NCBI GenBank assembly: GCA_016195665.1
Contig: JACPZD010000035.1
Coordinates: 1-64,000 of the forward strand
Length of the DNA stretch: 64,000 nt
Direction of reading: 5' to 3'
Source: Gammaproteobacteria bacterium
GTDB lineage: Bacteria > Pseudomonadota > Gammaproteobacteria > SURF-13
Shown: piece after piece, positions 1 through 64,000 of the stretch
Numbering within the stretch: the first letter of the stretch is position 1
How the letters are laid out: each line of letters begins with the position of its first letter
Position numbers and translations under genes: made by a program
The notes under the pieces: generated by a model
Told to the model about the DNA's origin: nothing
Database searches by the model: none
Seen by the model: only the letters and a program-made list of their open reading frames with translations

Positions 1-1
1 A

Positions 2-124
2 TTGCGCAAGGCCGCCAAACGTACAGTCAGCGATTTGTGGGATGAAATCGGAAAACTCCTTGATGCGTTCTCGCTAGACGAATGCAAAAACTATTTTGCG
101 TCTTCTGGATATGTATGTGCTTAA
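2..124 (+). mobile_element. IS630-family transposase, C-terminal end (5' part outside window)
   Basis: An open frame runs in from the left edge and ends in TAA at 122-124, giving 40 residues. The stretches RKAAKRTVSDLW and ECKNYFASSGY are typical of the extreme C-terminus of IS630-type (DDE, Tc1/mariner-like) transposases. Only the tail is visible, so it cannot be said whether the element is whole. It converges on the acyl-CoA synthetase gene, whose stop codon lies at 126-128, so the element's right end must be in the next few bases. A CTAG at 137-140 fits the known target preference of IS630. Confidence 0.8.
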
Positions 125-125
125 A

Positions 126-1844
126 TCAAAAATGCTCTAGATACATTGCCCGTATCCGGGCATAGCCGGGAAAGCCACGCGTTAATTCGTGTATTTTAGT
201 GAGTACCGCATTGAGTGCTTGCGGGCTTCTCAGCGCCAAGGGATCGTCAGGATTTAGCGCAAGCGTCTTTGCGAGATTTTTCCACCCCTCCCGGTTCAAC
301 ACAACCAATGCAGCGAGGAAGGGCTTGGCCTCCCCCACCACCATCACTTGATAGAACAAGGGGTCTTGAGTAATGCCAAGCTCTATGTCAGCAGGGGCGA
401 CCTTTTCTCCGGTAGACATCACCAGGATATCCTTGAGGCGGCCACGTATAAAGATATGGTCGTCTACGATCTGCACCTGATCTCCGGTATGCAGCCAGCC
501 TCCGCCGTCTATGACCTGCCGGGTATCCTCGGGCCTATTCCAATAGCCCAGCATCACCGAGGGCGCCCGCACCAACAATTCATCCTCTTTGCCGATGTTC
601 ACCTCGATACCCGGCAAGGGCTCGCCGACCGAGTCCGGGATATTGTTGTCCAGCCGGTTGACGCTCACGACCGGCGCGGCCTCGGTCAGCCCATAGCCTT
701 GAATCAACGGCAGCCCTAATCCGATGAAACAATGAGAGATCTTTGCCGGCAACGGCGCGCCGCCGCTCACGGCCAGCCGTAAACGCCCGCCCAGGCGCGC
801 CAGGATCCTATCCGCCACCAGACGTTTTAATATCGCCCACAGAAAACGCTGGAGAAAATTAACATCTTTTTTGCCTATGCCCTGCGCCGCCTCAAAGCGC
901 CGCCAACCCAGGGTCTCCGTCCACTTGAACAACGCGCGGGCCAGTACGCCTTTCTCCTTCAGCCGGCGTTGCACCTCGGCATAGAACCGTTCAAATATTC
1001 TCGGCACCGAAATCAACACGGTGGGACGCTGGGCGACAAGATCCTCCGGCAGGTCTTTCGCAGATCTCGCAAAGGCCACGCGGCTCCCCACCATCATAGG
1101 AACATAATAACCCGCCGTCCGTTCAAAAGTATGCGACAGCGGCAAAAAGGAAAGATAGCGATCCTTGCGGTCGCCGGGTATCGCCTTGAGCACGGCTCTG
1201 GCGTTCCACAGAATATTGTGATGAGACAACATCACACCTTTAGGACGGCCCGTAGTTCCCGAAGTATAGACAATAGTGGCCAATGAATCGCGACTGACCG
1301 CGTAATCAACCAGCGTCTGCGTATCTTTATCGAGCCAATCTTTAACGAACTGAACCGCAGTGCTGTTATCGGTAATAGGAATCGAATCCGGATTCACGCA
1401 CAGCACCTTCTGTAAGCTGCGCAGGCGGTTATGTTGCGCCGCGAGCGGCAACCACTGCTCTATGCGCCCCACCAGCAACAGCCGCGCACCGGAATCTTCC
1501 AGGATATAGGTAATGCTCTCGGAACTATCGGAAGTATACAAAGGCACGACCACGAGTTGCAGGGAAAGGGCAGCCAGATCAAAACATACCCACTCCACGC
1601 TGTTGTTCAGCAGGATGGCGACCCGCTCACCCGGGGCGAGACTCTCCTTGGCCAACGCATGCTGCCAGCGCGCAACCAGACGTTCCATCTCTTGCCATGT
1701 GTAGCGTTTCCACTTTCTTCTAGCATAGTCATATTGCAGGTAGGCCTGTGCCTTCGGCGTCTTCGCCACGCGGCGTTGGAAAAGGCCTGACAGTGTGCCT
1801 ATCTGATCGGCATGGATGCCATATTTATACAGTTTAGCCGGCAT
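126..1844 (-). CDS. Long-chain acyl-CoA synthetase (AMP-forming), C-terminus apparently cut off by IS insertion
   Basis: This is an ANL-superfamily adenylate-forming enzyme that activates fatty acids with ATP and CoA. The phosphate-binding motif YTSGTTGRPKGVML lies at about residues 193-206, the GYGLTEAAP motif in the middle, and GWLHTGDQ and GRLKDILVMSTGEKV near the end, as in bacterial FadD/FAA1-like enzymes. The protein is 572 residues and stops just after GYARIRAMYLEHF. Family members usually run about 30-40 residues further and carry the catalytic lysine of the mobile C-terminal lid there. The loss coincides with the IS630 end, so the product is probably inactive or impaired in the adenylation half-reaction. 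Its start is one base beyond the stop of the upstream gene at 1846, so the two are co-transcribed. Confidence 0.85.
   Translation of the reverse strand: MPAKLYKYGIHADQIGTLSGLFQRRVAKTPKAQAYLQYDYARRKWKRYTWQEMERLVARWQHALAKESLAPGERVAILLNNSVEWVCFDLAALSLQLVVVPLYTSDSSESITYILEDSGARLLLVGRIEQWLPLAAQHNRLRSLQKVLCVNPDSIPITDNSTAVQFVKDWLDKDTQTLVDYAVSRDSLATIVYTSGTTGRPKGVMLSHHNILWNARAVLKAIPGDRKDRYLSFLPLSHTFERTAGYYVPMMVGSRVAFARSAKDLPEDLVAQRPTVLISVPRIFERFYAEVQRRLKEKGVLARALFKWTETLGWRRFEAAQGIGKKDVNFLQRFLWAILKRLVADRILARLGGRLRLAVSGGAPLPAKISHCFIGLGLPLIQGYGLTEAAPVVSVNRLDNNIPDSVGEPLPGIEVNIGKEDELLVRAPSVMLGYWNRPEDTRQVIDGGGWLHTGDQVQIVDDHIFIRGRLKDILVMSTGEKVAPADIELGITQDPLFYQVMVVGEAKPFLAALVVLNREGWKNLAKTLALNPDDPLALRSPQALNAVLTKIHELTRGFPGYARIRAMYLEHF
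137..140. other. Probable IS630 insertion junction (CTAG target)
   Basis: IS630 is known to insert at the TA of CTAG. A CTAG lies 13 bases past the transposase stop, exactly where the acyl-CoA synthetase reading frame stops resembling its family. The last residues of that protein (EHF) would then be encoded by the element's end. The second junction lies outside the window, so the TA duplication cannot be confirmed. Confidence 0.5.
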
Positions 1845-1845
1845 G

Positions 1846-4695
1846 TTATGTCTTCAATTTGAGCGCATCGCTGAGTGCCGGATCGGGTTCGCCGCAGTGG
1901 CGCAAGATTTCCGCCCGCGCCGCATCGCGCAGTTGAATAGCGGCGCTCCAATCGGATCCTCTAGGTTCAATAGGTACTCCTATTGTGACACTAATTGAAC
2001 CACGGCGCGGAAACCAGTGATCGGCGCGCAGGATGGAGCGTGTACCCCGGATGCTGACAGGCACGACGGGCGCCCCGGCTTGAGCCGCCGCGACAAATGC
2101 GCCCATATGAAAGGGGAGTAACCCTGGCATGCGGTAGAAAGCGCCTTCCGGGAAGAATGCCAGGGATCGCCCCTCGCGCACGGACTGCGACAACTGTTCT
2201 GCATCCTCAACTCCGCGCAATAATGCGAAACGTTCCACAAAACTCGCGCCCATGTGACGTAAATAAATTCCTGCTATCGGATGATCCAGCAATTCGCGCT
2301 TGGCCACAAAGCCGAACGGCCTCGGCAGGAGCGCAATCAACAGGATGCCGTCCAGATAACTCGCATGATTGGCCACCAGTACGCAAGGTGCGCCGGTGGG
2401 GAGATTATCCAACCCCTGCACGGTGAGCGGGGCGCCCGACAGCCGGATCAAAAGTCGCGCCCCGACGCGGCTTACCGCCCAGCTCCACTCTGGCCTGGGC
2501 AACAAGACGGCGATCAGCAGGGTGATGGGTGCGAGTATCGAGAACACCGTCCAGGCGTAGGCGGCATACAGGACATCGGTTACGACACGGCGCAGACGTC
2601 GCAGTTCCGGCGGCACGCTTAAAATTGATAAGCGGACGAACTGCCACCACACCGCGCGTTGCTGTACCTTACTCAAACCTTTTTCATAAAGCTCTCGGCT
2701 GGCCGCACGGCGTATCTTCCCGCTCGATGTTTTAAGCACGCTGTGGACAGGCGCCAGCACGATATCATCCGGCGGAGAACCGAGCAGATCGCTGCTCAGA
2801 CTGTTGATTTCAAGTCGCAGCTTATCCAGAACTTCTGCATCCTTCTCACGTGTCTCCGCCATGACCACCAGCCGTTCGGTACCCGAGGCGGGATCAGGGC
2901 TGCCGAACACTGCCACACAACCCTTGCGTATGCCCGGAATATTGCCTACCGCCTCTTCCAGTTCATGCGGGTAGATATTGCGGCCGGCGCGAATGATGAT
3001 GTCCTTGACCCGCCCCGTGATGTACACATCGACACCGGCAATATAGGCGAGATCACCGGAGTCTAACCAGTCACCGTGAAACAGGTTGCGGGTCTGTTCG
3101 GGATTGCGAAAATAGCCGCTGGTGGAGGACGGGCCTTTGAACTCCAGCCTGCCCTCTACCCGCTCGGCGACCTCGCGGCCCGTGTCGTCAACAATGCGTA
3201 TCTGATGACCGGGCAAGGGCTGACCGCAGGCCACAAAACGCAGGACATCCGTTTCATCATTTCCCGCCGGCACGGCATTCCCGGTGCGGGTGAACGCATC
3301 ACGCTGTATCCTGTCTATCAGCGGCCCGCGGCCCGGCGGAGGGAAGGCCAACCCGACCGATGATTCGGCTAACCCGTAGACGGGGGCGATGACACCGGGC
3401 CGCAGACCATAGCGGGCGAAGCGTTGCGTAAAGTTAACGACCGTGTCGGAACTCACCGGCTCGGCGCCATTAAAGGCCATGCGCAAACTGGTAAGATCCA
3501 AGCCCTCAATCTCGCGGTCCTCGATCTTGCGCAGGCAAAGTTCATAAGCAAAGTTAGGCGCGGCGGAGAGTGTGCCGCGATACCTGTGTATCGCCCAGAG
3601 CCAACGCGCCGGACGCGCGAGAAAGGTGAGCGGCGACATCACCACGAACTGGCATGCGAAATACAAACTTCCCAGCCACGCGCCAATCAGACCCATGTCA
3701 TGATACAAGGGCAACCAACTCACGAAGACGTCCTTAGATGAGGCTTGAGCCGCCTCTCCCATGGCGCGGATATTTGCAAGCAGGTTGGCGTGAGTGAGCA
3801 CTACTCCTTTTGGATTCCCCGTGCTCCCTGAAGTGTATTGCAAAAAGGCGATGTCCTGACTCTTAATGGCAACCGGCGTAAATTTCTCTGCGGCGGAGGA
3901 TAACTCTCCCACTGTGGTAATCGCGTGTAACGTCGGCACTTGCGGCTTGAGCAATCGCGCGAGTGGCTTGGCCTCCGGCACGGTGACCAAGATCGTGGCG
4001 AGCGCATTGGAGAGTATGCCTGCGTGCCTGCGCAAATGATCCTCGATCTGTGACAGCCGCGCCGGCGGATAGATCGGCACGGGTATTGCGCCGGCCAGCA
4101 GTATCCCAAAGAAAGTATAAAAATAGTCGCGGCCGGTCGGCAACATCAACGCCACCGTCTGCCCCGGCTCAAGACTGTGCCGGATCAATCCGGCGGCCAC
4201 AGCCTCAGCCCCTCGGCGCAGCGCGGCATAACTAATGCGATCTTCTTCACCCGATGCACCATGTAAAATGATATGCGGCCGGTCGGGATGCGAGATCACA
4301 TGACTATCCAGCACTTCAATCAGAGTAGCGGCCTGGGATGGGACGATCTCGCTCGGTTGCTGCACTAGACCGCTGACTTGCGTCGCCACAGCGGGTTTCG
4401 GCACTACAGTCGCGGCTGACACGGCGCGAAGCAGGTCGCGTGGAGTCTCCGCACTCGCCAGCACCTGCTCTGGCAAACTCACATTGAAGGTGCGCTCTAT
4501 GCGCATCAACAGCTCGACACGGCCCAGGCTGTCAATACCCAGATCCCGGTCCAGTGAACTGTCCAGCGTAACCGCGACGGCCCTTTCCCCGTGGGGATGT
4601 AACTCGGCAATGAAGTCTTGCACTGTTTTGAGCAGTGCAGCGGCGTCGCCGCCTGTTGCGTAGAGCTTGCCGTCCTTGTCTGCCCCACTGTTCAT
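1846..4695 (-). CDS. Three-domain fusion: acyl carrier protein, AMP-dependent acyl ligase, PlsC acyltransferase
   Basis: The 949-residue protein reads as a small lipid assembly line. Residues about 20-95 are an acyl carrier domain with the phosphopantetheine site DLGIDSLGRVELL (Ser56). Residues about 120-690 are an AMP-forming acyl ligase with YTSGSTGNPKGVVL at 287-300 and a GDWLDSGD motif. After a membrane-like hydrophobic stretch near residue 715, the C-terminal part is a PlsC-type acyltransferase with NHASYLDG (HX4D) and FFPEGAF. By domain logic the ligase loads a fatty acid onto the ACP and the acyltransferase moves it to a lysophospholipid-type acceptor, similar in spirit to Aas. The acyl-CoA synthetase gene follows directly. 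The acceptor is not known. Confidence 0.85.
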   Translation of the reverse strand: MNSGADKDGKLYATGGDAAALLKTVQDFIAELHPHGERAVAVTLDSSLDRDLGIDSLGRVELLMRIERTFNVSLPEQVLASAETPRDLLRAVSAATVVPKPAVATQVSGLVQQPSEIVPSQAATLIEVLDSHVISHPDRPHIILHGASGEEDRISYAALRRGAEAVAAGLIRHSLEPGQTVALMLPTGRDYFYTFFGILLAGAIPVPIYPPARLSQIEDHLRRHAGILSNALATILVTVPEAKPLARLLKPQVPTLHAITTVGELSSAAEKFTPVAIKSQDIAFLQYTSGSTGNPKGVVLTHANLLANIRAMGEAAQASSKDVFVSWLPLYHDMGLIGAWLGSLYFACQFVVMSPLTFLARPARWLWAIHRYRGTLSAAPNFAYELCLRKIEDREIEGLDLTSLRMAFNGAEPVSSDTVVNFTQRFARYGLRPGVIAPVYGLAESSVGLAFPPPGRGPLIDRIQRDAFTRTGNAVPAGNDETDVLRFVACGQPLPGHQIRIVDDTGREVAERVEGRLEFKGPSSTSGYFRNPEQTRNLFHGDWLDSGDLAYIAGVDVYITGRVKDIIIRAGRNIYPHELEEAVGNIPGIRKGCVAVFGSPDPASGTERLVVMAETREKDAEVLDKLRLEINSLSSDLLGSPPDDIVLAPVHSVLKTSSGKIRRAASRELYEKGLSKVQQRAVWWQFVRLSILSVPPELRRLRRVVTDVLYAAYAWTVFSILAPITLLIAVLLPRPEWSWAVSRVGARLLIRLSGAPLTVQGLDNLPTGAPCVLVANHASYLDGILLIALLPRPFGFVAKRELLDHPIAGIYLRHMGASFVERFALLRGVEDAEQLSQSVREGRSLAFFPEGAFYRMPGLLPFHMGAFVAAAQAGAPVVPVSIRGTRSILRADHWFPRRGSISVTIGVPIEPRGSDWSAAIQLRDAARAEILRHCGEPDPALSDALKLKT

Positions 4696-4730
4696 ATATT
4701 ATTCAATATTACCCTGAGCGGCGCATCAGG

Positions 4731-4889
4731 TCACCACCCAGAAGAGGTTATGGTGCATCTTATACAGGTAGCATGGGGCAGAGCTATGGCGCCCTCCACG
4801 TTGAAGAAATCGCTCTTCCCCAGCGCCACGGCGATACCGAGCACGCTGGCGATGCGCACGGCGATGGCTTGGTTATCGCCGGTGAACAT
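4731..4889 (-). pseudogene. P-type ATPase fragment (TGDN region)
   Basis: A 52-residue frame begins MFTGDNQAIAVRIASVLGI, which matches the TGDN motif and following helix of the P-domain of P-type ATPases. The next residues (VALGKSDFF) vaguely resemble the later GIALG segment, as if the DNA between them had been deleted. Nothing recognisable continues on either side. It looks like a relic; the original substrate class cannot be told. Confidence 0.45.
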
Positions 4890-4968
4890 GGAAGGAGCAC
4901 AGGAAGCGAGGGAGCGATAGCGGACGAGCGGTGTGCGGCGACCCCCGCGTAGCCGGAGGGCCGGATGT

Positions 4969-5006
4969 TTTGTCGGAGTCCGCGCGGTAGCGCGGGCGGA
5001 GACAAA
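4969..5006. repeat. Imperfect GC-rich inverted repeat
   Basis: TTTGTC at 4969-4974 pairs with GACAAA at 5001-5006, and the inner GCGC/GCGC arms pair around a GGTA loop. It lies in a 625-base stretch without a convincing gene between the fused acyl ligase gene and the FNR-type promoter. Its role is unknown; it may be the worn end of a mobile element. Confidence 0.35.
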
Positions 5007-5118
5007 GGGCTTGAAAAATGGAGCAAAGCATCCTAATAATCATAGGGCCGCGTTTTTTGCTTTGTGCCGGGCAGGACGCCCCAATGCCGCGGGCGCATGG
5101 ATGCGCGGGAGCGGCCGA

Positions 5119-5150
5119 GTTGAAAAAAGCTAAGGATGGCTTTTTTCAAC
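5119..5150. repeat. Perfect 12-bp inverted repeat with A/T-rich arms
   Basis: GTTGAAAAAAGC at 5119-5130 is perfectly repeated in inverse orientation at 5139-5150 around an 8-base loop. The six-T run inside the 3' arm gives it the look of a terminator, but no gene that it would end is evident on either strand. It sits about 85 bases upstream of the FNR-type box. Confidence 0.45.
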
Positions 5151-5232
5151 ATACTGTTAGTCATGATTTTCGGCTGTTTGCAGGAAAAACATACATGATT
5201 ATACCGAACGACCGGCCGCCCCCGGCCGTATT

Positions 5233-5281
5233 TTGACCTGCGTCAATGCGGGTAATTCCTGTGTCCAGCCTATACGGGGTG
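5233..5281 (+). promoter_or_regulatory. FNR-type promoter for the SRPBCC gene
   Basis: TTGACCTGCGTCAA at 5233-5246 has the TTGA-N6-TCAA dyad recognised by FNR/CRP-family regulators. A TATACG -10 element follows at 5271-5276. With a start site near 5281 the box is centred at about -41.5, the standard class II activator position. An FNR homologue with all four cluster cysteines is encoded at 53758-54495. Confidence 0.6.
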
Positions 5282-5322
5282 CAGCGTGGCGATTCGCCAT
5301 ACCCACCAACAAGGAGGATGTC

Positions 5323-5412
5323 ATGAGCGCCCGTGCTCGTCCGTTCGTCGCGTCATTTGTGTTGTGGCTGGTCAGGGTGCGGCCGACCTACATCCCTGTC
5401 GCACTGAGCTGA
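5323..5412 (+). CDS. Small ORF of 29 residues with strong ribosome site; possible leader peptide
   Basis: ATG at 5323 follows AAGGAGG at a good distance and opens a 29-codon frame ending in TGA at 5410-5412, 14 bases before the ATG of the SRPBCC gene. The peptide is short, hydrophobic in the middle and arginine-rich. It could be a translated leader that couples expression to the next gene, or the start of a gene whose body has been lost. I recognise no family. Confidence 0.4.
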   Translation: MSARARPFVASFVLWLVRVRPTYIPVALS

Positions 5413-5426
5413 GCGAGCCGCCTGCC

Positions 5427-5876
5427 ATGCCGGCCATCGAACGCACCCTCTTCATCCGGGCGAAGCCCGAGGCGGTATTCGACCTCATCGCGCGCGTCGA
5501 GGACTTTTCCCGGTACAGCCGTATCATCCGGGAGGTCCGCGGAATCGGGCCCGATACCTATCACTGGATCATCCGCGTGGCCGGCATCGAGCTCGATTGG
5601 GATTCCGTGGTGACCGAGGCGCGGCGCCCGCACCGATTCACCTGGCGCTCGGTCCGGGGCATCGAGAACGGCGGCACCTTCGACCTCAAGCCCGCCCGCG
5701 GCGGCACGGAGGTTTGCTTTACGATGGAATATCGTCTGGCCAGCCCCATCCTGGAGAGGATCATCGACAACATCGCCGCGCCCATCATGCGCCGTTTCGC
5801 GACGGAAATCCTGGAGCAGGTGCGCCGGCGCCTCGAGTCTGCGCCCGGGCGCGCGGCCGGTACGCCCGCTCAGTAA
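5427..5876 (+). CDS. SRPBCC (START-like) family protein
   Basis: The 149-residue protein begins MPAIERTLFIRAKPEAVFDLIARVEDF, the usual opening of the SRPBCC ligand-binding fold (polyketide cyclase, coenzyme Q-binding and RatA-like proteins), and continues with the alternating strands and the long C-terminal helix of that fold. Such proteins bind hydrophobic ligands; the ligand here is unknown. I chose ATG 5427 because residues upstream in the longer frame do not match the fold. It is the only gene in the left half transcribed rightward from the FNR-type promoter, and its end overlaps the minus-strand chimera by seven bases. Confidence 0.7.
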   Translation: MPAIERTLFIRAKPEAVFDLIARVEDFSRYSRIIREVRGIGPDTYHWIIRVAGIELDWDSVVTEARRPHRFTWRSVRGIENGGTFDLKPARGGTEVCFTMEYRLASPILERIIDNIAAPIMRRFATEILEQVRRRLESAPGRAAGTPAQ

Positions 5877-6232
5877 AGCGTCACCTGCTCCGCGAGAATA
5901 AGCGGCGTCACGCGCTCGATGCCGGCGAGGCGCACGTCCACGAGCGCCGCGATCCGGCGCTTGAGTCCCTCCGTGAGACCGCCCTTGACGCGCACCTCGA
6001 GCGCGGCCAGCTCGGGCTCGTCGATCGGCCGGCCGATGTTGGAGAGCAACTGCACGCCGACCTCTTCGACCGCGTCGAAGGTCTCGTGCACCTCGCGCGC
6101 GATGAGCGTGGAGAGCACGTTGTAGAGCTTGCCGTCGGCGACCTGGCGCTGGCTAGCCTGCGCGCCCGCCAGAAACAGCAGGGCGACGACCCACAGGCCA
6201 CGCCGGGAATTTACACGGAACAGTTTGGTCAT
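5870..6232 (-). pseudogene. Chimera: signal-peptide-like N-terminus joined to the C-terminus of an archaeal-type SAM synthetase
   Basis: Residues about 1-30 look like a secretory leader (basic start, hydrophobic WVVALLFLAGAQA). From ADGKLYNVLSTLIAREV onward, including VQLLSNIGRPIDEP, the sequence resembles the last ~85 residues of the archaeal-type methionine adenosyltransferase family (about 400 residues when whole, cytosolic). A secreted leader on a C-terminal piece of a cytosolic enzyme makes no catalytic sense, so this is best read as a recombination product. The start at 6232 is set by AAAGGAGG eight bases upstream. It may still be translated. Confidence 0.6.
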
Positions 6233-6289
6233 GGCGACGTCCTCCTTTGCGGGTTTCACGATGGGCCGGCGGGGCTGCGGCGCTGCATG

Positions 6290-6433
6290 CTAGAAGCCCT
6301 GCGGCTCGACGCCCAGCGCGGCCACGCCGCAGTTCAACGCTCCTGTCTCACAGGAACATAGTCTCATGACGCTACCCAACGTATCGGGGCAGCGCAGCAT
6401 GAACAGCGCAATCACCGCGAACTCTTTAGTCAT
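6290..6433 (-). pseudogene. Small ORF ending in a relic of an AhpD-like gene
   Basis: A 47-codon frame starts at ATG 6433, overlapping the MFS stop and preceded by GGAGGAGG. Its last residues, ALGVEPQGF, then a TAG and the downstream codons HAAPQP, match the C-terminal ALGVEPQGFCHAAPQP of the AhpD-like protein at 42361-42951, with the cysteine codon TGC replaced by TAG. The N-terminal 30 residues are unrelated to anything I know. It is the scar of a second AhpD-like gene copy. Confidence 0.5.
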
Positions 6434-7634
6434 CGCTCACCTCCTCCTTCAAAGCCTTTGAAACGCGGAGCGAAGCGACCGCGCCAAACGCGAGCAGCGC
6501 CGCAGTCGCCCAGAACGAATAACCGATCAGCACGGCGAACAACCAGCCGACGGCTGCCGAACCTGCGGCTTGGCCCAGGCTCGCGGCAGCGGTCTGCTTG
6601 CCGAGGGCCGCACCCTGCGCGGCTCCGGCGGCGAGCGACACCAGATAGGCGAGCGCCGGAATCAAAATACCCGAGGCCGCGGCGACCAACCCCACCCCGA
6701 CTAGCAGCAGGAAATAATTCGCGGCGTATGGCAGCAGCGCGACACCGGCGGCCATCGCGAGGAAGGCCGGCGCCAGCAGCCCGCTGCCGACGCGCTTGAT
6801 CAGCGGCGCGAGCACGAAGATTTGCACCAGGATCATGACCAGACTGCACTCGGCGAACATCCAGCCGATCTCGCGCGGACCCAGGTTCAGCACCTGCTGG
6901 CCCTGCAACGCCAGTCCCACCTCGAAGCTGCCGAGACCGAACATCACGAGCAGCGACAACGCCAGCAACCATATCAAGGACGGCGCGCTTCGCTCCGGCT
7001 CACCATCACGGGTGTGCGGTGGCGCGCTCTCCGGGAGGAACCGATAGACCGCGAGCCACGTCCCGGCACCCAGTGCCGCGGCCGCGTAGAATGGCAGCAT
7101 CAGGGCGTCGTCCTGCGCGATGATCTCGACGGACGCCAGCCAGCCGCTCAGCGCCGGGCCGAACAGGAAACCGAGCGCGCTCACCGCGCTCAGCCACGCG
7201 AATGCCGCCGCTCGCGTGTGCGCTGTACACGCGTCGCTCACCCAGGCTAACACTACCGGCAACACCGCCGCCGCGAACACGCCAGCGAGCGCGCGGGCGC
7301 CGTAAGCGAACACAAGGTCACGCACCAACGCGAACCACAGCATCGCGCCGCTGAAGCCGGCAAGGCCGAGCAGGATTACCGTCCGCCGTCCGGTGCGGTC
7401 CGAGACGTATCCCCAGAGGGGCGCGAACAGGAACAGCGCCAGCATGTACACGCCCGTGAGCAGGCCGGTGTGCCAGGCGACCGAGACGCGCGCCGCCTCG
7501 CCGAGAGAATTCGCGAGCATGAACGGCAACACAGGGAGCACCACGCCGTAGCCCATGGCCACGACGAACACCGCCGCGAGTGGCAGGGCCAGACCCGTGA
7601 CGGATTCGCGCCGGGCGATCGCAGGCGCGCTCAT
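6426..7634 (-). CDS. Major facilitator superfamily exporter
   Basis: The 402-residue protein has the 12 hydrophobic segments of an MFS transporter. The signature GYVSDRTGRRTVILLG follows the second segment, the loop between helices 2 and 3 where drug/proton antiporters carry GxLaDrxGrr. The length fits the family of small-molecule and drug exporters; the substrate is unknown. Its ATG overlaps the stop of the acetate kinase stub, so it is the last full gene of the phosphoketolase operon. A fragment of a paralogue lies upstream at 14519-14653, so this operon once carried two MFS genes. Confidence 0.8.
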   Translation of the reverse strand: MSAPAIARRESVTGLALPLAAVFVVAMGYGVVLPVLPFMLANSLGEAARVSVAWHTGLLTGVYMLALFLFAPLWGYVSDRTGRRTVILLGLAGFSGAMLWFALVRDLVFAYGARALAGVFAAAVLPVVLAWVSDACTAHTRAAAFAWLSAVSALGFLFGPALSGWLASVEIIAQDDALMLPFYAAAALGAGTWLAVYRFLPESAPPHTRDGEPERSAPSLIWLLALSLLVMFGLGSFEVGLALQGQQVLNLGPREIGWMFAECSLVMILVQIFVLAPLIKRVGSGLLAPAFLAMAAGVALLPYAANYFLLLVGVGLVAAASGILIPALAYLVSLAAGAAQGAALGKQTAAASLGQAAGSAAVGWLFAVLIGYSFWATAALLAFGAVASLRVSKALKEEVSDD

Positions 7635-7831
7635 GCGGTTGCGCCCGCCGTCGGCCCGTGCGCGCGGATGCCTTCGAGGCGAGTGCGCTTGAGCAGGATG
7701 CGATCAACTTTTCCAACAAGCGTTTGCCCCAGAAGTTCGCCGGTCTGATACGGCGCGAACTTGATACTCGACGAGCCGCCGTTAATCGTCAGGATGCATT
7801 CGGGCCTTCCGACGCTGTTCTCGCTTGCCAT
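7631..7831 (-). pseudogene. Acetate kinase, N-terminal stub
   Basis: The 66-residue frame begins MASENSVGRPECILTINGGSSSIKFA, the nucleotide-binding opening of acetate/propionate kinases, and continues plausibly to about residue 45. The whole enzyme has about 400 residues, so roughly 85 percent is missing and the frame runs straight into the MFS start by an ATGA overlap. Position and order (phosphoketolase, phosphoglucomutase, phosphorylase, kinase) show that an acetyl-phosphate-to-ATP step once completed this operon. The stub cannot be active. Confidence 0.75.
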
Positions 7832-7857
7832 TCCGCCATTCCCCATTCGATATTGAA

Positions 7858-10404
7858 TCATCGCTGCCACAGGATATGGGCGGCTTCCAGCGGGATCGCC
7901 ACACCATCGCGGTGCGGCAGGAGTCGCGCCGTATAGTCCGTCGCCGGGCGGGTAGCAGGCACGCCTGCGCGATAGGCATAGCCGTTTGTCGCGCCCACCA
8001 GTTGCCGCACGCGCTTCATCTCCTGCCGCACCGGAGCGCCATCCCTGACGCCGTCGGCATAGAGCTCGACCCGCACTGCCTCCGGGTCGAGATCATCGAG
8101 ATACACTTGAACCTCAAATACGTGTTGCTCGCCGTCAGTCTCCACCTTCACTTCGCCGAAGCGCAGCGCGGCCCACTTTTGGTCCAGCGCTTGCCGCCAA
8201 TTAACCACCTGCAAACCGATCGCACCTTTGTCGGCGTTCCGCTCGCGGTACGCAACGGCCGACGGGAGGTAGTGTCGCTCGGTGTATTCGCGCACCGCGC
8301 GGTTGGTGGAAAAGAGCGGTGTCAACCGCGCCATGCTTTCGCGCATCCGCGCCACCCAGGCGCTGGGGATACCTTGTTCATCACGAGTATAGAACTCCGG
8401 GATCACCTCGCGTTCGAGCAGGTCATAGAGGGCTTCCGCTTCGATCGCGTCCCAGGCGGGATCGTCGCCATGTTCCTGACCATCCCCCAACGCCCAGCCC
8501 ACGTCCGGCGCGTAGGCTTCCGCCCACCAGCCGTCCAATTCAGACAGATTGATGCCGCCATTGACCAGCACCTTCATGCCGCTCGTTCCACTCGCTTCCC
8601 AGGGCCGCCGCGGCGTGTTGAGCCAGACATCCACGCCCTGCACCAAGTGCTCGGTCAAATGCATGTCGTAGTCACTGAGGAAAATCACATGGGGGCGGAC
8701 TTCGGAGCGCCGGATGAACTGCGTCCACTGCCGGATCAGGGCCTGGCCGGCCTGATCCGCCGGATGCGCCTTGCCGGCCACGACGAGTTGCACCGGGCGT
8801 TGCGGATTGCTGAACAAACGCAGTAGCCGCTCCGGGTCGTGCAGCAGCAGGTTCGGTCGTTTGTAGCTTGCAAAGCGGCGGGCAAAGCCCAGCGTCAACG
8901 CGTTGGGATCAAACAGCCGTTTCGCCGCGTCAACCGCCTCGGGCGACGCGCCTGACGCGGCCAGTTGCCGGGACAATCGTTCACGAACGTATTCAACCAG
9001 CGACTTGCGGGCCGTAGTGCGCAGTTGCCAGAAGCTGGCGTCTGAGATGGCGCACATGCGCCGTTCATGGGCTTCCGTCGTCCCCAGCCAGCGGTCCTTG
9101 CCACAGGCCTCCGTCCATAGATCGTCCGCCGCCGCCGAGTCCCAGGTCGGCATATGAACGCCGTTGGTCACGTGTGCGACCGGCACGTCGTCCGCCGGCC
9201 AGCGCGGAAACAGCGGCGCAAACAGGCGCCGGCTCACCTTGCCATGCAGGCGGCTCACGCCATTCACCGCCCCGCTGCCGCGGATCGCCAGATACGCCAT
9301 GTTGAAATCCTCCGCCGGATCGTCCGGATTCCGGCGGCCCAGCGCCAGCAAATCACGGAGCGTAATGCCGAGCTGGTTGCGTGCGTATCCACCCAGGCAG
9401 TGGTCGATGAGGCTTGGTGCGAAACGGTCGAAGCCGGCGGCCACCGCCGTGTGGGTGGTGAAGAGATTGCCCGCGCGCGTAACGGCCAGTGCGACTTCGA
9501 AAGACTGCCCGGTGGCTTGCATGAAACTCCGCGCGCGCTCCAGCACGGCGAGCGCCGCATGCCCTTCATTCAGGTGGCAGACTTCCGGTTCGATGCCGAG
9601 CGCGGCGAGCAAGCGCCAGCCGCCGATCCCAAGGATCAGCTCTTGCATCAGGCGCAGGTCCGGCGCGCTCCCGTAAAGCTCGCTGGTTATCCCCCGGTAC
9701 GGCGGGTAGTTCGCCGCATCATTGCTGTCCAGCAGGTAAAGCTTCACGCGACCGACCTGAACCTGCCAGGCGCGCAGCCAGATCGGGTGGCCCGGCAGGT
9801 CGAGCTGGAGCCGCAACCACTCCCCGTTGGGGTGGCGCAACGGCGCGATCGGCAACTGTCCGGGATCGTTGTAGGGAAAAATGGCCTGTTGCGCGCCGTC
9901 CTGGTCGATCAGCTGGCGAAAATAGCCTTGCTGGTAGAGCAGCCCCACGCCGATGGCCGGTATGCCCAGATCGCCGGCGGCCTTGAGCTGATCACCGGCC
10001 ACGTTGCCCAGCCCGCCCGAGTAAATGGGCAGCGCCTCGCTCAGCATGAATTCCATGCTGAAATAGGCGACACAGGTCAGCGGCGATTGTGGATAGGTTT
10101 GCTGAAACCACGCGGGCGCCTCCGCCGCAACCCGCCTGGCTTGCACCAGGTCATCGACGTTTTTGCGGAAACCGGGATCGGCCAGAACACCCTGGAGTTC
10201 CTCCCGCGAGACCGTCTGCAGGACGGCCCAGGGGTTATGCGTGGACTCCCACAGCACGGGATCCAGCTGCCGCCACACCTGGTCGGTGGCATGATTCCAC
10301 GACGAACGCATATCCAGGGCCAGCTCGGCCAGGGAATCGAACCCCTCGACGTCCGTGGGTAGCAGGCTGTATAGCGGGTGGCTGACACGCCTTTGGCTGC
10401 TCAT
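7858..10404 (-). CDS. glgP: Alpha-glucan (glycogen) phosphorylase
   Basis: The 848-residue protein releases glucose-1-phosphate from glycogen or maltodextrins using pyridoxal phosphate. It belongs to the branch with an N-terminal DUF3417-type extension ([31 protein letters not shown]). The family signature [22 protein letters not shown] and the [13 protein letters not shown] substrate region are clear, and HLNEGHAAL lies in the middle. The start at 10404 follows AAGGAG and overlaps the phosphoglucomutase stop as ATGA. Together with the next two genes it feeds glycogen carbon to phosphoketolase. Confidence 0.92.
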
Positions 10405-12095
10405 GAGTTCTCCTTCAAATTTTTCCTGGACGGAATCCCCGGCTGCTGCGGGGACGCCGCCAGAGCATCGCTGACGATGGTCTGTGCTTCCGCCAGGATG
10501 CTGCGCAGATGATCCGCTCCACGGAAGCTCTCCGCATAGATCTTATAGATGTCTTCGGTGCCTGAGGGACGCGCAGCGAACCAGCCACTTTCGGTAATCA
10601 CCTTCAACCCGCCGATGGGCGCGCCGTTGCCGGGCGCATGGCTGAGGATGGCCTGGATTTTTTCGCCAGCCAGGTCTGTTGATCGAACCTGCTGCGGCGA
10701 GAGTTTTGACAGTATCTCTTTTTGCGCCGGAGTGGCGGGCGCCTCGACCCGGGCGTAGGCAGACTCGCCGAATTCGCGCGTCAGCTCGCGGTAGATCTCG
10801 CCGGGATCGCGGCCCATCCGCGCAGTGATTTCCGCGGAGAGCAAAGCCGGGACGATTCCGTCTTTGTCCGTCGTCCAGACGGCGCCGTCAAGGCGCAGGA
10901 AGGATGCTCCCGCGCTCTCTTCGCCGCCGAAGCCAAGCGAACCGTCGAGCAGGCCGCCGACGAACCACTTGAAGCCGACCGGCACCTCGTAGAGCTTCCG
11001 TCCGAGCTTCGCGGTCACGTGATCGATCATCTGGCTGCTCACGACGGTTTTTCCCACCGCCGCTTCCGTGCGCCACTTTGGCCGATGCTGGAACAGATAG
11101 TGGATGGCGACGGAAAGATAGCGATTGGGTGGGAGCAAGCCCGTGCTCCGGGTAACGATCCCGTGCCGGTCGTGGTCGGTGTCGCAGGCGAAGGCGATGT
11201 CGAAGCGGTCCTTCAGGCCGATCAAATTCTGCATGGCATAGGACGAAGACGGGTCCATGCGAATGCGGCCGTCCCAATCGACCGTCATGAACCGGAAGGT
11301 CGGATCGACGACTTCGTTCACAACCGTGAGATTCAAACCATAGCGCCCGGCAATCGCGGCCCAGTAATGGACGCCTGCGCCACCGAGCGGATCGACGCCC
11401 ATGCCGATGTTGGCGCCTCGGATCGCCTCCATATCGATCACTTTGTCGAGATCACTCACGTAAGCGTTGAGATAGTCGTGCCGGTGCGTCGTGGCGGCGC
11501 GCAACGCCTTTTCGAAAGGCATTCTTTTCACGCCCTGGAGGCCGTCTTTCAGAAACTCGTTGGCCTTGGCTTCGATCCAGCCGGTGACGCCGGTATCCGC
11601 CGGCCCGCCGTTGGGCGGGTTGTACTTGAAACCGCCATTGTCGGGCGGGTTGTGCGACGGCGTGATAACAATGCCGTCCGCCAGTCCTTTATCGCGTCCG
11701 CGGTTATAAGTGAGTATCGCGTGAGAAATCACGGGGGTGGGCGTGTATTCGTCGTTCTCGGCGAGCATGACTTCCACACCGTTGGCTGCCAACACTTCGA
11801 GCGCACTGGCAAACGCCGGAACGGAAAGCGCGTGCGTGTCGATACCCAGAAACAGCGGGCCATCGATACCCTGCTGTTTGCGGTACAGGCAAATTGCCTG
11901 GCCGATGGCGAGCACATGCCCTTCGTTGAAGGTCTTCTCGAACGAGGAACCGCGATGTCCCGATGTGCCGAACGCGACCCGTTGCGTGGGCGCCGAGAAG
12001 TCAGGCATGTCGGTATAGTAGGCCTTCACCAGTTTTGGGATATTGGCCAGCATCGCCGACGGGGCGGGTTTCCCCGCCAAAGGATTTACTTTCAT
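10401..12095 (-). CDS. pgm: Phosphoglucomutase, alpha-D-glucose-phosphate specific
   Basis: The protein interconverts glucose-1-phosphate and glucose-6-phosphate. The active-site serine loop [16 protein letters not shown], the metal-binding DTDHDRHG and the sugar-binding [11 protein letters not shown] are all present in the expected order, followed by the phosphate-binding [14 protein letters not shown] near the C-terminus. Length (564 residues from this start) fits the family. ATG 12095 is preferred over the longer frame because it overlaps the phosphoketolase stop as ATGA. It links glycogen breakdown to the pentose and phosphoketolase routes. Confidence 0.92.
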
Positions 12096-14485
12096 TTGCG
12101 CGCGGGGCCTGTCTTCCCCGTTTCCCTGGCACCCCATTTCCAATCCCGGATTTCCGGCATGTCCTCACCGTATTGCCGGATGTAGCGCTGGTGGTCGATC
12201 AGCTTGTCTCGAATGATTTGGGTGAGATAAGCAGCGCGCGGGACCAAACTCGACACCCGATCGACGACGTCTTTGACTAAATGAAAGCGGTCGATGTCAT
12301 TGCGCACCGCCATGTCGAAGGGCGTGGTGGTGGTTCCTTCTTCCTTGTACCCACGAACGTGCAGGTTGTGATGGTTGGTTCGCCGATACGTCAGCTGATG
12401 GATCAGCGAAGGATATCCGTGGTAGGCGAAGACGATGGGTTTGTCCTTGGTGAACAGGACATCGAAGTCCTTGTCGCTCAAGCCCTGAGGATGCTCACTC
12501 TGTGGCTGCAGCGCCATCAAATCCACCACATTGATGACGCGGATCTTAAGCTCCGGGAAATGCTGCCGCAGCATCTCCACTGCGGCCAGCGTCTCCAGGG
12601 TGGGCACATCGCCGGCGCAGGCCATCACCACATCGGGCTCGCTGCCCTCGTCGTTGCTTGCCCATTTCCAGATGCCGAGCCCGGCGGTGCAGTGTTTGAC
12701 TGCCGACTCCATGTCCAGCCATTGCGGCGACGGGTGTTTGCCGGCAACGATGACATTGACGTAGTGGCGGCTGCGCAGGCAGTGATCGGTCACCGTCAGC
12801 AGGGTATTGGCATCAGGCGGCAGATACACGCGGATGATGTCCGCCTTCTTGTTCGCCGCCAAATCGATGAAGCCGGGGTCCTGGTGAGTGAAGCCGTTGT
12901 GATCCTGACGCCACACGTGCGAAGACAGCAGGTAGTTCAGGGAAGCAATGGGCCGCCGCCACGGAATCTGGCGGGTCACATCCAGCCACTTGGCGTGCTG
13001 GTTGAACATCGAATCTATGATGTGAATGAACGCTTCGTAACTTGAGAAAAAGCCGTGCCGTCCGGTCAGGAGGTAACCTTCGAGCCAACCTTCGCACTGA
13101 TGCTCGCTCAACATCTCCATCACCCGGCCGTCGGACGCGATGTGATCGTCACCGGGGATGATTTCCGCGGTCGAGCAACGGTTCGTTACCTCGAATAATG
13201 CGCCCCAGCGGTTCGAGGCGGTTTCATCCGGGCTGAACACGCGGAAGTTGCGTGCGTCGGCGTTGAGCTTGAACACGTCGCGGATGAACTGACCCTGCAC
13301 GCTCGTCGCTTCGGCTTCCACGCCGCCGGGCTTCGCCACCCTGACCGCGTAGTCGCGGAAGTCCGGCATTTTCAGATCCCGAAGCAGTAGCCCGCCATTA
13401 GCATGAGGATTCGCTCCCATTCGCCGCTCGCCCTTCGGCGCCAGTTCAGCCAGTTCCGCAAGGAGCCTGCCATTCTTGTCGAATAATTCCCGGGGCCGGT
13501 AACTCTTCATCCACTGTTCGAGAATTTTCAGGTGCCTGGGCTTGGTCGCAAGTTGCGCAACCGGCACCTGGTGGGCGCGAAATGTTCCTTCGACCGGCTT
13601 GCCATCGACCACGCCGGGACCCGTCCAGCCCTTCGGCGAGCGCAGGATGATCATCGGCCAGCGCGGTCGTTGCTTGAACCCGTTCTTTCGGGCGTCGCGC
13701 TGGATGTGTTGAATACCGGCCACGATAGTGTCGAGTGTGCCCGCCATGAGCTGGTGCATCGCTTTCGGGTCGTCACCCTCGACGAAATAGGGGGTGTAAC
13801 CGTAGCCACGGAAGAGCGCTTCAAGCTCGTCGCGGGAAATGCGGGCGAGCACCGTGGGGCCGGCAATCTTGTAGCCGTTCAAGTGCAGGATGGGAAGTAC
13901 GGCGCCGTCGTGCACCGGATTGAGGAATTTGTTCGAGTGCCAACTGGTCGCCAGCGGGCCGGTTTCCGCCTCGCCATCGCCCACGACACAGGCAACCAGC
14001 AAGTCGGGATTGTCGAACGCCGCGCCATACGCGTGCGCCAGCGAATAGCCGAGTTCGCCGCCTTCGTTGATTGAGCCCGGGGTTTCCGGGGCCACGTGAC
14101 TGGGTATGCCCCCGGGAAAAGAAAACTGCGTAAACAGCCTCTTCATACCTTGTTCGTCTTGGGAGATATGCGGGTACAACTCGCTGTAGGCGCCCTCCAG
14201 ATACGTATTGGCCACCAGGGCCGGTCCGCCGTGTCCCGGCCCGGTGACATAGAGCATGTTGAGGTCATACTGCTTGATGATCCGGTTGAGATGCACGTAG
14301 ATGAAATTCAACCCCGGCGTGGTACCCCAATGGCCCAGTAGCCGCGGCTTTATGTGCTCCAGCGTCAACGGCTTTTTGAGCAGCGGATTGTCATACAGGT
14401 AAATCTGGCCCACAGACAGGTAGTTGGCGGCCCGCCAGTAGGCGTTCATCTTGCGTAACACTTCCGGGGTCAGAGGCTTATTCAT
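12092..14485 (-). CDS. xfp: Xylulose-5-phosphate/fructose-6-phosphate phosphoketolase
   Basis: This 797-residue thiamine-diphosphate enzyme splits xylulose-5-P (or fructose-6-P) with phosphate to acetyl phosphate plus glyceraldehyde-3-P (or erythrose-4-P). [18 protein letters not shown] near residue 80 and the TPP-binding [20 protein letters not shown] near 165-190 are diagnostic; [11 protein letters not shown] and [12 protein letters not shown] lie in the second half. The start follows AAAGGAG. It heads the overlapping xfp-pgm-glgP-ackA' -MFS unit. With acetate kinase reduced to a stub, the acetyl phosphate must be used by an enzyme encoded elsewhere. Confidence 0.95.
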
Positions 14486-14518
14486 AGGGCTGCTCCTTTG
14501 GGTTCATTGCCTGCACCT

Positions 14519-14653
14519 TCATTTGGTAAACCGGGGCGGGAATACGATTGCCTGTATCACAAACATGACCAGGCTGCACTCGGTGAACATCAGCGCGATC
14601 TGGTATGGGGTCAAGCCGAGTTCCTGCTTGCCGCGCAGTGCAAGGTCCGTCAC
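14519..14653 (-). pseudogene. MFS transporter fragment
   Basis: A 44-residue frame, opened by a GTG that overlaps the P-type ATPase stop, reads LALRGKQELGLTPYQIALMF then TECSLVMFVIQ. This matches one loop and helix of the intact MFS gene at 6426-7634 (LALQGQQVLNLGPREIGWMF, AECSLVMILVQ). The rest is gone and the frame ends at TGA 14519. It is the scar of a paralogous exporter that followed the ATPase gene. Confidence 0.65.
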
Positions 14654-16737
14654 GCCGGCACCTGCGCCGCAGCGGTCGCTGCTGCCGCTCCGCCAGGCTG
14701 ACGGATGCCCGCCAGCTTGGTGCGCTTCAGCATCAGCGCATTGATCGCCACGATGAGGGTGCTGCCGGACATTGACAGCGCCGCGACCTCCGGACTCAGT
14801 ACGAAGGGGTACAGGATGCCCGCGGCGAGCGGAAAGGCGATCACGTTGTAGCCCACCGCCCACCAAAGATTCTGGTGCATCTTTCGTAACGTTGCGCGCG
14901 ACAGCTCTATGGCGGCGACGATGTCATACGGGTCGCTCTTCATCAACACCACGTCGGCGCTTTCCATCGCGACGTCGGTGCCGGCGCCGATGGCAAAGCC
15001 GACATCAGCCTGGGTCAGCGCCGGCGCGTCGTTGACGCCATCGCCCACCATCCCGACCTTCTTCCCCGTGGCCTGCAACTCCTTCACCTTCTCGGCCTTC
15101 TGGCCGGGCAGCACGTCGGCCAGCACGCTGTCGATGCCGAGTTCCGCGGCGATGCGCTTGGCCGTGCCGATGTTGTCGCCGGTCAACATCACCACCTCGA
15201 TGCCCCGATGGCGCAGTTTTGCCGCGGCTGCCTTGGCGGTGGGTCTTATCGCATCGGCGATGGCGATGAGGCCGACCACGCGACCGTTCCGGGCCACGTG
15301 GACAACGGTTCGGCCGTCACCCTGCAGGCGAGCGGCTTCGGCCTCCAAAGGACCGAGTGCAAGCTTTTGTGTATTCATCAGCAACCGGTTGCCGAGGAAC
15401 ACCGTCCCGCCGGCGGTCTCGGCGCGCGCGCCCATGCCGTCGATGCTTTCGAATCCGGTCGGCGCCGCGACGGTGAGGTGCGCCGCCCGGCGCAGGATGG
15501 CCTGGGCCAGCGGATGGTCGGACCCCTGTTCGACGGCTGCCGCGGCGGTCAGCAGCACGTCCTCGGTGATCCCGTCCGCCGTCACGATCTCCACCACCTC
15601 CGGCTGGCCGATGGTGAGCGTACCGGTTTTGTCGAAAATGATGACATTGAGTCTGGTGGCGTCTTCCAGCGCCGAGGCGTTCTTGAACAGAATGCCGTTC
15701 ATTGCGCCGAGGCCCGTCCCCACCATCACCGCCATGGGCGTGGCTAGTCCCAACGCATCCGGGCAGGCGATCACGAAGACCGTGATGGTAAGCGTCAACG
15801 CAAACAGCAGCGGCTGTCCGATCCACCAGAACCACACTGCAAAGGTCGCAAGACCGACGACGATCGCCGCGATCACCAGCCATTGCGCGGCCTTGTCCGC
15901 CAGGAGTTGCGCCGGCGCTTTCGAGTTCTGCGCCTCCTGCACCAGTTTCACGATCTGCGCCAGCGCCGTGTCGGCCCCGACCTTCATCGCCTTATAGCGA
16001 AAACTGCCGCTCTTGTTGATGGTCGCGCCAATCACCGTGGCGCCCGGGCCCTTCTTGACCGGCATCGACTCGCCGGTGAGCATGGATTCGTCGACCAGCG
16101 ATTCGCCCGTCTCCACCGTGCCGTCGACCGGAATCTTGTTGCCCGGCCGGATCACGACAATCTCGCCCGCCGCCACCTCCGCAGTCGGCACTTCAACCTC
16201 GACGCCATTGCGGACAACAGAGGCCTTCGCCGGGGCGAGGTCCATCAGCGCTGTAATGGCCGCCGAGGCGCCCGCACGGGCACGCATTTCCAGCCAGTGG
16301 CCGAGCAGGATGAAAACCAGCAGCACGGCGGAGGCTTCGAAGAACTGCGCGCTCTCGAAGAAGAAGGTAGCGCCGACGCTGAAGAGATACCCGGTCCCAA
16401 CGCTCAAGACGATCAGCACCGCCATGTTCAGGGTGCCGGTCCTGAGCGCGCGCCAGGCGGCGACGACAAACGGCCAACTCGGATAGAGAATCGCGGCGCT
16501 TGCCAGGAAGAACAGCCACAGGTTGAGCGCCAGACCGAATGGCGGAGCGGGCGCTGCGAAGAGGTCTCCCATTGGTGCGTAGACAAAGACCGGCACGGTG
16601 AAGAACAGGCAGATCCAGAAACGGTTGCGCATGTCGCGGACCATGGCCGGCAGGTCCTTGCCGCCATGGCCCATCTCATGCGCCATATCCGCCGACATGG
16701 CGGGCTGCGCGCCCGCTTCAATAACGCTCGTCTTCAT
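14650..16737 (-). CDS. P1B-type heavy-metal ATPase with CPD membrane motif
   Basis: The 695-residue protein has the full P1B plan: transmembrane helices, TGES actuator loop, DKTGTLT phosphorylation site (Asp near residue 370), [10 protein letters not shown] with the HP motif, MLTGDN and GDGVNDAPA. It has no N-terminal HMA domain but a short His/Met-rich tail (MAHEMGHGG), like CopB. The membrane metal motif reads [11 protein letters not shown], that is CPD near residue 325, where CopA has CPC and CopB has CPH. The transported ion is therefore uncertain. It is followed by an MFS relic and the phosphoketolase operon, and a cysteine-less HMA protein lies nearby. Confidence 0.85.
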
Positions 16738-16787
16738 CGTGCCTCCTTAGTCGTCTTCATCTTCAACATGTCTTGTTACATCCCTGG

Positions 16788-17594
16788 TTACTTCGCGAGC
16801 TGGCCGTTTTCGAGATTTGAGATATCGTATGCGAATACGATCTGCGGGTCCGGCAGGACCAGCCTCTCGTCCTTGTCTGCATAGTGCAGCCGGCTGAGCA
16901 CATCCTTGATGATGTTGAGCCGCGCCAATTGCTTGTCGTCGGCGCGCACGATGGTCCACGGCGCTATGGCGTTGTGAGTGCGTGCCAGCATCTCGTCGCG
17001 CGCCAGGCTGTACTGCTTCCACTTCTTGAGCGCTTGGCTGTCAAGTGCGCTGGTTTTCCATTGTGTGAGTGGATCACTCTTGCGCTCATTCAAGCGTTGC
17101 TTCTGCTCGGGTTTGTTGATGTCGAGGTAGTACTTGAGGAGTTTGATACCCGAGCGGACCAACATATGCTCGAACTCTGACACCGAGCCCATGAATTCTT
17201 CGTACTCCGCGTCGCTACAAAAACCCATGACGCGCTCGACGCCCGCGCGGTTGTACCAACTGCGGTTAAACAGCACGAGTTCCTGGGCCGCCGGCAAATA
17301 AGGAACATAACGCTGAAAGTACCAAGAGGTACGGTCGCGGTCCGAGGGTTTGCCGAGGGCGACAACGCGGGTTTCGCGCGGACTCAAATGCTGGACAATG
17401 CGCTTGATCGTGCCGTCCTTCCCGGACGCATCCCGGCCCTCCAGGATGATCAGTATTTTGTCATTGCATTTGATGAAGTGCCGCTGCAGCTTAACGAGTT
17501 CGACCTGGAGCTTGTGCAAGCTGTCCTTATAGGCCTGTTTCGAGATCGAGGGCGTGTGCCCGCTCACGCCTTGTTCTTTGATTTTCTTGCTCAT
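16788..17594 (-). CDS. ppk2: Polyphosphate kinase 2 family protein
   Basis: PPK2 enzymes transfer phosphate between polyphosphate and nucleotides, usually making NTPs or NDPs from polyphosphate. The P-loop EGRDASGKDGTIKRI, the lid ALGKPSDRDRTSWYFQRYV and LFNRSWYNRAGVERVMGF are characteristic, in the right order, and the 268-residue length fits single-domain PPK2. ATG 17594 is chosen over the longer frame because the family similarity begins shortly after it and GGTGAGG lies upstream. Beside glycogen and phosphoketolase genes it suggests use of polyphosphate as a reserve. Whether it prefers AMP, ADP or GDP cannot be told by eye. Confidence 0.9.
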   Translation of the reverse strand: MSKKIKEQGVSGHTPSISKQAYKDSLHKLQVELVKLQRHFIKCNDKILIILEGRDASGKDGTIKRIVQHLSPRETRVVALGKPSDRDRTSWYFQRYVPYLPAAQELVLFNRSWYNRAGVERVMGFCSDAEYEEFMGSVSEFEHMLVRSGIKLLKYYLDINKPEQKQRLNERKSDPLTQWKTSALDSQALKKWKQYSLARDEMLARTHNAIAPWTIVRADDKQLARLNIIKDVLSRLHYADKDERLVLPDPQIVFAYDISNLENGQLAK

Positions 17595-17769
17595 GGTTAT
17601 TGCCTCACCAGCCTGAAACGCGGAAAAATCGGCGCACGTTACCGCCTGAATGCCGCTGACCACGCCGCCTTCGTAGTTCGCCTGTTTAAAGGCAGTTTCC
17701 ATCTTGCGGAAAATTCATGCGGGACGCACCTACGACAGCGCGAACTATCCCCGGGTGTCACCGAGGCCT

Positions 17770-18411
17770 TCATAGCCAGCCTCCCGTGAAATCCGCTCGC
17801 CGCAAGCCGCCGACGATGTATGGGCACCTTCGCATCAATTGCCACAATAACCCCGTGTGATAATTTTCGATCATCAGAACAGTCGGCCCTTCATTGAGCC
17901 CGAAATGCCACGGCGATACCCAGCCGTGGGGATTGCCGGATGCGGCAGGGTAGGTCGGATTGAAGGACGCTTTGAAGCCGTAACGGTTGGACTCTATCAA
18001 TTTGACGTCATGAATACAGTAATCGAGTACGGGCAGGACAATCTCGGGCGCGAATGGCAGCGACGCCGCCACTTGCCAGGCGCGCCGCCCGGTCTGCATG
18101 TCAAGAAAATGGTAGTAAAAGCCCTGATAGCCGGTCGCGTCAGGCTCCGGGCCTTGCGGGCTGTTCCAGAAAAACCGCAAGGTCGCCAGCGATCGTTCAA
18201 CCGCCGCGTCACGCGGCATGAATCCGCGCTCGACGCCCACCGGGTACGCCGCCAACGCGAGGCCGGTGGCGGCAATACTGGCAGGCCAATCTGCTTCGGT
18301 CTTGTCGATCCCCAGCCCGTTGACTGGATTCGTCTCGTGCAGGAAGTAGTTAAATGATGCGTGCTGCAGCTCTTCCAGTTCGGCATCAGCGGTTAGTGTC
18401 CCCTGGCTCAT
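17770..18411 (-). pseudogene. Glucoamylase-family protein with large internal deletion
   Basis: The frame is open but short, 213 residues against roughly 430 in the family. The N-terminal half (LQHASFNYFLHETNPVNGLG, then GVERGFMPRDAAVER and GFYYHFLDMQTGRRAWQ) and the C-terminal end (GPTVLMIENYHTGLLWQLMR, CPYIVGGLRRADFTGGWL) are good matches to glycoamylase-domain proteins, but the central barrel section that should follow RRAWQ is missing. The reading frame survived, so a stable product is conceivable but unlikely to be a working glycosidase. It fits the glycogen theme of the island. Confidence 0.65.
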
Positions 18412-18487
18412 AGTGTCACCTGGCCTGCAACTCCCGGATAAACTCGTCTCGTGGTCCTAACGTTCTTCGGCTCAATCATGGCTTTCC

Positions 18488-18748
18488 TCACCCGTTGTCC
18501 GGCGGGTCCTCGGGCACGCATAGATGCTTCGGCAGCATCTCGCCGGTGCAGTGGTAACCGCACTCGTGCACCCTGGCCTTGATGGTCTTGAGATCGGTGA
18601 CGGTTTCGTCGTAGACCACCGTCGCGCTGCCGGCGACGTAGTTGACTTCGGCCTTGTATACGCCCGTGAGCTTGGCGAGCTGTTTCTCCACGCCGCGGGC
18701 GCTGAGCGCCGAAATCATCCCCCCGACTTCGATGGTGACAGTTTTCAT
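18488..18748 (-). CDS. HMA-fold protein lacking the CxxC metal site
   Basis: The 86-residue protein has the ferredoxin-like HMA pattern (MKTVTIEVGGM, VEKQLAKLTGVYKAEVNY, ATVVYDETVTDLKTIKARV, ECGYHC). Where copper chaperones read GMxCxxC, it reads GGMISALSARG, so both metal cysteines are gone. Cysteines remain only near the C-terminus (CGYHC and HLCVPED). The start at 18748 has GGAGG upstream. It lies between ftsH and the PPK2 gene, not far from the CPD-type ATPase. It may bind metal differently or act as a protein-binding partner. Confidence 0.75.
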   Translation of the reverse strand: MKTVTIEVGGMISALSARGVEKQLAKLTGVYKAEVNYVAGSATVVYDETVTDLKTIKARVHECGYHCTGEMLPKHLCVPEDPPDNG

Positions 18749-19004
18749 GATATAACCTCCGTGTGTAGGTGACGCAACCGGGTAAAAATGCTCTTCCCTG
18801 CCAGACTGCGCCATGTCCGATGGGCCAAGAAATTCCGCGGAAGCTTTTTCCGATTCCTCCCCAAGGACATCACAGCTTTCCGGAGCGGGAAATCCTGTGC
18901 GCGAGACGCCAGGTAAACCACAACGCGAGCGCATAATCCGCGGCGGCAAGCGCCGGCATTTCGCCGAGGCGCGGCCCGTCCGCCGATGTCTACAATGCTG
19001 GTTT

Positions 19005-20903
<1,899 letters not shown>

Positions 20904-20996
20904 ATCGCCTCCACTTCATGTCCTAAGGAACCCCTCAACAAATGGCAGCCGCCATCAGCTTGCGTCCCGGGGCCGCCAGCGCGACCCCTTAACCCG

Positions 20997-21431
20997 TCAG
21001 CAGCCGCGGCCCCTGCGTGGGCGATCGTGCGGAGCTTCGGCCGAACGCACCGGATAGCCCTCCGCCTTCTGGGCATACTCCTGCGGCGCGGCTTCGAAGC
21101 GGTCGCGGTTCTCCTTGGACGCGAAGTAATAGATCTTTCCCTGGTAAACGGACGTCAGCGCGTGCGCCGTACGCACCGCTTCGCCGCCGACCGGATCGAC
21201 GGCCGCCTCCGGCGCGTTTGCCGCGGCGGGACGATCCGGCTGCTCGACGCGATCCCCGTGGCCGCCGCCTCCGGCGTGCCCACCGTGCCCGCCATGCCTC
21301 AGGCCTCCCAGCAGGCCGCCGAGACCGCGGCCGTGCCCGCCCGCATGACCGCCCAGACCCCCGCGGAAAAAATAAAACGCGGCGCCGATCGCGAGGACAA
21401 CCCAAACCCAGTTCTGTGATAACCAGTTCAT
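20997..21431 (-). CDS. Membrane-anchored His/Gly-rich protein with C-terminal YHS domain
   Basis: ATG 21431, preceded by AAGGAG, opens a 144-residue protein. It begins MNWLSQNWVWVVLAIGAAFYFF, one membrane helix, followed by a Gly/His-rich stretch (about residues 22-60) and a YHS-like domain (VDPVGGEAVRTAHALTSVYQ, then GKIYYFASKENRDRFEAAP). The YHS cysteines are missing (VGG for VCG, ASKEN for CSxxC). The N-terminal module is the same as in the stand-alone proteins at 31498 and 40262. This fusion links those small proteins to YHS metal-binding proteins. Confidence 0.75.
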   Translation of the reverse strand: MNWLSQNWVWVVLAIGAAFYFFRGGLGGHAGGHGRGLGGLLGGLRHGGHGGHAGGGGHGDRVEQPDRPAAANAPEAAVDPVGGEAVRTAHALTSVYQGKIYYFASKENRDRFEAAPQEYAQKAEGYPVRSAEAPHDRPRRGRGC

Positions 21432-21505
21432 GACATGTCTCCTTGTTCGCGGCCTGGCGTCAATCGATCCGCCAACCATCGTGCCCGACCCGCCGGCTGC
21501 GCTCT

Positions 21506-21599
21506 TTACTCTGGATCAAAATACTCCCGATCGAACGGCGAGTCGAGCAGCGTGTTGTTCCACATCCAGCAGGAACACCACCGCGTTCGCCGATGTCAT
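21506..21599 (-). pseudogene. HAD-family phosphatase, frameshifted N-terminal fragment
   Basis: An ATG that overlaps the zwf stop (ATGA) opens [13 protein letters not shown]. One extra A in the run after GATGTGGA shifts the frame; allowing for it, the reading continues DNTLLDSPFDREYFDPE and stops at 21506. FLLDVDNTLLDS is the nucleophile motif (DxDxT) of HAD phosphatases. The remaining ~200 residues are absent. It was probably a sugar-phosphate phosphatase translated together with zwf. Confidence 0.6.
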
Positions 21600-23008
21600 G
21601 CGGCCGTCGGCTCCGGCTGGGGGTTGTGCCAGCTTCCATCCGCCGCCATGAGTCCGTCCGCCTCCTTCGGCCCCCAACTGCCGCGCTCGTACGGCAGCGC
21701 TCGAGGATGCGTCACCAGGACCGGATCGACCACCGCCCAGGCGGCCTCGATCGAATCCTCGCGGGCGAAGAGCGCGCCGTTGCCGGCCAGGGCGTCTCCC
21801 AGGAGCCGCTCGTAGGGCGCTTCCTCGTCCGGGTGCTCATGCAGCAGGTAGAGCTCGCGCTGCTCGCCCACGAACTCCTTGCCTGCCCGCTTGACCCGTA
21901 CCGCAATGCCGATGGCGTGGCTCGGCGAGAGCCGGAAGCGCACGTAATTGGCGCGGCCGTCCGCCGGCCAGGAATCGGCGAACAGCCGCTGCGGCGGCGG
22001 CTTCAGCTCCACCAGGACCTCGGCTGCGGTGTTCGCCAGGCATTTACCGGAGCGCAGGTACCACGGCACCCCTTCCCAGCGCCACGAATCGATGTGGAGC
22101 CGCAGGGCGGCGAAGGTCTCGACGTCGGAATCCTGCGCGACGCCCGGCTCCGCGCGGTAGCCGGCGTATTGGCCGCGCACCAGGTTGGCGGGCTCGAGCG
22201 GGCGCATCGCCTGGAACACCTTGGCCTTCTCGACGTGTACCGAGCCGTAGCCGCGCGTGGCCGGCGGCTCCATGGCGAGCAGCGCGACGATCTGAAACAG
22301 GTGGTTCTGCACCACGTCGCGCAGGCAGCCGACGCTCTCGTAAAACCGGCCGCGACCCTCCACGCCGAAATCCTCGGCCAGCGTGATCTGCACGCCGGCC
22401 ACGCAGTCGCGGTTCCAGATCGGCTCCAGGAACGAATTGGCGAAGCGGAAATAGAGGATGTCCATGATCGCCTCTTTCCCGAGGAAGTGGTCGATGCGGA
22501 AGATCGCCTCTTCCGGGAATGCCGAGCGCGCGACGCGGTTGATCTCGCGCGCCGAGGCGAGATCGCGGCCGAACGGCTTTTCGAGGATGACGCGCGCCCC
22601 GTCGGCCAGGCCCGCGACGACGAGCCCTTGGATCACCGTCTGGAACAGCGCGGGCGGGATGGCGAGGTAGTGCGCCGGGCGCCGGGCATTCCCCAGCGCG
22701 CTTTTTATCGCCGCGAACGTGGCCGCGTCGTTGTAGTCGCCGCTCACGTACTCGAGCCGGGAGAGCAGATGGTCGAGGGCCGGCGGGTCATCGATCCGGC
22801 CGGATTGCTCGATACTCTCGGTCGCCCGTCGGCGCAGCTGCGCCGAGCTCCACGTCGAGGTGGCGACGCCGACCACCGGGGCGCTGAGGACGCCGCGCTG
22901 CGCCAGCGCGTAGAGCGCCGGGAAGATCTTCTTGCGGGCGAGATCGCCGGTCACGCCGAAGAGCACCAGAGCGTCCGAGCGCGCCGCGTCGCCGTTCGTG
23001 TTGTCCAT
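21596..23008 (-). CDS. zwf: Glucose-6-phosphate 1-dehydrogenase
   Basis: The 470-residue enzyme oxidises glucose-6-phosphate to 6-phosphogluconolactone with NADP+. The dinucleotide motif [17 protein letters not shown] lies at about residues 17-33, [12 protein letters not shown] follows, and the active-site [15 protein letters not shown] lies near 170-185. Length and order fit. It takes the glucose-6-phosphate made by glgP and pgm and supplies NADPH and pentose phosphates for phosphoketolase. No gnd or lactonase gene is adjacent; a broken HAD phosphatase gene follows. Confidence 0.93.
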
Positions 23009-23104
23009 CTTGCCTTCCTCCTTTCTATAGCCCAGACCTATGATATGAACTGGACTCGGTTGTGAGGGCAGGTCACCTCGTTTCTGCGCTTGAAAACAGC
23101 GCGC

Positions 23105-24487
23105 TCACAGCAGGAACCAGACGAGCAGGAAGACGCTGTTGTTGTCGCTGGCGTCGCGGCCGAAGCCGTCGTAGTTGTCGCCGGCCCCGTTGAAGCGCGT
23201 GTACCCGGTGTAGCGCAGCGCGAACTTCGCGTGCTGCACCACGGGCATCCAGTCCACGTCGGCGAGGTAGTTCAGCTCCACGATCCAGCCGCGGCTGTCG
23301 GGACGGCCGTTGATGCTGCCCGTGACCGGCGTGCCGCTGTTGTAGCGCAGGTCGTCCGCGTCGCCCTGGGTGTCGAAGTACTGCAGGATGCCGGCATAGG
23401 TCCCGCGATACAGATAATGGACGTCGGCGCGGAAGGTCTTCAGGACCGCCGACGGATTCGAGGCCAGCCCGCCGGCGAAGCTCGCGTTCCATTCCTGCCT
23501 TTCGCGTATCCAGGTCGCGGCTGCCGAGAACACGTGGTCGCCCGCGATGTACTGGTACTGCCCGTCCAGCGCGACATCGCGGAAGCGGTCGGCGCCGAGG
23601 CCGGGCTCGTCGGCCTCGGCGTCGATCTTGGCCACCAGGCCGTACGTGCCGACGGCGAAACTGTGCGGCCCCGTTTCCCGCTGCAGGGCCAGGCGCCAGT
23701 ACGGCGCGGTCCCGCGCACGACGTTCTCCACCGTGACGCCCGCTGCTAGCGGGCGGAACAGGCTCGTGTTCGCCCGGCGATAGACGGCGAGCTCGGCATA
23801 GAGCAGCTGGTTCCACAAACCGTAGACGCCGACGCCGCTCACCTGGCTCGCCAAGCGCATGTCGACCACGGTGCTGGCGGCGGGCATCACCGATACCGAA
23901 CCGGTGTGCGGGAACGACCACGCGGGCGTGCTGTTGTAGATGTCGGACAGCGTCGGATTGTTGTTCAGGGTGACGCCGTAGAGCAGCTTTCCTCCTCCCA
24001 GCGTCGCACTGCCGGCATAGCGCGCATCGAACATCTCCATGGCCCATTGCCGCTCCACACCATCGTAGCTGTACTGCACCAGCGCGCCCGACCGGTCGGT
24101 GATCCTGCCGCCGTAGTAGAGACCCGCGGCCTGGACGAGGAGGTCCCGGTCGCGCGGGAAATCTTCGTCCGTGGCGCCGCCGGTGCCGGTGCTCCGCGTG
24201 GACGTCCGCGAGAGCTGGAGCAGCGCCGCGATGGGTACCTTGTCGAAAAACGGGGCGTCGTCCGGCTTGGGGCTGCTCTTGCTGTAGCCGCCGAGCTTGA
24301 ACTGCCGGCCATCCGCATTGAGCATGGGATAGACCGTATGGCAGTCGCCGCACTCCTCGCCCGTCTGGCGCGCCATGCTCGGCACCGCCGATGCACCGCT
24401 CGAGTAAAGAAGCGTCAGCAGCGGCAGCGCAAGCAGCGCCGCGATCCATGTCACCGGTGATGCAAATCTTGCACTCGGCTCATACAT
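23105..24487 (-). CDS. Cyc2-like outer-membrane protein: monoheme c motif fused to a beta-barrel
   Basis: From ATG 24487 (AAGGAG upstream) the protein has 460 residues: a signal peptide to about residue 34, then PSMARQTGEECGDCHTVYP with one heme-c motif CGDCH (Cys46, Cys49, His50), then about 400 residues of alternating amphipathic strands rich in Tyr, Trp and Gly as in porins, with long polar loops. A heme at the mouth of a barrel is the plan of Cyc2, the outer-membrane iron oxidase, which it matches in size and layout. A cytochrome c gene follows upstream in the same direction. Function in electron uptake is inference; it could also be a metal-related porin. The last residues are WFLL, not the usual terminal F. 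Confidence 0.6.
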   Translation of the reverse strand: MYEPSARFASPVTWIAALLALPLLTLLYSSGASAVPSMARQTGEECGDCHTVYPMLNADGRQFKLGGYSKSSPKPDDAPFFDKVPIAALLQLSRTSTRSTGTGGATDEDFPRDRDLLVQAAGLYYGGRITDRSGALVQYSYDGVERQWAMEMFDARYAGSATLGGGKLLYGVTLNNNPTLSDIYNSTPAWSFPHTGSVSVMPAASTVVDMRLASQVSGVGVYGLWNQLLYAELAVYRRANTSLFRPLAAGVTVENVVRGTAPYWRLALQRETGPHSFAVGTYGLVAKIDAEADEPGLGADRFRDVALDGQYQYIAGDHVFSAAATWIRERQEWNASFAGGLASNPSAVLKTFRADVHYLYRGTYAGILQYFDTQGDADDLRYNSGTPVTGSINGRPDSRGWIVELNYLADVDWMPVVQHAKFALRYTGYTRFNGAGDNYDGFGRDASDNNSVFLLVWFLL

Positions 24488-24556
24488 ATCGATCTCCTTC
24501 TCCATCAGGAATGGACTAATTTGGAATCCAGCGTTCCGCCACCACGTCCCCATGGC

Positions 24557-25084
24557 TCACCGTGTACCGTTCTTTGACGGAACACGCCGATCCAGCGCGT
24601 CGTAATCCGCGGCTTTCATGTTCGGCGACGTCCTCATGAACGCCACCACGTCCCAGATATCCGGGTCGTTGAGGGATGAGCCCCAGGCGGGCATGCCGGT
24701 GAACCGGATGCCGTTCCTGGTCACCCAGAACAGTTCCGCGTCGGTCATGTCTTCCACCAGCTCGGCCAGCGCGGGCGCTTCCGGATTGAGCCCCTTCGTC
24801 ATCATCGTCGCCGGCCGGCCGGGCGGGGTGTGGCACATGGCGCACGCCTCGCGGAAAATGCGAAACCCGTTTTCCACCTGTTCCGCCCCGCCCGACGCTG
24901 GCGCCTGAATGTCGCGCGCATGGCGTCTTATGGACGCTTCGCGCGTGGTAATCAGCACCCAGCGCAGGGGCGCCGCGTCGGTGACCGTTGCGGCCACGTT
25001 GAAGACGCCCGAGTAAATTACCGCGGCTGCCCCGAGCACGCCGAGCACGATGAAGACTCCCAATGTAACGAGGACAGATTTCAT
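24557..25084 (-). CDS. Membrane-anchored class I cytochrome c
   Basis: The start at 25084 follows GGGAGAAAG. The 175-residue protein has an uncleaved-looking N-terminal membrane segment (residues 3-25), a heme-c site CAMCH at 81-85 and a likely distal methionine in FTGMPAWG near 130, with the closing helix DIWDVVAFMRTSP. It faces the periplasm as a monoheme electron carrier. It lies between the heme-porin gene and the VKOR-type gene, all on one strand, so it is the natural partner to carry electrons from the outer-membrane protein inward. Confidence 0.85.
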   Translation of the reverse strand: MKSVLVTLGVFIVLGVLGAAAVIYSGVFNVAATVTDAAPLRWVLITTREASIRRHARDIQAPASGGAEQVENGFRIFREACAMCHTPPGRPATMMTKGLNPEAPALAELVEDMTDAELFWVTRNGIRFTGMPAWGSSLNDPDIWDVVAFMRTSPNMKAADYDALDRRVPSKNGTR

Positions 25085-25148
25085 GATCTTTCTCCCAGTT
25101 AAAGTATCGATTTTATGACGATTGCCCGCGACATCCAGGAAGCGGCTG

Positions 25149-26732
25149 TTAAACGACATATCGGTCCCAACCCGCATACGAATCCTTGATCAGCCCGCGC
25201 GGGATCGAGAGCGCGATCAGCAGCGCCCCGCCGATGACGCCGTTCCAGGCCGCGAGCGGCGAGCCCGCGCCGTCGAGCAGCCACGGCGCCGCGATCAGCC
25301 AGGCGCCGAACGCGACGTTGATGAAGCGCGCCGCGCGCATGACCTCGGCGAGCGCCATGATCGAGAACACCACCACCAGCGAGCCGACCAGGTGATCGCT
25401 GTCGGCCATGTCGCCCGAGTTGCCGAAGCTGAGGCGCGTGAACATGAACGAGATGCCGATCGCGACGCTCACCAGCAGCATCCAGGGGAAGCTTATGCCG
25501 CGCCCGGCTTCCACGGTCATCTCGCGCACCGTTCCGAGCAGCCCCTTGGAGGTGTCGTCGGCGCCGCCCTCCATCGCGTCGCCCATCCAGAAGGTGCGCC
25601 AGAACGGCTTGCCCTTGCGGCGCGCCCAAAGCAGGAACTGACCCATCGCCACGAACTCGTCGAGCTGGTACGGGATCATCACCGTCATGGCGAGCGCTGC
25701 GACGAGGCACAGCGTGCACCAGGTGCCGATCACGATCGGCTGGATGATGATGAAGTAGATGCTCACCACGCCGAGTGGCACGATCAGGATGGTGATCCCG
25801 AGCACCATCCACGGCATGGTGCGCCAGCGGTCCTTGCCACCCATCCAGGTCATCGCCAGCTCGAGCATGTAGACGATGGCGCCGAGCGCCCCGTCGGGGA
25901 TCAGCCAGGCCTTGGACACGCTCGAGGTGATGATCGTCTCGGTGCCGTTCATCATGCCCTTCATCTCGCCGCTGCCGGCGAAGAACGGCTCCCACACCGT
26001 ATCGATATGGCCGAGTTGATAGGCCCCGAGGACGCGCGCGATGAAAAACCCGATCAGCGCGAGCACGGCGATCGGCATGCGCTGCAGCCAGCTCGCCGGC
26101 GTATACGCCCACCCCGGCGGGACGTCGGGCTTGCCCATCATGCCCTCCATGCTCATGCCCGGCATCATCGGCACCAGCACGGAGAACGCGATCACCAGCG
26201 AGCCGATCAGCGTGTCGTTGGCGTAGGCCTCGGGCAGCGGCGTCCAGAACACCAGCGGCGCGAACAGCAGCCAGAAGCCGACCAAGGCGTTGGCCCACTG
26301 CGCCCACGGGTAGCGGCGCGACGAATTGGCGGACAGCAGGCTGAAGACGATTACCAGCACGCCGCTCACGACATCGCTCCAGGTCACCGCCAGGTTGCGG
26401 AACTCGAACGACGGCAGCCCGCGTTCGGCCATCACCCGCAACTGGTTGGCGTCGGGGACGAAGTCGCTCAGGTAACCGAGCGTGAACGGGCTGGTCAGCA
26501 GCCAGAAGCCGAGCATCAGGTTGAGGTAGTGCGGCCAGAGCAGCTTGCGATGGTCCTCGACCATCATGTCGCCGTGCTCCCCCGCCGCGCCGCGCGGCAC
26601 CAGCGCCATGCCGCACTTGGGGCAGTTGCCCGGTTCGCGGCTCGCCACCTCGGGGTGCATCGGGCAGGTGTACTCGACCGCCTGCCCGGGCGGCGTCATG
26701 TCGCCATGACCGGCATTAGGGTGCTCATGCAT
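25149..26732 (-). CDS. Polytopic membrane protein: HMBD metal module, SPW repeats and VKOR-like domain
   Basis: From ATG 26732 the protein has 527 residues. Residues 21-47 are a heavy-metal-binding module (YTCPMHPEV, CPKCGMALV). Several SPW-type helix pairs follow (LGFWLLTSPFTLGY, VGFWLLFAPLVFW) and another at the C-terminus (FGAWLIAAPWLL). The middle has the membrane CxxC WCTLCLV (Cys339, Cys342) typical of vitamin K epoxide reductase-like quinone/thiol oxidoreductases. It may couple thiol oxidation to metal handling in the membrane. The start overlaps the end of the upstream epimerase-HMBD gene by eight bases, so translation is coupled. The N-terminal extension in the longer frame is a shadow of that gene. 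Confidence 0.75.
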   Translation of the reverse strand: MHEHPNAGHGDMTPPGQAVEYTCPMHPEVASREPGNCPKCGMALVPRGAAGEHGDMMVEDHRKLLWPHYLNLMLGFWLLTSPFTLGYLSDFVPDANQLRVMAERGLPSFEFRNLAVTWSDVVSGVLVIVFSLLSANSSRRYPWAQWANALVGFWLLFAPLVFWTPLPEAYANDTLIGSLVIAFSVLVPMMPGMSMEGMMGKPDVPPGWAYTPASWLQRMPIAVLALIGFFIARVLGAYQLGHIDTVWEPFFAGSGEMKGMMNGTETIITSSVSKAWLIPDGALGAIVYMLELAMTWMGGKDRWRTMPWMVLGITILIVPLGVVSIYFIIIQPIVIGTWCTLCLVAALAMTVMIPYQLDEFVAMGQFLLWARRKGKPFWRTFWMGDAMEGGADDTSKGLLGTVREMTVEAGRGISFPWMLLVSVAIGISFMFTRLSFGNSGDMADSDHLVGSLVVVFSIMALAEVMRAARFINVAFGAWLIAAPWLLDGAGSPLAAWNGVIGGALLIALSIPRGLIKDSYAGWDRYVV

Positions 26733-28137
26733 GGCCTTCCCCCGGAATCTGGCGCAGCTCGAGCGGCATGCCACACTTGGGGCAGCGGCCCGGTTCGCCG
26801 CTCGCCACCTCGGGATGCATCGGGCAGGTGCACGCGAGCGCCTCCGCCGGCAGCGTCGTGGGTTCCAGGGCCAGGCCGCAGCGCGGGCAGTTTCCGGGCG
26901 TAGACTGGCCGACCTCCGGGTGCATGGGACAAACATGCACGAGCCGGCCCGGCGCGGCGGCCAGCGTACCCGCGCCGTGCGCGTGTACATGCCCCGACGC
27001 GGGCGCGGGCTCGGCCGCGCGTGCGGCGGCCGGGGCGTGCGCCGCCGCCTGCTTCTCGCGCTCCGCCTGCTTCTTCAAAGACGATGGCGGCTCGAGGCCG
27101 TGTTCGCGGTACCAGCCGATGGGATCGGCTTCCAGCGCCGCGACCATCTTCGGCATCGTCTGTCGCAACGAGCGCTTCGGATGCCAATCGAGAAGCGTGC
27201 GGGCACGCGTGATGTCGAGGGCGTAGTGGTCGTTGGCCCGGTCGATCATCCACGGCTTGATGAACTGCTCCGGGCCGGGCAGGTGGTCCTGAATCCAGGC
27301 GCCCACCTTCGCGATCAGCCCGGGTACGCTTTGGGTCTCCGTGGACTTCTTGTGCAGCAGGCGCATGAACGTGTGCTGCAGCTCGTCGTAGCTCAGCGTC
27401 TCCGGCTCGCCGATGAGGATCGCCGTCTCCGGCGGCAGTTGCGCGCGGCGCTCGATGGCGCGCTCGATCGCGTCGACCACGTCGTCCAGGTGGACGTAGG
27501 CCTGGCCGTGCGAGGTCTCGCCGGAATAAAGATGGCCGGCGAGCTGCCCCTCGTAGATGCGCTGTATCTGGTGCGCGAGCGGTGGCGAGTGGCAGACGTC
27601 GTCGTAGACGCCGGCGAAGCGCAGGATCACGGCGGGAATCGCGCCGCGCTCCGCCCGGATGAGCGCCTCGGTGCGCACCTTCGACTCCGGGTAGGCCCAG
27701 GTCGGCCCGAGCGGCCAGTCCTCGGTGATGAACTGCCCCGGCTCGCCGGGCGCATGCACAAGCATGGTGCTCGAGAAGATGAACTGCTCGACCTCGAAGC
27801 CCGCGCGCAGCCCGCGCAACAGGCGTCGCGTGCCCTCGACCGTGATCTCGTCGTATTTCGGGCTCGGCTTGCCGAGGAAGTCGTAGTAGGCGGCCAGGTG
27901 CACCACGGTGGCGATGTGCGTGCCGTGGTGCTCGCGCAGGAGGCGCAGTCCTTGGCGTACGCTGTCATCGGAAGCGATATCGACCGGCATGCGCACGCAG
28001 TCGGACGGCGCCGGAGTGGGCGCGTTGCGGTCGAGGCCCACGACATCGCTGAAGCGCCCGGTCAGTCGCCGCATCACCGCGCTGCCGATTCGTCCGTTGC
28101 AGCCGGTGATCAGGATAATGTTTCTTTCTGGTTTCAT
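26725..28137 (-). CDS. NAD-dependent epimerase/dehydratase fused to two heavy-metal-binding modules
   Basis: Residues 1-330 are an extended short-chain dehydrogenase: NAD motif TGCNGRIG at 11-18, DxxD region, catalytic YPESK. A linker of Ala, Lys and His (about 355-400, with SGHVHAHGAG) leads to two tandem HMBD modules, each with CPMHPEV and CPRCGLAL or CPKCGMPL (about 401-428 and 436-463). I know of no enzyme of this type with such a tail. The same module opens the next, overlapping gene. Either metal binding controls the enzyme or the modules place it in the metal-handling complex. The sugar or other substrate is unknown. Confidence 0.8.
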   Translation of the reverse strand: MKPERNIILITGCNGRIGSAVMRRLTGRFSDVVGLDRNAPTPAPSDCVRMPVDIASDDSVRQGLRLLREHHGTHIATVVHLAAYYDFLGKPSPKYDEITVEGTRRLLRGLRAGFEVEQFIFSSTMLVHAPGEPGQFITEDWPLGPTWAYPESKVRTEALIRAERGAIPAVILRFAGVYDDVCHSPPLAHQIQRIYEGQLAGHLYSGETSHGQAYVHLDDVVDAIERAIERRAQLPPETAILIGEPETLSYDELQHTFMRLLHKKSTETQSVPGLIAKVGAWIQDHLPGPEQFIKPWMIDRANDHYALDITRARTLLDWHPKRSLRQTMPKMVAALEADPIGWYREHGLEPPSSLKKQAEREKQAAAHAPAAARAAEPAPASGHVHAHGAGTLAAAPGRLVHVCPMHPEVGQSTPGNCPRCGLALEPTTLPAEALACTCPMHPEVASGEPGRCPKCGMPLELRQIPGEGHA

Positions 28138-28475
28138 GGATGTAGCTCCCCTAAGTTAGTAAGAACGCCTAACAAAATGAGAGGGTGGCGTAGGGTGCGT
28201 CCCACCTGTTTGTCTTTGATAGTGACCTTGCGGATCCACTGGGCGTCGGTCGCCGGCCGTCCGTGGCCGTGGACGCCGTTCTCCACGAAGCAGGCCTCGA
28301 CACAGGCGGTGCAGCCGTCCACGCACTGGTTGACATCGATCAGCAGCCCCCAGCGGTTCAGGCTACTCGCGGCCTCTTCGGGGGAGCGCGCCCGGGTGAG
28401 CTCGATCAGGCGCAGGCCGGGACCGGTTGCGGCGGCCGCGGTCAGGTTCAGGAAATCGCGTCGGTTCAGGTTCAT
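28134..28475 (-). pseudogene. Tat-exported 4Fe-4S ferredoxin subunit, truncated
   Basis: The frame starts MNLNRRDFLNLTAAAAT, a twin-arginine leader, then RWGLLIDVNQCVDGCTACVEACFVENGV, the first cluster site of DmsB/TtrB-like electron-transfer subunits, and DAQWIRKVTIKD. The whole protein should have about 250 residues and three or four cluster sites. Here it ends after 113 residues with a short unrelated tail and runs into the epimerase start. It is a deletion remnant of a periplasmic oxidoreductase subunit. Confidence 0.6.
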
Positions 28476-28739
28476 GGTGTTACCTCTTTGTCTGATAGCG
28501 CCTTCAGGCGTGCGCGGAACACCGTCTCGTCGAGTCCGCCAGTGTACTCGAGCCCGCCGTCGATCACGATGCCGGGCGAGGACAGGACGCGGTATTTCTG
28601 CAATATCTCCGGCTGCTGCGTCACGTCGAGGTACGTCACCTTCAGGTCCGGGAAGTCCGGCTGCACCTTCTCGATCACCTTACTTGGCTTTGGCGCACTG
28701 CACGCAGTTCGGCACGGTGAGGAAGATCACGTCGATCAT
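28472..28739 (-). pseudogene. Small thioredoxin-like protein with one-base frameshift
   Basis: ATG 28739 opens MIDVIFLTVPNCVQCAKAK, with the redox site CVQC, and stops at TAA 28680. One base later in another frame the fold continues VIEKVQPDFPDLKVTYLDVT, then ILQKYRVLSSPGIVIDGG and ends at 28472. Removing the extra base at 28682 restores AAG AAG GTG and an 88-residue thioredoxin/glutaredoxin-like protein. Its start overlaps the HMA gene's stop as ATGA and its end overlaps the ferredoxin relic. It is either a decayed gene, a sequencing error, or less likely a recoded one. Confidence 0.75.
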
Positions 28740-28957
28740 GCGCCCTCCTTGAGCCGGTAGCCCAGCCCTTCGAGCGCCTTGTTCATCTCCGCCGGGCCGA
28801 TCTGGGCGTCGTCGTACTCGACCTCCGCGCTGCGCGTGTCGTAGTCCGCATGCGCGAATTTCACCCCCTGCACGGCCTTGAGCATCATGCCGGTCGAGAC
28901 GGCGCAGGCGCCGCAGTGCATGCCCTCCACCCGGAACATCTTCCGTACGATGGTCAT
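28736..28957 (-). CDS. HMA-domain metallochaperone (CopZ/MerP-like)
   Basis: The 73-residue protein is a single HMA domain with the metal site GMHCGACAV (two cysteines) and the usual second half (SAEVEYDDAQIG, EMNKALEGLGYRL). It should bind one soft metal ion, copper being the most likely, and pass it on. It lies between ccdA and a thioredoxin-like gene, an arrangement that suggests use in periplasmic metal or thiol chemistry. GGAGG lies upstream. Confidence 0.88.
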   Translation of the reverse strand: MTIVRKMFRVEGMHCGACAVSTGMMLKAVQGVKFAHADYDTRSAEVEYDDAQIGPAEMNKALEGLGYRLKEGA

Positions 28958-28967
28958 ATCCTTCCTC

Positions 28968-29063
28968 CTAGAAAGTGGCCAGCAGGTAACCGAAAAAAAT
29001 CCCGGCCAGGAACACGAACAACACCCCGAGCACGAGGTTCTTTCTCTCCATTTCGATCTTCAT
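28968..29063 (-). CDS. 31-residue single-helix membrane protein
   Basis: The frame MKIEMERKNLVLGVLFVFLA then GIFFGYLLATF is a charged N-terminus followed by one membrane helix. It fits exactly between ccdA (stop at 29070) and the HMA gene (start 28957), with six- and ten-base gaps and a GAGGA-like ribosome site. Such placement in a tight operon supports a real small protein, perhaps a subunit of the CcdA-like transporter. I know no named family. Confidence 0.55.
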   Translation of the reverse strand: MKIEMERKNLVLGVLFVFLAGIFFGYLLATF

Positions 29064-29069
29064 GCGTCC

Positions 29070-30125
29070 TCACATCGCCTTGATGCCGACCGGGATCAGG
29101 GCCAGCCCCCAGATGACGAAGATGATCAGCACCGTCCACACTTCGCGGGTGATGCGCCGCTCATTCTTCCACCAGTACCAGAACAGCACGCCGAGGGTGA
29201 GTGCGAAATTGGCCCAGGCGCCCCACGCCACGAATGGCACCTTCTGCTCGATCCCCTCGATCGGGATGTCGGCCTCGGCCAGCCGCGCGCCGCCGAGGCG
29301 CTCCACGAGCATGTTCAAGCCTTCGTGAAACACGCCGCCTTCGTACCACAGGTGACCGAAGACGCCATTCAAGGTGATGAAGGAGGCCAAAGCGACCAGC
29401 GACCAGCCGATGAACTTGTCCACCGCCGCCTTACGCTTGAGCAAACCGGGCAATGCGTTCACGCCGAGGATGCCGAGCACCGACAAAAACACCAGCGGCA
29501 GCGCCCGGCCGACGCCGTTGATCCCCATCAGCCAGAAGCCGTCCCAGGGGTTGCCGGTACCGGCGATATAAATCAGCAGCACATAGGTGATGGGATTGGG
29601 GCAGCCGACGCCGGCATTGCCGAGGAACAGGCCGAGGAAGAACACCTTGAGGTAGTCGGAGCGCTCCTCGATCCACTTCGGCGTGCGCGTGTAGGCGGGC
29701 AACTCGAAACGGATGAGCTTGAGCTCGGACAGCCCGAACAGCAGCGCCGCGACGCCGGCCAGCACGTACATGATGCGCGTGGCCTGATCGAGTCCGAGGT
29801 ACTTGCCGAGCACGGCCACCGCCGCGCCGTAGAACGCCAGGGTGATGACGAGCCCGAGGCCGAACAGGAGCGCCATCGTCAGTCCCTTGCGGTAACCCAT
29901 CCCCATGCTCATGGGCACGATGACGAAGGCCAGCGGCAGGGTGCAGGGCAGGAAGATATTGGACACGCCGCCGGCGAAGGACAGTGTCGCGGTCGCCGCC
30001 GTGGTGGTGCTGGTGGCGAGATAGACCAGCGCGATGATGATGACCGACAACAGCACGAAGGCGGTGCTGACGAAGAACACGCGCATCCGCTTTTCCGCGT
30101 CGGTCAACGTGTTATCGGCATCCAT
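29070..30125 (-). CDS. CcdA/DsbD-like membrane thiol transporter
   Basis: The 351-residue protein has about eight membrane helices and the two motifs of the DsbD/CcdA transmembrane domain, NIFLPCTLPLAFVIVP (Cys near residue 60) and NAGVGCPNPITYVLL, which together pass reducing power across the membrane. It is longer than CcdA by an extra C-terminal helix pair. With a thioredoxin-like gene, an HMA gene and cytochromes next to it, it likely keeps periplasmic metal-binding or heme-ligation cysteines reduced. The gene is preceded by AAGGAG. Confidence 0.85.
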   Translation of the reverse strand: MDADNTLTDAEKRMRVFFVSTAFVLLSVIIIALVYLATSTTTAATATLSFAGGVSNIFLPCTLPLAFVIVPMSMGMGYRKGLTMALLFGLGLVITLAFYGAAVAVLGKYLGLDQATRIMYVLAGVAALLFGLSELKLIRFELPAYTRTPKWIEERSDYLKVFFLGLFLGNAGVGCPNPITYVLLIYIAGTGNPWDGFWLMGINGVGRALPLVFLSVLGILGVNALPGLLKRKAAVDKFIGWSLVALASFITLNGVFGHLWYEGGVFHEGLNMLVERLGGARLAEADIPIEGIEQKVPFVAWGAWANFALTLGVLFWYWWKNERRITREVWTVLIIFVIWGLALIPVGIKAM

Positions 30126-30154
30126 GAAAATCTCCTTTTTATTATCGGTATTTC

Positions 30155-30178
30155 ACGCCACGGACGATTCCGTGGCGT
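30155..30178. terminator. Perfect 10-bp hairpin between DUF1622 and ccdA-like genes
   Basis: ACGCCACGGA at 30155-30164 and its inverse complement at 30169-30178 flank a CGAT loop. A short T run follows on the plus strand only, so on the coding (minus) strand it is not a textbook terminator. It could be an attenuator, an RNA stability element or a processing site in the operon. Confidence 0.45.
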
Positions 30179-30206
30179 ACTTTTCCAGGGTCATGCCACA
30201 GCCAAG

Positions 30207-30560
30207 TCACGCATTACCCTGTCTCGCTCCCCGGCTCAGCTCCAGGTTCAGGAAGTAGACGATCACCGTACGGATCACCACGATGCCGCCGAGGATCGCC
30301 AGCGAGTTCCAGGTCGGCACCACGATGGTCTGGACGATGTCGCCAGCCAGAAAGAACTCGAGTCCGAGCACCATCTTCTCGCCCATCGCAAGGCGGATGG
30401 CGCCCAGGTACTTGCGCATCGGGCGCTGCGTCGCCAACAACCAGCCGCGCTGCGCCAGACCCATGAACGCCTCCAGGACGCCCCACAACACCGCGACGAT
30501 GCCCAGGGCCTCGATCCAGGGGACGACGTAACCCACCCATTGAACCAGCAGTTCATGCAT
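30207..30560 (-). CDS. DUF1622 family membrane protein
   Basis: The 117-residue protein has three membrane helices with the DUF1622 core (RLAMGEKMVLGLEFFLAGDI and TIVVPTWNSL, then VVIRTVIVYFLNLEL). The family is widespread and of unknown function. It is the first gene of the ccdA-HMA-redox run on the minus strand. Confidence 0.85.
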   Translation of the reverse strand: MHELLVQWVGYVVPWIEALGIVAVLWGVLEAFMGLAQRGWLLATQRPMRKYLGAIRLAMGEKMVLGLEFFLAGDIVQTIVVPTWNSLAILGGIVVIRTVIVYFLNLELSRGARQGNA

Positions 30561-30622
30561 ATCTCACCCGAATCAAATCCCATGGCTGCTTCCCCCCGCG
30601 CCGTCCAGCCGCGCGAACACCG

Positions 30623-30805
30623 CTAAACTGGGCGCGGCGGCGCGCGGTCGCCGTGGGGGGCGGCGCCCGCATACTTCTGCGGCTCCTCGGTAAACGCCTT
30701 GTGACAGGCCGCGGAGCAGAAATAGTACATCTGCCCGTCATAGTCCGCCTTGGCCGCCGCCTTGGCCGGCTCCACCTGCATCTTGCATACTGGATCGATT
30801 GTCAT
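30623..30805 (-). CDS. Stand-alone YHS-domain protein
   Basis: The 60-residue protein is one YHS domain: MTIDPVCKMQVEP, then GQMYYFCSAACHKAFTEEPQKY, with the two cysteine sites (VCKM and CSAAC) expected to bind a soft metal. The start at 30805 follows AGGAGGTGG. The C-terminal tail is Pro/Arg-rich. It is one of several YHS units in this region. Confidence 0.85.
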   Translation of the reverse strand: MTIDPVCKMQVEPAKAAAKADYDGQMYYFCSAACHKAFTEEPQKYAGAAPHGDRAPPRPV

Positions 30806-30876
30806 GTTCCACCTCCTATTCAAGTTCAAAGAAACCCATGTTCGGGTCGCCGTTTTGAAGGCGAGCCTGCCGTCTA

Positions 30877-31164
30877 TCACGCCGCCCCGCCCTGCTGCTG
30901 CACCGCCCGGATACGTCGTCCCAGTTCGCGCATGGCTTCGGGGAGCGTCGCGCCTTTCGCCACGAGCACTTTCACGAATTCCGCCTTGGCCAGAACGCCG
31001 ACGATCTCCTCCGTCCGGCCCGACGGCTCGCACACGTTCGCACCCTCATCGAGCTGCTCGCGGATGCAGGCTTCGATCTCATCCGGGCTGAAGCGCTGCG
31101 CCAGCGCGCGGATCTCCGCCAGGTGAAGATCCGGGTGTGGCGATCGGGTATCGTCAGTCGTCAT
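30877..31164 (-). CDS. Uncharacterised small alpha-helical protein
   Basis: A 95-residue soluble, charged protein. ATG 31164 is preferred over 31170 because GAGGAGG then has a normal eight-base spacing. It shows helical segments (LAEIRALAQRFSPDEIEACI, EAMRELGRRIRAVQQ) and one cysteine (NVCEPSG). I do not recognise a family. It lies between a YHS gene and a DUF5676 gene on the same strand, so a link to the metal cluster is likely but unproven. Confidence 0.65.
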   Translation of the reverse strand: MTTDDTRSPHPDLHLAEIRALAQRFSPDEIEACIREQLDEGANVCEPSGRTEEIVGVLAKAEFVKVLVAKGATLPEAMRELGRRIRAVQQQGGAA

Positions 31165-31219
31165 CTTCATTACCTCCTCGGGTCAAGGATGACCAGCCTT
31201 CATCGGGCTCTCCATCCGG

Positions 31220-31486
31220 CTATGGCCGGGCGTCACCCCAGCGCCGCTGGAGAAAATTGTAGATCGGCACGTACACCAGCCCGGCATATACGCCGTACAA
31301 AAAACTCTCCGCGAGCCCCAGCAGGAAGCCCCACCAGGTGAGCCACTTGAACGCCGGCAGCACTTGCTCGAGAAACGCATGCATGTGCAGGCTTTCTGGC
31401 GTGACCACGCCGTAGATCACACACACGATAAAAGTGACCGCGCCCCATAATCCGAGCGCCCAGGAAACGAGCTTGATGTTCAGCAT
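31220..31486 (-). CDS. DUF5676 family membrane protein (copy A)
   Basis: The 88-residue protein has two membrane helices with a short amphipathic stretch between (ESLHMHAFLEQVLPAFKWLT) and the end GVYAGLVYVPIYNFLQRRW. DUF5676 proteins are small, of unknown function, and often found near copper and heavy-metal genes. GAGGAGG precedes the start. A near copy lies at 39984-40250, and both are followed upstream by the same His/Gly-rich protein. Confidence 0.85.
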   Translation of the reverse strand: MLNIKLVSWALGLWGAVTFIVCVIYGVVTPESLHMHAFLEQVLPAFKWLTWWGFLLGLAESFLYGVYAGLVYVPIYNFLQRRWGDARP

Positions 31487-31497
31487 GTCGATCCTCC

Positions 31498-31689
31498 TCA
31501 ATGTTGATGGCCTTGCGGCTTGTCCTTGCCCGGTTGTGCGCCGTCTGCGGGGCGTTGCTCGTCCCCGCCGCCACAACCGCCCCCACCACGGCCGCCATGT
31601 CCTCCATGGCCGCCGTGACCAAAAAGATGCATGCCGATAAACAGAACTAAAAATAAAACCCATATCCAGTTCTGCGTTAGCCATTCCAT
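31498..31689 (-). CDS. Small His/Gly-rich membrane protein (DUF2933-like, copy A)
   Basis: The 63-residue protein starts MEWLTQNWIWVLFLVLFIGM, one helix, then HLFGHGGHGGHGG, a Cys-containing GGGGCGGG, and a His-ending tail. The His-rich part is likely a metal-binding tail on the periplasmic or cytosolic face. It is eleven bases upstream of the DUF5676 gene, forming a unit that is repeated at 40 kb. Confidence 0.8.
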   Translation of the reverse strand: MEWLTQNWIWVLFLVLFIGMHLFGHGGHGGHGGRGGGGCGGGDEQRPADGAQPGKDKPQGHQH

Positions 31690-31731
31690 GATATATCTCC
31701 GTTAGTAATCCATTATGTTGCCGCTATTGAT

Positions 31732-33063
31732 TCAGCATGGCGCTCGATAGAGATCGCGCCGCGTGAGCGGAACCGGGTTGGAAAAAGGTGCGCGCTTGGA
31801 AGCCAGTATTTGATATATCCCGGTATTGCCTTCTTCAAACTGCATGGCGCAAGCCGCCATATACAGCCGCCAGATACGATAGACGGGTTCGGTCACATAC
31901 TTCAGGGCTTCTTCGTGGCGCTCATCCAGGCGTCTTACCCACTCGCGTAGCGTCAGCGCGTAGTGCTGCCTGAGACCTTCAACGTCGTGAATCTCGAAAT
32001 CCGCACCTTCCATGATTTGCTGCACCGTTCCGACAGTCTCGAGCTGTCCGTCAGGAAACACATAGCGATTGATGAATTCGGTCGAAACAGTTTTCTTCCA
32101 ACCACCTTCATCGCTGGTGATGCCGTGGTTGAGGAATAGGCCGCCAGGTCTGAGCAGCCGGTGGGCAATTGCAAAGTAGGCCGGCAAGTTTTTCAAGCCG
32201 ACGTGCTCGAACATGCCGACGCTGACGAGCTTGTCGTAGCGGGCTTCGTCCTGGAGATCGCGGTAATCGAGCATCTCGACGGAAACTTTATGTTCCAAGC
32301 CGCGCTGCTTGATCATACTTTGAACATAGTCATACTGATTTTGGCTTAGCGTAATGCCCTGTGCGCTCGCGCCGTATTGTTCCGCAGCCCAGCAGATCAG
32401 TGCGCCCCAGCCGCAGCCGATGTCGAGCAGCCGCTCGCCGGGTTTGAGCCGCAATTTGCGGCAAATGTGGTCAAGCTTGTTACGCTGCGCTTGCTCCAGG
32501 CTCTGGCCGGCATCCTCGTAATAAGCGCAGGAATAGACCCTCTGTTCGTCCAGCCACAGCGCATAGAAATCGTTGGAAACGTCATAGTGAAAGGAGATGG
32601 CTTGGCGATTGAGTTCTTTGCTGGGACTGATGCCCAGTTTTTGCCTGAGGGTTTTTGCCCACTTGGGTGCGTTACTGCCGTTTGATGCAGTTTTGTCTGG
32701 TTTAATCCTAAATGCCTTAGCCGCAAGGGCGGCCTTCTCTATCACGGACAGTTGCAATGAAGCCAGATGGTGACGCAGTTTGAGGGCGCTGTAGAGGTTA
32801 CCGTCAATGTCAATGAGTCCTTGAAAATAAGATTCAACGAGACGTAACGGATTGCGCGACAGGACGACATCCTGAAAAGCTTTTGCAGACCGGAAGGTCA
32901 ACGAAAACGCCGGGTGGCCGCGGCCCAGATGCACTTCGGAACCGTCCCACAGGCAGATGCTTATACGTCCGTCGAAATCCCGGAACAGGCGATACAGGAT
33001 ATGTTTTGCCAGCTCGATGCTTGAGCTTGCAGGCTGCAAAGCTATTTCCGAAGAGGTTGACAC
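31732..33063 (-). CDS. cfa: Cyclopropane-fatty-acyl-phospholipid synthase
   Basis: This SAM-dependent enzyme adds a methylene bridge to unsaturated membrane lipids. The SAM site RLLDIGCGWGALICWAAEQYG and SLEQAQRNKLDHICRKL, then HYDVSNDFYALWLDEQRVYS and ITSDEGGW are characteristic. I set the start at GTG 33063, nine bases after AAGGAG, rather than the TTG seven codons earlier. The protein has about 443 residues, with an N-terminal SCP2-like part and C-terminal catalytic part. Such enzymes protect membranes in stress and stationary phase, in keeping with the island. Confidence 0.93.
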   Translation of the reverse strand: MSTSSEIALQPASSSIELAKHILYRLFRDFDGRISICLWDGSEVHLGRGHPAFSLTFRSAKAFQDVVLSRNPLRLVESYFQGLIDIDGNLYSALKLRHHLASLQLSVIEKAALAAKAFRIKPDKTASNGSNAPKWAKTLRQKLGISPSKELNRQAISFHYDVSNDFYALWLDEQRVYSCAYYEDAGQSLEQAQRNKLDHICRKLRLKPGERLLDIGCGWGALICWAAEQYGASAQGITLSQNQYDYVQSMIKQRGLEHKVSVEMLDYRDLQDEARYDKLVSVGMFEHVGLKNLPAYFAIAHRLLRPGGLFLNHGITSDEGGWKKTVSTEFINRYVFPDGQLETVGTVQQIMEGADFEIHDVEGLRQHYALTLREWVRRLDERHEEALKYVTEPVYRIWRLYMAACAMQFEEGNTGIYQILASKRAPFSNPVPLTRRDLYRAPC

Positions 33064-33111
33064 TTCACTGAACTCCTTTCTCAATTGGTTAGGGAGTCTC
33101 TGATCAAGTTC

Positions 33112-33143
33112 GGTCGGGTTACGGCCTGATGCCTAACCCGACC
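33112..33143. terminator. Long hairpin between DUF2934 and cfa
   Basis: GGTCGGGTTA at 33112-33121 pairs perfectly with TAACCCGACC at 33134-33143, and GGC/GCC extend the stem inside, leaving a five-base loop. No clear T run follows on either strand. It would fold strongly in the transcript and separates the DUF2934 gene from cfa. Confidence 0.5.
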
Positions 33144-33159
33144 AGCACTCAATTGCGGG

Positions 33160-33357
33160 CTAGAGCTTCCCCTCAGCCAGCAACCGATCGATTTCCGCTT
33201 CCGCAGCCAGCCAATTCTCTAAATCACAACCGCTATTGAATCCACCGCTCTCAGCGATATAATAAGCCGCAACCTCAATGTGGTGCTGGCGTTGCTCTTC
33301 GGTCAGCTGGGTATCGGCTTTGGCTTTGCCGCTCTCGGACTTGGTATGGGTACTCAT
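33160..33357 (-). CDS. DUF2934 family protein
   Basis: The 65-residue protein has the DUF2934 pattern, a charged N-terminus followed by IEVAAYYIAESGGF and CDLENWLAAEAEIDRLL. The family is small, soluble and of unknown function, frequent in metal- and stress-related loci of proteobacteria. AAGGAG lies upstream of the ATG. Confidence 0.85.
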   Translation of the reverse strand: MSTHTKSESGKAKADTQLTEEQRQHHIEVAAYYIAESGGFNSGCDLENWLAAEAEIDRLLAEGKL

Positions 33358-33468
33358 GGTTTGTCTCCTTCGTTCACTACTGTTCGGTTAACTGAAGGTG
33401 TGTCACGATCACACCCCCTTGCACTGCTGTTGCAATATTCATTATAAAAGCTGTGCGTGGCACACAGG

Positions 33469-33915
33469 TCAATCTTCCATTGCTATCGCTTCGATAAGGT
33501 GGCACACGGCTTTCCCGTCCGGTACGCCATCGGGCATCTTCGCCCAAGCGCGTAGCGCACGCTCCATGCGGCGTTGCAGACTCAGCATCTCCTCCAGCTG
33601 CTGGCGGTTATCGGCGATGCGCTGCTCGATGATTTCGCGCACGCGCGGGCACGGCGACTTACCGCGCTCCGCCTCCTGAATAATGACCCCGATCTCGCGC
33701 AGGGTGTAACCGAGCGCCTTGGCCTGAAGGATGAACCGAAGCCGCTTGAGGTGCGCCTCGGCGAACAACTTGTAGCCGCTCGCCGGATCGCGCGCCGGCC
33801 GCAGCAGGCCGATGCGCGTGTAGTAGCGCACGACGTGCACCGGCACCTGCGCCTGGCGCGCCAGGCCGTTTGCCGTGGTCACCGCGCCAGCGGATTTGCT
33901 GCGCGCGTGTTTCAT
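33469..33915 (-). CDS. MerR-family metal-responsive regulator
   Basis: From ATG 33915 the protein has 148 residues: a winged-helix DNA-binding part (TTANGLARQAQVPVHVVRYY, TRIGLLRPARDPASGYKLF), a long dimerisation helix and a C-terminal end with Cys89 (KSPCPRVRE) and Cys138 (AVCHLIE). Two cysteines at about these places form the ion site in the heavy-metal MerR group (CadR/PbrR/ZntR-like). A promoter with a 20-base spacer lies upstream on the same strand, so self-regulation is likely. Which metal it senses cannot be told. Confidence 0.82.
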   Translation of the reverse strand: MKHARSKSAGAVTTANGLARQAQVPVHVVRYYTRIGLLRPARDPASGYKLFAEAHLKRLRFILQAKALGYTLREIGVIIQEAERGKSPCPRVREIIEQRIADNRQQLEEMLSLQRRMERALRAWAKMPDGVPDGKAVCHLIEAIAMED

Positions 33916-34106
33916 GCGCCGCCTCGCCTGAACCGGACGCGCTCGTCTTTCGCGGCGGCGCTTTCCGCTTTCATCTCCATCATGCAAACAGGGGCCAGCA
34001 TGCTTCGTCTCCTCCGGGTATCCGGCGCAACAATTGTTCGATCACGGACCGAGGCTTTCCACGAACCGGCCGCGCGGCATCCTCGGATGCATGAGTGCAT
34101 GTAAGC

Positions 34107-34138
34107 ACTGTACAACCTATGCGCAGGTGACAGGTCAA
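34107..34138 (-). promoter_or_regulatory. MerR-type promoter with 20-bp spacer and operator dyad
   Basis: On the minus strand TTGACC (33-38 of the 34100 block, i.e. 34133-34138) and TACAGT (34107-34112) are separated by 20 bases instead of 17. The spacer holds the dyad ACCT-N6-AGGT. Over-long spacers with a central dyad are the hallmark of MerR-activated promoters. It points at the MerR gene 192 bases downstream. The rest of the 356-base gap (33916-34271) shows no gene. Confidence 0.55.
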
Positions 34139-34271
34139 CCCCGCCGTTGCCCACCGCCGCGCGACTGGAATAGCCCGCTCATCTCAGCTCCCGGCAAACT
34201 ATTCCGCCGCGCGACCCAGCGCTATCCCGCACTTCATCGCCACCATCGCTTGTTTCGACGCTCGCGTGCCG

Positions 34272-34499
34272 TTACTCGTGCGGTATGGCGTCGTGCTGGA
34301 GCTTCGCCTTGCGCTCTTCATATTCCTTGTCCGAGATTTCGCCCGCGGCGTAGCGTCGCTGCAGCACTTCGAGCGGCGACACGCGCCGCCGGCTGCGCGG
34401 CACCGGTTCAATCAGCGCGAAGAACACCACGATCAGCGCGATCCAGAACAGCCACCACAGCGCGTGCATTCCCATAAAACCCCATCCAACGTAGTTCAT
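34272..34499 (-). CDS. SHOCT-domain small membrane protein
   Basis: The 75-residue protein has one N-terminal membrane helix (HALWWLFWIALIVVFFALIE) and a C-terminal SHOCT motif (PLEVLQRRYAAGEISDKEYE). SHOCT proteins are often tied to membrane or oligomer assembly; no specific role is known. AGGAGG precedes the start. A paralogue lies at 47068-47307. Confidence 0.85.
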   Translation of the reverse strand: MNYVGWGFMGMHALWWLFWIALIVVFFALIEPVPRSRRRVSPLEVLQRRYAAGEISDKEYEERKAKLQHDAIPHE

Positions 34500-34546
34500 A
34501 AGTCCTCCTGATCAAACATTGCGTAATCGCAGTTTATCCGCGCCCA

Positions 34547-34735
34547 TTAACTTAGGTTTTGCGACGATTGTCCGGGCGTGTCGTCCACACTCTCCGGCGT
34601 ATACTGTTGCGGGGCCTTGTCGAACTTGGCGGCGCAGGCCGCGCTACAGAAATAGTAAGACCTGCCCTGGACGGAGCGTTGCTCCGCCGCCTCTTCGGGC
34701 CGCACCAGCATACCGCATACGGGGTCTTTCTCCAT
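34547..34735 (-). CDS. Stand-alone YHS-domain protein
   Basis: The 62-residue protein is a YHS domain with MEKDPVCGMLV and RSYYFCSAACAAKFDKAPQQY, both cysteine sites intact. It should bind copper or another soft metal. AAAGGAGG lies upstream. It is placed just after the ABC exporter genes on the same strand. Confidence 0.88.
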   Translation of the reverse strand: MEKDPVCGMLVRPEEAAEQRSVQGRSYYFCSAACAAKFDKAPQQYTPESVDDTPGQSSQNLS

Positions 34736-34757
34736 GATCCACCTCCTTTGTCATGAA

Positions 34758-35873
34758 TCAGCCAAGGCGCCGCCGGAATCGCCCCACGCTCAACGCGAGC
34801 AGGGCGATGCCGATTGCCAGCATGGCCGCGAGCCGCGGCCACAGTACATCGAGTCCCACGCCCTTCAGAAACAGTCCCAGCACCGCGTCCATGTAGTGGC
34901 GCAGCGGGCTCAGCTCCGCCAGATATTGCAGACCGATCGGCATGCTCTCGAGCGGCACGATCGTGCCGGACAGGAACAGGAACGGGAACAATATCAGGAA
35001 GGAGATCAGCAGCGCCTGTTGCAGCGTGTCCGCGACCGCCGCCACCAGGATGCCGATACCCAGGCTGCTCAGCAGGAACGCGCCGGAGAACAGCATGAAC
35101 AGCAGCAGGCTGCCGCGCAGCGGCACGCCGAACGCGGCCGCCACCAGCAGGCTCGGGAACAGCGCGATCAGGCCGAACAGCAGCGGCGGCGCCATCTTGG
35201 CCGCGATCATCTCGCCCGGCGACACCGGCGTCACCAGCAACTGCTCGACGGTGCCCGACTCCTTTTCGCGCACGACCCCGGCCGCGGCCGTGATCACACC
35301 CACCATCATGCCGGCCAGCGACATCATGGACAGCACCATGAAGTGGCGGTAGTCGAGCTCCGAGTTGTACCACACACGCGGGCGGTGTTCGACCGGCGGC
35401 GGGCCGACCGCGAGGTGCGGCCCGGCCCGCTGCATGGCGAAGTTCTGCACGATGCGCTGTGCGTAGCCCTGTGCGACGCTCGCGGTGTTGGCGTTCGAGC
35501 CGTCCAGCAGCAACTGCACGGTCGCCGGCTTGCCCTGCGCGAGCTGGCGCGAGAACTCCGGCGGGATCACCACCGCGGCCAGCGCCTCGCCGCGATCGAG
35601 CACCGCCGCCACTTCGGCGTCGGTGGCGGCGGTGCGGGTGATCTTGAAATAGCCCGAGGCGCCGAAGTCCTGCACCAGCGCGCGGCTCTCGGCGGTGCGC
35701 GCGAGATCGGCGAACACCGTCGGCAGGTTGCGCACGTCGAACGACATGGCATAGGTGCACATGATCACCTCACCGGTGTAGAGGTACAGGATCAGCGCCA
35801 GCATGGAGCGGGCACGCAGGAACTGCGTCAGCTCCTTGCGCATGAGCGCCGCGATTCTGCCGTAGCGTGCCAT
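34758..35873 (-). CDS. ABC-2 type permease (second of pair)
   Basis: The 371-residue protein has an N-terminal helix, a large periplasmic domain (about residues 55-180) and five C-terminal helices, with VREKESGTVEQLLVTPVSPGEMI, the conserved cytosolic turn of ABC-2 permeases of the YhhJ/YhiH type. It pairs with the permease upstream, whose stop overlaps its ATG (TGATG). The export substrate is unknown. Confidence 0.9.
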   Translation of the reverse strand: MARYGRIAALMRKELTQFLRARSMLALILYLYTGEVIMCTYAMSFDVRNLPTVFADLARTAESRALVQDFGASGYFKITRTAATDAEVAAVLDRGEALAAVVIPPEFSRQLAQGKPATVQLLLDGSNANTASVAQGYAQRIVQNFAMQRAGPHLAVGPPPVEHRPRVWYNSELDYRHFMVLSMMSLAGMMVGVITAAAGVVREKESGTVEQLLVTPVSPGEMIAAKMAPPLLFGLIALFPSLLVAAAFGVPLRGSLLLFMLFSGAFLLSSLGIGILVAAVADTLQQALLISFLILFPFLFLSGTIVPLESMPIGLQYLAELSPLRHYMDAVLGLFLKGVGLDVLWPRLAAMLAIGIALLALSVGRFRRRLG

Positions 35874-37003
35874 CACTCCACCTTCTTGCGGAACAGCCGC
35901 GTGGTCATGACGAACACCAGCGCCGTGTACAAGAGCAGCGCCAGGAACTGCGGCCACAGCACCTCCAGGCCCACGTCCTTCATCACGATGCCGCGCGAGA
36001 TCTCGACGAAGTAGCGCGCCGGGAACAGATAGGTGTAGAGCTGCAGCATCATCGGCATAGTGTAGATCGGAAACAGGAAGCCGGAGAACAGGAACGAAGG
36101 CATGAGCGTCGCGAGCAGCGCCAGCAGCATGGCGACGAGCTGGCTGCGGGTGACGCTCGATATCAGCAGGCCGAGGCCCACGGTGCAGAACACGTAGATC
36201 ACGGTCGCGGCCAGGAACAACGGGAAGCTGCCGAGGAACGGGATGTGGAACCACCACAGCCCGGCGACCAGGATCATGAGCATTTCAAGGAAGGCGATGG
36301 CGGCGTACGGGATCATCTTGCCGGCGATGAACTCGTACGGCCGGATCGGCGAGACGAAGATCTGCTGCACCGAACCGGCCTCCTTCTCGCGCACCACTGC
36401 GAGCGCGGTGAGCAGCGGCGGGAACGCCATCAGGATCACCCCGAACAGGCCGGGCACAATGTAGTTGCGGCTCTCGAGCGGCGCATTGAACCACACACGG
36501 CTCTCGACCCGCACCGGCACGAGCGGCACGCCGGCGCCGTGCGCGGCGAAGCGCTCGCGCGCGCGCTCGAACGCATAGTCCTGGATAATGGCCTCGGCGT
36601 AGCCGACCACCACCATCGCGGTGGCGGAGAACGAGCCGTCGGCCAGGGTCTGCACCTCGGCGGTTTCGCCGCGCGCGAGCTTCCGCGAAAAATCCGGCGG
36701 CACGATCAGCACCAGCCGCGCCCGGCCGTTGTCCAGCAACTCGGCGAGCTCGCTCTCGGCGCGCACGTCGTGCACGCGCTTGAAGTAGCCCGAGCGCGGG
36801 AAACGCTCGATCAGCGCGCGGCTCGCGGCGCTGCGGTCCTGGTCGTAGACCGCGAGGCTCGCGTCCTTGACGTCGAGCGACAGCGCCGAGCCGAACAGAT
36901 AGAGCATCAACAGCGGCAGCAGCACCGCGACCGCGATCGTGATCGGGTCGCGGCGGATCTCGCGCACCTCCTTCCACACCACGATCCAGATCAGGCTTTT
37001 CAT
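35873..37003 (-). CDS. ABC-2 type permease (first of pair)
   Basis: The 376-residue protein has the same plan as its neighbour: one N-terminal helix, periplasmic domain, and the motif VREKEAGSVQQIFVSPIRPYEFI before the last helices. The two permeases would form the membrane pore. ATG 37003 overlaps the stop of the ATP-binding gene as ATGA, so HlyD, ATPase and both permeases are translated as one unit. Confidence 0.9.
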   Translation of the reverse strand: MKSLIWIVVWKEVREIRRDPITIAVAVLLPLLMLYLFGSALSLDVKDASLAVYDQDRSAASRALIERFPRSGYFKRVHDVRAESELAELLDNGRARLVLIVPPDFSRKLARGETAEVQTLADGSFSATAMVVVGYAEAIIQDYAFERARERFAAHGAGVPLVPVRVESRVWFNAPLESRNYIVPGLFGVILMAFPPLLTALAVVREKEAGSVQQIFVSPIRPYEFIAGKMIPYAAIAFLEMLMILVAGLWWFHIPFLGSFPLFLAATVIYVFCTVGLGLLISSVTRSQLVAMLLALLATLMPSFLFSGFLFPIYTMPMMLQLYTYLFPARYFVEISRGIVMKDVGLEVLWPQFLALLLYTALVFVMTTRLFRKKVE

Positions 37004-38946
37004 CGCGCCTGCCCCCCGTTCCCCGTCGCTCCCAGGCGCGCCTGCTCCATCTGGATGAAGGCCATGAACACGTCCTCGATCCCGAGCGGCACTGTCTCGA
37101 TGTGCTGCACGCGATGGCCGGCCTGTTCGAGGCGCGCGAGCAGACGCGGGCGCGCGGCCGCGGCATCGTCCACCAGCAGATGCAGGCGGTCGCCGAAAAA
37201 CGAGGCCTGGACGCCGGGATCGTCGCCAAACAGCGCGAGCGCCGGAATCGGCTGATCGCACTCGAGCTCCAGCATCTCGCCGGCGCGCATGCCGGCGCGC
37301 AGTTCCTGCGGCGAACCGAGCGCGATCAGCCGGCCGTTATAGAGCAGCCCGAGGGTATGGCAGTGCTCGGCCTCGTCCATGTAATGGGTGGTCACGAACA
37401 CCGTCACGCCGCGCGCGGCGAGATCGCCGATCAGTTCCCAGAAGCGCCGCCGCGACAGCGGATCGACCCCGGCGGTGGGCTCGTCGAGGAACAGCACCCG
37501 CGGCTCGTGCAGCACGGCGCAGGCCAGCGCCAGGCGCTGCTTGATCCCGCCCGAGAGAGCGCGCGCGAGCCGGTCCTCCTCGCCGCGCAGGCCGGCAAGC
37601 TGCAAGGCCCAGTCGCGGCGCGTCGCCAGCCTGGCGCGCGGGACCTGGTACACACCGGCGAAGAAGTCGAGATTCTCGCCCACCGTCATGTCCTCGTAGA
37701 GCGAGAAGCGCTGCGACATGTAGCCGATGCGCGTGCGCAGCGCGCGCGCATCGGCGCCGAGCGCCACCCCGGCGACCGTCGCGCGGCCGGCGCTCGGCGC
37801 AAGCAGCCCGCACAGCATCTTGATGGTGGTGGTTTTGCCCGAGCCGTTCGGGCCCAGAAAGCCGAAAATCTCGCCGCGCCGCACCGTGAAGCTTACCCGG
37901 TCCACCGCGGTGAATTTGCCGAAACGCATGCTGATATCCTTCACCTCGACGGCCGGGCCGCCAGCGCCCAGCGGCATTTCGGCAGCGACTGCGACGGCGG
38001 GCGCGGCGACCGGCGCCACTGGCAGCAGCGCGACGAACACGTCCTCCAGACTCGGCGCGATGGCATGCACCGCCTCGACCTGTACCCCTTCGTGTGCAAG
38101 CGTCGCACGCCATTCGCCCTCGTCTCCGCCGCCTTCCGGCATCCGCAGGTGCAAACGTTCGCCGAACACGTAAGGCGCAGCCTGCGGCAGCGCGCGCTGC
38201 AGCGCGGCGAGTGCGCCGCGCTGCGGGCGCGCATCGACTTCATACATCTTTCCCGGCAAACCGGCGCGCAACTGCCCGGGCGCATCGCAGGCGATGAGAT
38301 GTCCATCATGCAGCAGCGCCACGCGCGTGCAGCGCTCCGCCTCATCCATGTAGGGGGTAGACACCACGATGGTGGTCCCTTCGGTGAGCGCCTGGTAGAG
38401 GATGTTCCAGAACTCGCGGCGCGATACCGGATCGACGCCAGTGGTCGGCTCGTCCAGGATCAGCAGCGGCGGCGCATGGATGAGGGCACAACACAGTGCG
38501 AGTTTCTTCTGCATGCCACCGGAGAGAAAGCGCGCCAGCCGGTCGCGATGCCGCTCAAGGTGTGCAAACGCCAGCAACCGCGCCTTGCGTTCGGCGCGCG
38601 CAGCTTCCGGTACCCGGTGCAGCGCGGCGAAAAAGTCCAGGTTCTCGTCCACCGTCAGACGCCCATAGAGACTGAATATCTGCGACATATAGCCGATGCG
38701 CGCGGTGATCTGCGTCGCCTCGCGCACGCTGTCGTAACCCAGCACCATCGCGTGCCCTGCGCTAGGGTCGAGAATGCCGGCAAGAATCTGCAGCGTCGTG
38801 GTTTTGCCGGCGCCGTCCGAGCCGAGCAGCCCGAACACCTCGCCGCGGCGGATCTTGAGATCGAGACCGCTGAGCACCGTCCGTTGTCCGTAGCGCCGGC
38901 CCAGCCCCCCGGCCTCGATCGCCCAGTCTACGGCAGGTGTGTTCAT
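37000..38946 (-). CDS. ABC exporter ATP-binding protein with two nucleotide-binding domains
   Basis: The 648-residue protein contains two ABC ATPase domains in one chain. Domain 1 has Walker A GSDGAGKTT (42-50), signature LSGGMQKKLAL and Walker B LLILDEPTTGVD. Domain 2 has GPNGSGKTT (about 365), LSGGIKQRLAL and VLFLDEPTAGVD. This double-domain type, with HlyD and two YhhJ-like permeases, matches the yhiI-rbbA-yhhJ type of locus. RbbA is linked to ribosomes in E. coli, but here no extra domain is visible. Substrate unknown. Confidence 0.92.
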   Translation of the reverse strand: MNTPAVDWAIEAGGLGRRYGQRTVLSGLDLKIRRGEVFGLLGSDGAGKTTTLQILAGILDPSAGHAMVLGYDSVREATQITARIGYMSQIFSLYGRLTVDENLDFFAALHRVPEAARAERKARLLAFAHLERHRDRLARFLSGGMQKKLALCCALIHAPPLLILDEPTTGVDPVSRREFWNILYQALTEGTTIVVSTPYMDEAERCTRVALLHDGHLIACDAPGQLRAGLPGKMYEVDARPQRGALAALQRALPQAAPYVFGERLHLRMPEGGGDEGEWRATLAHEGVQVEAVHAIAPSLEDVFVALLPVAPVAAPAVAVAAEMPLGAGGPAVEVKDISMRFGKFTAVDRVSFTVRRGEIFGFLGPNGSGKTTTIKMLCGLLAPSAGRATVAGVALGADARALRTRIGYMSQRFSLYEDMTVGENLDFFAGVYQVPRARLATRRDWALQLAGLRGEEDRLARALSGGIKQRLALACAVLHEPRVLFLDEPTAGVDPLSRRRFWELIGDLAARGVTVFVTTHYMDEAEHCHTLGLLYNGRLIALGSPQELRAGMRAGEMLELECDQPIPALALFGDDPGVQASFFGDRLHLLVDDAAAARPRLLARLEQAGHRVQHIETVPLGIEDVFMAFIQMEQARLGATGNGGQAR

Positions 38947-38948
38947 AG

Positions 38949-39908
38949 TTAGCGCGGCACCGTCAGTTTGTCCGGCCACGACGCCTCGGGCCTCCAGCGC
39001 ACCCAGGCGTCGGCCGGCATGCCGGGTTTGAGATAACCTTGCGGGTTGTCCACCGCGAGCACTACGCCGAACACCAGGCGTGCACGCTCGTCCGGCATGT
39101 GCACATCCTTGGGCGTGAACTGGGCGCGTTGGTCCACGCGCGCCACACGCGCATCGAAGTAGCGCTGCGGGAAGGCATCCACGCGCACACGCGCCGGGTC
39201 GTTGAGCTTGATCTTGCCGATCTCGCTCTCGGGCACGTAGATCTTGAACTCGATGCGCGTCAGATCGGCAAGCACGGCAATGGTCCGGCCCGGCGCGGCA
39301 AGCTCACCGGCCTCGATGCCCTTGGTGAGGATCGTGCCCGCGCTCGGCGCGCGGATCACGGTCTTGCCTATTTGCGAGCGCAGCAACTCGGCTTCGCGGC
39401 TCGCCGCCTCGCGGCTGGCCGCCGCCTGCGCCAACCGGGCGGCGAGCGTCTCGACCTGCCCGCGCGCCTCGCGCTGCTGGTTCTCGGCGCGGTCCAGCAT
39501 TTGCAAGGAGACGCTGCCGGTTTCGCGCAGCTTGCGATAGCGCGCGAAGTCTGCATCCGCAGTCTGCAAATGATGCCGTGCGGTGATTATCTGCTGTTCG
39601 ACCTGCGCTTGGGCGCGCTGCGCGGCGGCGGCGTTGGCCTCGGCCTGCCTGAGACGCGTCTTCAAGTCGGTCTCGTCGAGCTGCACCAGCAAGTCGTTCG
39701 CCTGTACCTCTCGCCCCTCGACCAGATTGCTTTCCAGCACCCGCCCGCCCACTTCGGCGCTCACCGTGATCTCGGTTGCCTCGATGCGTCCGTTACCGTA
39801 GAGAAATCCCTCCGGCAACGCCGGCGGCGACAACCACAGAAACAACGCATACGACGACGCCGCGAGTCCGATCATTCCTATTAATGTCCACAACCAGGTT
39901 TTTCGCAT
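38949..39908 (-). CDS. HlyD-family periplasmic adaptor
   Basis: From ATG 39908 (GGGAG upstream) the protein has 319 residues: membrane anchor (residues 4-22), a lipoyl-like half (GRVLESNLVEGREVQANDLL), a long coiled coil (about 75-165, rich in Ala, Gln and Arg), then IRAPSAGTILTKGIEAGE and a beta-barrel part. It links the inner-membrane ABC complex to the outer membrane or periplasm. Its stop is two bases before the ATPase gene. It heads the exporter operon. Confidence 0.9.
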   Translation of the reverse strand: MRKTWLWTLIGMIGLAASSYALFLWLSPPALPEGFLYGNGRIEATEITVSAEVGGRVLESNLVEGREVQANDLLVQLDETDLKTRLRQAEANAAAAQRAQAQVEQQIITARHHLQTADADFARYRKLRETGSVSLQMLDRAENQQREARGQVETLAARLAQAAASREAASREAELLRSQIGKTVIRAPSAGTILTKGIEAGELAAPGRTIAVLADLTRIEFKIYVPESEIGKIKLNDPARVRVDAFPQRYFDARVARVDQRAQFTPKDVHMPDERARLVFGVVLAVDNPQGYLKPGMPADAWVRWRPEASWPDKLTVPR

Positions 39909-39983
39909 CGCCGCTCCCATCAAATTTTCTGCCGGACATCCGGCAACCGGTTCATCTCGCGATTCATCGCACCCTCCTTGCGA

Positions 39984-40250
39984 CTACGGCTGTGCGCCAC
40001 CCCAGCGCCGCTGGAGAAAATTGTAGATCGGCACGTACACCAGTCCGGCATACACGCCGTACAGAAAACTCTCGGCGAGCCCCAGCAGGAAGCCCCACCA
40101 GGTGAGCCATTTGAACGCCGGCAGCACTTGCTCCAAGAACTCGTGCATGTGGAGGCTCTCCGGTGCCACCAAGCCGTAGATCACGCACACGACGAAGGTG
40201 ACCGCGCCCCACAACCCGAGCGCCCAGGAGACGAGTTTGATGTTTAGCAT
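39984..40250 (-). CDS. DUF5676 family membrane protein (copy B)
   Basis: The 88-residue protein differs from copy A (31220-31486) at only a handful of positions (for example VVCVIYGLVAPES for IVCVIYGVVTPES) and ends WGGAQP. The DNA is also about nine-tenths identical by eye, so the two copies separated recently. GGAGA lies before the ATG. Function unknown. Confidence 0.85.
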   Translation of the reverse strand: MLNIKLVSWALGLWGAVTFVVCVIYGLVAPESLHMHEFLEQVLPAFKWLTWWGFLLGLAESFLYGVYAGLVYVPIYNFLQRRWGGAQP

Positions 40251-40261
40251 GATAGTTCTCC

Positions 40262-40456
40262 TCAGTGTTGATGGCCTTGTGGCTTGTCCTTGCCCGGTTC
40301 TTCTCCGCCCGAGGGCCGTTGATCGTCCCCGCCACAACAGCCGCCGTGACCCCCATGGCCTCCGCGCCCCCCATGCCCGCCGTGGCCAAACAGATGCATG
40401 CCGATGAATAGGACAAAAACCACAACCCATATCCAGTTCTGCGCTAACCAGGCCAT
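40262..40456 (-). CDS. Small His/Gly-rich membrane protein (DUF2933-like, copy B)
   Basis: The 64-residue protein reads MAWLAQNWIWVVVFVLFIGM then HLFGHGGHGGRGGHGGHGGC and ends in KDKPQGHQH, the same tail as copy A at 31498. A GHGGCCGG stretch adds two cysteines. I set the start at 40456, after GAGGAGG. Likely a metal-binding membrane peptide that works with DUF5676. Confidence 0.8.
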   Translation of the reverse strand: MAWLAQNWIWVVVFVLFIGMHLFGHGGHGGRGGHGGHGGCCGGDDQRPSGGEEPGKDKPQGHQH

Positions 40457-40457
40457 A

Positions 40458-40580
40458 TCACACCTCCTCAATCACGCCCAAACGATCGCGTGGCGCGTCT
40501 CGCGCTCGTCCACTGCGCTCCAGCGCCACGACAACCACGACGATCCAGAATGCCCACCCACAAGGCATGCGCCCCATCAT
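40458..40580 (-). CDS. Possible 40-residue small membrane protein
   Basis: The frame MMGRMPCGWAFWIVVVVVAL followed by a basic tail would make one membrane helix. GTGAGGG precedes the ATG and its stop lies two bases before the next gene's start, as in an operon. The charged tail and short length leave doubt about whether it is real. Confidence 0.35.
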   Translation of the reverse strand: MMGRMPCGWAFWIVVVVVALERSGRARDAPRDRLGVIEEV

Positions 40581-40594
40581 ACCCTCACAGCCTC

Positions 40595-41113
40595 TCAAAA
40601 AAAGCACCAGGGCGGGCTGACCTCCAGACCCTCGATCTCCCACTCCTCGGCCTCGTGCACGAAGGCGCGCTTCAGCCGTTCCGTCCAGCCTTCACCCAAG
40701 CGCACGCCCGCCGCGGGTGAGGGCGGCCTCGATCTCGTCGGCGCTCACCTGCAACAAATCGTAGGTGATCTCGATCACCTCGCCTGTAATAGACACTTGT
40801 GCAACACTCGTGAGACTGCGCAACACCTCTCCACGATCGCCGCCCCTTCACCCGGCAGCGGCCGGGTCAGGCGCAGGCGCCGCCGCTTGAGGATGGATTT
40901 CACGTCTTGCTTCGGCGCCTTCACGCCCGGATATCCGATGTACAAATGCGGATGCGCGAGGAAGCGTGCCCGGCATTGCTCGGAATAGAAGGGAAACTCC
41001 ATCTGCTGGTGGACAAGCGCATGTTGCCCAGGCGCCACCTTCATGCCGCAGACCGGTCTCGGACTGTTCGACCCCCTTTGCTCACAGATAAGCTCCTCGC
41101 GCTTTACGCCCAC
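40595..41113 (-). pseudogene. YHS-HMA two-domain protein with two frameshifts
   Basis: The first frame carries a YHS-like part (RPVCGMKVAPGQHALVHQQM, then EFPFYSEQCRARFLAHPHLY). After GEGAAIVE the sense moves to another frame, EVLRSLTSVAQVSITGEVIE then ITYDLLQVSADEIEAALTRGG, an HMA-like half, and then to a third, EGWTERLKRAFVHEAEEWEI, ending WCFF at 40595. Two single-base changes would restore one protein of about 165 residues. The start codon is unclear. It is a decayed metal-binding protein. Confidence 0.6.
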
Positions 41114-41143
41114 ACTGCGTCGGCGGCGAACTTGCTGTCTCTA

Positions 41144-41242
41144 TCATGTCATGAGTCTCCCTAACTCAGCCATGCGGTCGGACGCACCGTGATCGGCGGC
41201 CGCTTCCGGTTGGAACAGGTAGTCGAGGTTGCATACGCTCAT
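41144..41242 (-). pseudogene. N-terminal relic of an acetyltransferase / CoA-ligase-like gene
   Basis: The 32-codon frame begins MSVCNLDYLFQPE and contains HGASDRMAELG. Proteins of the ADP-forming acyl-CoA synthetase or Pat-type acetyltransferase family typically begin NLDxLFxPxSVAVIGASDRPxSLG, so this looks like their worn first exon-sized piece, ending in TGA after GRLMT. The rest is gone. The match is short, so this is tentative. Confidence 0.4.
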
Positions 41243-41266
41243 AGCGATGCGCCCGGTGCGCAGGAC

Positions 41267-42364
41267 CTATTCCCGGCCTTGCCCGTCCGGCGGCTGTGCG
41301 GCGGCCGCTTGCGCCTGCGTCTCCTCCAGCCACTCGCGCCATACCGCCATCAGCACGGCGAGGATCACCGGACCGAGGAACAGCCCGACCAGGCCGAAGG
41401 CCGCCAGGCCGCCGAGCACGCCGAACATGACCAGCAGGAACGGGATGCGGGTGGCGCTGCTGATCACCAGGGGGCGGATCAGGTTGTCCACCCAGCTCAC
41501 CACCAGCACGCCCCACAGCAGCAGACCGGCGCCGGCGGCCACTTGGCCTTGGAGCAGCAGCCACACGCCGATCGAGCCCCACACGAAAGGCGTGCCGAAC
41601 GGAATCAGCGCGACCAGCGCGGTCAGCGCGGCGAGCAACACCGGCGCCTGGACTCCCGCGGCCCAGTAGCCCAGGCCGGCGAGCGCGCCCTGCGCCAGCG
41701 CGGTCAGCACCAAACCATACACCACGGCCTTGGTGGTGACGCCGACGGCGGCGAGGTAGGCATCCACCCGCGCGCCCACGAAGTGGTGCAGCACGCGCCG
41801 AACCTGGCTGAGCAGGCTCTCGCCGTCGCGGTAGAAAAAGAACACGGCGACCAGGGCGAGGCCGAGCTTGGCGGCGTTGCGCCCCACCCCGCCCAGAAGA
41901 TTCATGAGCTCGTCGGTGCGCTGCTCGACCCAATGCCCGATCTGCGCCCGCACCGCGGCCGGATCCGCGGCGAGCTGATCGAGGAATTCCTGCAGCCACT
42001 CGCCCAGCCAGGGAATTCCCGCGATGAACTCCGGCAGCGGGTGCGGCCCCTGCGCCAGATAGGCCGCCACCGCCGCGTAGGCGGCGGTCAGCTCGCCGCG
42101 CAGCAGGGCGATCAGCCATAGCAGCGGCAGCACGAACGCCGCCGTCAGCAGCAGCGTCATGATGAGCGCGCTGCCCGTGGCATTGCCACGCAGCAGCAGG
42201 CGCAGCCGCGCGTACAGCGGCCAGGTGGCATAGGCGAGAATGACGGCCCAGGCCACCGGAACCAGGAACAGGTGCAGCACGGCGTAGCTGAGGACAACCA
42301 GTCCGCCCAGCAGCAGGCCAAGGATGATGCGGCGCGTCAGGGTCGCGGCGACGAGATCGCTCAT
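41267..42364 (-). CDS. AI-2E (PerM) family membrane transporter
   Basis: The 365-residue protein has eight predicted helices with the AI-2E family features: paired N-terminal helices, a periplasmic helical part (GIPWLGEWLQEFLDQLAADP), then LIPFGTPFVWGSIGVW and LVVSWVDNLIRPLVIS, and FLGPVILAVLMAVWREW at the end. The family includes PerM, YdiK and Na+/H+ antiporters; the name does not establish autoinducer transport. Its ATG overlaps the stop-side of the AhpD-like gene (ATGA). Confidence 0.88.
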   Translation of the reverse strand: MSDLVAATLTRRIILGLLLGGLVVLSYAVLHLFLVPVAWAVILAYATWPLYARLRLLLRGNATGSALIMTLLLTAAFVLPLLWLIALLRGELTAAYAAVAAYLAQGPHPLPEFIAGIPWLGEWLQEFLDQLAADPAAVRAQIGHWVEQRTDELMNLLGGVGRNAAKLGLALVAVFFFYRDGESLLSQVRRVLHHFVGARVDAYLAAVGVTTKAVVYGLVLTALAQGALAGLGYWAAGVQAPVLLAALTALVALIPFGTPFVWGSIGVWLLLQGQVAAGAGLLLWGVLVVSWVDNLIRPLVISSATRIPFLLVMFGVLGGLAAFGLVGLFLGPVILAVLMAVWREWLEETQAQAAAAQPPDGQGRE

Positions 42365-42951
42365 CGGCAGCTCTCTCCGCTCACGTCACTTCGCGCCTTG
42401 GGCTGCGGCGCCGCGTGGCAGAAGCCCTGCGGCTCGACGCCCAGGGCCGCGTTGAACTTGCTCGACAGGTTCTGGAACGCGACGAGCGCGGTGATCTCGA
42501 TGACGGCGTCGTCGTCGAAGTGATGCCGCAGCCGCGTGAGGTGCTCGTGCGTCACTTGCCGCTCCGGGTACGTGACCGCCTCGGCATAGGCGAGCGCCGC
42601 CTTCTCGCGCTCGCTGAAGAGCGCGCTCTCCTCGAAGCGCTCGAGCGCGGCGAGCCGTTCGAGGTCGCCGCCGCGTTTGAGCACCAGGGCCGAGTTGATG
42701 TCCACGCAGAAGCGGCACCAATTGATCTGCGACACCCGCACCGTGACGAGCGAGCGCAACACCGGCTCGATCGGTGAAGCGCGCCGGTCGAGCGCGCCGT
42801 AGAGCGTGGCCACGCCGAGGAACACCCTCGGGCTGCGGCCCCAGAGCCTCGCGGGCTCCAGCACGGCGCCGTACTTGCGTCGCTGATTCCAGAAGAACAG
42901 CCGCACGTACCAGGGGAAATGATGTTGTGCAGGCGTGGTGATGAAGGGCAT
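42361..42951 (-). CDS. Carboxymuconolactone decarboxylase / AhpD-like protein
   Basis: The 196-residue protein has the AhpD-like helical core with WCRFCVDINSALVL (CxxC), followed by LERFEESALFSEREKAALAYAEA and VIEITALVAFQNLSSKFN. In AhpD the CxxC reduces peroxiredoxin partners; here the usual histidine after the CxxC is replaced by Asn, so the activity is uncertain. GAGAGG precedes the start. The last bases are also found as a relic near 6290-6330. Confidence 0.8.
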   Translation of the reverse strand: MPFITTPAQHHFPWYVRLFFWNQRRKYGAVLEPARLWGRSPRVFLGVATLYGALDRRASPIEPVLRSLVTVRVSQINWCRFCVDINSALVLKRGGDLERLAALERFEESALFSEREKAALAYAEAVTYPERQVTHEHLTRLRHHFDDDAVIEITALVAFQNLSSKFNAALGVEPQGFCHAAPQPKARSDVSGESCR

Positions 42952-42962
42952 GGCTGTACCTC

Positions 42963-43613
42963 TCAAGGCTCGCGCTGGCGCAGCCACGAAAGATGCGGGA
43001 TGAATGCCGGAGTGCGCACGGCGTAACGTGCGTATTGCTCGCCGAACTCGGCGGCGATTTCGCGCTCCTCGCGCCGCGCCAGGCGCACATACATGTACGC
43101 CAGCACCGGGAACATGGCGAGCGTAAGCAGCGTCGGCCACTGCAGCAGGAAGCCGAACATGATGAGCACGAAGGCGAGGTACTGCGGATGGCGGATGCGC
43201 GCGTACGGGCCCGTGGTGGCGAGCGCGTGCGCCTGCTGCGCCGCGTACAGCACCTTCCACGCAGCGGCCAGCAGCCAGAAGCCACCTCCAATGAGCGCCA
43301 TGCTCAAGACATGGAAAGGCCCCCAATGGGGATTGGTGCGCCAGCCGGCTAGCATCTCCAGGATGTGACCGGCATCGTGCGAAAACCAGTCGATGCCGGG
43401 GTAACGCCTCTGCAACCAGCCGGAGAGCAGATAAAGAGTGAGGGGGAAGCCGTACATCTCGGTGAACAGGGCCACGATGAACGCCGAGTAGGCGCCGAAG
43501 GAACGCCAGTCGCGCGAAGTCTTCGGCCGGGTGAAGCTGAAGGCAAAAATAATAAAAACGAGCGAGTTGATAATGACCAGCGCCCACAGTCCGTAATCGG
43601 GCATGTCACTCAT
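42963..43613 (-). CDS. Isoprenylcysteine carboxyl methyltransferase (ICMT)-like membrane protein
   Basis: The 216-residue membrane protein has five helices and the SAM-binding end of ICMT/PEMT-type enzymes: GPYARIRHPQYLAFVLIMFG, then a REEREIAAEFGEQYARY motif and TPAFIP. Bacterial members are mostly of unknown substrate, often found near metal genes. AGAGGAG lies upstream, and the start overlaps the end of the broken DUF2933 gene. Confidence 0.85.
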   Translation of the reverse strand: MSDMPDYGLWALVIINSLVFIIFAFSFTRPKTSRDWRSFGAYSAFIVALFTEMYGFPLTLYLLSGWLQRRYPGIDWFSHDAGHILEMLAGWRTNPHWGPFHVLSMALIGGGFWLLAAAWKVLYAAQQAHALATTGPYARIRHPQYLAFVLIMFGFLLQWPTLLTLAMFPVLAYMYVRLARREEREIAAEFGEQYARYAVRTPAFIPHLSWLRQREP

Positions 43614-43870
43614 GCTTGTCTCCTCTATGCTGTTGATGGTTTCCAGCCTGTCCGCCTGAGCTTTCGCTGCTTTGCGGGGCATGATTGCCATGTCCGCCGT
43701 GAAAAAAATGCAGCAGGGGACAGGCAAGCAGCAGCAGGAAAGGCAGAATGCCGAACAGATGCACCCGGTGTTCCGTGAATAAGGAAGAACGCGACGATGG
43801 CGAGGAAGGCGAGCAGTATCAGTCCCGACTTGGAACGCAGCCAGTTGCCGGATTGTTGTTCATGTTCCAT
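43606..43870 (-). pseudogene. DUF2933 family protein with a frameshift
   Basis: ATG 43870 (AAGGAG eight bases upstream) opens MEHEQQSGNWLRSKSGLILL then AFLAIVAFFLI. In the codon run that follows, one extra C puts the family's continuation in the next frame: TEHRVHLFGILPFLLLLACP, then LLHFFHGGHGNHAPQ and a stop at 43606, which overlaps the ICMT start. The second half carries the His-rich end typical of DUF2933. As it stands the frame continues to an unrelated stop at 43625. Confidence 0.7.
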
Positions 43871-43873
43871 GGA

Positions 43874-44014
43874 GGCCTCTCCTTTTTTGCTTTGTGGTCT
43901 CAAACCCCCAGTGCTACCGGCGCGCTTCACCCCGGCGGGATACGAGTAGATATGCGCCGCCGCAAACGCGACGCCCCAGAGCAACAAGCAGCCGGCATTT
44001 TTCAAGGTATCCAT
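43874..44014 (-). other. In-frame leader-like stretch upstream of the DUF2933 gene
   Basis: A frame starting MDTLKNAGCLLLWGVAFAAA at 44014 runs without a stop into the DUF2933 start. It has a hydrophobic helix but no family I know. It may be the front of a separate small gene that lost its end, or a non-coding stretch. Confidence 0.3.
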
Positions 44015-44029
44015 ATCCCTGACGTCACC

Positions 44030-44284
44030 TCACCGCAGTCTTTTGCTCCAGAATCCCCACGCGATTCCATAAAGCGCGCCGAGCACAAAACCGACGGCGG
44101 TGAACAGCACGAACCCCGCCAGGAAAGCGAGGGGGCTGCCGGAGATCGGCCACGGGCTGACCGGCGCAAGCAGGACGAGCAGCCCGAAGGGCGGAAACAG
44201 CACATCGAAAATGGCGCATAAGATATACGCCACACCCAGAGTCGTAGCCAGCGAAAACGCATGCACTTTCCAGAAGTCATTCAT
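44030..44284 (-). CDS. Small membrane protein, probably DUF5676-related
   Basis: The 84-residue protein has two long hydrophobic segments (VAYILCAIFDVLFPPFGLLV and GFVLFTAVGFVLGALYGIAW) and begins MNDFWKVHAFSLATTLG, a layout like the DUF5676 proteins but with little direct identity. TAAGGAGG gives a strong ribosome site. It is the third small two-helix protein next to DUF2933-type genes. Confidence 0.6.
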   Translation of the reverse strand: MNDFWKVHAFSLATTLGVAYILCAIFDVLFPPFGLLVLLAPVSPWPISGSPLAFLAGFVLFTAVGFVLGALYGIAWGFWSKRLR

Positions 44285-44387
44285 GACACACCTCCTTAAA
44301 TATTATTGGTTCCATAAGCGACGCGGCTACTTGCCTGGCCACCTGATGCTCCAGCATCTGTCCCGTCATTTCCTCCATCATCCCCAT
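44277..44387 (-). pseudogene. Met-rich short ORF, possible relic
   Basis: A 36-residue frame reads MGMMEEMTGQMLEHQVARQV and ends by overlapping the next gene. The run resembles the C-terminal MMEDMMEQMIEHQG of the Met-rich protein at 47371-47829, so it may be the tail of a second copy. The evidence is a short similarity only. Confidence 0.35.
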
Positions 44388-44428
44388 TCGTTTTTCGGGT
44401 ATAGGTCTTTTTCCATGTGTGCCAAGCC

Positions 44429-46729
44429 TTAGCGGTTAGAGAGCCTCAAGCGCTTTAGCAGTGCCGAATTCACGATCACCGACAGCGAACTCAATGCCAT
44501 CGCCGCAGCCGCGATAATCGGGTTCAAAAAACCCAAGGCCGCCACCGGGATACCGATGGTGTTATAGATGAAGGCCCAGAACAGGTTCTGCTTGATCTTG
44601 CGCATAGTGGCGCGCGACAGACGTATGCTCGCCACTACGTCGCGCACGTCGTCCTTGATCAGGACGATGCCGCCGGTCTCCTTGGCCACATCGGAGCCGG
44701 AGCCGAGGGCGATGCCGATCTCGGCGACCGCCAGCGCGGGCGCGTCGTTGACGCCGTCGCCCACCATGGCGACCGCCTTGCCCTGTTTCTGTAAATCCTG
44801 AATGACTTTAGCCTTGTCGGAGGGCAACACTTCGGCGATGACATGCTTGATGCCCAGTTCCCGGGCGATGGCTTCGGCGGTGCGACGGTTGTCGCCGGTA
44901 AGCATGATGACTTCCACGTTTTCCTTCATGAGTTCGGCGATAGCGTCCTTAGCCTCGGGCTTGAGCGTGTCGGCCACAGCCACGATGCCGGCGAGGGCGC
45001 CATCAAGACCGACCAGCATTGCGGTCTTCCCTTGGGCTTCCAGCCGCGCCATGATTTCTTCCGCCAGCTTAGGGTCAATGCCTTCCCGCTCGAACAGTCG
45101 GCGGTTGCCGAGAAGCGCGGCCCTGCCATCGACGCTGCCGCGGATGCCGTGGCCGGGAATGGCTTCGAAGCCCTCCACCTTCGGCAACACGAGTTCGCGG
45201 TGTTTCGCGGCACGTACGATCGCTTCGCCGAGGGGATGCTCCGAGCCGGCCTCCACCGCGGCCGCGGCGCGCAGGATCTCTTCCTCCGGCTGGCTATCGA
45301 GGATAATGATATCGGTGACGTTGGGCTCGCCGCGGGTGAGTGTCCCGGTCTTGTCGAACACCACCGTGGTGAGCTTTTCCGCGCGCTCCAGCACTTCGGC
45401 GCCGCGGATCAGGATGCCGGCTTCGGCCCCCTTGCCTACGCCCACCATGAGCGCCGCCGGCGTGGCGACGCCCAGCGCGCACGGGCAGGAAATGATCAGC
45501 ACCGCGATGAAGGCGAGCAGTCCCTGCGGGAAATTGCCGGCCGCCCACCAGCCGAAAAAGGCCAGGAAAGCGACCGCCACCACCGCCGGGACGAAATACG
45601 CGGTCACTTTGTCGGCGAGGCGCTGCACGGCTGCGGTGCTGGCCTGGGCATCCTCCACCATCTTGATGATCTGGGCCAGCGCCGTCTCGGCCCCCACCCG
45701 CGTCGCCTTGAAGCGGAACAGGCCGGTGCGGTTGAGTGTGCCGCCGATCACAGCAGCGCCCGCCGCCTTTTCCACCGGCATGGACTCGCCGGTGAGCATG
45801 GACTCGTCCACCGAGGAGTTGCCCTCCAGCACCTGGCCGTCGGTGGGAATTTTCTCGCCGGGCCGCACCACCACGGTCTCGTCCACCATCACCGACTCGG
45901 CGGGCACCTCCATCTCGGCGCCGCCGCGGATCACGCAAGCAGTCGCCGGCTTCAGGTCCAGCAGCTTGCGCACCGCCGCCGAGGAGCGCTTCTTGATGAT
46001 CTCCTCCATGTATTTGCCCAGCAGCACGAAGGCGATGATGACGGCGGAGACTTCGAAGTAGACGTCGCGTTCCTCGACCTTGACCGGCAGCACCTCGGGG
46101 AAGAACAGCACCGCGACGCTGTAGACGTACGCGACCGTGGTGCCGAGCGCAATCAGGAAATCCATGTTGATCGAGCGCGTGCGGATCGCCTGCCACGAAC
46201 CCTTGTAGAAACTCCAGCCGCCGATGAACTGCACCGGCGTGACCAGCAGGAACAGCCACATGCCCCAGGTGAACCACGGCAGCGCCGGGATCGGCGCCCA
46301 GGTGACGATGGTGGCGCCGGTGGCCAGCGTCAGAAACGCCCCGGCACGCAGGATGGCGAGCACCAGCACCCCGGTGAGCGCAACCGTGACGCGGGTGCGC
46401 ATGGACTTGAGTTCCTGCTCGGGGGACTCGAAGGTGCGCTGGCAGCCTATACTGCAGAAATAATAGGCTCTTCCGGCGCGTTCGGTCTTGAGCGCGGTAG
46501 CCTTGTCCACCACCATGCCGCAGATCGGGTCTTTGGCCTTGCCCTCAAGAGCGGGGCCAGCGGCGTGCACATGCGTCTTCGTGCCGCCCTGAATGAATTT
46601 TTCAGGCCCGGCTTCGAACTCGTGCAGGCAACGCGCCGAACAAAAATAATAGCTTTGGCCCAGATAAATGAAACGGCCCGCCGCCGTTTTTTCATCTACC
46701 GTCATGCCGCAAACTGGATCGGTTGCCAT
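44429..46729 (-). CDS. copA: Copper-type P1B ATPase with two N-terminal YHS domains
   Basis: The 766-residue protein begins with two YHS domains ([14 protein letters not shown], then [15 protein letters not shown]; and [14 protein letters not shown], then [14 protein letters not shown]) in place of HMA domains. The P1B core follows: TGES loop, membrane motif [11 protein letters not shown] (CPC near 413-415), [19 protein letters not shown] (HP motif), MLTGDN and [14 protein letters not shown] is the monovalent copper/silver export motif. Together with the Met-rich and DUF302 proteins upstream it forms a copper export and tolerance block. AAAGGA precedes the ATG. Confidence 0.92.
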
Positions 46730-46792
46730 AGTTTTTTGTTCCTTTGCCGCGGCTGTACTCTTTGTCGTTACTTAGGCTTAGATTATAAACTT

Positions 46793-46930
46793 ATGATTAA
46801 CTGGCGCCATATCCCCGAGGTGCGGCTGCTTGTACTGGGGCTTCCGCTGCAAGTGCTGTGGGAAACGGCACAACTTCCGCTTTATACAGTCTGGTATCAA
46901 AAGGGGTGGGGCTACATCCTCTATGGCTGA
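46793..46930 (+). pseudogene. Truncated membrane-protein N-terminus
   Basis: On the plus strand, ATG 46793 gives 45 residues: INWRHIPEVRLLVLGLPLQV then LWETAQLPLYTVWYQKGWGY. The LQVLWE-Q-PLYT pattern opens a family of small inner-membrane proteins of about 150 residues that continue with an HC-GD motif. Here a TGA follows YILYG and nothing recognisable comes after. The family is unnamed to me, so this is a guarded call. Confidence 0.4.
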
Positions 46931-47067
46931 TTATCCCACCCCTCTTGTTGTGGTTGACGCGGCTGATCGGACAACAGGCCCGCAAAAGTCAGTGATAAAC
47001 ACATACTCGAAGCCGCACATCAGCGCCCCTTCTTTATAAAGTCACACACTCTTTGCGCGCTAACCCA

Positions 47068-47307
47068 TCACTTGCGCCTTAAATCATCGGATTTTTGCAA
47101 GAACTCCTCCCGATTGATCTCTCCACGTGCGTACCTTTCTTCCAGCACATCCAGGGCCTTGTCTTTGCCCTCGCGGGATTCTCCTCCGGGTTGAGATTTT
47201 CCCGAAAACAAATACTTCACCGCCGCCAGCACTAATAGTATGGGGATCAGCCAGAATAGAAGCATCCACACCCAGCCGATGCCCCAACCCATTCCGTAGT
47301 CCATCAT
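47068..47307 (-). CDS. SHOCT-domain small membrane protein
   Basis: The 79-residue protein has one membrane helix (VWMLLFWLIPILLVLAAVKY) and the SHOCT motif DVLEERYARGEINREEFLQK at the end. It starts with Met and Gly residues (MMDYGMGWGIGW). It is paralogous to the protein at 34272-34499. It lies between the copper ATPase and Met-rich genes. Confidence 0.85.
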   Translation of the reverse strand: MMDYGMGWGIGWVWMLLFWLIPILLVLAAVKYLFSGKSQPGGESREGKDKALDVLEERYARGEINREEFLQKSDDLRRK

Positions 47308-47370
47308 CCTCTTTCCCTCCTGCGCGGCGAATAAAATCAGGGTAAGCGTTCTGCTCCAGCGGCATTACTT

Positions 47371-47829
47371 CTACTTGGTTGTTTGCCCCTGATGTTCGAT
47401 CATTTGCTCCATCATATCCTCCATCATCTCCAAGCGTCTTTCCATCCTGTCGTTATCCATCGGCCCCCCCATCATCATGCCGCCTCCCATCATCCCGCCA
47501 CCGCCCGCAGCACCGCCTTTCATCTCCCCACCCCTCATACCGCGCATCATCTTCATCCCCTCGCGCATACTCTGCATGTGTTCCTGCATAAGTTTCTGAC
47601 GCTCTTGCGGGTCTTTAGCCTCGTGAATCTTTTGCATTTGAGCCTGCATCTTCTTCATCCGCTCCTGCATCTGGTCCATTCGTTTGTCCGTATCCATGCT
47701 GGACTTACCCTCGGCTACCGGCGGCTTGCCTTCTTTATCAGTATCTGGATGATGCTCATCCACCGCAAAAGAGGCGGACGCGAACATCCCAACAATAATC
47801 GCTGCGGCATATAACTTCAGTGTATTCAT
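47371..47829 (-). CDS. Met-rich periplasmic protein, putative copper binder
   Basis: The 152-residue protein has a signal peptide (MNTLKLYAAAIIVGMFASASFA), then a charged helical region (DQMQERMKKMQAQMQKIHE) and a Met/Gly-rich stretch (GGGGMMGGGMMMGG) followed by MERRLEMMEDMMEQ. Met clusters bind Cu(I) in periplasmic proteins such as CopC, CusF-like and PcoE-type. The size and style suggest a copper sponge. It is upstream of the SHOCT gene and copA on the same strand. Confidence 0.75.
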   Translation of the reverse strand: MNTLKLYAAAIIVGMFASASFAVDEHHPDTDKEGKPPVAEGKSSMDTDKRMDQMQERMKKMQAQMQKIHEAKDPQERQKLMQEHMQSMREGMKMMRGMRGGEMKGGAAGGGGMMGGGMMMGGPMDNDRMERRLEMMEDMMEQMIEHQGQTTK

Positions 47830-47853
47830 AACATTCTCCTTTCAGTTTCAGTA

Positions 47854-48243
47854 TCAAGATATGATATTGTCTCGTACCCGCTCCAGACGCGCCTTTACCT
47901 CTTCGCCCACGACATGTAGATCAAGGTTGTCTGACAGTTGCAGTACCGCGGCCGGGTCCATAAAGGCCACTGTAATCTTTTTGTCCGCTTCTTCTCTCAC
48001 GACCACATTGCATGGCAACAACAACCCGACGTCTGGATCAGCTTCCAGCGCGCGATGTGCCAGCGGCGGGTTACAGGCGCCCAGAATCCGATAAGACCGC
48101 CGTTCGATGCCCAATTTGGCCTTGAGCGTGGCCTGCACATCAATATCGGTCAGTACTCCAAAGCCTTCGTTCTTCAAGGCTTCCGTAACTTTGCTAACCG
48201 CCGCATCAAACGGCATGTCGAGTTGAACGCTAAAACCATACAT
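47854..48243 (-). CDS. DUF302 family protein
   Basis: From ATG 48243 (AAGGGAG upstream) the 129-residue protein has the DUF302 fold: [20 protein letters not shown], then [19 protein letters not shown] and [20 protein letters not shown], then [13 protein letters not shown]. The two conserved cysteines (GACNPP, LPCNVV) are present. Family role is uncertain, often near thiol or metal genes. It is transcribed away from ppsA and shares an FNR-type box with it. Confidence 0.88.
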
Positions 48244-48301
48244 AAAAAATTTCTCCCTTCTACGTGAACCATGAAATGCAGGTATATTTTGCTTTAGCCT
48301 G

Positions 48302-48385
48302 GTTGATAAGATAAACCTCAGGTCACGTATCTTTCCTTGATCTATATCAAGCTTATACACGTTCAGTTACCCTAGAATCACCGCC
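48302..48385. promoter_or_regulatory. Divergent FNR-type promoter region (DUF302 and ppsA)
   Basis: A perfect FNR box, TTGAT CTAT ATCAA, lies at 48337-48350 (centre 48343.5). Rightward, TAGAAT at 48373-48378 is a good -10, giving a ppsA start near 48385 with the box at -41.5. Leftward, TATCTT (48308-48313) could serve DUF302 at about -41.5 too. Both genes would therefore be turned on when oxygen is low, by the FNR at 53758. Confidence 0.7.
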
Positions 48386-48431
48386 ACGCATGCAATTACT
48401 GATTGTTTTGTAAGGACTTTAGGAGCGCGAG

Positions 48432-50837
48432 ATGCCCGACTTTATCCGCTGGTTTGAGAACATCACACTGCAAGATTTGCCTCTGGTGGGAGGAAAGAAT
48501 GCCTCGCTCGGAGAGATGTACGGCGCGCTCGCTCCCCTAGGGGTAAAGATACCCAACGGCTTCGCCATCACAGCATACGCCTATTGGCACACGCTCGGTA
48601 GCGCAGGGGTGCGCGGTGAATTGCAGTCTCTGCTGGCAGGCCTTAACAAACAGGACGTGGCCGAACTCGCACGGCGGGGAGCGTTGGCGCGCGATCTCAT
48701 TCGCGGCGCCGGAATACCCGGCGATTTATGGTCGGAAATCCGCACCGCCTATGATGGTCTTTGTACGCAATATAGCGCACACACCGATGTGGCCGTGCGT
48801 TCCTCGGCCACCGCCGAAGACCTGCCCGGCGCATCCTTTGCCGGTCAACAGGAGAGCTATCTCAACATCCGGGGTTATGCCGCGTTGCGTGACGCGTGCA
48901 GCAAATGTTTCGCCAGTCTTTTTACGGATCGCGCCATCTCTTACCGTATGGACCAAGGTTTCGATCACCTTCAGGTCGCTCTTTCCATCGGGGTGCAAAA
49001 GATGGTGCGCTCCGATTTGGCCGCGAGCGGGGTGATCTTCACGCTGGATACCGAGACCGGTTTCCGTGATGTCGTGTTTATCACCGGCGCCTATGGACTA
49101 GGCGAAAACATTGTACAAGGCGCTGTGGACCCCGACGAGTTTTATGTCTTTAAGCCCACCTTCAAGACAGGTCACCGGTCTATCATCCGGCGGCGCCTGG
49201 GGGCGAAACAGTTGCGCATGGTCTATGCCGAGGGGGGCGTAGGCGCCTCCACCCGCAACCTCAACGTGCCGGAGGCCGAGCGCGGAAGTTTCTGCATCAC
49301 GGACGATGAGATACTCACGCTCAGCGACTACGCACTCAAGATTGAAGATCACTACAGCCACAAGTCGGGCAAGGACCAGCCTATGGACATCGAGTGGGCC
49401 AAGGACGGCATCACCGGCGAACTATTTGTTGTACAGGCCAGGCCCGAGACCGTGCAGTCGCTGCGGCGCGGCGATGTCCTGGAAACCTATGTATTGGAAG
49501 AACAGGGCAAGCTGTTGTTGCAAGGCAAGAGTGTGGGTCAGAAGATCGGGGCGGGCGCGGCGCGTGTCATCACCCGTCTCGATCACCTCGCGGAGTTTCA
49601 AGCCGGTGAAGTGCTGGTCGCGGAAACGACCACGCCGGACTGGGAACCTGTGATGAAACGGGCGTCCGCCGTCATCACCAGCCGCGGGGGCCGTACCTGC
49701 CACGCCGCGATCGTCGCGCGCGAACTCAGCATCCCCGCCGTGGTAGGCGCTGAAAACGCGACCCAGGCGCTAAAAAGCGGCGAACCCATTACGGTGTCGT
49801 GCGCAAACGGCGATGTTGGATATATTTATCAGGGCAATCTCAAATACCGTATCGAACGCACAGAGTTGACCGGCCTGGCACGTCCGCGTACCCGGATCAT
49901 GATGAATCTCGCGGACCCCGACCAGGCGTTCGCGCTCTCTTTTATTCCCAACGACGGCGTCGGCCTTGCGCGCATTGAGTTCATCATTAACAACAGTATA
50001 AAGATACATCCGATGGCGCTGGTACACCCGGAGCGCGTAACCGAACGCCGCGCGCGTAAAGAGATCGAACGCCTCACAGCCGCCTACGAGGACAAGACAG
50101 AGTACTTCGTTGCAAGATTGGCCGAAGCGGTCGCCACGATCGCAGCGGCATTTTATCCAAAACCGGTCATCGTGCGCTTATCCGATTTCAAATCCAATGA
50201 ATACGCGAGTTTGATCGGCGGCAAGGACTTCGAGCCTGCGGAAGAAAATCCCATGCTTGGATTTCGCGGCGCGGCGCGCTACACCCATCCTGCCTATGCG
50301 GAAGGGTTCGCGCTGGAGTGCCGCGCGCTCAAGCGCGTGCGCGATGAGATGGGCCTTGTCACTGTCAAACTCATGATCCCCTTCTGCCGCACGGTTGCAG
50401 AAGGCGAGCGCGTACTGGCCGGACTTGCCGGACACGGACTCAAGCGAGGTGAAAATGGGCTGGAGGTGTATGTGATGTGCGAGATACCGAATAATATCTT
50501 CCAGGTTGATGCCTTCGCTGCACTCTTCGACGGTTTTTCCATCGGCTCCAACGACCTCACCCAGCTCATCCTCGGCGTAGACCGGGATTCCGCATTGGTC
50601 GCCTTTGATTTCGATGAACGCGACGAGGGTGTGTTGGAAGCGATGCGCCTTGCCGTAGAAGGCGCGCGCCGCAATAAACGTCATTCCGGCATCTGCGGAC
50701 AGGCGCCGTCGGACTATCCCGAAATCACGGAATACCTGGTGCGCTTAGGCATTGATTCCATATCGCTCAATCCTGACATGGTACTCAAGACCACGCTGCG
50801 CGTGCTGGATTTGGAGAAGCAGCTTGGTACAAAATAG
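48432..50837 (+). CDS. ppsA: Phosphoenolpyruvate synthase
   Basis: The 801-residue enzyme converts pyruvate and ATP to PEP, AMP and phosphate, for growth on pyruvate, lactate or acetate-derived carbon. N-terminal nucleotide-binding part (VGGKNASLGEMYGAL, SSATAEDLPGASFAGQQESYL), swivelling His domain with SRGGRTCHAAIVARELSIPA (His near 423), and C-terminal PEP/pyruvate barrel with GFRGAARY, GSNDLTQLILGVDRDS and SGICGQAPSDYPE. Length and order match. AGGAGCG lies upstream of the ATG. The FNR-type promoter suggests a use in low-oxygen carbon recycling. Confidence 0.95.
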   Translation: MPDFIRWFENITLQDLPLVGGKNASLGEMYGALAPLGVKIPNGFAITAYAYWHTLGSAGVRGELQSLLAGLNKQDVAELARRGALARDLIRGAGIPGDLWSEIRTAYDGLCTQYSAHTDVAVRSSATAEDLPGASFAGQQESYLNIRGYAALRDACSKCFASLFTDRAISYRMDQGFDHLQVALSIGVQKMVRSDLAASGVIFTLDTETGFRDVVFITGAYGLGENIVQGAVDPDEFYVFKPTFKTGHRSIIRRRLGAKQLRMVYAEGGVGASTRNLNVPEAERGSFCITDDEILTLSDYALKIEDHYSHKSGKDQPMDIEWAKDGITGELFVVQARPETVQSLRRGDVLETYVLEEQGKLLLQGKSVGQKIGAGAARVITRLDHLAEFQAGEVLVAETTTPDWEPVMKRASAVITSRGGRTCHAAIVARELSIPAVVGAENATQALKSGEPITVSCANGDVGYIYQGNLKYRIERTELTGLARPRTRIMMNLADPDQAFALSFIPNDGVGLARIEFIINNSIKIHPMALVHPERVTERRARKEIERLTAAYEDKTEYFVARLAEAVATIAAAFYPKPVIVRLSDFKSNEYASLIGGKDFEPAEENPMLGFRGAARYTHPAYAEGFALECRALKRVRDEMGLVTVKLMIPFCRTVAEGERVLAGLAGHGLKRGENGLEVYVMCEIPNNIFQVDAFAALFDGFSIGSNDLTQLILGVDRDSALVAFDFDERDEGVLEAMRLAVEGARRNKRHSGICGQAPSDYPEITEYLVRLGIDSISLNPDMVLKTTLRVLDLEKQLGTK

Positions 50838-50844
50838 GTTCCGC

Positions 50845-50867
50845 GTGGGCACATGCTACGTGCCCAC
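50845..50867. terminator. Hairpin between convergent ppsA and AsmA genes
   Basis: GTGGGCAC at 50845-50852 pairs with GTGCCCAC at 50860-50867 around a seven-base loop. It sits just after the ppsA stop and before the AsmA stop, a place where a bidirectional terminator is expected. No strong T run follows. Confidence 0.55.
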
Positions 50868-50873
50868 CTGACT

Positions 50874-52301
50874 TCATTTCGGCGGCGCCACCGAGCCGGC
50901 GTAGAACACTTCGCAGCGCCCGCCATCGAAGAGGCCCCTCGTCTGCTTGAGCAGCTCAAGCACCGGCCCCGCGAGGGACATCAGGACGCTCGGCTTCTCC
51001 ACCACCGGTTTCCGGAAGGGGCCGCGGATCTTCTGCTGCACCTTGGGGCACCCCTTTCCGTCAATCAGCGCCACGGTCACGTCGTCGAACCGTTCGTTGA
51101 CGAAATCGAGCCTTCCCTTGAGGGCGATCCGGTTTTCGTTCGTCGCCATCGCCACGTCCTTCGCCTGCGCCACGCCGCGCTCGACCTTCCAGTCGGAGAC
51201 GAGCTTGCGGATCCTGCTGCTGCCCCCCGATCCCTGGAAGATGCTCGCGAAGCCGTACCCCTTCGTGACCGCCAGGCCGAAGGGACCGGCGAAGAAGACG
51301 GCGCCTACGTCCACGAGGTTAAAGTTCTGGCTGGACTCAAACCGGGAGAGCTCGCGGTCGAGATCGGTGCCGGCGAGCGTGAGGTTCTCACCCCGAAGGG
51401 AGAACTCTCCATCCGTGGTGCGCTTCATCTCGTTCGCGGTCTTTCCCTGCATCGACAGGTTCGCGGAGAAGTCCATCGCCCCTTCCGCGACCTTCTTCGG
51501 TGACGGGGCCTTGAGGAACTCCTCGAAACGGAACCCCGACAGGGAGTAGCGGGCGTGGAAGAGAGGAACGGGCCCCGAAAAGTCCGCCCGGATGTTTCCC
51601 AATCCCTGCCCGCCGAAGATTCGCATCGTGACCGGCTTGAGGTCGAAGACCCCATCCTTCCCGTCGACCGAGAATTTCAAGTCGGACGCCGCGAAGTCCT
51701 TTGTCCGGATCTCCCCGCAGGCGAACTCCGCCGTAAGGGAAAGGTACTTCAAGAGGTCCGAACTTTTCCCTCGCGAGAGCCGCAGGCGGCTCACGTCCAG
51801 GCTGCAGTCTCCGGCCTCGAATCCTTCCCCGGATTGTTTGTCCGCGTAGAGGAGAGTTCCATCCGAGAGAGAAACTTTCGCCAAGTCCAGGGCAGGGAAC
51901 GTCCCTCCGGCCTCCTCCGGTTTTTCGAAGTTGAACTTACCTTCGCGGTCTCGCTCGATGGAGATCCTGGGGCGTTTCAACGCGATCCTTCCGATCCGAA
52001 CTTCCTTGTGGAGAAGAGGGAGGAGAGCGATCTCAAGACTGGCTTCCTTCGCGGAGGCGATGTCTGCCCCCCGGTTCCGGATGTGCACGTCACTCAGCGT
52101 GACGTGGAAGGACGGGAAGAAACCTATCTCCAGTCTATCCTCGATGTGAACTTCCATCCCCGAGGCTTTGGAGGCGGCCATCTCCAACTGGGGCTTGTAG
52201 GCATTGGCATCCACGAAAAGAAGCAGTACCACTGCGACGAGGATGAGGAGCCCAACGAGCCCGCCGACGGCGAGGAGGATGATTTTCAGTGTTTTTGACA
52301 T
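50874..52301 (-). CDS. AsmA-family protein
   Basis: The 475-residue protein has an N-terminal membrane helix (IILLAVGGLVGLLILVAVVL), then the AsmA opening (YKPQLEMAASKASGMEVHIE, RLEIGFFPSFHVTLSDVHIR) and long beta-rich stretches, ending in a C-terminal AsmA-like segment. AsmA proteins sit in the inner membrane facing the periplasm and take part in outer-membrane lipid or protein assembly. The base composition of this gene differs a little from its neighbours (more CTTC/TCC-rich), so it may be a transfer. No operon partner. Confidence 0.85.
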   Translation of the reverse strand: MSKTLKIILLAVGGLVGLLILVAVVLLLFVDANAYKPQLEMAASKASGMEVHIEDRLEIGFFPSFHVTLSDVHIRNRGADIASAKEASLEIALLPLLHKEVRIGRIALKRPRISIERDREGKFNFEKPEEAGGTFPALDLAKVSLSDGTLLYADKQSGEGFEAGDCSLDVSRLRLSRGKSSDLLKYLSLTAEFACGEIRTKDFAASDLKFSVDGKDGVFDLKPVTMRIFGGQGLGNIRADFSGPVPLFHARYSLSGFRFEEFLKAPSPKKVAEGAMDFSANLSMQGKTANEMKRTTDGEFSLRGENLTLAGTDLDRELSRFESSQNFNLVDVGAVFFAGPFGLAVTKGYGFASIFQGSGGSSRIRKLVSDWKVERGVAQAKDVAMATNENRIALKGRLDFVNERFDDVTVALIDGKGCPKVQQKIRGPFRKPVVEKPSVLMSLAGPVLELLKQTRGLFDGGRCEVFYAGSVAPPK

Positions 52302-52383
52302 TAACCGGATCAGGTTTATCGGTAGAGTCTGAATCGCCTTCTAATGGGGCAGGCGGCCAAGAACACGTTCACGGTGGGGCACA

Positions 52384-53454
52384 TCATCCAGAACCTGCGG
52401 GCATGAGCGGTGAGATTTCAGACGTGGGATTAGTTTGAGACATCAGCTGCACCAGATTCTTGGGATTTCCGGCAAAGAATGCCTCGATATTTTCCAGCGT
52501 GGTTTGCAGCAACCTCTGCAATGCCTCCTTTGAATTAAAGGCGTTGTGCGGAGTCAGAATCACATTCTCGCCGAGTTGCATTTGAAAGCTGTTCAATGCC
52601 TGCTCGAGTTGCACAGAGGCGAGACTCGGCAGCAGCGGGGCATGCGCGTTGATCCAGACTTCCTCGCCCTCGAAACAATCCAGCGCGAGCCCGCCGAAAT
52701 GACCTTCGGCCTGGAGGCGCGCCAGCGCGCGGCTGTCCACGATGCCGCCGCGTGCGGTGTTCACCAACACCACGCCCGGTTTAAGCATGCGCAACCGCTC
52801 TTCATTGAGCAGATGGTGCGTGGCCTCTGTATAGGGCACATGCAGGCTGAGCGCATCCACCTTCGGCAGCAACTCATCGAGGGCAAGATACACCACCCCG
52901 CAATCCCGGCACAGGGCCAAATTTGGCACCGGGTCACAGGCCAGCACGTGCATCCCGAAGGCATGAGCCAGGTAAGCAACGCGGGCGCCTATCCGGCCGG
53001 TACCGATGAGGCCCAGCGTTTTACCATGTAGATCGTAGCCGGTAAGTCCCGTCCTGGAAAAATCACCGTGCCGTGTCCGGCGCAGGGTGGCCGCCAGCCG
53101 TCGCATCAACACGAGCAGCAGTCCCAGTGTATATTCCGCAATCGTAATAAAACCGTAGTCCGGTGCACTGCACACAAGAATACTGCGCTGAGCCGCCGCC
53201 TTGAGATCAATATGGTCAAAACCTGTTGAACGTGTCGCCAGCAGGCGCAGTGCCGGCAGCTTGTTTATGATCTCTGCCGTGATGCGACTGTTACCCAATA
53301 CAGACACTACTTCGCTGTTTTCCGCCAATACGGCATTGTGGATATCCAGCGAGTCGCTGATGAACCGTATGTTCCACGAGGGGTGATTAACAAGCCCGCG
53401 GCGCAATAGCCGGCAGGCTTCTTCTGAAACATCATAAAAGGTAGTCTTGGGCAT
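52384..53454 (-). CDS. D-2-hydroxyacid dehydrogenase (probable D-lactate dehydrogenase)
   Basis: The 356-residue NAD enzyme has the two-domain D-hydroxyacid dehydrogenase plan: N-terminal catalytic part with TRSTGFDHIDL, Rossmann motif GTGRIGARVAYLA near 155, VNTARGGIVDSRAL with the catalytic Arg, then CFEGEEVW and TPHNAFNSKEAL with the catalytic His. It resembles LdhA-like D-lactate dehydrogenases. A perfect FNR box lies 80 bases upstream, so fermentative lactate formation is a fitting role. The C-terminus is extended by a Pro/Ser tail. Confidence 0.85.
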   Translation of the reverse strand: MPKTTFYDVSEEACRLLRRGLVNHPSWNIRFISDSLDIHNAVLAENSEVVSVLGNSRITAEIINKLPALRLLATRSTGFDHIDLKAAAQRSILVCSAPDYGFITIAEYTLGLLLVLMRRLAATLRRTRHGDFSRTGLTGYDLHGKTLGLIGTGRIGARVAYLAHAFGMHVLACDPVPNLALCRDCGVVYLALDELLPKVDALSLHVPYTEATHHLLNEERLRMLKPGVVLVNTARGGIVDSRALARLQAEGHFGGLALDCFEGEEVWINAHAPLLPSLASVQLEQALNSFQMQLGENVILTPHNAFNSKEALQRLLQTTLENIEAFFAGNPKNLVQLMSQTNPTSEISPLMPAGSG

Positions 53455-53533
53455 GGCTTCAACTTCAACTCAAATACGCATAGTTGAATTCTGCCACCCT
53501 TACCGGCATCCGGAATAAATACTTGAATCTTGT

Positions 53534-53547
53534 TTGATCTAAATCAA
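53534..53547. promoter_or_regulatory. Perfect FNR box
   Basis: TTGAT CTAA ATCAA is the consensus FNR/ANR dyad. It could act leftward on the D-2-hydroxyacid dehydrogenase gene (start 53454) or rightward, where AGATAT at 53567-53572 fits a -10 with the box near -41.5. The 303-base gap 53455-53757 holds this box and no convincing gene. Confidence 0.7.
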
Positions 53548-53581
53548 AGTTCCTATTTTAGCCGTCAGATATTTTTTAACC

Positions 53582-53640
53582 GCGAATTGAGGAAGAAAGG
53601 CAGGGGAACAAACACTTTGCGGAGCATCCATTGTTTTTTT
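53582..53640 (+). ncRNA. Candidate FNR-activated small RNA
   Basis: Rightward from the FNR box, a start near 53582 would give an RNA ending at the run of seven T at 53634-53640, preceded by a weak AACAA/TTGTT stem. Length (about 59 bases) and layout resemble an anaerobically induced small RNA, but the terminator is weak and no known RNA family is recognised. The rightward gene after it is absent, which is why an RNA is considered. Confidence 0.25.
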
Positions 53641-53757
53641 ATAGAGATGCCCATTGCAAGGCCGGGAGAGGACAACGTTCAAGCTGGGTTCCCAAGGATG
53701 GGGGCTCAGCGTATTTATCGTGACAAGCTGGGGGTGACTGGCGTAGCAGTAATCTGC

Positions 53758-54495
53758 CTAGTAATGGTTCAGCATACCCTTCAGCCGGAGCAGATCATGC
53801 AACTCGACATCGCGATGATGTACGGTCATCAGCCCTTCCTGCTGAAAATGGGTGAAGGTGCGGCTGATGGTCTCCAGGGTTAGCCCGAGATAATTGCCGA
53901 TCTCTTCGCGGGTCATGCGCAGATAGAAATGAGTGGGCGAATAGCCGCGCGCCCCAAGACGCTGCGACAGGTTCAACAAAAAGGCCGCCAAGCGCTGCTC
54001 CGCCTTCATCTTGCTGAGCAGCAGCATGTGGCCTTGGTCGGCCACTATTTCACGGCTCATGATTTTATGGAAATGGTGCTGCAGCGCAGGAATCGTGCTT
54101 GTCAAATGCTCAAGGTCAGCAAAGGGGATCTCGCACACCATGCTGTCTTCCAGGGCGACGACATGATAATGGTGCCGGTCGTCGCTGATGGCATCCATCC
54201 CCAACAGTTCACCCGCCATGTAAAAACCGGTGATTTTTTCGCAACCGTCCTCGTCCAACTCAGACATTTTGAAAAAGCCGTTGCGGATGGCATAGAGAGA
54301 CCGGAAGCTGTCGCCCGCCCGATATAGATAATCGCCACGCAAAAATTTGCGGCGGTTATTGATGATCTTGTCCACTAACTCCGTGTCGTCCAAGCTCAAA
54401 CCCATCGGCAGACATAGCTCGTGCAGCGTGCACGCCGAACATGAGGCCTTCAGGTTGGCAAGGTTGACCTTGATGGGAATGGATTGAATAGTCAT
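53758..54495 (-). CDS. fnr: FNR-type oxygen-sensing transcription regulator
   Basis: The 245-residue protein has the CRP/FNR plan: cysteines Cys19, Cys22, Cys28 and Cys121 for the oxygen-labile 4Fe-4S cluster, a nucleotide-fold domain, dimer helix and HTH (TREEIGNYLGLTLETISRTF) with the E..SR residues that read TTGAT. When oxygen is low it dimerises and binds boxes such as those at 48337 and 53534, and the weaker one at 5233. Monocistronic; a small 7-bp hairpin lies upstream. Confidence 0.95.
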   Translation of the reverse strand: MTIQSIPIKVNLANLKASCSACTLHELCLPMGLSLDDTELVDKIINNRRKFLRGDYLYRAGDSFRSLYAIRNGFFKMSELDEDGCEKITGFYMAGELLGMDAISDDRHHYHVVALEDSMVCEIPFADLEHLTSTIPALQHHFHKIMSREIVADQGHMLLLSKMKAEQRLAAFLLNLSQRLGARGYSPTHFYLRMTREEIGNYLGLTLETISRTFTHFQQEGLMTVHHRDVELHDLLRLKGMLNHY

Positions 54496-54552
54496 GCCTT
54501 ACCTCCGCGCCCGTCAAGTATAGTATTGATATTGTTCCTGAATTGAACCCCA

Positions 54553-54569
54553 CCCGCAAGTTTTGCGGG
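54553..54569. repeat. Small hairpin upstream of fnr
   Basis: CCCGCAA at 54553-54559 pairs with TTGCGGG at 54563-54569 around a three-base loop. It lies between rnr and fnr. It may be in the 5' leader of fnr. No T run follows. Confidence 0.35.
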
Positions 54570-54690
54570 CTGTGATCCATACTTCACATTAACTAATAGT
54601 GATAATGAACTGTTTTATATGAATATTATATAGCCCACTCGTTCCCGGGTTTTCATCTGAGACAGGGTGCTGTTTTTCCGACCGCAGCGG

Positions 54691-56922
54691 CTATCTGGAG
54701 GCGCGCCGTTTGGATTTACTCTTTTTGCGCCCCTGCTCGACAAGCTCAAAGTCTATCTTTTTGTCATCGAGACCCACGCGCATGACCTTTACCCTGAGGG
54801 GGTCGCCGAGGCGGTAGACCACGCCCGTGCGCTCGCCCGAAAGCCGGTGCTTGGCATAGTCGAAGTGATAATAGTCGTTGCCAAGGGCCGTCACGTGCAC
54901 CAGGCCCTCGACGTAAATATCCTTGAGCATGACAAACACGCCGAAGCCGGTCACCCCGGTTATCAGCCCATCGAACTCCTGGCCGACCTTGTCCATCATG
55001 TACTCGCACTTAAGCCAATCCACCGCGTCTCGCGTCGCCTCATCGGCGCGGCGCTCGGTCATGGAACAGTGCTCGCCGTAGCTCAACATCATTGCCGGAG
55101 TGTAGTCGAACTCCGCAGCAGGTTTTCCGGCCAGCAGATGACGAATGGCGCGGTGCACCAGCAAATCGGGATAGCGGCGTATCGGCGAAGTAAAATGGGT
55201 GTAGGCCTCATAGGCCAAACCGAAGTGGCCGATATTCTCCGGGCTATAGACCGCCTGCCTCAGGCTGCGCAGCAACACCGTTTGGATTAAATACAGATCA
55301 GGGCGCTGCTGAATGGAGGCCAGCAATTTTGCGTAGTGCTTGGGCTCCGGATTATCGCCACCCCCCAGATTCAATCCAAGCTCGGCAAGGAAGCCCCTGA
55401 GATCATCGAGCTTTTCGCCAGTGGGGCCTTGGTGCACCCTGTAGAGGGCCGGTATTTTGCGCTCAAGCAGAAACTCGGCCGCAGCGACGTTGGCCGCCAC
55501 CATGCACTCTTCAATGATACGGTGCGCATCATTGCGCACCACCGGTACGATCTCTTCGATCTTTTTTCCGAGTCCGAAGACGATGCGGGTTTCGATGGTC
55601 TCAAAATCAATCGCACCGCGCGCCTCGCGCCGCACGCGTAACGCCTTGTACAAGGCATGAAGCCCTTCCAGGTGCGGGACGAGCGGCCGATAACGCGCCC
55701 GTAAGGTCTGGTCACGCTCAACCAGCATGGCCGCCACCTGATCGTAGGTAAGCCGTGCGTGGGAACGCATGAGGCCCTCAAAGAAGCGGTATTTTTTCAC
55801 CCTGCCCGTATCGTCTATGGACATCTCACAGACCATGCACAAGCGATCGGTATCGGGATTGATCGAACACAGGCCGTTCGAGAGGATTTCCGGCAACATG
55901 GGGATAACCCGCTCCGGGAAGTACACCGAATTGCCGCGCTCGAAGGCGGCGCGATCCAGCGCCGTACCGTGCCTGACATACGAAGACACATCGGCAATCG
56001 CCACCAGCAGCCGCCAACCCTTGCCTTGCCGCTCGCAGAACACGGCGTCGTCAAAGTCTCTGGCGTCCACGCCGTCTATGGTCACCAGCGGGATGTCACG
56101 GACATCTTCCCGGCCGTGCTTGGCGGGTTCCGGCACTTTGGTCCCCAGCGGCGCGATCTCTGCCTCGACCTCGGGCGGCCAGACCTGCGGCAGATCGTAG
56201 ACGCGCAGCGCGATGTCAATCTCCATGCCCGGCGCCATGTGGTCGCCCAGAATCTCAACCACCTTGCCGATCGGCTGGCTGTGCAGGCTCGGCTGGGTAA
56301 TGATCTCGGCCACGACGATCTGGCCATGCTTGGCATCGCCCTGCTGATCGGCCGGTATGACGATATCCTGGCTGATGCGCTTATTATTGGGAATCACGAA
56401 GCCGACCCCCTTTTCGAGATAAAAGCGTCCTACGACTTGAGTCGTGTTCCGCTCCAACACCTCCACCACCGCGCCCTCGCGGCGGCCGCGCCGATCCACA
56501 CCGGACACGCGCACCACGGCGCGGTCGCCGTCGAACAGGACGCGCATCTCTTTCGCAGAGAGGAACAAATCCCCCCCGCCTTCATCCGGCGCCAGAAAAC
56601 CGTAGCCATCCGGGTGGCCGATCACCCGCCCCTGGATAAGATCCATCTTGGCGGCCACCCCGTAACCCTCACGGCGGTTGCGAACCAATTGGCCATCGCG
56701 CTCCATGGCCTTGAGGCGGCGGCGCAGGGCCTCCAGGTCGGTTTCGTCGGTGATCCCTAACTCACCGGCGAGATTGCCAAAGGTCAGCGAAGCACCGTGT
56801 TCCGCCAAATATTGCAATATAAATTCCCGGCTGACGATGGGGCGCTCGTATTTGCGCGCCTCGCGCGTTGCGTGGGGGTCTGATGGGGTTTGGCCTGACG
56901 GCCCGGTGGTTTTTTTCTTCAT
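54691..56922 (-). CDS. rnr: Ribonuclease R
   Basis: The 743-residue 3'-5' exoribonuclease has an N-terminal winged helix (ILQYLAEHGASLTFGNLAGE), two cold-shock domains, the RNB catalytic domain with the metal-binding TIDGVDARDFDDAVFCE and a C-terminal S1 domain (GLITGVTGFGVFVML) with a lysine/arginine tail. It degrades structured RNA and takes part in quality control. Length matches the family. It stands alone, divergent from the tRNA-Leu gene. Confidence 0.96.
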   Translation of the reverse strand: MKKKTTGPSGQTPSDPHATREARKYERPIVSREFILQYLAEHGASLTFGNLAGELGITDETDLEALRRRLKAMERDGQLVRNRREGYGVAAKMDLIQGRVIGHPDGYGFLAPDEGGGDLFLSAKEMRVLFDGDRAVVRVSGVDRRGRREGAVVEVLERNTTQVVGRFYLEKGVGFVIPNNKRISQDIVIPADQQGDAKHGQIVVAEIITQPSLHSQPIGKVVEILGDHMAPGMEIDIALRVYDLPQVWPPEVEAEIAPLGTKVPEPAKHGREDVRDIPLVTIDGVDARDFDDAVFCERQGKGWRLLVAIADVSSYVRHGTALDRAAFERGNSVYFPERVIPMLPEILSNGLCSINPDTDRLCMVCEMSIDDTGRVKKYRFFEGLMRSHARLTYDQVAAMLVERDQTLRARYRPLVPHLEGLHALYKALRVRREARGAIDFETIETRIVFGLGKKIEEIVPVVRNDAHRIIEECMVAANVAAAEFLLERKIPALYRVHQGPTGEKLDDLRGFLAELGLNLGGGDNPEPKHYAKLLASIQQRPDLYLIQTVLLRSLRQAVYSPENIGHFGLAYEAYTHFTSPIRRYPDLLVHRAIRHLLAGKPAAEFDYTPAMMLSYGEHCSMTERRADEATRDAVDWLKCEYMMDKVGQEFDGLITGVTGFGVFVMLKDIYVEGLVHVTALGNDYYHFDYAKHRLSGERTGVVYRLGDPLRVKVMRVGLDDKKIDFELVEQGRKKSKSKRRASR

Positions 56923-57002
56923 TGATAAAATGTTCTCACTGCGGTAAAGTGCGCGGCTTAAGGGCGCGGATTATGGTAAGCTTTGAATTCGGGCCGGTAC
57001 AA

Positions 57003-57089
57003 GCCGGGGTGGCGGAATTGGTAGACGCGCTAGCTTCAGGTGTTAGTGGGGGTAACCCCGTGGAGGTTCAAGTCCTCTCCTCGGCACCA
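57003..57089 (+). tRNA. tRNA-Leu (anticodon CAG)
   Basis: The 87-base RNA folds with a seven-pair acceptor stem (GCCGGGG with CCTCGGC, one G-U), the class II long variable arm (TGGGGGTAACCCC), the GGTTCAAGTCC T-arm and an encoded CCA at 57087-57089. The anticodon loop TTCAGGT gives CAG, which reads CUG leucine codons. No second copy of its 3' end, which would mark an integration site, was seen. Confidence 0.95.
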
Positions 57090-57092
57090 TTT

Positions 57093-57145
57093 TGTAGGTG
57101 CGAATTCATTCGCATCCACGGCGGCCGAATGAATTCGGCCCTACA
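57093..57145. repeat. Palindromic repeat element between tRNA-Leu and dcd
   Basis: TGTAGG at 57093 and CCTACA at 57140-57145 are the ends of a long imperfect palindrome whose arms contain GAATTCATTCG and GAATGAATTCGG around a CACGG loop. It begins three bases after the tRNA and abuts the dcd stop codon. It resembles the dispersed palindromic repeats of many proteobacteria and may end both transcripts. Confidence 0.6.
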
Positions 57146-57712
57146 TCACGTCTTAGGCAACGTCACACCCTTCTGTCCCTGATACTTCCCTCCCCTATCC
57201 CTGTAAGAGGTCTCGCATACCTCGTCCGACTCGAAAAAGATCACCTGCGCCACACCCTCATTGGCGTACACCTTGGCGGGCAGCGGCGAAGTGTTGGAGA
57301 ACTCCAGTGTAACATGTCCTTCCCACTCCGGCTCCAGCGGCGTGACATTGACAATAATGCCACAGCGCGCATACGTAGACTTGCCCAAACAAATCGTGAG
57401 CACATTGCGCGGGATGCGGAAATACTCCACCGTGCGCGCCAGGGCGAAGGAATTGGGCGGGATGATGCAGACGTCCGACTTGAGATCCACGAAGCTGTTG
57501 GAATCGAAATTCTTGGGGTCCACAATCGCCGAGTTGATGTTGGTAAAGATCTTGAACTCATCGGCGCAGCGGATATCGTACCCATAACTGGACGTGCCGT
57601 ATGACACCACCCGCCCTGCCCCATTCTCGCGCACCTGGTGGCGCTCGAACGGCTCTATCATGCCGTGCTTCTCCGCCATCTCGCGGATCCATTTGTCTGA
57701 TTTAATGCTCAT
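57146..57712 (-). CDS. dcd: dCTP deaminase
   Basis: The 188-residue enzyme deaminates dCTP to dUTP for thymidylate synthesis. [20 protein letters not shown] at about 31-50, [20 protein letters not shown] and [20 protein letters not shown] with the catalytic Glu, and [11 protein letters not shown] are the family signatures. Length fits. The gene converges with tRNA-Leu and is co-directional with the Mrp gene. A palindromic repeat overlaps the end. Confidence 0.96.
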
Positions 57713-57718
57713 AGAATC

Positions 57719-57862
57719 AGATACAAGAGCAAAGATACAAGATACAAGTTAGAAAAAAAACCAAACCTGGGGTGATATTGCACGTATTTCTGCCTCTAAC
57801 ATGTATGCTCTCTCGGAATGAAGGGTTTACTTGTATCTTTTCTCTTGTATCTTGTATCTGTA
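57719..57862. repeat. Inverted repeats flanking an AT-rich spacer between dcd and the Mrp gene
   Basis: The stretch 57719-57748 carries repeated GATACAAGA units and 57828-57862 carries the inverse TCTTGTATC units, with about 80 AT-rich bases between. The arms are not perfect but are clearly paired. The whole intergenic gap is taken up by the pair. Its function is unknown; it could be a MITE-like insertion or a long stem in the transcript. Confidence 0.55.
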
Positions 57863-57864
57863 GT

Positions 57865-58956
57865 TCAAGTATTCTGTATCACAATATTGGGAAACTTGCC
57901 GCTGTAATCCTTGGCCTGTAACGAAAGCTTGGCCGCCACCTTGCGCGCAATCTCGCGGTACATCCTGGCAATGCGTCCTTCCGGATCGGCAACCACACTG
58001 GGATGGCCGTCGTCGGCGTTTTCACGGATGCTGATGTCGAGCGGCAAGGCGCCCAGCATGTCCACGTTGTATTGCTTGGCCATACGTTCGCCGCCGCCCG
58101 CGCCGAAGATGTGTTCTTCGTGGCCGCATTGACTGCAAATATGCGTGCTCATATTCTCGATGATGCCGAGCACGGGCACCGCAACCTTCTCGAACATCTT
58201 GAGCGCCTTACGGGCATCCAGCAAGGCAATGTCCTGCGGCGTGGTCACGATCAACGCGCCGCTCACGGGTATCTTCTGTGAAAGAGTCAGTTGAATGTCG
58301 CCGGTGCCGGGCGGGAGATCAATCACCAGATAATCCAGATCCCTCCACTGCGTATCATTGAACAGTTGCTCCAACGCCGTCGTCACCATCGGCCCGCGCC
58401 AGATCATGGGCGTTTCTTCGTCTATCAAATACCCGATGGACATGGACTGAATGCCGTGCCGCATCACCGGCTCCATGCTTTTACCGTCCTTCGAAACGGG
58501 CTTGTCGTGCCCCCCCAACATGCGCGGTTGACTGGGGCCGTAGATGTCGGCATCCAAAATACCAACGCTCCCGCCTTCGGCCATCAAGGCCAAGGCAATA
58601 TTCACGGCAGTGGTGGACTTGCCTACCCCGCCCTTCCCGGAGGCCACGGCGATGATATTTTTGACGGACTTAAGCGGCTTTACCCCCTTCTGCACGGCGT
58701 GAGGGATGACCTTGGAGGAAATGACGGCGCTCACCTCAGCGACACCGCTAATCGCCCCGACGCGCCGCTTGATCTCTCCCGCCAGCTCATCCTGATAGCC
58801 CTTGGCGGGATAGCCCAGCAGCACCTCGACCTTGACCCTATCACCCTCTATAACGATATTTTTTATGGCCGCAGCAGAGACCAGATCCTTGCCCAGATAA
58901 GGATCTATCACCTCTTTAAGTGCCGTCTCAACCTGTAACTGTGAAACATCTGCCAT
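57865..58956 (-). CDS. apbC: Mrp/ApbC-type iron-sulfur cluster carrier ATPase
   Basis: The 363-residue P-loop protein has the deviant Walker A GKGGVGKST near 100, a CxxC cluster site (CSQCGHEE) near 275 and an N-terminal DUF59-like part (VETALKEVIDPYLGKDL). It carries and hands over 4Fe-4S clusters, for example to FNR-type or respiratory targets. I chose ATG 58956 where the family homology begins. It is adjacent and divergent to metG, as in E. coli. Confidence 0.94.
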   Translation of the reverse strand: MADVSQLQVETALKEVIDPYLGKDLVSAAAIKNIVIEGDRVKVEVLLGYPAKGYQDELAGEIKRRVGAISGVAEVSAVISSKVIPHAVQKGVKPLKSVKNIIAVASGKGGVGKSTTAVNIALALMAEGGSVGILDADIYGPSQPRMLGGHDKPVSKDGKSMEPVMRHGIQSMSIGYLIDEETPMIWRGPMVTTALEQLFNDTQWRDLDYLVIDLPPGTGDIQLTLSQKIPVSGALIVTTPQDIALLDARKALKMFEKVAVPVLGIIENMSTHICSQCGHEEHIFGAGGGERMAKQYNVDMLGALPLDISIRENADDGHPSVVADPEGRIARMYREIARKVAAKLSLQAKDYSGKFPNIVIQNT

Positions 58957-59067
58957 GTAATACTCAGCCTCCAGGCCAACTCTCGACACCGTTTGGTGTC
59001 CTTTTCGTTCTACTAAACATATAATTATAGAACAAGCATGCCCACCTCACCATAAAATCTGCTTTCC

Positions 59068-61104
59068 ATGGACTCCAAACGCCGAATACTCGTCACCAGC
59101 GCCCTGCCCTATGCCAACGGGCCCATTCACCTCGGCCACCTGGTGGAATACATCCAGACCGACATCTGGGTGCGTTTCCAGAAGATGCGCGGCCATGACT
59201 GCACTTACGTCTGCGCCGACGACGCCCACGGCACGCCCATCATGCTGCGCGCCGAACAGGAAGGCATTGCGCCCGAGGCGTTGATCGAACGCATGAACCG
59301 GGAACACCTGGCGGACTTCCAGGACTTCGGCGTCGAATTTGATAACTACTACTCCACGCACTCGCCGGAAAACGAGTTCTTTGTGCGCGACATCTATCAG
59401 AAGTTGCGCGCCAACAGCCACATCACCCAACGGGTCATCAAACAGGCCTACGACCCGGTCAAAAACCTGTTCCTACCCGATCGCTTCATCAAAGGTGAAT
59501 GCCCGCGTTGCGGAGCCAAAGATCAGTATGGCGACAGTTGCGAGGCATGCGGCGCGACCTATTCGCCCACGGATTTGAAAAATCCGGTCTCGGTGCTCTC
59601 CGGCGCCAAGCCTGTCGAAAAAGAATCCGAGCACTATTTCTTCAGGCTCGGTGATTTTGAAGATTCTTTACGCACCTGGTTGTTTCCGGATATCACGCAG
59701 CCGCGTCACGTGCAATCCGAGGTGGCGAACAAGCTCGACGAGTGGTTCACGGCGGGCTTGCAGGACTGGGACATCTCACGTGACGCGCCCTACTTCGGTT
59801 TTGAGATCCCCGGCGCGCCCGGCAAATATTTTTACGTCTGGCTCGACGCGCCCGTCGGCTACATGGCGAGTTTCAAAAACTATTGCGAACGGAAGGGCAT
59901 CAACTTCGACGCCTATTGGAGCGAAGGCAGCGACGCCGAACTCTATCACTTCATCGGCAAAGATATTTTATATTTTCACGCCTTGTTCTGGCCCGCGATG
60001 CTGGAAGGCTCAGGTTATCGCAAACCCACCGCTATATACGCCCACGGATTTCTCACCGTGAACGGCCAAAAGATGTCCAAGTCACGCGGCACCTTCATCA
60101 CCGCGCGCACGTATTTGGATCATCTGAACCCGGAGTATCTGCGCTATTACTACGCCACCAAGCTCAATAGCACGATGGAGGATATTGATCTAAACTTCGA
60201 TGATTTCGTGGCGCGGGTCAATAGCGATCTGATCGGGAAATACATCAATATTGCGAGCCGGACCGCGGGATTTCTGACCAAACACTTCAATGGTGTTTTA
60301 TCAGAGGCCTATTATCAAGGTGAGCATACTAACCGAATTTGCGCACTGGTAAGCGCTGGCGTGGCAGATGAAATTGCTGAGGCCTATGAACAGAGGGAAT
60401 ACAGCAAGGTTCTGCGTGCGGTAATGAAAGCGGCTGACCACATTAACCAATATTTCGACAAAAATAAACCTTGGGAACTGGCCAAAGACCCGTCGCAGAA
60501 GACAAAATTGCATGACGTATGCAGCGACTGCTGTATTGCATTTTACATGTTAACCATCTATTTGACTCCGATACTGCCCGAGCTATCGAAAAAAGTCGCA
60601 AGCTTTTGTAATATCCCTGATGAATTGAAATGGGATGACCTAAATCACTCCCCCATAACAATCAAACCTTACCAGCACCTCATGACCCGTATTGACCCGA
60701 AACAAGTCGAAGGCATGCTCGCTGAGAGTCAAGAAGGTCTGCGACCAATCTCCCCTCTCCCGGAGGGAGAGGGGAACATGATCAGTATTGACGACTTCGC
60801 CAAGATTGATCTTCGCATCGCACGCATTGTCAAAGCGGAAGATGTCGAGGGTGCGGAAAAACTGTTGAAGCTCACGCTCGACATCGGCGAGGGAAAACCG
60901 CGCATCGTGTTCGCCGGCATTAAATCCGCTTATAAACCCGCCGATTTGGAAGGCAAGCTCACGGTGATGGTGGCGAATCTCGCACCGCGCAAGATGAAGT
61001 TCGGCGTCTCCGAAGGTATGGTGCTGGCCGCCGGGCCGGGCGGTAAGGACTTGTGGATATTGGAACCGCATGCCGGTGCGCAACCCGGCATGCGGGTGAA
61101 GTAA
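59068..61104 (+). CDS. metG: Methionyl-tRNA synthetase
   Basis: The 678-residue class I enzyme has [12 protein letters not shown] (HIGH), a zinc knuckle [29 protein letters not shown] (KMSKS), an anticodon-binding helical domain and a C-terminal tRNA-binding OB domain ([20 protein letters not shown]). Between the helical and OB domains the linker carries the residues ISPLPEGEG, encoded by a perfect palindrome. This is an inserted repeat that kept the frame. The OB domain is the common dimerising form of proteobacterial MetG. Confidence 0.96.
60751..60775. repeat. Palindromic repeat inside metG
   Basis: TCCCCTCTCCC at 60751-60761 and its inverse complement at 60765-60775 flank a three-base loop. 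It encodes SPLPEGEG in the linker of MetG. This sequence type, with its SPLPxGEG translation, is a known dispersed palindromic repeat in proteobacteria that is also found inside genes. Confidence 0.75.
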
Positions 61105-61159
61105 GAGGGCTGCGCGGGTAGCTAAACTTTACGCAACTGTACGACAGGAGAATAAAGTC

Positions 61160-61915
61160 ATGGCAAAAAATGCACTCATCGTAGGCGGAACCAGCGGCAT
61201 CGGATTGGAAGTCGCAAAATTGTTACTCAACCAAGGCGCTGCCGTAACGCTGGTTGGTAAAAATCAAGACAAGATCAACAGCGCTCGCAACAGTCTGGGC
61301 GCCTTGGGCAAGATAGTAGGCATAAAGGCGGATATCACGCAGCCTGCTGACCTGCAGCGACTTACTAGCATGCTGGCGGCCGAAGAAGGGTTCGATTATC
61401 TCGTTAACGCCGCGGGCGTGTTTACGCCCAAGAAATTTCTTGAGCACAGCCCCGAGGATTACGACAAATATCTGGATCTCAACAAGGGATTGTTTTTTAT
61501 CACTCAGGCCGTCGCGCAAAAAATGGTGGATCGGGGCATCGCAGGTTCCATCGTCAACATCGGCTCGATGTGGGCGCATCAAGCAGTGTTGGCCACGCCG
61601 TCGTCAGCCTATTCGATGGCCAAGGCGGGGCTGCATAGTCTCACTCAACACCTGGCCATGGAGCTGGGAGCCTTTGGCATACGAGTCAACGCCGTCGCTC
61701 CGGCCGTAGTTGAGACACCCATTTACGAGTCGTTCATCGAGCCTAGTCAGGTCAAGGCGGCATTGCATGGATTTGATAAATTCCATCCCATCGGCCGTAT
61801 CGGCAAGCCTGTTGATGTAGCGGAAACCATCTGTTTCCTGTTGTCGGATAAGGCCTCTTGGGTCACCGGGGCGGTCTGGGACGTAGACGGCGGTGTGATG
61901 GCCGGCCGCAACTAG
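61160..61915 (+). CDS. Short-chain dehydrogenase/reductase
   Basis: The 251-residue protein has the classical SDR motifs: GGTSGIG near residue 9, NAAGV near 85, the catalytic Ser in [16 protein letters not shown] with Tyr-xxx-Lys near 155, and the C-terminal [11 protein letters not shown]. It uses NAD(P)H on an unknown alcohol or ketone. AGGAG lies before the ATG. It stands between metG and nth without clear functional link. Confidence 0.88.
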
Positions 61916-62007
61916 CCCAGAGTGGACGATCACCCTCATGACCACTATCTCGGCTTCTTGCCGGCGCTTGATTGCGGTATAGGGCGAGTTCATTCGGCTG
62001 TCCCCTC

Positions 62008-62643
62008 ATGAATCCGCAAAAGCGGCACGAAATTTTTACGCGCCTCAAGGCCGCCAATCCCAAGCCCACTACCGAATTACGCTACACCTCGCCATTTGAA
62101 TTGCTCGTCTCCGTTATTCTCTCCGCACAAGCGACTGACGTGAGCGTGAATAAAGCTACTGGCGAGCTCTTCCAGGCCGCCGACACGCCGCAGGCCATGC
62201 TCAAGCTGGGGGAAAGGGGGCTCAAGAAATACATCAAGACCATCGGCCTCTACAACAGCAAGGCGGCCAACATCATCAAGACCTGTAAACTGTTGATTGA
62301 ACGTCATCAGGGTCAAGTGCCGAGCACCCGTGAAGAACTTGAGGCATTACCTGGCGCAGGCCGCAAAACGGCCAACGTGATCCTCAACACCGCCTTTGGC
62401 GAACCGACCATCGCGGTGGATACGCACATCTTCCGCGTCGCCAACCGCACCGGTCTCGCGCCGGGAAAAACAGTACGTCAAGTGGAAGACAAGCTCAATA
62501 AATTTGTCCCCCCTGAATTTCGCCACGATGCACATCACTGGCTTATACTGCACGGACGTTACGTGTGTACCGCTCGAAGACCGCGTTGCCCTCAGTGTGT
62601 GATTGCCGATCTTTGTGAATACAAAGACAAGACCCCGGAATAA
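62008..62643 (+). CDS. nth: Endonuclease III
   Basis: The 211-residue DNA glycosylase/AP lyase removes oxidised pyrimidines. It has the helix-hairpin-helix LPGAGRKTANVILN with the catalytic Lys, the AVDTHIFRVANR with the catalytic Asp and a 4Fe-4S site CTARRPRCPQCVIADLC (C-x6-C-x2-C-x5-C). I took ATG 62008 where the family begins. It is followed six bases later by the DUF1841 gene, likely the same transcript. Confidence 0.96.
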   Translation: MNPQKRHEIFTRLKAANPKPTTELRYTSPFELLVSVILSAQATDVSVNKATGELFQAADTPQAMLKLGERGLKKYIKTIGLYNSKAANIIKTCKLLIERHQGQVPSTREELEALPGAGRKTANVILNTAFGEPTIAVDTHIFRVANRTGLAPGKTVRQVEDKLNKFVPPEFRHDAHHWLILHGRYVCTARRPRCPQCVIADLCEYKDKTPE

Positions 62644-62648
62644 ACATC

Positions 62649-63074
62649 GTGTTTTTCGGCCAGAATCGCGAACAGCTCCGCCAGCTTTTTATTGATAGCT
62701 GGAATAAACGCCTGACCAGCGCTCCCATGGAACCCATCGAGGAGATGGTGGCGGCCATTATCGCTGAGCATCCCGAATATCATCCCATGCTGGAACAGCC
62801 TGATGCCGCACTCGCCAAGGATTACTTGCCCGAGTTTGGAGAGATCAATCCCTTTTTACACATGGCCATGCACATCGCCTTACGGGAACAACTGAGCAGT
62901 AACCGACCCCACGGGATTACCCAGGTGTATCGGAAGTTACTCGGGAAATACGGTGATCCGCACGAGGTCGAGCATCACATGGCGGAATGCCTTGGGGAAA
63001 TCATCTGGCGCGCGCAACGTGAAAACAAGCTGCCGGATGAGGCAGCCTATTTGGAATGCTTGCAAAAGCTGTGA
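62649..63074 (+). CDS. DUF1841 family protein
   Basis: The 141-residue protein starts at a GTG (62649) and opens FFGQNREQLRQLFIDSWNKR, then NPFLHMAMHIALREQLSSNR and HHMAECLGEIIWRAQRENK, as in DUF1841, a proteobacterial family of unknown function that is usually beside nth. It is soluble and helical. Confidence 0.9.
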   Translation: MFFGQNREQLRQLFIDSWNKRLTSAPMEPIEEMVAAIIAEHPEYHPMLEQPDAALAKDYLPEFGEINPFLHMAMHIALREQLSSNRPHGITQVYRKLLGKYGDPHEVEHHMAECLGEIIWRAQRENKLPDEAAYLECLQKL

Positions 63075-63078
63075 TGAT

Positions 63079-64000
63079 TTATACCGGCAGCACCTTAAAT
63101 TCAAAGAGCCTTTCCGCCATCCAGACGGCCGCTAGCACTGCAATGGCAAACGAACCCAGACAGAGCGTGTAACGCTGGTATAGAGAAGTGCCGCGCAATA
63201 AAAAAGCCAGTGGCAGGAACAATGCCACGATGGCCAACTGGCCGAGCTCCACACCGATATTAAATCCCACCAGCGACCTGAGCAGCGCCCCTTGAGGCAG
63301 ATGCAAATCGGTGAGCACGCTGGCAAAACCGAATCCATGAATCAGACCAAATACAAACGCCACCATCCACAGGCGCGTATGAATCACAGGCCTGATGTTG
63401 TTGACCGCCCCGACCACGATGGATGCCGCGATGGTGGATTCCACCAGTCGTGACGGCAATTGGATGATGCCCAATGCCGCCAGGCTTAAGGTGATCGAGT
63501 GCGCGATCGTAAAGGCCGTGACGATCTTCAGGACATTCCAGCCTGCGTCGCGAAAATCGGCGACGGCGATCCATAAACCTGCCTTGCGCCGGAGTACGGC
63601 AGGCAACAGCAGCGCCAGTAAAAACAGAATATGATCATAGCCGATCCAGATATGCCATATCCCTTCGCGCACAAAATCGAGAAACTGGCGCCAGGGATTT
63701 GTGCTGGCGAGTTCAAAGCTCTGCAAGGGTTTTTCAACACCAAAAATGGCGGTTCTGACAAGACCGTGGTATTGGAGATTAAGCAAGCCTTTGTGCTGCG
63801 GGTCTAGCTCGGAGAATAGGCTATAAGCCAATTCGAGGTGATCGGGCGGGGTGGGGCACTTTGCAGAAAATTTCAATACTGCATAGGCTCCATCGCTGTG
63901 ATTGTCCACCCAATGCTCGCTGATCCGGCTGGTGCATAAAGCGCCCTCGGCACGCAATTGAAGGCGTGGCAAGGCATACGCGGCAATCTCCGAATGTCGT
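63079..64000 (-). CDS. HupE/UreJ-2 family membrane protein (5' end outside window)
   Basis: The frame is open to the right edge (upstream residues RHSEIAAYAL), so the N-terminus is missing. The visible 307 residues have an N-terminal periplasmic domain, then seven helices with IWHIWIGYDHILFLLALLLP and FVFGLIHGFGFASVLTDLHL, the His/Asp-containing signatures of HupE/UreJ-like proteins, which are linked to nickel or cobalt or to unknown transport. It converges on the DUF1841 gene with a four-base gap. Confidence 0.85.
   Translation of the reverse strand, partial: RHSEIAAYALPRLQLRAEGALCTSRISEHWVDNHSDGAYAVLKFSAKCPTPPDHLELAYSLFSELDPQHKGLLNLQYHGLVRTAIFGVEKPLQSFELASTNPWRQFLDFVREGIWHIWIGYDHILFLLALLLPAVLRRKAGLWIAVADFRDAGWNVLKIVTAFTIAHSITLSLAALGIIQLPSRLVESTIAASIVVGAVNNIRPVIHTRLWMVAFVFGLIHGFGFASVLTDLHLPQGALLRSLVGFNIGVELGQLAIVALFLPLAFLLRGTSLYQRYTLCLGSFAIAVLAAVWMAERLFEFKVLPV

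Follow-up and report, generated by a model that had tools for sequence, protein, structure and literature searches.

The start of this contig raises a simple question: why does the gene of a FadD-like acyl-CoA ligase end next to a transposase gene, before its C-terminal domain is complete? The window that we analyzed comprises 64,000 nucleotides (positions 1-64000 of contig C35, JACPZD010000035.1) and begins at the start of its contig, in a genome assembly of 2.38 Mb in 41 contigs. An earlier note on this DNA had proposed that an IS630 insertion truncated an acyl-CoA synthetase, and had remarked that the stops of the two genes converge. They do: the TAA of the transposase (122-124, + strand) and the stop of the ligase (126-128, - strand) are separated by one base. 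We reach the same reading, because seven contigs share the first 140 bases of the window and the missing tail of the ligase adjoins the element's other end. Taking the linkage of contigs C6 and C35 from the assembled contig ends, we estimate at about 0.96 the probability that an IS630-type element inserted into a TA and split a ligase gene of 621 codons, removing the A10 lysine from its product. The features of the locus are given in Table 1.

Table 1. Features at the start of the window (positions of contig C35)
Feature	Position	Strand	Basis or details
Right end of multicopy IS630-type IS; runs off the contig leftward	1..137	+	140 bases identical at 7 contig starts
Transposase, C-terminal 40 codons and stop (TAA, 122-124)	2..124	+	LRKAAKRTVSDLWDEIGKLLDAFSLDECKNYFASSGYVCA, then stop
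18-bp terminal inverted repeat, outermost base C137	120..137	+	Identical to left end
TA target duplication, right copy	138..139	.	TA at 13/13 junctions; ligase frame is whole once the second copy is removed
End of the ligase ORF within the element: codons E-H-F, foreign to the gene, and TGA stop	126..137	-	Sequence and frame; same bases at other junctions
First 569 of the 621 residues of the FadD-like acyl-CoA ligase (N-terminal domain; C-terminal domain in part)	138..1844	-	PF00501 (22-435), PF23562
ACP domain, fatty acyl-AMP ligase and acyltransferase fusion, 949 aa	1846..4695	-	PF00550, PF00501, PF01553

A repeated element at the contig ends

The contig opens inside a multicopy IS630-type element. 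The first 140-141 bases of the window recur exactly at the starts of C2, C12, C15, C23, C34, and C38, after which all seven sequences diverge, and the shared stretch terminates in an 18-bp repeat, CTTAAATCAAAAATGCTC, followed by TA. A search for the opposite, left end, which the earlier note had advised, found it on six contig ends (the starts of C5, C16, and C22 and the ends of C6, C13, and C30). Compared from the outermost base inward, the two ends are identical at 18 of 18 bases before identity breaks, forming a perfect inverted repeat, and the TA is present at every junction (7 right and 6 left, 13/13). The left end codes for MYAYSRDLRDRVL..., a 37-aa N-terminal fragment matching HTH_Tnp_IS630 at 22.7 bits (cut-off, 21.3). 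The 40-aa C-terminal fragment of the transposase gave no Pfam family match when scanned alone; by eye, it resembles the end of an IS630 transposase from Nitrospira (L058).

The ends of the element sit at contig ends, as is expected where an assembler fails to cross a repeat. The body of the element is absent from the assembly, and a seventh left end was not found among the 41 contigs (7 right versus 6 left ends). The sole PF13358 match in the genome (C1:278970-279401) was considered as a candidate for the body and rejected, since the ends of the element do not match that locus (L054); it belongs to a different element. Judged by the sequence of its ends, the element is of the IS630 type, with its own DDE part lacking from the assembly. 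A passage in PMC2170065 describes elements of the IS630 family (Tc1/mariner/IS630 superfamily, including ISY100 and the IS630 of Shigella sonnei) as inserting into TA and duplicating it. The window element is like them in its TA duplication, its terminal inverted repeats, and its N terminus with an IS630-type HTH, and differs in being known from its ends alone.

The flanks of other copies include further genes. At the start of C2 (L032), a protein with a CHAD domain is encoded in the flank of a different right end. The flank at the start of C15 (L034) matches ParE_toxin from profile position 30 onward, and the one at the end of C30 (L041) carries a short piece running into the element that looks by eye like a ParE N terminus and has no Pfam match. 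A ParE-like gene of a toxin-antitoxin pair, with putative pieces in the C15 and C30 flanks, is hence probably interrupted by another copy of the element.

The missing tail of the ligase

Which part of the ligase has been lost? The ORF in the window (126-1844, - strand) encodes 572 aa and ends in ...MYL-EHF. Its last native codon is 138-140 (residue 569); positions 129-137, which belong to the element, encode the E, H, and F that follow, such that the last three residues indeed come from the element's end, as had been suspected. The AMP-binding domain (PF00501) is matched over its full profile at 260.7 bits.

The missing 3' part lies at C6:15159-15314, directly beyond the left end of the element, where the earlier note had suggested searching for it. 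The C6 flank past this end starts with TAACGTTGGATACGTGGACAATC... and translates as TLDTWTIENGLITPTMKLKR..., and when the C6 and C35 flanks are joined on a single TA, they give one open frame that encodes a ligase of 621 residues. In the truncated form, the match to AMP-binding_C_3 (PF23562) stops at position 55 of the 124-position profile; in the rejoined protein, it extends to position 123, and its score rises from 35.9 to 49.2 bits. The window protein lacks a complete C-terminal domain and the A10 lysine, whereas the rejoined one has both (K586), its A10-type motif reading GLITPTMKLKR. In its domains (PF00501 and PF23562) and its A10-type motif, the rejoined protein is like the FadD-like long-chain acyl-CoA ligases of the ANL superfamily; the window protein differs from them in being cut after residue 569.

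We searched for relatives of the ligase in 56 genomes (own included), of which 53 had a match, and compared 16 homologues, namely 15 loci from other genomes (L013-L027) and the paralogue of the same genome (L010); four partial or weakly similar loci (L028-L031) and further matches without a locus were left out of the alignment. All 16 continue for 36-41 residues past the break point and carry the lysine that is absent from the window protein. The rejoined ligase aligns with them gap-free at the joint, with K586 facing a lysine in 16/16. Of the 13 flanks tested, that of C6 is the only one matched by the 16 homologue tails when these are used alone. A search of the whole genome with the 52-aa tail gave a single perfect match (100%, C6:15159-15314), the sole other match being the C1 paralogue (41%). 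A Pfam scan of the isolated 52-aa tail gave no AMP-binding match; we identify the tail by the join that restores the frame, the homologue alignment, and the unique match in the genome. The expectation that the ligase lacks a C-terminal part with the catalytic lysine was therefore correct, but its size was underestimated at 30-40 residues: the insertion removes 52 of the protein's own residues, where homologues have 36-41, and about 38 are shared with them.

Could the ligase be naturally short, with an IS lying downstream by chance? The earlier note had named IS-free homologues ending at this point as evidence against an insertion, and 0/16 end at the break. This explanation is refuted by the rejoined frame, the 16 longer homologues, and the ligase's own tail beyond the element on C6, and we give it practically no probability. 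A different concern is the assembly itself. Every copy of the IS is broken at contig ends, its body is absent, and the junction is known from the assembly only, so that the ligase might be intact in the cells and its 5' part misjoined to an IS end by the assembler. Yet both halves of the gene stop at the exact terminus of the element with a TA, as at 13/13 junctions, and a random misjoin would not produce this in each half with the frame preserved. We regard such an artefact as extremely improbable.

Beyond the ligase on C6 lies a convergent gene for an AmmeMemoRadiSam radical SAM enzyme (660 bits), whose frame is untouched by the insertion. At this locus (L043), the radical SAM frame (94-1281, + strand) shares 125 bases (1157-1281) with the ligase tail that converges on it, and its family match stops at residue 356 of 395.

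Target site and consequences of the insertion

Where did the element insert? The earlier note had placed the target at the CTAG of 137-140. This motif is present, but C137 is the outermost base of the element, found at every end. The rejoined pre-insertion site reads ...CGTTAGATA..., and the original target was therefore TTAG. Still, the element prefers CTAG, although the insertion in the ligase used TTAG: 11/13 junctions read TA-G, whereas 18% of the TA dinucleotides in the same flanks are followed by G (binomial P = 3e-7). The two junctions with an A after the TA are those of C6 and C5. A preference for CTAG is reportedly a trait of IS630 itself, a further likeness to the window element, from which the TTAG used by the window copy departs. 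We count this use of TTAG instead of the preferred CTAG as a point against an insertion by this element, which nevertheless remains our preferred reading.

Transposition in the IS630 family proceeds by cut-and-paste. We propose that an IS630-type element transposed into the TA of TTAG at codons 569-570 of the 621-codon ligase gene and duplicated the TA. The ligase now ends in ...MYL-EHF and a stop supplied by the element, without its last 52 residues, K586 among them. A passage in PMC8388817, from which we take the motif name A10, presents the A10 lysine, conserved among acyl-CoA and fatty-acyl-CoA ligases, as the key residue of adenylation, a step in which it contacts the alpha-phosphate. Since the loss includes this lysine, the ligase has likely been inactivated; the truncated protein, if stable, would be unable to carry out the adenylation step, and the gene would be a recent pseudogene. 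A full-length paralogue kept in the genome (53% identity; a 626-codon frame, matched at C1:299126-300787) may cover the lost function.

The gene is otherwise undecayed. Because both of its halves are open and the seven right ends do not differ over the assembled stretch, the insertion looks recent. Such apparently recent movement could also fit a mixed population, in which only some cells carry the insertion and sister cells keep the intact gene. However, the intact junction is nowhere assembled, the tail occurs only at C6, and the 5' part occurs only at C35, which makes a mixture unlikely.

The fusion gene lies directly upstream of the ligase, one base from its start, and the two probably form one operon. 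The best NCBIfam matches of the fusion protein, both below the cut-off, are the long-chain-fatty-acid--CoA ligase PRK07768 and the fatty acyl-AMP ligase PRK09192. One could imagine that cells still produce the truncated ligase and use it in another role, e.g., binding acyl-AMP or performing only the CoA-transfer half-reaction on acyl-AMP provided by the fused fatty acyl-AMP ligase next to it, but we find this very doubtful. With inactivation by insertion as the preferred reading, the 572-aa ligase is due to be annotated as an IS-disrupted pseudogene. Contigs C6 and C35 would be neighbors across one copy of the element, which helps to close the genome. In other respects, the loss of a gene to an IS, as seen here, is commonplace.

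Relatives of the element in other genomes

A search with the left end in 274 genomes of the class (own genome included) gave a match in the own genome only. The exact 21-base terminus, used to scan named genomes, was found in 19 stretches, in Nitrospira, Alphaproteobacteria, Alcaligenaceae, Terriglobia, and others. We compared the ends of the element with all 19 and examined further two full-length relatives (L058 and L069). The Nitrospira copy L058 (281-1307, 1,027 bp) has ends 68-72% identical to those of the window element. Its second frame matches DDE_3 at 114 bits and transpos_IS630 / IS630 family transposase at 141 bits (cut-off, 100); the likeness to the IS630 family in the DDE_3 transposase is thus seen in this related full copy. 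The transposase of L058 is read in two overlapping frames, of 153 and 233 aa, a difference from the IS630 family. Two overlapping frames are found in both elements from Nitrospira MAGs (L058:281-1307 and L069:207-1315), an arrangement that suggests programmed frameshifting.

Follow-up and report, generated by a model that had tools for sequence, protein, structure and literature searches.

The window (the 64-kb stretch of DNA analyzed here) encodes a cytochrome-porin, P0001, which by sequence is of the Cyc2 type, and the subclade to which it belongs has copper gene neighborhoods specific to it, a feature that is new. Our leading, although tentative, reading is that the subclade protein is an outer-membrane oxidase recruited to copper handling, which would convert Cu(I) to Cu(II) and pass the electrons to cytochrome c. 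The gene cyc2 serves as a metagenome marker for iron oxidation; if one branch of the family oxidizes copper, some predicted iron oxidizers have been miscalled. If true, the reading would also describe copper detoxification of a new type, in which the electrons drain into the respiratory chain, and it would allow a direct test of whether Cyc2 homologs have functions besides Fe(II) oxidation, a question raised previously (PMC8406198).

The cytochrome-porin gene and its surroundings

The features of the window on which the analysis draws are as follows.

14650-16737, minus strand: copper-type P1B ATPase (TIGR01511 599.6 bits, cut-off 397)
23105-24487, minus strand: P0001, Cyc2-type fused cytochrome-porin of 460 residues (translation, barrel model, full-length homology to the L138 Cyc2)
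24557-25084, minus strand: monoheme cytochrome c (CAMCH) of 175 residues, apparently N-terminally anchored (PF13442 58.6 bits, PF00034 39.5 bits)
25149-26810, minus strand: HMBD-SPW-VKOR membrane protein (Pfam; 79% identical homolog in L030, tblastn)
26725-28137, minus strand: NAD-dependent epimerase with HMBD (heavy-metal-binding) domains (Pfam; 73% identical homolog in L030, tblastn)
28736-28957, minus strand: HMA (copper-chaperone-like) domain protein (PF00403 47.8 bits)
33469-33987, minus strand: MerR-family regulator (PF13411 55.9 bits; metal-MerR families below cut-off)
44429-46729, minus strand: YHS-containing copper-type P1B ATPase (TIGR01511 596.4 bits, cut-off 397; PF04945)

The P0001 gene lies about 70 bp from the upstream cytochrome c gene on the same strand. 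Both start codons follow a purine-rich ribosome-binding site, AAGGAG-N6-ATG for P0001 (24487) and GGGAGAAAGATC-ATG for the cytochrome (25084), and promoter and terminator scans gave nothing beyond chance level. The signal peptide of P0001, judged by eye, spans approximately residues 1-34 and ends in ...SSGASA; in the translation it is followed by VPSMARQTGEECGDCHTVYPML and then by about 390 barrel-like residues. The protein has exactly one CxxCH (CGDCH, residues 46-50), embedded in AVPSMARQTGEECGDCHTVYPML with the heme-domain context AVPSMARQT...CGDCHTVYPML, to which a single c-type heme would be attached. Thus, the layout described in the initial annotation (signal peptide, one CxxCH, and a barrel-like part) is present. 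The same annotation proposed a periplasmic monoheme cytochrome next to the porin. The adjacency and the single heme motif (CAMCH, with Cytochrome_CBB3/Cytochrom_C matches) were borne out; free solubility was not, and the protein is probably membrane anchored, its hydrophobic N-terminal stretch looking like an anchor, while relatives of the porin are accompanied by other c-type cytochromes or high-potential iron-sulfur proteins (HiPIPs).

P0001 had no match in Pfam, NCBIfam, or the PDB sequences. It is nevertheless a real gene and no chance ORF, because it has two paralogs in its own genome, homologs at about 400 places in one collection scan, spread over many phyla and lifestyles, and a 16-strand model with a pLDDT of 92.6. 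This AlphaFold2 model, which was computed from an alignment of 78 sequences, reached a pTM of 0.90 and has exactly 16 strands, preceded by short helices in mature residues 1-50 that correspond to the heme domain. The closest PDB folds found by Foldseek were mostly 16-strand porins (OmpT, OmpC, OmpF, Omp32, and PorB). The model thus predicts a 16-strand outer-membrane barrel with an N-terminal heme-domain plug, and the Cyc2 layout is likewise a heme domain with a fused 16-strand porin (PMC8406198). The structure prediction called for earlier is thus a confident one, and neither a barrel-less model nor placement in a family of soluble proteins was the outcome.

The surroundings were correctly described as a metal-rich island, with two copper-type P1B ATPases above the TIGR01511 cut-off and with HMBD, HMA, YHS, DsbD-like, and MerR genes. 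These ATPases, about 6 kb and about 20 kb from P0001, are the copper genes of the window, which counts against a role in copper handling; no HME-RND (cus) genes were found within the 64 kb, and P0001 has no adjacent cusCBA. The window and the cus/cyc2-like locus L030 have the two HMBD-containing neighbors in common, at 73-79%. In the window these neighbors (25149-28137) occupy two overlapping frames, and in L030 they form one 950-aa frame (11577-14429); a frameshift or fission is possible. Two short ORFs were also observed: a Tat/4Fe-4S ORF at 28134-28475, whose similarity is limited to the first 100 residues of DsrO and which is probably a gene remnant, and an ORF at 5870-6259, which matches only the last ~80 positions of the AdoMet synthetase model and is likely a remnant as well.

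Cyc2 type, partner carriers, and spread

The Cyc2 family has been defined by the motif AxPxFAR[Q/K][T/Y]..CxxCH...PxL and a fused porin (Keffer et al., PMC8406198). P0001 fits this motif at all positions but one (F to M). In the family alignment, the strict form was found in 61 of 114 rows and the relaxed form in 109, and the heme motif is invariant throughout. For length, at least 365 aa together with homology to a Cyc2 was used as the criterion; P0001 has 460 aa and is 31% identical over 457 residues (E = 2e-65) to the Cyc2 of locus L138, which was called a Cyc2 from motif and operon, not from an assay. The L138 operon encodes COX1, COX2, CtaA, a UbiA-family (CtaB-like) protein, and a rusticyanin-like protein whose match (137 bits) lies below the cut-off of 146.7. 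The likeness to Cyc2 that had been suspected therefore extends, as homology, over the full length of a Cyc2 from a rusticyanin-like/cox operon.

When 369 genomes of the class were searched with a profile of the P0001 family, about 30 matches were full length or nearly so, at approximately 280-630 bits, with L138 among them at 410 bits. A separate, weaker set (approximately 36-107 bits) covered mostly the N-terminal region only, and the canonical Cyc2 proteins of a Gallionella and a Sideroxydans metagenome-assembled genome (MAG) (L120 and L121) belong to it; the term canonical is used because those Gallionellaceae iron oxidizers that have cyc2 possess a Cluster 1 copy (PMC10734462). In a quick tree of 70 rows, the P0001 family grouped with the L138 Cyc2 with an SH-aLRT of 99, long branches meeting among the outgroups. 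P0001 probably belongs to Cyc2 Cluster 2, because its homology to L138 runs over the full length and only the heme domain is common to the canonical Gallionellaceae Cyc2. Around three rusticyanin-like loci of genome G221, no Cyc2 was found in the stretches examined.

Among 86 family loci surveyed for partner carriers, a c4-like diheme cytochrome lay directly downstream in about 34-36 (median gap, 38 bp), a monoheme cytochrome lay upstream in 15, and HiPIP genes adjoined some of the others. A c-type cytochrome or HiPIP gene is thus the immediate neighbor of the cyc2-like gene at a large proportion of loci, usually on the same strand and within tens of bases, and this arrangement speaks for a transfer of electrons from the heme-porin to a periplasmic carrier. 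The cytochrome type of the window itself was considered as a family-wide conserved partner and rejected: it stands beside few homologs and is outnumbered by other c-type cytochromes and by HiPIPs. Its homologs were found by tblastn near the subclade members L033, L036, L038, and L041. Subclade members also have, after the cyc2-like gene, a gene for a single-CxxCH membrane protein (L033:10320-11108, L032:2832-3614, and L030:10356-11123, in L030 as two ORFs); this protein has no Pfam or NCBIfam match.

The 2.38-Mb host genome carries three P0001-type copies. P0001 shares 45-47% with its two paralogs, L010 and L011. Gene duplication as the origin of the three was rejected, as they do not form one clade (p-AU = 1e-4): P0001 groups with Zoogloea, Aromatoleum, and L030, L010 with Burkholderiales and relatives, and L011 with a Gallionella MAG. 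Most simply, the copies would have been acquired separately. A fourth, distant Cyc2-like gene (L012, G000:C40:6240-7637; ARQYNLTCVTCHAAFPRLN) has a homolog, L013, in a genome of the same family. The host also has COX1 genes and two long RuBisCO large-subunit genes; one of the latter (L241, G000:C11:6898-7821) contains an in-frame TAA, and the second, on C37, is open.

Relatives of P0001 are present in Gallionella and Sideroxydans MAGs and on plasmids, where a c-type cytochrome gene nearly always adjoins. Plasmids NC_009469.1 (L023) and CP084173.1 (L024), of Acidiphilium cryptum and Acidithiobacillus ferrooxidans, carry the same segment of cyc2-like and cytochrome c genes with the same neighbors, which from these sequences is a case of recent plasmid-borne sharing. 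On pACMV3 of A. multivorum (L025), the cyc2-like gene is annotated as two ORFs. Two MAGs, one proteobacterial (L030) and one of Sideroxydans (L031), have 98% identical cusA genes next to their cyc2-like genes, which suggests recent movement of the module.

Copper genes around one subclade

A locus was counted as copper linked when an HME-RND, P1B-ATPase, multicopper oxidase, CopB, or DUF411 gene lay within the available flanks (~9 kb). By this count, copper or heavy-metal genes are near 12 of 15 subclade loci and 9 of the 85 other family loci (p = 9e-8). The controls gave 3 of 40, made up of 3 of 20 other Cyc2 loci and none of 20 random loci. After near-duplicates were merged, the subclade count was 9 of 12, against the same 9 of 85 (p = 6e-6) and the same control loci (p = 1e-5). 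A copper link of the family as a whole was rejected, its excess over the controls not being significant (21/100 versus 3/40; p = 0.08). The rest of the family showed no excess of copper genes over the controls (p = 0.75), and the link therefore belongs to the subclade.

The gene order is often close. In L030, L031, L033, L172, and L174, the cyc2-like gene is directly behind cusA on the same strand, and cusCBA-like genes are near it in L038, L047, and L058. The pump of L030 passes TIGR00914 and scored 1288 bits to Escherichia coli CusA versus 570 bits to ZneA. With the CusA Met-triad positions located by motif, the Cu(I)/Ag(I) triad was kept in 10 complete linked pumps (L030, L033, L038, L047, L051, L058, L172, L174, L181, and L188) and in the host's own pump on contig C36. 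It was absent from the pumps of L039, L040, L045, and L081; those linked in L039 and L040 have a Czc-like look, which counts against copper. P0001 itself is placed in the subclade because of the tree and shared residues, not because of a cus neighbor.

A second lineage, L011/L062, shows a copper link independently. In the Gallionella locus L062, the order is CopL/CzcI-like gene, cyc2-like gene, copA (TIGR01480 928 bits), and copB (PF05275 281 bits). Its sister is the host's own paralog L011, which has Met-rich loops (DDMAMMMGD), a CopL/CzcI-like gene upstream, and, on its contig, a CusA gene at a distance of approximately 12 kb.

The subclade is also marked by residues of its own. Met152, Met210, His194, His357, and Trp148 occur in 79-100% of subclade members versus 0-15% elsewhere, Met152 and Met210 being found in the L011/L062 lineage as well. 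The side chain of Met152 probably faces the pore, because positions 152, 154, and 156 lie on one face of a predicted strand and Asp154 and Arg156 are conserved. Runs of at least three Met were present in 6 of 23 copper-linked rows versus 2 of 77 others (p = 0.002, kinship ignored); a relatedness-aware test of Met richness against copper linkage, with too few independent pairs, was not significant. Against copper, P0001 contains just 7 Met residues, and the position of Met389 is Thr.

In the literature searched (full text, with subscription papers mostly outside), we found no description of a cytochrome-porin with copper resistance and efflux, nor of a link between Cyc2 and CusA or between Cyc2 and copper resistance with a multicopper oxidase. 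Passages of one paper (PMC5566968) deal with Cyc2 and PcoAB separately.

Candidate substrates and comparison with known systems

The copper neighborhoods of the subclade make Cu(I) a concrete candidate substrate, and we consider it more likely than Fe(II) for this group. The 16-strand outer-membrane barrel would be plugged at its periplasmic mouth by one c-type heme, which would take one electron from a dissolved metal ion that has entered the pore. The anchored monoheme cytochrome c, whose gene lies just upstream, would receive this electron next and relay it to a terminal oxidase. Whether met at the surface of the cell or pumped out by Cus/P1B systems, Cu(I) would in this way be turned into Cu(II), which is less toxic, and the respiratory chain would take up the electrons. 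Oxidation of the cuprous ion by A. ferrooxidans was reported in the older literature, and the Cu(II)/Cu(I) potential is approximately +150 mV. The potential of Cyc2 PV-1, at 208 mV (PMC8406198), lies above this value, and such a heme would therefore accept electrons from Cu(I). The broader proposal, that a whole Cyc2 heme-porin subfamily in cus/cop islands consists of outer-membrane cuprous oxidases that feed Cu(I) electrons into the cytochrome c pool and so link respiration to copper detoxification and possibly to energy gain, is more doubtful.

The chief competitor, also held with less than even confidence, is an ordinary Cyc2 iron oxidase in an autotrophic host. Electrons from Fe(II) that enters the pore would reach a heme-copper oxidase by way of the heme and the anchored cytochrome c, and the nearby metal-resistance genes would reflect no more than a metal-rich habitat and a mobile island. 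Every Cyc2 tested to date oxidizes Fe(II), representatives of Clusters 1, 2, and 3 included (PMC8406198), which speaks for iron and against copper, and the full-length homolog of P0001 sits in a rusticyanin-like/cox operon. The RuBisCO and COX1 genes of the host and the relatives in Gallionella and Sideroxydans MAGs point the same way, although the former are equally compatible with sulfur oxidation and the MAGs with a P0001-type gene have a canonical Cyc2 too. Against iron, copper genes accompany the subclade far above their rate at other Cyc2 genes, at random loci, and at the remaining family loci, and habitat alone does not readily account for a gene that lies directly behind cusA or between copL-like and copA genes.

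The variety of partners (c4-like diheme and monoheme cytochromes, HiPIPs), the many phyla and lifestyles, and the proposal of Mn(II) for other Cyc2 proteins (PMC9040806) would suit a general porin for electron uptake or release that uses neither Fe(II) nor Cu(I), with another metal ion or a reduced ligand as the donor, or with outward flow to Cu(II) or another acceptor. This is unlikely, as the neighbors of the subclade indicate copper and none indicates another substrate. A porin for metal passage or sensing, with a structural heme that gives no electrons to the chain, is very improbable: the protein has only one heme, no relative has a solved structure in the PDB search, and several family members are without an adjacent cytochrome, but a carrier gene stands immediately beside the porin in a large share of loci and the heme motif never varies in the family alignment. 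Oxidation of Cu(I) remains the reading we prefer for the subclade.

P0001 resembles Cyc2 Cluster 2 (the A. ferrooxidans rus-operon type) in its signal peptide, the single CxxCH in AxPxxARQ..CxxCHxxxPxL, and the 16-strand barrel, and its homology to the Cyc2 of the rusticyanin-like/cox operon includes the C-terminal YDGxGRxASDNN. In contrast to Cluster 2, no rusticyanin or cox genes are nearby and the putative partner is an anchored monoheme cytochrome; moreover, its subclade adjoins cus/cop/P1B genes and has additional conserved Met, His, and Trp residues. With Cluster 1 (Gallionellaceae and Zetaproteobacteria), it has the heme-domain motif in common (profile match probability 98.9 over 55 columns), whereas its barrel has no detectable sequence similarity and BLASTP covers 36 residues. 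CusCBA efflux and PcoAB/CopAB resistance, whose genes neighbor the subclade members and the L062 lineage, are not known to contain a heme-porin. The proposed outcome, Cu(I) to Cu(II), is also that of the periplasmic multicopper oxidases CueO and PcoA (CopA); these pass the electrons to O2 on the enzyme, whereas a P0001-type heme would pass them to cytochrome c.
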